NCBI GenBank assembly: GCA_004000155.1 | Contig: RCSS01000287.1 | Location: forward strand, 1-11,415 | From: Tubulinosema ratisbonensis | Lineage: Eukaryota > Microsporidia > Tubulinosematidae | Length of the DNA stretch: 11,415 nucleotides | Reading direction: 5' to 3' | In this document: positions 1 through 11,415 of the stretch, in pieces | Layout: each line of letters starts with the position of its first letter | Position numbering within the stretch: position 1 is the stretch's first letter | Program-made: the position numbers and the translations under genes | Notes under the pieces: model-generated | Told to the model about the DNA's origin: nothing | The model's database searches: none | What the model saw: only the letters and a program-made list of their open reading frames with translations

Positions 1-1509
1 AAATGTAAAGAGGTTATTTTTATTTTTATATTAAATAATATTTACAAACAACCAGTAAAATGTAAAGGAAGATGTAAATCACGTACCTTTAATTTAATAC
101 AAAATAATGAACCAATCCAAGATTACCAAGAAATAAGAATACAACAAACAGTGTATGAAAGTAAAATACCTAAAACAATTGATGTAATTTTATATGATTC
201 ATTGGTAGGATCAGTTATGCCTGGGGATATAATAGAAATAATAGGATGTGTCTCAGCAGTGACTGAACAAAAAGATCTTTACAAATTAATCATCCATGCA
301 AATAATTTAAACCACTTAAAGAATATTTCTAGTACAAAAGAATGTCTGACACTTTCCAATTTGAATGATTTTACAATCAAAGATCTTTTTAAAAATTACA
401 AAGAGAAAGAAATTTTACCTTTGTTAATTAATTCACTCTTTCCAGAAGTATTTGTAAATGAGTTAATAAAATTAGCAATGACATTTTCTTTGTTTGGAGG
501 AACAATTAAATATGCAAATGAATCAATTATAAGGAAAGATATTCATACTTTAATTATAGGACCACCAGGATTAGGAAAATCAAAATTACTTTTAAGTGCC
601 AGTCAAATTTTACCAAAATCAAATTATACCTGTGGTGCATCAGCTACTTCTTCAGGACTGACTGTTTCACTTGTTCATGATCAAATGACAGGAGATTATG
701 TTGCTGAGGCTGGTGCTTTAGTTTTGTGTGATGAAGGAGTGTGTTGTTTGGATGAATTTGACAAAATTTATGATACAAGATGTTTATTTGAATTAATGGA
801 TCAACAAAAAGTGACTGTTGCTAAAGGGGGTGTAATTTGTTCAGTACCAGCCAGGACTACCATCATAGCAGCCACCAATCCTAAATATGGTCACTTTGTA
901 CAAGGAAAAGGGAATATTAATTTTGAAAAAAGATTAATGGACAGATTTGACATTGTTTTAGTAATAAATGATGATTTAGATGAAGAACACAGTAAAAAAG
1001 TAAGTGAATATATTTTAAATAATAAATCACAGCAGAAAAGAATAAAACAAAATGAAGTAATAAATGAAATGATAGATGATTTAAGAGGAGATTCTTTTAT
1101 TAAACAATTAAAAACTAATTTACCACTCATTTCACTCCAAGAAATAAGAAATTACTTAATTTATGCAAGAGAGAATGTTCATCCTGTTTTAAGCACACAA
1201 GCCAAGGAAAGAATTAAAGAATATTTTATAAACACAAGAAAATCCCATAACTTAACAGTAAGGAATATAGAAAGTTTAATAAGAATATGTGAATCAAAAT
1301 CAAAAATAAATTTAAAAAGTATTGTCTCAGAAAAAGATGCTTTATTTTGCATAGATTTTTATAAAAGAATATTAGAAAGTGTTACCACTGTGGAAAAAGG
1401 AAGTAATAAGAAAAAAGGGATTAAAGGATTATTTGAATGGCTTAAACAAAAGATGTATGTAGAAAAAAAAGGAAGTAATAAGAATGCTATACTGCTACAA
1501 GAACATTGA
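1..1509 (+). CDS. MCM8: MCM8-type DNA helicase, 5' end outside the window
   Basis: The frame is open from base 1, so the true start lies to the left; the GTG at 151 is only the first start-like codon. MCM8 is a hexameric AAA+ helicase of homologous recombination and replication restart in the nucleus. Visible (codon 1 = base 1): the zinc ribbon remnant C2 ... C21, C25 followed by RTF; an OB-fold segment with SKIPKTIDVILYDSLVGS; Walker A GPPGLGKS at codons 187-194; Walker B CLDEFD at 249-254; sensor-1 Asn in AATNP (N293); the arginine finger in MDRFD (R315), where the usual Ser of SRFD is Asp. Family-specific wording such as SLFPEVFVNELIKLA, LFGGTIKYA and EAGALVLCDEGVCCLDEFD fits MCM8 better than MCM2-7 or MCM9. 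The frame ends early, and the expected C-terminal winged helix continues in another frame (see 1482-1691). Sure of the MCM family, fairly sure of MCM8. Confidence 0.88.
   Translation, partial: KCKEVIFIFILNNIYKQPVKCKGRCKSRTFNLIQNNEPIQDYQEIRIQQTVYESKIPKTIDVILYDSLVGSVMPGDIIEIIGCVSAVTEQKDLYKLIIHANNLNHLKNISSTKECLTLSNLNDFTIKDLFKNYKEKEILPLLINSLFPEVFVNELIKLAMTFSLFGGTIKYANESIIRKDIHTLIIGPPGLGKSKLLLSASQILPKSNYTCGASATSSGLTVSLVHDQMTGDYVAEAGALVLCDEGVCCLDEFDKIYDTRCLFELMDQQKVTVAKGGVICSVPARTTIIAATNPKYGHFVQGKGNINFEKRLMDRFDIVLVINDDLDEEHSKKVSEYILNNKSQQKRIKQNEVINEMIDDLRGDSFIKQLKTNLPLISLQEIRNYLIYARENVHPVLSTQAKERIKEYFINTRKSHNLTVRNIESLIRICESKSKINLKSIVSEKDALFCIDFYKRILESVTTVEKGSNKKKGIKGLFEWLKQKMYVEKKGSNKNAILLQEH
1393..1484 (+). 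repeat. Two copies of a short direct repeat inside the MCM8 frame
   Basis: The 19-base core AAAAAGGAAGTAATAAGAA occurs at 1394-1412 and again at 1466-1484, an offset of 72 bases (24 codons). Both copies are read in the same frame and give VEKGSNKK and VEKKGSNKN. The second copy has a longer A run. The repeat lies directly before the frame break, which points to a local duplication or an assembly slip at the 3' end of the gene. Confidence 0.75.
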
Positions 1510-1691
1510 TTAAAGAGTCATTGAAACTTTTTATCAAACACATCACTGATCCTGATTTAGCATTTAACGTATTTATTAAGAAAACCTTTCCAAATGAAGA
1601 TTTCTTAATTTATGATGAAATCCTAAGAAAAATGAAAAAAATGGATTATAATATAAATATAAAATTTTTTGAGAATTTAACAATTATATAG
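1482..1691 (+). pseudogene. MCM8: Frame-shifted C-terminal winged-helix part of the MCM8 gene
   Basis: This frame is open from 1482, just after a stop at 1479-1481, to the stop at 1689-1691. It overlaps the end of the helicase frame. The peptide has no good ATG of its own (first start-like codon is TTG 1506). Its spacing N-x-x-F, then hydrophobic-K, then NINIKFFENLT resembles the C-terminal winged helix that ends MCM8 proteins, so I read it as the same gene displaced by a one-base shift somewhere in 1482-1506. It ends about 15 residues short of what I would expect. Either the gene is broken, or the consensus has a base error; the A8 run at 1463-1470 lies upstream of the point where the shift must fall. 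It could instead be a chance ORF. Confidence 0.5.
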
Positions 1692-1940
1692 ACATGACAA
1701 ACGTTTGTTCAGAATAGAAAAACAAGCTCACACTAAGAAAACTACACTCATATCACGACAATTTTCTGACGAAGAAACAAAGATATTTTTTAATAAGAGA
1801 GGACACCTTGAAAATAAGAGACAAAATATACCGTTACTCATTTTAGAAACACCAGAAAGAAATTATTAAGAGGAAAATACAATTTCAAAAATCCCTTTCA
1901 ACAAATATGCAGAAGGATTTGATAGAAATAAAGAAGAAAA

Positions 1941-2000
1941 AAATATTGCAAGTATCATAAAAGTAGATATCACAATACTAATGAATGTTATGCTAAATAA
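1941..2000 (+). pseudogene. Retrotransposon gag zinc-knuckle fragment
   Basis: One frame reads KYCKYHKSRYHNTNECYAK and then stops at 1998-2000. The Cys and His codons are at 1947, 1956, 1971 and 1986, giving C-x2-H-x4-H-x4-C. This is a variant of the retroviral-type CCHC knuckle with His for the second Cys, seen at the end of gag in some Ty3/gypsy elements. It precedes the protease fragment, as expected. Confidence 0.65.
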
Positions 2001-2090
2001 GAGAAATCATACAACAGAATCAATAAACACACAGCTGAGAAGCTAGACAGTATCGACAAAGGATTCGTCAAACAAGAAAACACAATACAG

Positions 2091-2427
2091 GAGATTTTAT
2101 TAGTAGGTAAAATAAACGACAAGAGTGTCAATTGTTTAGTAAACATTGGTTCTAATGAAAATTTAATCTCAAAAAAAAATTGTCGAAGAATTAAGTATAA
2201 AAGCAAGTAAATCAAGCAATCCAAGAATAATTCAAATGGTGAATGTCACTCAAGAAATTATATATTATACCACAGAAATAAAACTAGAATTAAACAAATT
2301 TCGGATTCTAGTTTATATGTGGAGTACTTGATTTTTGATTTTCTTCCATCGACATAAATTTTTGATACTCATTTTTTGAAACCATAAAGCAGCAATTGAC
2401 ATAAAAGAAGAATTTATCAAAATAAAT
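2091..2427 (+). pseudogene. Retrotransposon aspartic protease fragment, active site changed
   Basis: The frame starting at GAG 2091 reads ILLVGKINDKSVNCLVNIGS, which aligns with the strand before and through the active-site loop of retropepsins. The catalytic D-T-G-S is N-I-G-S here (AAC at 2142-2144). The following sequence changes frame around 2180 and continues as IVEELSIKASK and then YYTTEIKLEL. After more breaks come FLKPYKAAIDIKEEFIKIN-like residues ending near 2427, the conserved protease C-terminal segment. The loss of the catalytic Asp and the frameshifts make it inactive. Confidence 0.7.
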
Positions 2428-2769
2428 GATTAAATAATGCAGTATAATAATAAGTCTTTTAAAGATAAAATAACACCTCAATTAATCAAACAATATTAGA
2501 CAAAAGCATGTTGATAAATGACCAAGACAAAATTTCTAAACTAATCAAAAAGACAAAGGAATGCCTACAAGTTCAGGAAAAATACCCAACGTAGAACACA
2601 AAATACAACTAAAACATAGTAACCCGATCTTAAAAAAATAAATTATACCTATAAAACTAAGAAGACGGGTAAAGGCAGAAATACGAATGTTTAAAAATTA
2701 AAATATTACATGAAAAACACTTCCATATATGCAATGCCTATTTTCCCATTGTTAAAAAACTAGTGATTT

Positions 2770-3311
2770 ATGGCTAGTCATTGATTAAGGCCCATCAATA
2801 AGATAACGGTAAAAGGAACCATTTTCGTTTCCTAACCTACAAGAGCAAGTATATGATTTAAGAAATGCAAGATGTTTTCAGAAATAGACTTAGAGAGCGG
2901 ATATAATGAGATAAAGATAGCCGAAGAAGACATACCTAAAATTTTCTTTCTTATTCTAGGGCAACAATATGAATTCCTTAGTTTGCTCTTGGGATTATCG
3001 AATGCTCCTCGAACATTCCAAAGAGCTATGATTAATTTACTCGGACATTTAAAATACGTGAAAATTTTTTAGATGATATTTTAGTACATTCGGTAAGCGA
3101 AAAAGAACATCTTACACATCTTAGGAAGATATTTTTAATTTTTAAAAATAATAAAATATCAATAAATTGGGACAAAAGTAAATTCTTTAAAAAATCAGTC
3201 AATTATTTAGGTATGGAAATATCCGAAAAAGGAATCAAAGCAGATGAAACATCTATTAAAAAACTTAATAATATCAACGTATCCCCTAGAACTCTAAAAG
3301 AATTAAGATAA
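2770..3311 (+). pseudogene. Retrotransposon reverse transcriptase fragment
   Basis: Pieces in several frames spell the reverse transcriptase fingers and palm: RPINKITVKGT near 2790, then PNLQEQVYDLRNARCF, then FSEIDLESGYNEIKI with the first catalytic Asp, and SLLLGLSNAPRTFQRAM. The frame stops at 3070-3072. Sliding one base in the T6 run at 3065-3070 gives FLDDILVHS, the catalytic DD box. This second frame then stays open to a stop at 3309-3311, passing NYLGMEISEKGIKADE, the usual end of the thumb. The longest intact piece is the open frame 2872-3072. Confidence 0.85.
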
Positions 3312-3670
3312 GTATTAGGGTTGTTAAATTGGTTAAGACTTTACGTGATAAATCTTAGTTGTACGTTAAGCAAGTAAACCGATAAACTTAAAGGTAACCA
3401 TCGATACTATTGGACTGAAGAAGAAACCTGCAAACTCAAAAAAATAATATCTACAGTAAAAGAGAATTTATTATTAGCACATCCAAACTTCGCAGAACCG
3501 TTTGAAATGTATACAGATGCTAGTGATGTAGGTATAAGTTGTGTTAATGTCAAAAGAGTAAAATAGTAGGAATTTATAGTCACAAACTTCAAAGTGCTGA
3601 AAAGAAATATTCGATTGTAAAAAGGAATGCTTAGCAATTATTAAAGGATTGCAAAACTTTAAAACATTAC
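3312..3670 (+). pseudogene. Retrotransposon RNase H fragment
   Basis: The frame used by the second part of the reverse transcriptase continues through stops at 3309, 3375 and 3564. It reads VLGLLNWLR, YYWTEEETCKL, then LLLAHPNFAEPFEMYTDASD, the start of the RNase H domain with its first catalytic Asp. A shifted frame goes on with GIYSHKLQSAEKKYSIV, and another with KECLAIIKGLQNFKTL, the conserved Ty3/gypsy RNase H strand with its Glu. The similarity fades at the undetermined base 3671. Confidence 0.8.
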
Positions 3671-3715
3671 NGAAAGAATTACATGTAACCCAGCAAGAAC
3701 TCTTGCAGATCAACC

Positions 3716-4597
3716 ATGTTCATCTTTATCAAAAATATCTCCATGTTAACTTCTATTTGTCAAAAAGGTGTACAAGCATTGTCATTAACTCAACAAAATT
3801 TACTTGGTAATCCGTTAAGAAATATTGCTAGCCTTTTCCCTTGTTTGCAACAATATCCTTGTATTCAGCAATTACTTGCAAGAACAGCCAATACTCCTTT
3901 TTCTTTACCTTTGTTCCAAGGATGTTTAGATGAACTTAATAAGATTATTGATTCTAAAGAAGCTGTACAAACTTTACCTAAGCAACCCAGCAAACTTGAT
4001 AAAATCATTCATGAAGTGTCGCTTGGAAATGTAGTTATGAAAGAACTTTTTGATTATATAAAGAATGCTGTTCCAATCAAATCAACTGATCCAGCAGTTC
4101 CTCAGCCAATTGATCCAGCAGTTCCTCAGCCAATTGATACAACAGTTTCTAAACCAATTGATACAACTGATTCAATTCAACCAACTACAAATGATACTAA
4201 TTTTGATAAAATAATTGATAAATTAGATGCCTTAGAAAAAAAACTTGATAACATCGATCCTTCAGTTTTAGATTCTTTATTAAAATTCCAATCAACAACC
4301 GAAGAAAAACTTAAAACAATGGAAGAAATTCAAGAAAGAGAATATTATGAAAATCAAGAAAGATCTGACAAAATGAATAAACTTTTACAAGACATTAGTG
4401 ATCAGGTTAAAGAAAACACCAAATCACTGGATAAAAACAGAGCAGACATTAACCGAAATGGCTCTATTTTGAGTGATTTTGAGTCTCAAATAGACCTTTT
4501 GAATAAAGAGGTTAGCGAACTTAAAAATAAGATTGATAAAACTAAGGATGAGATTGAGAATTTGAAGAAAGGAACTGGAATAGGTGGTGGTAATTGA
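3716..4597 (+). CDS. Unrecognised 293-residue coiled-coil protein with tandem octapeptides
   Basis: I do not recognise this protein. It is intact from ATG to TGA and its codon use is balanced, so it is very likely expressed. The first 70 residues are hydrophobic with four Cys (15, 43, 49, 70) and none later. Residues 125-156 are four 8-residue repeats, two identical DPAVPQPI then DTTVSKPI and DTTDSIQP. From about 165 to 285 it is a charged, Lys/Glu-rich coiled coil, ending in a Gly-rich tail. The start is uncertain: the first ATG gives MFIFIKNIS, and Met10 (base 3743) is an alternative. A weak signal peptide ending near VQA (19-21) is possible. Its 5' edge is only about 45 bases from the retrotransposon relic. 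A structural spore-wall or polar-tube role would fit the Cys, repeats and coiled coil, but that is a guess. Confidence 0.82.
   Translation: MFIFIKNISMLTSICQKGVQALSLTQQNLLGNPLRNIASLFPCLQQYPCIQQLLARTANTPFSLPLFQGCLDELNKIIDSKEAVQTLPKQPSKLDKIIHEVSLGNVVMKELFDYIKNAVPIKSTDPAVPQPIDPAVPQPIDTTVSKPIDTTDSIQPTTNDTNFDKIIDKLDALEKKLDNIDPSVLDSLLKFQSTTEEKLKTMEEIQEREYYENQERSDKMNKLLQDISDQVKENTKSLDKNRADINRNGSILSDFESQIDLLNKEVSELKNKIDKTKDEIENLKKGTGIGGGN
4088..4183 (+). repeat. Four 24-bp tandem coding repeats
   Basis: Units start at 4088, 4112, 4136 and 4160. The first two are identical at the base level, the third is diverged and the fourth is only partly recognisable. Each encodes eight residues starting with Asp and mostly ending in Pro-Ile. 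The identical pair suggests recent slippage, and unit number may vary between isolates. Confidence 0.9.
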
Positions 4598-5130
4598 ATG
4601 TAGAATGAATAAATGAAGTGTAAAAAAATTATTTTTTTGATTTAAAATAAACTTTGAATGATCTAATAATTAATTTTGAATGATTTAAAAATAAAATTTG
4701 ATTGTCTATGAAATATAATTTGATTTTTATGGAAATATTTTTGAAAACAGATTACATTTAAGAGCTATAATTTAATATTCTTTTCATAAATTTATGTTAT
4801 AAAAGTATATTAAATTATATACTAAACTTAATTACAAAAAAAAATTAAAGAAGAACTTAATTTTAACTTAAAAAGCATTCTTATCTGAAATTTTTTTGCA
4901 AATGATTGGTCATTCTTTAATATTAGACAATAATAAAAAATTTTTTAAAAGATATAACAAAACTATAGAAAAAAATTAAAAAAAAAATAATTTTTAACTG
5001 TTGTTATAAATGCAAATTTGACTCTTTAACATTACAAGTTTTTATTAATTAAATTTTAATATATTTAAAATGTTTTTACTTATGAATTTAAAGGATATAA
5101 TTTCTAAACCAAACTACAACTTTATTTACT
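4598..5130. other. AT-rich stretch with no gene seen
   Basis: All frames are broken by frequent stops. Long A and T runs dominate. The only structure I noticed is a 14-base direct repeat, TTTGAATGATYTAA, at 4653-4666 and 4675-4688, one base apart in sequence. I see no RNA gene signature. Confidence 0.7.
4608..4613 (+). terminator. Possible AATAAA poly(A) signal
   Basis: AATAAA lies 11 bases after the stop codon of the coiled-coil gene. In such AT-rich DNA this hexamer is common by chance, so position is the only support. Confidence 0.3.
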
Positions 5131-5142
5131 TTAAATATTTAA
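5131..5142. repeat. Left target-site duplication of the first SINE-like copy
   Basis: TTAAATATTTAA here matches TTAAATATACAA at 5364-5375 in 10 of 12 positions. The two 12-mers abut the poly-T and the other end of the 221-bp insertion exactly. Confidence 0.6.
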
Positions 5143-5363
5143 TTTTTTTTTATTGACTAGGGATGGGAAATTCATACGAAGATCTTTTCGCTATACCTTC
5201 TTTACAAGAATATTTATACCTAGTCAACGAAAACATACGGTAAAAAAGGTTTTCATACATAGGTATAGCTCAAGATACTGCGAGCTTTCACCCGCTAAAA
5301 CCCACCCCCGTACACTTTATTGACTGCCTAAGTCTACCTTACCTTGCAGGTTTTGGTTACAGG
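5143..5363 (-). mobile_element. SINE-like A-tailed retroposon, copy 1
   Basis: Read on the minus strand, the unit begins CCTGTAACCAAAACC at 5363 and ends with nine A at 5151-5143. It is about 88% identical over its whole length (hand alignment) to the plus-strand unit at 6467-6686, with one patch of difference around its middle. Both copies share the same two ends and the same tail. It has no inverted ends of its own and no coding capacity. I could not find convincing pol III A and B boxes or a clear parent RNA (tRNA, 5S, SRP). Equal length, A tail and flanking duplication indicate target-primed retroposition, so a SINE or a processed RNA copy. Confidence 0.7.
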
Positions 5364-5375
5364 TTAAATATACAA
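5364..5375. repeat. Right target-site duplication of the first SINE-like copy
   Basis: TTAAATATACAA directly follows the 5' end of the minus-strand unit and pairs with 5131-5142, two mismatches in twelve. Confidence 0.6.
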
Positions 5376-5652
5376 TATTCAGTTAATATCTATCCAAATA
5401 GAAAAATATAATAAAAAAATTTATTGATGAGAAATTTATTGATTTTAAGCACATTATTATTTTCTTTCTCATCAAATTATCAATATTTTATAAAATATAT
5501 TTGAATAAAAAAATTTATAAATTTTGTCTAAAATATAAATATTGAACATTATTATTATTTTTAAATTTAAAAAAAAAGTATCTAAAGAAACAGCATAGTC
5601 TAAAAAAGAGAACCTAATAAATTAAAAAATTTAAATTTGTTTTTTAACTTAA
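5376..5652. other. AT-rich stretch, perhaps a relic transposon end
   Basis: There is no gene. Near its right side, 5586-5600 reads AAGAAACAGCATAGT, close to the outer end of the neighbouring mariner (AAGAAATAGCATATA), and like that end it follows a run TTAAATTTAAAAAAAAA. This may be the decayed right end of a second element of the same family lying just left of the intact left end. Confidence 0.35.
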
Positions 5653-5667
5653 TATATGCTATTTCTT
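5653..5667 (+). repeat. Left terminal inverted repeat of the mariner-like element
   Basis: TATATGCTATTTCTT is the exact reverse complement of 7333-7347. Weaker inverted similarity continues inward for about 100-150 bases on each side, with the left side carrying an extra T-rich segment. Confidence 0.8.
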
Positions 5668-5924
5668 AATCATTATCAACATTTTTTCAATCTATTTTCA
5701 ATTTTTATTTTTTTTTTTGATTTCAGCACATAAGATTTCAATTTTAACATTTTCTTATTAAATTCAAATTTTATTTTTTAAATTCAATATTTCATTTTTA
5801 ATTCAACATTTATTTAAAAATAAAAGAGAAAAAATTCTATTTATTGGCTTTAAAAATAAAATGATAAAAAATACTTATTATATTAAATTCCTTTTATATT
5901 ATAAAAATACTTTTTTTGGTTTTT

Positions 5925-6346
5925 ATGGAAGGAAATAACCAAAAAGAATCTACAACCCAAAAAATTTATGACAACGTAAAAAAAGAAAAAAGGCTCAGCT
6001 TAAGGTTAGTAAACGTACAGGGACAAACAATTAAAGAGACTGTTCGAGCGACTGTAATTAATTATAACACTGCAAGATCAATAATCCTGAAAATGACAGG
6101 GAAGGAATAGTTGAGCAAAAATATAAAGAAGAAAAGCCAAGAACTAAACTGACTAATAATTTTGTTAAACAAGTTAAAAGAATTTCAAGTATTAATCCAC
6201 AAAAAACTCATAAAGAAGTTAAACAAAAAAAAGATGAAGATTATGATGTTTCACTGTCAACCGTAGATAGATAATTGAAACATCTTGAAATCACATTAAA
6301 ACAAACAAATTAAGAATTAGACAGAAACGCACCAGATAAAATATAA
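5925..6346 (+). pseudogene. Transposase N-terminal DNA-binding region, broken
   Basis: From ATG 5925 the frame reads MEGNNQKESTTQKIYDNVKK and stops at 6108-6110. A shifted frame overlapping it goes on with EEKPRTKLTNNFVKQV, SSINPQKTHKEVK and VSLSTVDR, then an in-frame TAA (6272) and LKHLEITLK, another TAA (6311) and ELDRNAPDKI. This layout, two helix-turn-helix parts with a basic linker and then an L-x-x-L-x-I-T-L-K segment, is that of Tc1/mariner and IS630-type transposases. The in-frame TAA stops probably arose by point mutation. Confidence 0.75.
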
Positions 6347-6450
6347 CAAAGAAAAAATATTAGTTGTGGTTTATAATTTTTTAGGAGATTAATTAAAAGC
6401 AGTATTTAATGATAAACTTTATTTAATTTAAATATATCGAAAAGTCAAAG

Positions 6451-6466
6451 AATATCAGAAAGAGGG
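6451..6466. repeat. Left target-site duplication of the second SINE-like copy
   Basis: AATATCAGAAAGAGGG is repeated without mismatch at 6687-6702. The two copies flank the 220-bp unit exactly. Removing one copy with the unit restores the phase of the transposase frame, so the duplication was made when the unit inserted. Confidence 0.92.
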
Positions 6467-6686
6467 CCTGTAACCAAGGCCTCCAAGGTAAGTTAGACTT
6501 AGGCAGTCAATAGAGTGCACGGGGTGGGTTTTAGCGGGTGAAAGGCTCGCAGTATCTTGAGCTATACCTAAGTATGGGGTACATATTTTACCGTATGTTT
6601 CCGTCGATTAGGTATTAATATTCTTATAAAGAAGGTATAGCGAAAAGATCTTCGTATGGATTTCCCATCCCTAGGCAACAAAAAAA
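6467..6686 (+). mobile_element. SINE-like A-tailed retroposon, copy 2, inside the transposase
   Basis: The unit starts CCTGTAACCAAGGCC and ends CCCTAGGCAAC followed by A9 (6680-6688, the last As shared with the duplication). It is the same family as the minus-strand copy at 5143-5363 and has the same ends. GC content is clearly above its surroundings. A near-palindrome CGAAAAGATCTTCG sits near its 3' end and is kept in both copies. The perfect 16-bp duplication shows this copy is younger than the decay of the first one's flanks, and younger than the mariner it interrupts. Confidence 0.82.
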
Positions 6687-6702
6687 AATATCAGAAAGAG
6701 GG
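6687..6702. repeat. Right target-site duplication of the second SINE-like copy
   Basis: Exact repeat of 6451-6466; the first two As may belong to the tail, so the duplication is 14-16 bp. Its length and the A tail are unlike the TA duplication of mariner-type DNA transposons. Confidence 0.92.
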
Positions 6703-7332
6703 TTGCTTTTTAAGTGATAACCCCAACAATAAAATAAAAATCTATTTCTTTAATAGCTAATATATTATGTGAGTCTATGTGTCTTTGTGAAACTATTTCT
6801 AATACAACTGTACTGCCAATGTTTTTACTGAATATTTTTAAGAATTATGCAACTATTTAAAAATATCTTACATGAAGGTAAAGCAATTATTATATTAGAC
6901 AATGCTAAGATTTATAAAGAAAGTGATGTAGAAAGCTAACACAGCGTATAAATTACGAGTATCATTTTTTATATTCTTATTATTTTATGCTTAACTTCAT
7001 TGAAAACGTTTTCTCAAAAGTCAAAAATGAAATTCTAAACAGATTAAGAAATAATTAAAAAAGGTTGTTATCAAAAGTTATGTTAGAAGAGGCATATAAC
7101 ATTACAAACACAATTGTGGTGGATACTTTAGATTAATCATAAGAGAATTTACTAACTGTGAAGTTAAACTACCATACTCTTATAAAAAATTTTATTGATT
7201 TAGTTGTAAATTTTTATATTGAATTTCATGATCAATATTTATTCTATAAATTAAATGTGGAATTTAAAAAACAAAATATTGAATTTGAAAAGTAAAATGT
7301 TAAAATTTAAAAAAAAAATGTTGAAATTTACC

Positions 7333-7347
7333 AAGAAATAGCATATA
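7333..7347 (-). repeat. Right terminal inverted repeat of the mariner-like element
   Basis: AAGAAATAGCATATA is the exact reverse complement of the left end at 5653-5667. Subterminal AAATTCAA-type repeats (as seen on the minus strand) lie directly inside it at about 7260-7325. Confidence 0.8.
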
Positions 7348-7597
7348 AAAATTAAATAATTCTCCTAATCTTGCAAAGCGTTTTTTATAATTTTTTTTTG
7401 TAAGTAAACAGTTTTTAAATAAAATTTTGATCACAAATTTTTATTTTTAAATCAAATTCATAATGAAAAAAATATAAAATTTCAATTAATATTGGATAAA
7501 AAAATAACAAATAATTAGTCATTTTAATTGTGTAACAATTTTTAATTACTAGAATTATTTTCAAAGAAAAAATATTTTAATATTTTCAGAATTATGA

Positions 7598-7615
7598 CCG
7601 ATGAATATTAATCGG
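7598..7615. repeat. Small hairpin CCGAT / ATCGG
   Basis: CCGAT at 7598-7602 and ATCGG at 7611-7615 can pair around the loop GAATATTA. It stands out because G and C are rare here. No function can be assigned. Confidence 0.4.
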
Positions 7616-7775
7616 GATATTTGGAAAAACAAAAATTTAATTTTAACAAACGTAAAAAATATTTATTTCAAATTTTAGATAAAATATTTTCTAGGTTATA
7701 TAAATAAAAACAAAACATTTAAAATGAATAAATTTGATTGGTAAAATTAAGAACATTTGTTATTTTGTTTTTTTA

Positions 7776-7991
7776 ATGATTAAAGATTATCTTTTAAATT
7801 CACATTCAATTTTCACTAAAAATAAAAGTAATAAAAGATTGAAGAAAATATTTTTTATCTTTAAAAATATAATTTTTATAATTACATGTTACTTGTTTGT
7901 AATAAATATGAAAAGAAAAAAGAAATTATTTTTAGCTAAGAATTCTGTTTTCAGAATATACAAAACTAAATCAATAAGATTTTTACTGTAA
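7776..7991 (+). CDS. Doubtful ORF for a Lys/Ile/Phe-rich 71-residue peptide
   Basis: ATG at 7776 opens a frame of 71 codons; the frame itself is open a little further upstream from a TTG at 7734. The peptide has one hydrophobic stretch (FFIFKNIIFIITCYLFVI) and many Lys. That composition is what AT-rich noise gives when translated. Against chance, stops are so frequent at this composition that an open run of over 80 codons is somewhat unexpected. I treat it as unlikely but not excluded; a small one-span membrane protein would be the alternative. Confidence 0.18.
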   Translation: MIKDYLLNSHSIFTKNKSNKRLKKIFFIFKNIIFIITCYLFVINMKRKKKLFLAKNSVFRIYKTKSIRFLL

Positions 7992-9414
7992 CCATAATAA
8001 TAAATAATATTAGATGTTATTTTAATAAAGTAGTTGTTTTGTTAATATAATAGAAACATAATAGCTAAATCTAAAAAAAAATACATAATCTTTTGTTTTT
8101 TAAAATTACTAAAGACTTTCTCTTTAGTAAAAACATAATTTATAAATAAATTGATATAGAAAGAGAAATATTACAATTAATAGTTAATTTTATCTATTAT
8201 TGTTTTGTTCAAAAAAATCTTTAATCAAAATTAGTTTAAAATACATTAAGAATATTGTAGATTATATACATTTACATGATTAAATTACTTAAAAATACAA
8301 AGTTTTATTATCTTCTGCTTTAATTTTTAAATGTAAAATTTTGTTAAAGATTAGTTTTAAAAAATATAAAAGTATATAACAATAAGAAATGTATTTATAA
8401 ATTAAATCATTAAAATATTCATAGAAAATTTAACTTTATTTTAAAAAATTTACAGTAAATGTTAATGTATCGGAGAATATAGATATATGAATAATATATT
8501 TATAAATGCTATTAATTTATAACATTTTTTTAAATTTAAATGTAATGATTTTAGTTAAATTTTTTTTAAATGATCTAAAATAAAATATCAAATTTCATTT
8601 TTTAATAAAAATTTTTATGATTTTATTGATAAACATTTCATCAAGAATCTACATAGATAAAACGTAATTGTATATTTTGAATATTAACAAGTATTTTTAA
8701 AATTTATTTCTATATTTTATAGAATTATTTAAAAATAAACAGAGTTTTATTTTAAATATTTTTTTATAAATTGTTTTATTTTTACTCGAATTTAATTTCT
8801 AATTTTAGTTATAAAAATTTATTTTGTTTTGTATTTTGTTTTAAAAAAATTCTTTAGTGATCATTTCAAAAATAATTGTTAAGTTTTAAAAAGATTTAAT
8901 CAAAGTAAATCTTAGATTGTAAATATTTTTTAAAAATCTAATAAAAAAATAAAAAATTATTCTATAAATTTTAAAAAATTTATTAAAAAAAACTTATTTT
9001 TTGTTTACTTTTATAAACAAAGATTAAAATACAAAATAAATTTTCTATTGAATTTTAATAAAATAAAAAAATAATTAATTTTATTTCCTTTTTTGTTGAT
9101 TTTAAATTTAATCTTCAAAATAATTTCTTTATAAATAGAATATTTCATTGATTTAATATAAAATTTATAAAATTATAATTTTAATATTTTATTTATATTA
9201 TTTTTCTTAATATAAATTTAAAACTCCTTTTCAACTGAATTAAATACATTTAGCACAAAAAAATAGATTTTATCAATTATTTTTCTTATAAATTAATTTA
9301 AAATAAATTATTTACTTCCTTTTAAATTTTTTAGTATTTTATTAAATTTATTATTTTTTATTAATTAATTGTCTCATTTAACATTTTATTTATATTTAAA
9401 AAAAAACAATAATT

Positions 9415-9458
9415 ATTTTATTTATTATTTATTTATTTATTTATTGATTTATTTAATT
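9415..9458. repeat. ATTT microsatellite
   Basis: Imperfect tandem TTTA units with one G interruption (ATTGATTT). It lies about 80 bases beyond the 3' end of the minus-strand transporter gene. Confidence 0.8.
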
Positions 9459-9538
9459 ATTTTTTTATAAATCATATTTTTTTCAAATCTATTTTTTAAT
9501 AATTATTTTTATAAATTGTTTTTCAAATAATCTACCAA

Positions 9539-10414
9539 TTATTCCTTCTTAATCCTATACGAATAAAAAAACCCNGAAACACACCCAAGCAACAAAGAAC
9601 AAACTTTCATAACACCAACATTATCCTCACCAATAAAAACTATCCCTGCAAAAGACATAAGCAACTTATTAACAGCACCTAACATACTAAGCGTAGTAGA
9701 AGAAAATATTTTTAAACAATTACAGGTTGTAAAACTGGTAAAAAAGGCAGAAATACCTGAAAAAAATATTAAATTTACTATTTTTAAATTTTTATAATCA
9801 AAATTTAAATTTTNAAAAAAATAACTGAAAATTAATAATTGAGGAACACTCAGTAAATTACCAAAAAAAACTGGGTCTGTGTTATTTACACCTTTGTCTA
9901 AGATGTATTTTAAAAATATTACATAACAAGTGGTTAATAACACATTAGCTGCCATGAAAACGTATCCTTTTGCATTGAAAGAGAATTCTTGTTTATCACC
10001 AACATATGAGCTAAAGAACATCAAAANGAATGCAAGCCATGATTTTAAATCTATGTATCTTTTTAAAGTGTACCACTCTACCAATGCCACTAAAATAATT
10101 GTTATATTTTTAAAAAGAGTAAACAATGAAATACTCAAATATTCCAATGTTTTTGATGAAGTATAAATCATCCCGGTAAGTAAAAAAGACAAAGGTAAAT
10201 AATAAATTAAATTATTTCCTTTTATTTTTACCAGTCCTACCAAATAAAATAATAAACAAAGTAAACTTACAGTGAATGATTGTAAAGCTAAGAAAATAAA
10301 CTGTGATTTCATATGAAGGATACTTAACAAGTATTTGTTTATTGTTATGGTTATTAATGAACTGGTCAGATATAAAATTATTGTAAAAGTTTTCTTTANT
10401 TTTTTACCAAGCAT
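9539..10414 (-). CDS. VRG4: Golgi GDP-mannose transporter, VRG4 type
   Basis: A nucleotide-sugar transporter of the drug/metabolite transporter superfamily, which exchanges cytosolic GDP-mannose for GMP across the Golgi membrane to feed mannosylation. The 291 residues are nearly all hydrophobic helices; I count about ten spans between residues 10 and 285. Family marks: LFTLFKNITIILVAL (97-111), FFGNLLSVPQ (183-192) where yeast has FYNN, and GAVNKLLMSFAGIVF (246-260) where yeast has GALNK, the two nucleotide-sugar contact motifs about 63-65 residues apart in both. It is some 45 residues shorter than yeast Vrg4, mainly at the ends. The start ATG (10412-10414) follows an AT-rich leader. Four undetermined bases (9575, 9814, 10027, 10399) give four unknown residues, but the frame holds. 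Substrate is inferred from the motifs. Confidence 0.82.
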   Translation of the reverse strand: MLGKKXKKTFTIILYLTSSLITITINKYLLSILHMKSQFIFLALQSFTVSLLCLLFYLVGLVKIKGNNLIYYLPLSFLLTGMIYTSSKTLEYLSISLFTLFKNITIILVALVEWYTLKRYIDLKSWLAFXLMFFSSYVGDKQEFSFNAKGYVFMAANVLLTTCYVIFLKYILDKGVNNTDPVFFGNLLSVPQLLIFSYFFXNLNFDYKNLKIVNLIFFSGISAFFTSFTTCNCLKIFSSTTLSMLGAVNKLLMSFAGIVFIGEDNVGVMKVCSLLLGCVXGFFYSYRIKKE

Positions 10415-10648
10415 AAACTAAAAATATTATTTTTTATGTAAGAAGATTGTTTCAGGAAAATACTTTTTTTAAATTTTATNGAATTTTATGAAATAATTAA
10501 ACCAAATTTCTTGTTTTCTATGTAAATACCCTCTGCTTTGATAAATAAATTAAGTCGAATTTCTTTATTCACCTATATAGCCCCAAATAAAAAGAAATAT
10601 TTTTAAAAACGTCGTAATTTCAGTCCCATAGCTAAAAACACCATTTTT

Positions 10649-10710
10649 ATTTCTAGAAGATGATAGCACATAATTTATTTTTAAAATTCAGCTGTAATTC
10701 TTCTAGAAAT
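10649..10710. promoter_or_regulatory. Inverted pair of TTCTAGAA palindromes
   Basis: ATTTCTAGAAGA (10649-10660) and TCTTCTAGAAAT (10699-10710) are exact reverse complements with 38 bases between. Each core is itself a palindrome of the TTCnnGAA form bound by heat-shock factors. They lie about 235 bases upstream of the transporter start and about 80 bases upstream of the island at 10789, so they could serve either. The pair could equally be the remnant of a small inverted-repeat element. Confidence 0.35.
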
Positions 10711-10788
10711 ATAAAATACATTTCTAAATTAAAATTGACGCAACATTGACATTTATATTCTTTTATTGATTGATTTATACAAATTAAA

Positions 10789-10894
10789 ATGACAGATCCC
10801 GAAATGGTCAGATTAATCAAAAGGTATTGTAGTATCCGACAGGATTCACGTAATATGTTCTGAGAACCTTGATAAGTTTGTAAGAAAAAATTAA
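10789..10894 (+). other. GC-richer island: short ORF or U2-like RNA, unresolved
   Basis: Two readings compete. As protein, ATG 10789 opens 24 codons (MTDPEMVRLIKRYCSIRQDS and on) to TGA 10861; dropping one base near 10858 would add SENLDKFVRKN and stop at 10892. As RNA, GTAGTATCCG at 10829-10838 followed by 12 bases and TAATAT (10851-10856) has the same spacing as the branch-site-pairing GUAGUAUCUG and the UAAUAU loop of U2 snRNA, and GG-TTC / GAACC can close a stem around that loop. Against U2, the usual upstream GGCUAAGAUCAAGU and a clear Sm site are not recognisable. The base composition is clearly different from the surroundings, so something has probably been conserved here. Confidence 0.3.
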
Positions 10895-10921
10895 ATAAAC
10901 TCTTAAGTAGTATAAAACCTT

Positions 10922-10948
10922 TTTACCATTTTTTTAAAAAGTGGTAAA
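10922..10948. repeat. Hairpin TTTACCA / TGGTAAA
   Basis: TTTACCA at 10922-10928 pairs with TGGTAAA at 10942-10948, and T and A runs extend the stem toward a small loop. A short GC-rich hairpin ACCT/AGGT (about 10948-10967) follows it. They could be the 3' part of a structural RNA starting in the island to the left, or a terminator. Confidence 0.4.
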
Positions 10949-11338
10949 CCTAACGGGCACGGCAGGTATAAATACAAAAAAATGTAAATTATAAATAATT
11001 TAGTTTAAGATTAAAATTACAACAAAATTATTAATTTACATGATATTTTTGCCGTAATAAAAGATGTTTTTATACATTTTTTGTATCGGGTTTAATTAAT
11101 TTTCTTTCAATGATTTTGATTAATTGATGTTATCATTTGGTATCTTGTGCTTAAAAATGATAAGATCAATTAATTATTACCAGTGTTGGTTTTGCTTACT
11201 ACAACAATTATATTTTTAAATATGTTCTTACAAGTTTTTATTTTATAACTTTAATTATACATTTTTCTAAAACTTCTAATCTCTTTTTACATTTTTTATT
11301 AAATTTTATAGAAAATACTCAAAAAATGTATAATATTC

Positions 11339-11356
11339 ATAACATAAGCGTGTTAT
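11339..11356. repeat. Small hairpin ATAACA / TGTTAT
   Basis: Six-base perfect arms around TAAGCG. Short and in AT-rich DNA, so little weight. Confidence 0.3.
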
Positions 11357-11399
11357 ACAATAAAATTTGTTTGATTTTTGTTAAAAAGGGTTGGATTTT

Positions 11400-11413
11400 A
11401 GGGGTTTACCCCT
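11400..11413. repeat. Terminal palindrome AGGGGT / ACCCCT
   Basis: AGGGGT, two Ts, ACCCCT at the very end of the window, preceded by GGGTTGG. The G/C runs are unlike everything to the left and suggest that a new element or gene begins at or beyond the right edge. Confidence 0.5.
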
Positions 11414-11415
11414 GG

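Follow-up and report, generated by a model that had tools for sequence, protein, structure and literature searches.

The window, i.e. the whole stretch of 11,415 bp of Tubulinosema ratisbonensis DNA analysed here, carries two copies of a dispersed repeat family which very probably (probability about 0.88) consists of non-autonomous, SINE-like retroposons spread by target-primed reverse transcription. This reading had been proposed in a preliminary description of the two units, and it is now supported by many copies with differing flanks, by A tails and by target duplications. Other copies do exist, and their flanks carry duplications. As the full-length copies have a fixed 5' end with duplications there, they do not represent the terminal part of a longer element with coding sequence. 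The copies, tails, duplications, empty sites and 5' truncation lead us to state that the family works like a SINE; strict membership of the class with a Pol III head is not claimed. The features of the window that bear on the family are as follows.

5131-5142, no strand assigned: possible target duplication of copy A (10 of 12 bases match 5364-5375; not distinguishable from chance)
5143-5363, minus strand: SINE-like unit copy A, full length; its 9-A tail is a T run on the plus strand
5364-5375, no strand assigned: possible target duplication of copy A, other side (10 of 12 bases match 5131-5142)
5925-7180, plus strand: stretch with a decayed DDE_3 (Tc1/mariner-like) transposon into which copy B is inserted; a relative (L097 on C207) has the site uninterrupted
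6451-6466, plus strand: left target-site duplication of copy B, AATATCAGAAAGAGGG, perfect 16-bp repeat
6467-6686, plus strand: SINE-like unit copy B, full length, with a 3' A tail
6680-6688, plus strand: A run of copy B, the last two A being common with the target duplication
6687-6702, plus strand: right target-site duplication of copy B, AATATCAGAAAGAGGG, perfect 16-bp repeat

The two units had been described as 220-221 bp long, about 88% alike and opposite in orientation. All of this was confirmed, with 89% identity in a search of the window's own genome, and a repeat search recovered the two copies as an inverted pair whose arms are 109 and 110 nt long. The A9 end ascribed to each unit was found as well, since a run of 9 A closes both copies, each on its own sense strand. 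Direct repeats had been claimed on the flanks of both. The perfect 16-bp repeat of copy B stands, with a local alignment score of 16, where only 4 of 812 cross-paired controls reach 12. The 12-bp repeat of copy A does not, since its score of 8.5 is weak and within chance; a score of at least 8 is reached by 124 of the 812 control pairs, so this repeat alone proves nothing.

The genome searched was that of the window itself (G000; 4,116,903 bases in 236 contigs). It turned out that a 27-mer from the 3' part of the unit has 151 places in the 4.1 Mb when up to 3 mismatches are allowed (81 forward, 70 reverse) and the reversed pattern has none, which excludes chance as the source of the units' recurrence. 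A 27-mer from the 5' part occurs at 84 places genome-wide (control 0). An alignment search of the genome, in which 40 of 278 candidates were scored, gave at least 42 matches. Profile searches of 69 kb around the reverse-transcriptase matches gave 9 copies or fragments (10 bins, one counted twice), including the stretch behind the LINE of contig C19 discussed below; extrapolation from these 69 kb would lead to roughly 500 copies, from a small sample chosen near other transposons. The exact unit pattern had no match in the viral_contigs and genome_contigs collections, neither of which is meant to hold microsporidia.

We aligned 31 copies, i.e. 30 loci of the genome alignment search (copy B among them) and copy A. 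The consensus is 221 nt long including 8 terminal A, and full-length copies have a fixed start point and end at about A8-9. As expected of a SINE, the unit is short (about 221 bp), non-coding, dispersed and present in high copy number (the 151 places), and it has an A-rich 3' tail, counted as 7-10 A in 29 of the 31 copies, where some of the A may belong to the target. The two exceptions are L022 (0 A; the match stopped before an A8 run) and L027 (3 A; a T interrupts the run). The GC content is 43% in the core and 52% in the first third of the unit, against 21% in the flanks. Since no T run in the consensus is longer than 4, the unit, as judged from its sequence, has no strong internal terminator. 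Divergence from the consensus is 2.4-6.1% (mean 4.4%), so none of the 31 aligned copies is brand new. Besides, much older, lower-scoring copies were found in the same loci by profile search, and they have a somewhat different common consensus near unit positions 110-165 (alignment read by eye). At C158:3155-3518 and at L016, SINE-like copies stand in direct succession, which would fit insertion into the A tail of an older copy.

Target-site duplications of variable length, another feature of SINEs, were found around the copies. When the flanks were matched without gaps, 10 of the 31 full-length copies scored 11 or more, compared with none of 930 cross-pairs, in which left and right flanks were taken from different copies. 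By local alignment of 29 copies (L007 and L022 were left out, as their match starts or ends inside the unit), the score is at least 10 in 12 of 29 versus 22 of 812 cross-pairs, and below 8, within chance, in 11 of 29. Among the 12 copies scoring at least 10, the duplication ends exactly at the first base of the unit in 8 and at most 4 bases from it in 4. The 22 best-scored copies (12 full-length and 10 truncated) have duplications of 11-18 bp, with a median of 15. The first bases of the duplication are often A, which is in part a product of the method, as the alignment extends into the A tail.

Two empty sites are consistent with precise insertion, with moderate gains. The first belongs to L021, a young copy nested inside an older one. 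When its flanks were joined with one duplication, a profile of older copies (positions 51-206, L021 not among the members) gave 67.7 bits, compared with 47.1 for the left flank alone and at most 54.2 with 28 other right flanks; with the young-copy profile the gain is small (32.7 versus controls of up to 32.0). The second is the site of copy B. In L097, the relative of the DDE_3 transposon (DDE_3 match at E 2e-5, below the cut-off of the family), the target is present once and uninterrupted. Under strict alignment across the joined site the score is 159.0. The unaltered window scores 150.5, and 29 other left flanks reach 148.5 at most (mean also 148.5). L097 matches 46 bases to the left of the insertion site, beyond which the left sides differ, and under lax alignment the joined flanks score 276.0, less than the 285.5 of the window with the unit in place.

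A large part of the listed copies appear to lack their 5' end. Among the best 100 of the 151 3' places, 33 could be paired with a 5' place lying 120-180 bases upstream, and 67 could not. This pairing test misses 2 of 26 known copies, and at least 3 of the 67 unpaired places are full or nearly full length (C37:452, C48:21982 and C86:239), so that roughly 60% of these best 100 places look 5'-truncated. We inspected 20 loci: all mismatch-free unpaired places except C37:452 (18 of 19), and 2 with one mismatch. It was found that 19 of them start at scattered unit positions from 42 to 163 (9 of the 20 at position 140 or later), while L114 is full length but diverged. Their duplication score is at least 10 in 10 of 20 versus 2 of 380 cross-pairs, and in these 10 the duplication ends at most 5 bases from the start of the profile match in 6, 8-12 bases into the match in 3 and 7 bases before it in 1. 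Heavy 5' truncation is typical of LINEs according to passages of a review (PMC3747384). In five copies (L060, L066, L027, L010 and L104) the start falls near unit positions 112-119, where the predicted fold of the consensus has the foot of a hairpin; reverse transcription may have tended to stop there, or these copies may represent an old short subfamily.

We also searched 17 upstream flanks (10 of the copies L099-L118, 6 of older copies, and the LINE 3' region) for a second family with another head and the same 3' end. Nothing was found in them at E 1e-3 with masking. Three pairs appeared unmasked at E 1e-4: L060/L102 (E 6e-5) and L008/L118 (E 2e-5) are AT-rich, and the similarity of L104/L108 (77%, 109 bp, E 3e-18) falls outside the L104 duplication. 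We read the last pair as a shared target repeat, both truncated copies probably lying in relatives of another repeat; no tRNA gene was found there.

On the SINE-like reading, a LINE-type endonuclease/reverse transcriptase, provided in trans, would copy a short RNA of about 213 nt plus a short A run at a chromosomal nick, starting at the 3' end of the RNA. The product would be inserted with a target duplication of 11-18 bp, and the enzyme would often stop early and leave 5'-truncated copies. In this scheme we infer the RNA intermediate, the provision of the enzyme in trans, and the transcription of the unit, whether by Pol III or by some other polymerase.

That the unit needs a LINE-type reverse transcriptase had been noted before, and LINE-type stretches are indeed present in the genome; for the matching 3' end that such an element might have, we have a candidate only. 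There are 27 reverse-transcriptase matches in the genome, most of which look like the LTR-element type. In the window, 2854-3221 contains RVT_1 fragments of a decayed retroelement, probably of LTR type as we read it. The LINE on C19 (L065; about 12128-9275, minus strand) consists of an endonuclease-like stretch followed by the reverse transcriptase in two further open stretches, and it is frame-broken between them. The endonuclease-like stretch has Pfam matches at E 4e-5 and 1e-4, neither of which reaches its curated cut-off, and no match in PDB; it has none elsewhere in the assembly either, which makes this the only LINE copy carrying one. For the reverse transcriptase, the closest PDB entries are L1 ORF2p and R2 proteins (human L1 ORF2p at E 7e-11), and 7 protein relatives were found, the named ones being from Rhizopus at 27-32% and one named only reverse transcriptase.

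About 600 bases behind the last codon of this LINE, on the same strand, there is a stretch which ends in A8 and aligns to unit positions 140-221 with a score of 32, where 300 shuffles reach at most 22. Profile matches of the stretch cover positions 163-220 (E 8e-4), 161-219 (E 7e-5) and 146-191 (E 6e-5). This is suggestive of a 3' end common to the unit and the LINE, seen in one degenerate LINE copy, and the C19 LINE is the best candidate helper, for which we would put the odds slightly short of even. An even chance is given to the view that the stretch is a SINE copy in its own right, truncated at the 5' side, and that another LINE is the true helper. Truncated copies of that size are common, as shown by the 9 of 20 starting at position 140 or later. 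No duplication ties the tail to the start of the LINE either, as the best score around the LINE with its tail is 8 and is reached by 36 of 100 simulated stretches. In addition, the two other LINE-type reverse-transcriptase remnants lack a comparable tail in the stretches examined: that on C157 has a SINE fragment on the other strand, and that on C201 a full-length old SINE copy about 1 kb behind on the same strand. However, no duplication was found at the break of the stretch, where the best score is 5 and the simulated mean 7.1, in contrast to the clear duplication in 10 of the 20 inspected copies, and the position of the stretch on the same strand, about 600 bases behind the last LINE codon, also speaks against an independent copy. 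Another candidate duplication of the C19 LINE, matching at 14 of 15 bases, was rejected, as it lies inside the LINE 3' region and 7 of 100 simulated 500-bp stretches reach it.

The unit also needs an RNA parent, as the preliminary description had pointed out, and here the search by Rfam, tRNA alignment and an A/B-box test returned none. The window has no tRNA gene and no Rfam family at gathering score, and permissive settings on the window region and L005, with a library including 5S rRNA, gave weak matches only, far below gathering scores. Aligned to the 30 tRNA hits of the genome, the consensus scores 15 at best (shuffled consensus: mean 13.4, maximum 20). In its first 150 nt the best pair of A and B boxes reaches -5.4 bits, and 89% of 300 shuffles do better; the matrices came from the same 30 tRNA hits and are slightly weaker for a box probably misplaced in 2 tRNAs (gaps 35 and 36). 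Hence the tRNA- or 5S-derived head with internal Pol III promoter of a typical SINE was not recognised in the unit. A likeness of the 5' part to tRNA-Leu/tRNA-Ala, seen by eye, fails both the tRNA alignment and the A/B-box matrix test. The 5' CCTGTAACC of the unit has what we take to be a resemblance to an SRP motif. The unit has no SRP match in Rfam, whose Fungi_SRP and Metazoa_SRP models may not fit the lineage, and with these two models no SRP RNA gene was found in the whole genome at E 10.

The consensus folds well, with only 1 of 200 shuffles as good (z -3.6; the window copies have z -2.1 and -1.8), which suggests a structured source RNA. By covariation, RNAalifold on 40 copies shows almost no conserved structure (4 pairs); in the centroid fold of the consensus, 17 pairs are changed on both sides, where the shuffled mean is 8.1 and slid controls give 13-18. 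Such a fold, together with a GC-rich core in GC-poor flanks, is RNA-gene-like and would suit retropseudogenes of one host non-coding RNA gene. In that case LINE machinery would have copied a housekeeping RNA of this lineage again and again, and the copies would be dead on arrival, with no promoter of their own. The lack of recognised internal Pol III boxes and the sparse shared variants (3 columns with a second state in at least 6 of the 31 young copies) would also agree with it. Nevertheless, we consider this origin rather unlikely: the different consensus shared by the old copies at about 110-165 implies that the source changed with time, as in SINE subfamilies, no Rfam family exceeds chance, and no untailed parent copy is present among the 31 aligned copies.

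Shortened derivatives of autonomous elements are also known, such as RIME and NARTc, which derive from ingi-type elements. That our unit is likewise a shortened LINE with the LINE's own 5' and 3' ends is improbable: its 3' part does resemble the stretch behind the C19 LINE beyond all 300 shuffles, but unit positions 1-140 score only 12 (sense) and 13 (antisense) against that LINE, where 60 shuffles have a mean of 13.2 and a maximum of 18. A MITE, i.e. a short DNA transposon, would also be short, non-coding and dispersed, but the possibility is negligible, as the consensus ends lack terminal inverted repeats, the duplications vary over 11-18 bp in place of one fixed length, and the copies have a 3' A tail and are truncated at the 5' side only.

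Among known systems, the family described here as SINE-like resembles AfuSINE2 and AfuSINE3 of Aspergillus fumigatus, which, in the sections of PMC5063351 used here, are short and non-autonomous with short target duplications (AfuSINE2 140-493 bp, duplications of 4-14 bp; AfuSINE3 259-343 bp). They have tRNA- or 5S-related heads and low copy numbers, whereas in our unit no such head was detected and the 3' 27-mer occurs at the 151 places. Entamoeba SINEs are similar by description, in that they belong to a protist parasite with LINEs in the same genome and have many incomplete copies (excerpts of PMC2657916; Ed_SINE2 of Entamoeba dispar has 53 complete of 189 copies); our unit differs with its length of about 220 bp and its A8-9 end. 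In the 'stringent' 3'-recognition pairs covered in part of PMC3747384, the 3' end of the SINE may be shared with the LINE. The short, uniform tail of our unit is reminiscent of them, although the possible shared end here comes from one degenerate LINE copy.

The unit had also been thought to be undescribed in microsporidia, which holds for the open-licence papers searched, apart from one table line. The repeat table of Nosema bombycis, in the portion of PMC3614468 consulted, lists under the same class label a 'SINE' of 28,669 bp (0.18%) with no sequence or description, in what is likewise a microsporidian. By title and abstract start, no described microsporidian SINE family was found among the open-licence papers listed, and by word count the word SINE is absent from the main texts of PMC12449221, PMC13174016, PMC4202319 and PMC12558613. 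The type of machinery needed does exist in the phylum, according to passages reporting four non-LTR families in Anncaliia algerae (PMC4202319) and Dong-R4, L1 and RTE LINEs in Microsporidia sp. MB (PMC13174016). The microsporidian repeat reports consulted here name LTR, DNA and LINE elements.

A more far-reaching interpretation is that this is the first described microsporidian SINE family, with a head from a structured RNA outside tRNA, 5S and 7SL, and that it parasitises a LINE of the same genome through the shared 3' end. We regard this combination as possible but doubtful. If true, it would mean a SINE of a new head class, active long enough to form subfamilies, in a highly reduced eukaryotic group. 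Microsporidian genomes are textbook cases of reduction, and well over 100 copies with clear insertion scars indicate that target-primed retroposition has long been at work in one of them. As the insertions are directional and datable by divergence, they could serve as markers for strains and sibling species. The family may also help to study RNA selection by a LINE enzyme under the conditions of a minimal cell, and its head without known parent raises the question which RNA was captured.

The host had been taken for a microsporidian from the look of the sequence, and this agrees with the MCM8 gene at the window start, whose likeness to microsporidian proteins identifies it as such: it shares 74% identity with an unnamed protein and 46-48% with proteins of Vairimorpha necatrix, Nosema granulosis and Encephalitozoon hellem. 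The window also contains, at 3716-4597, an open frame of 293 aa whose Pfam matches are weak and coiled-coil-like; three 24-bp repeats lie at 4083-4154.
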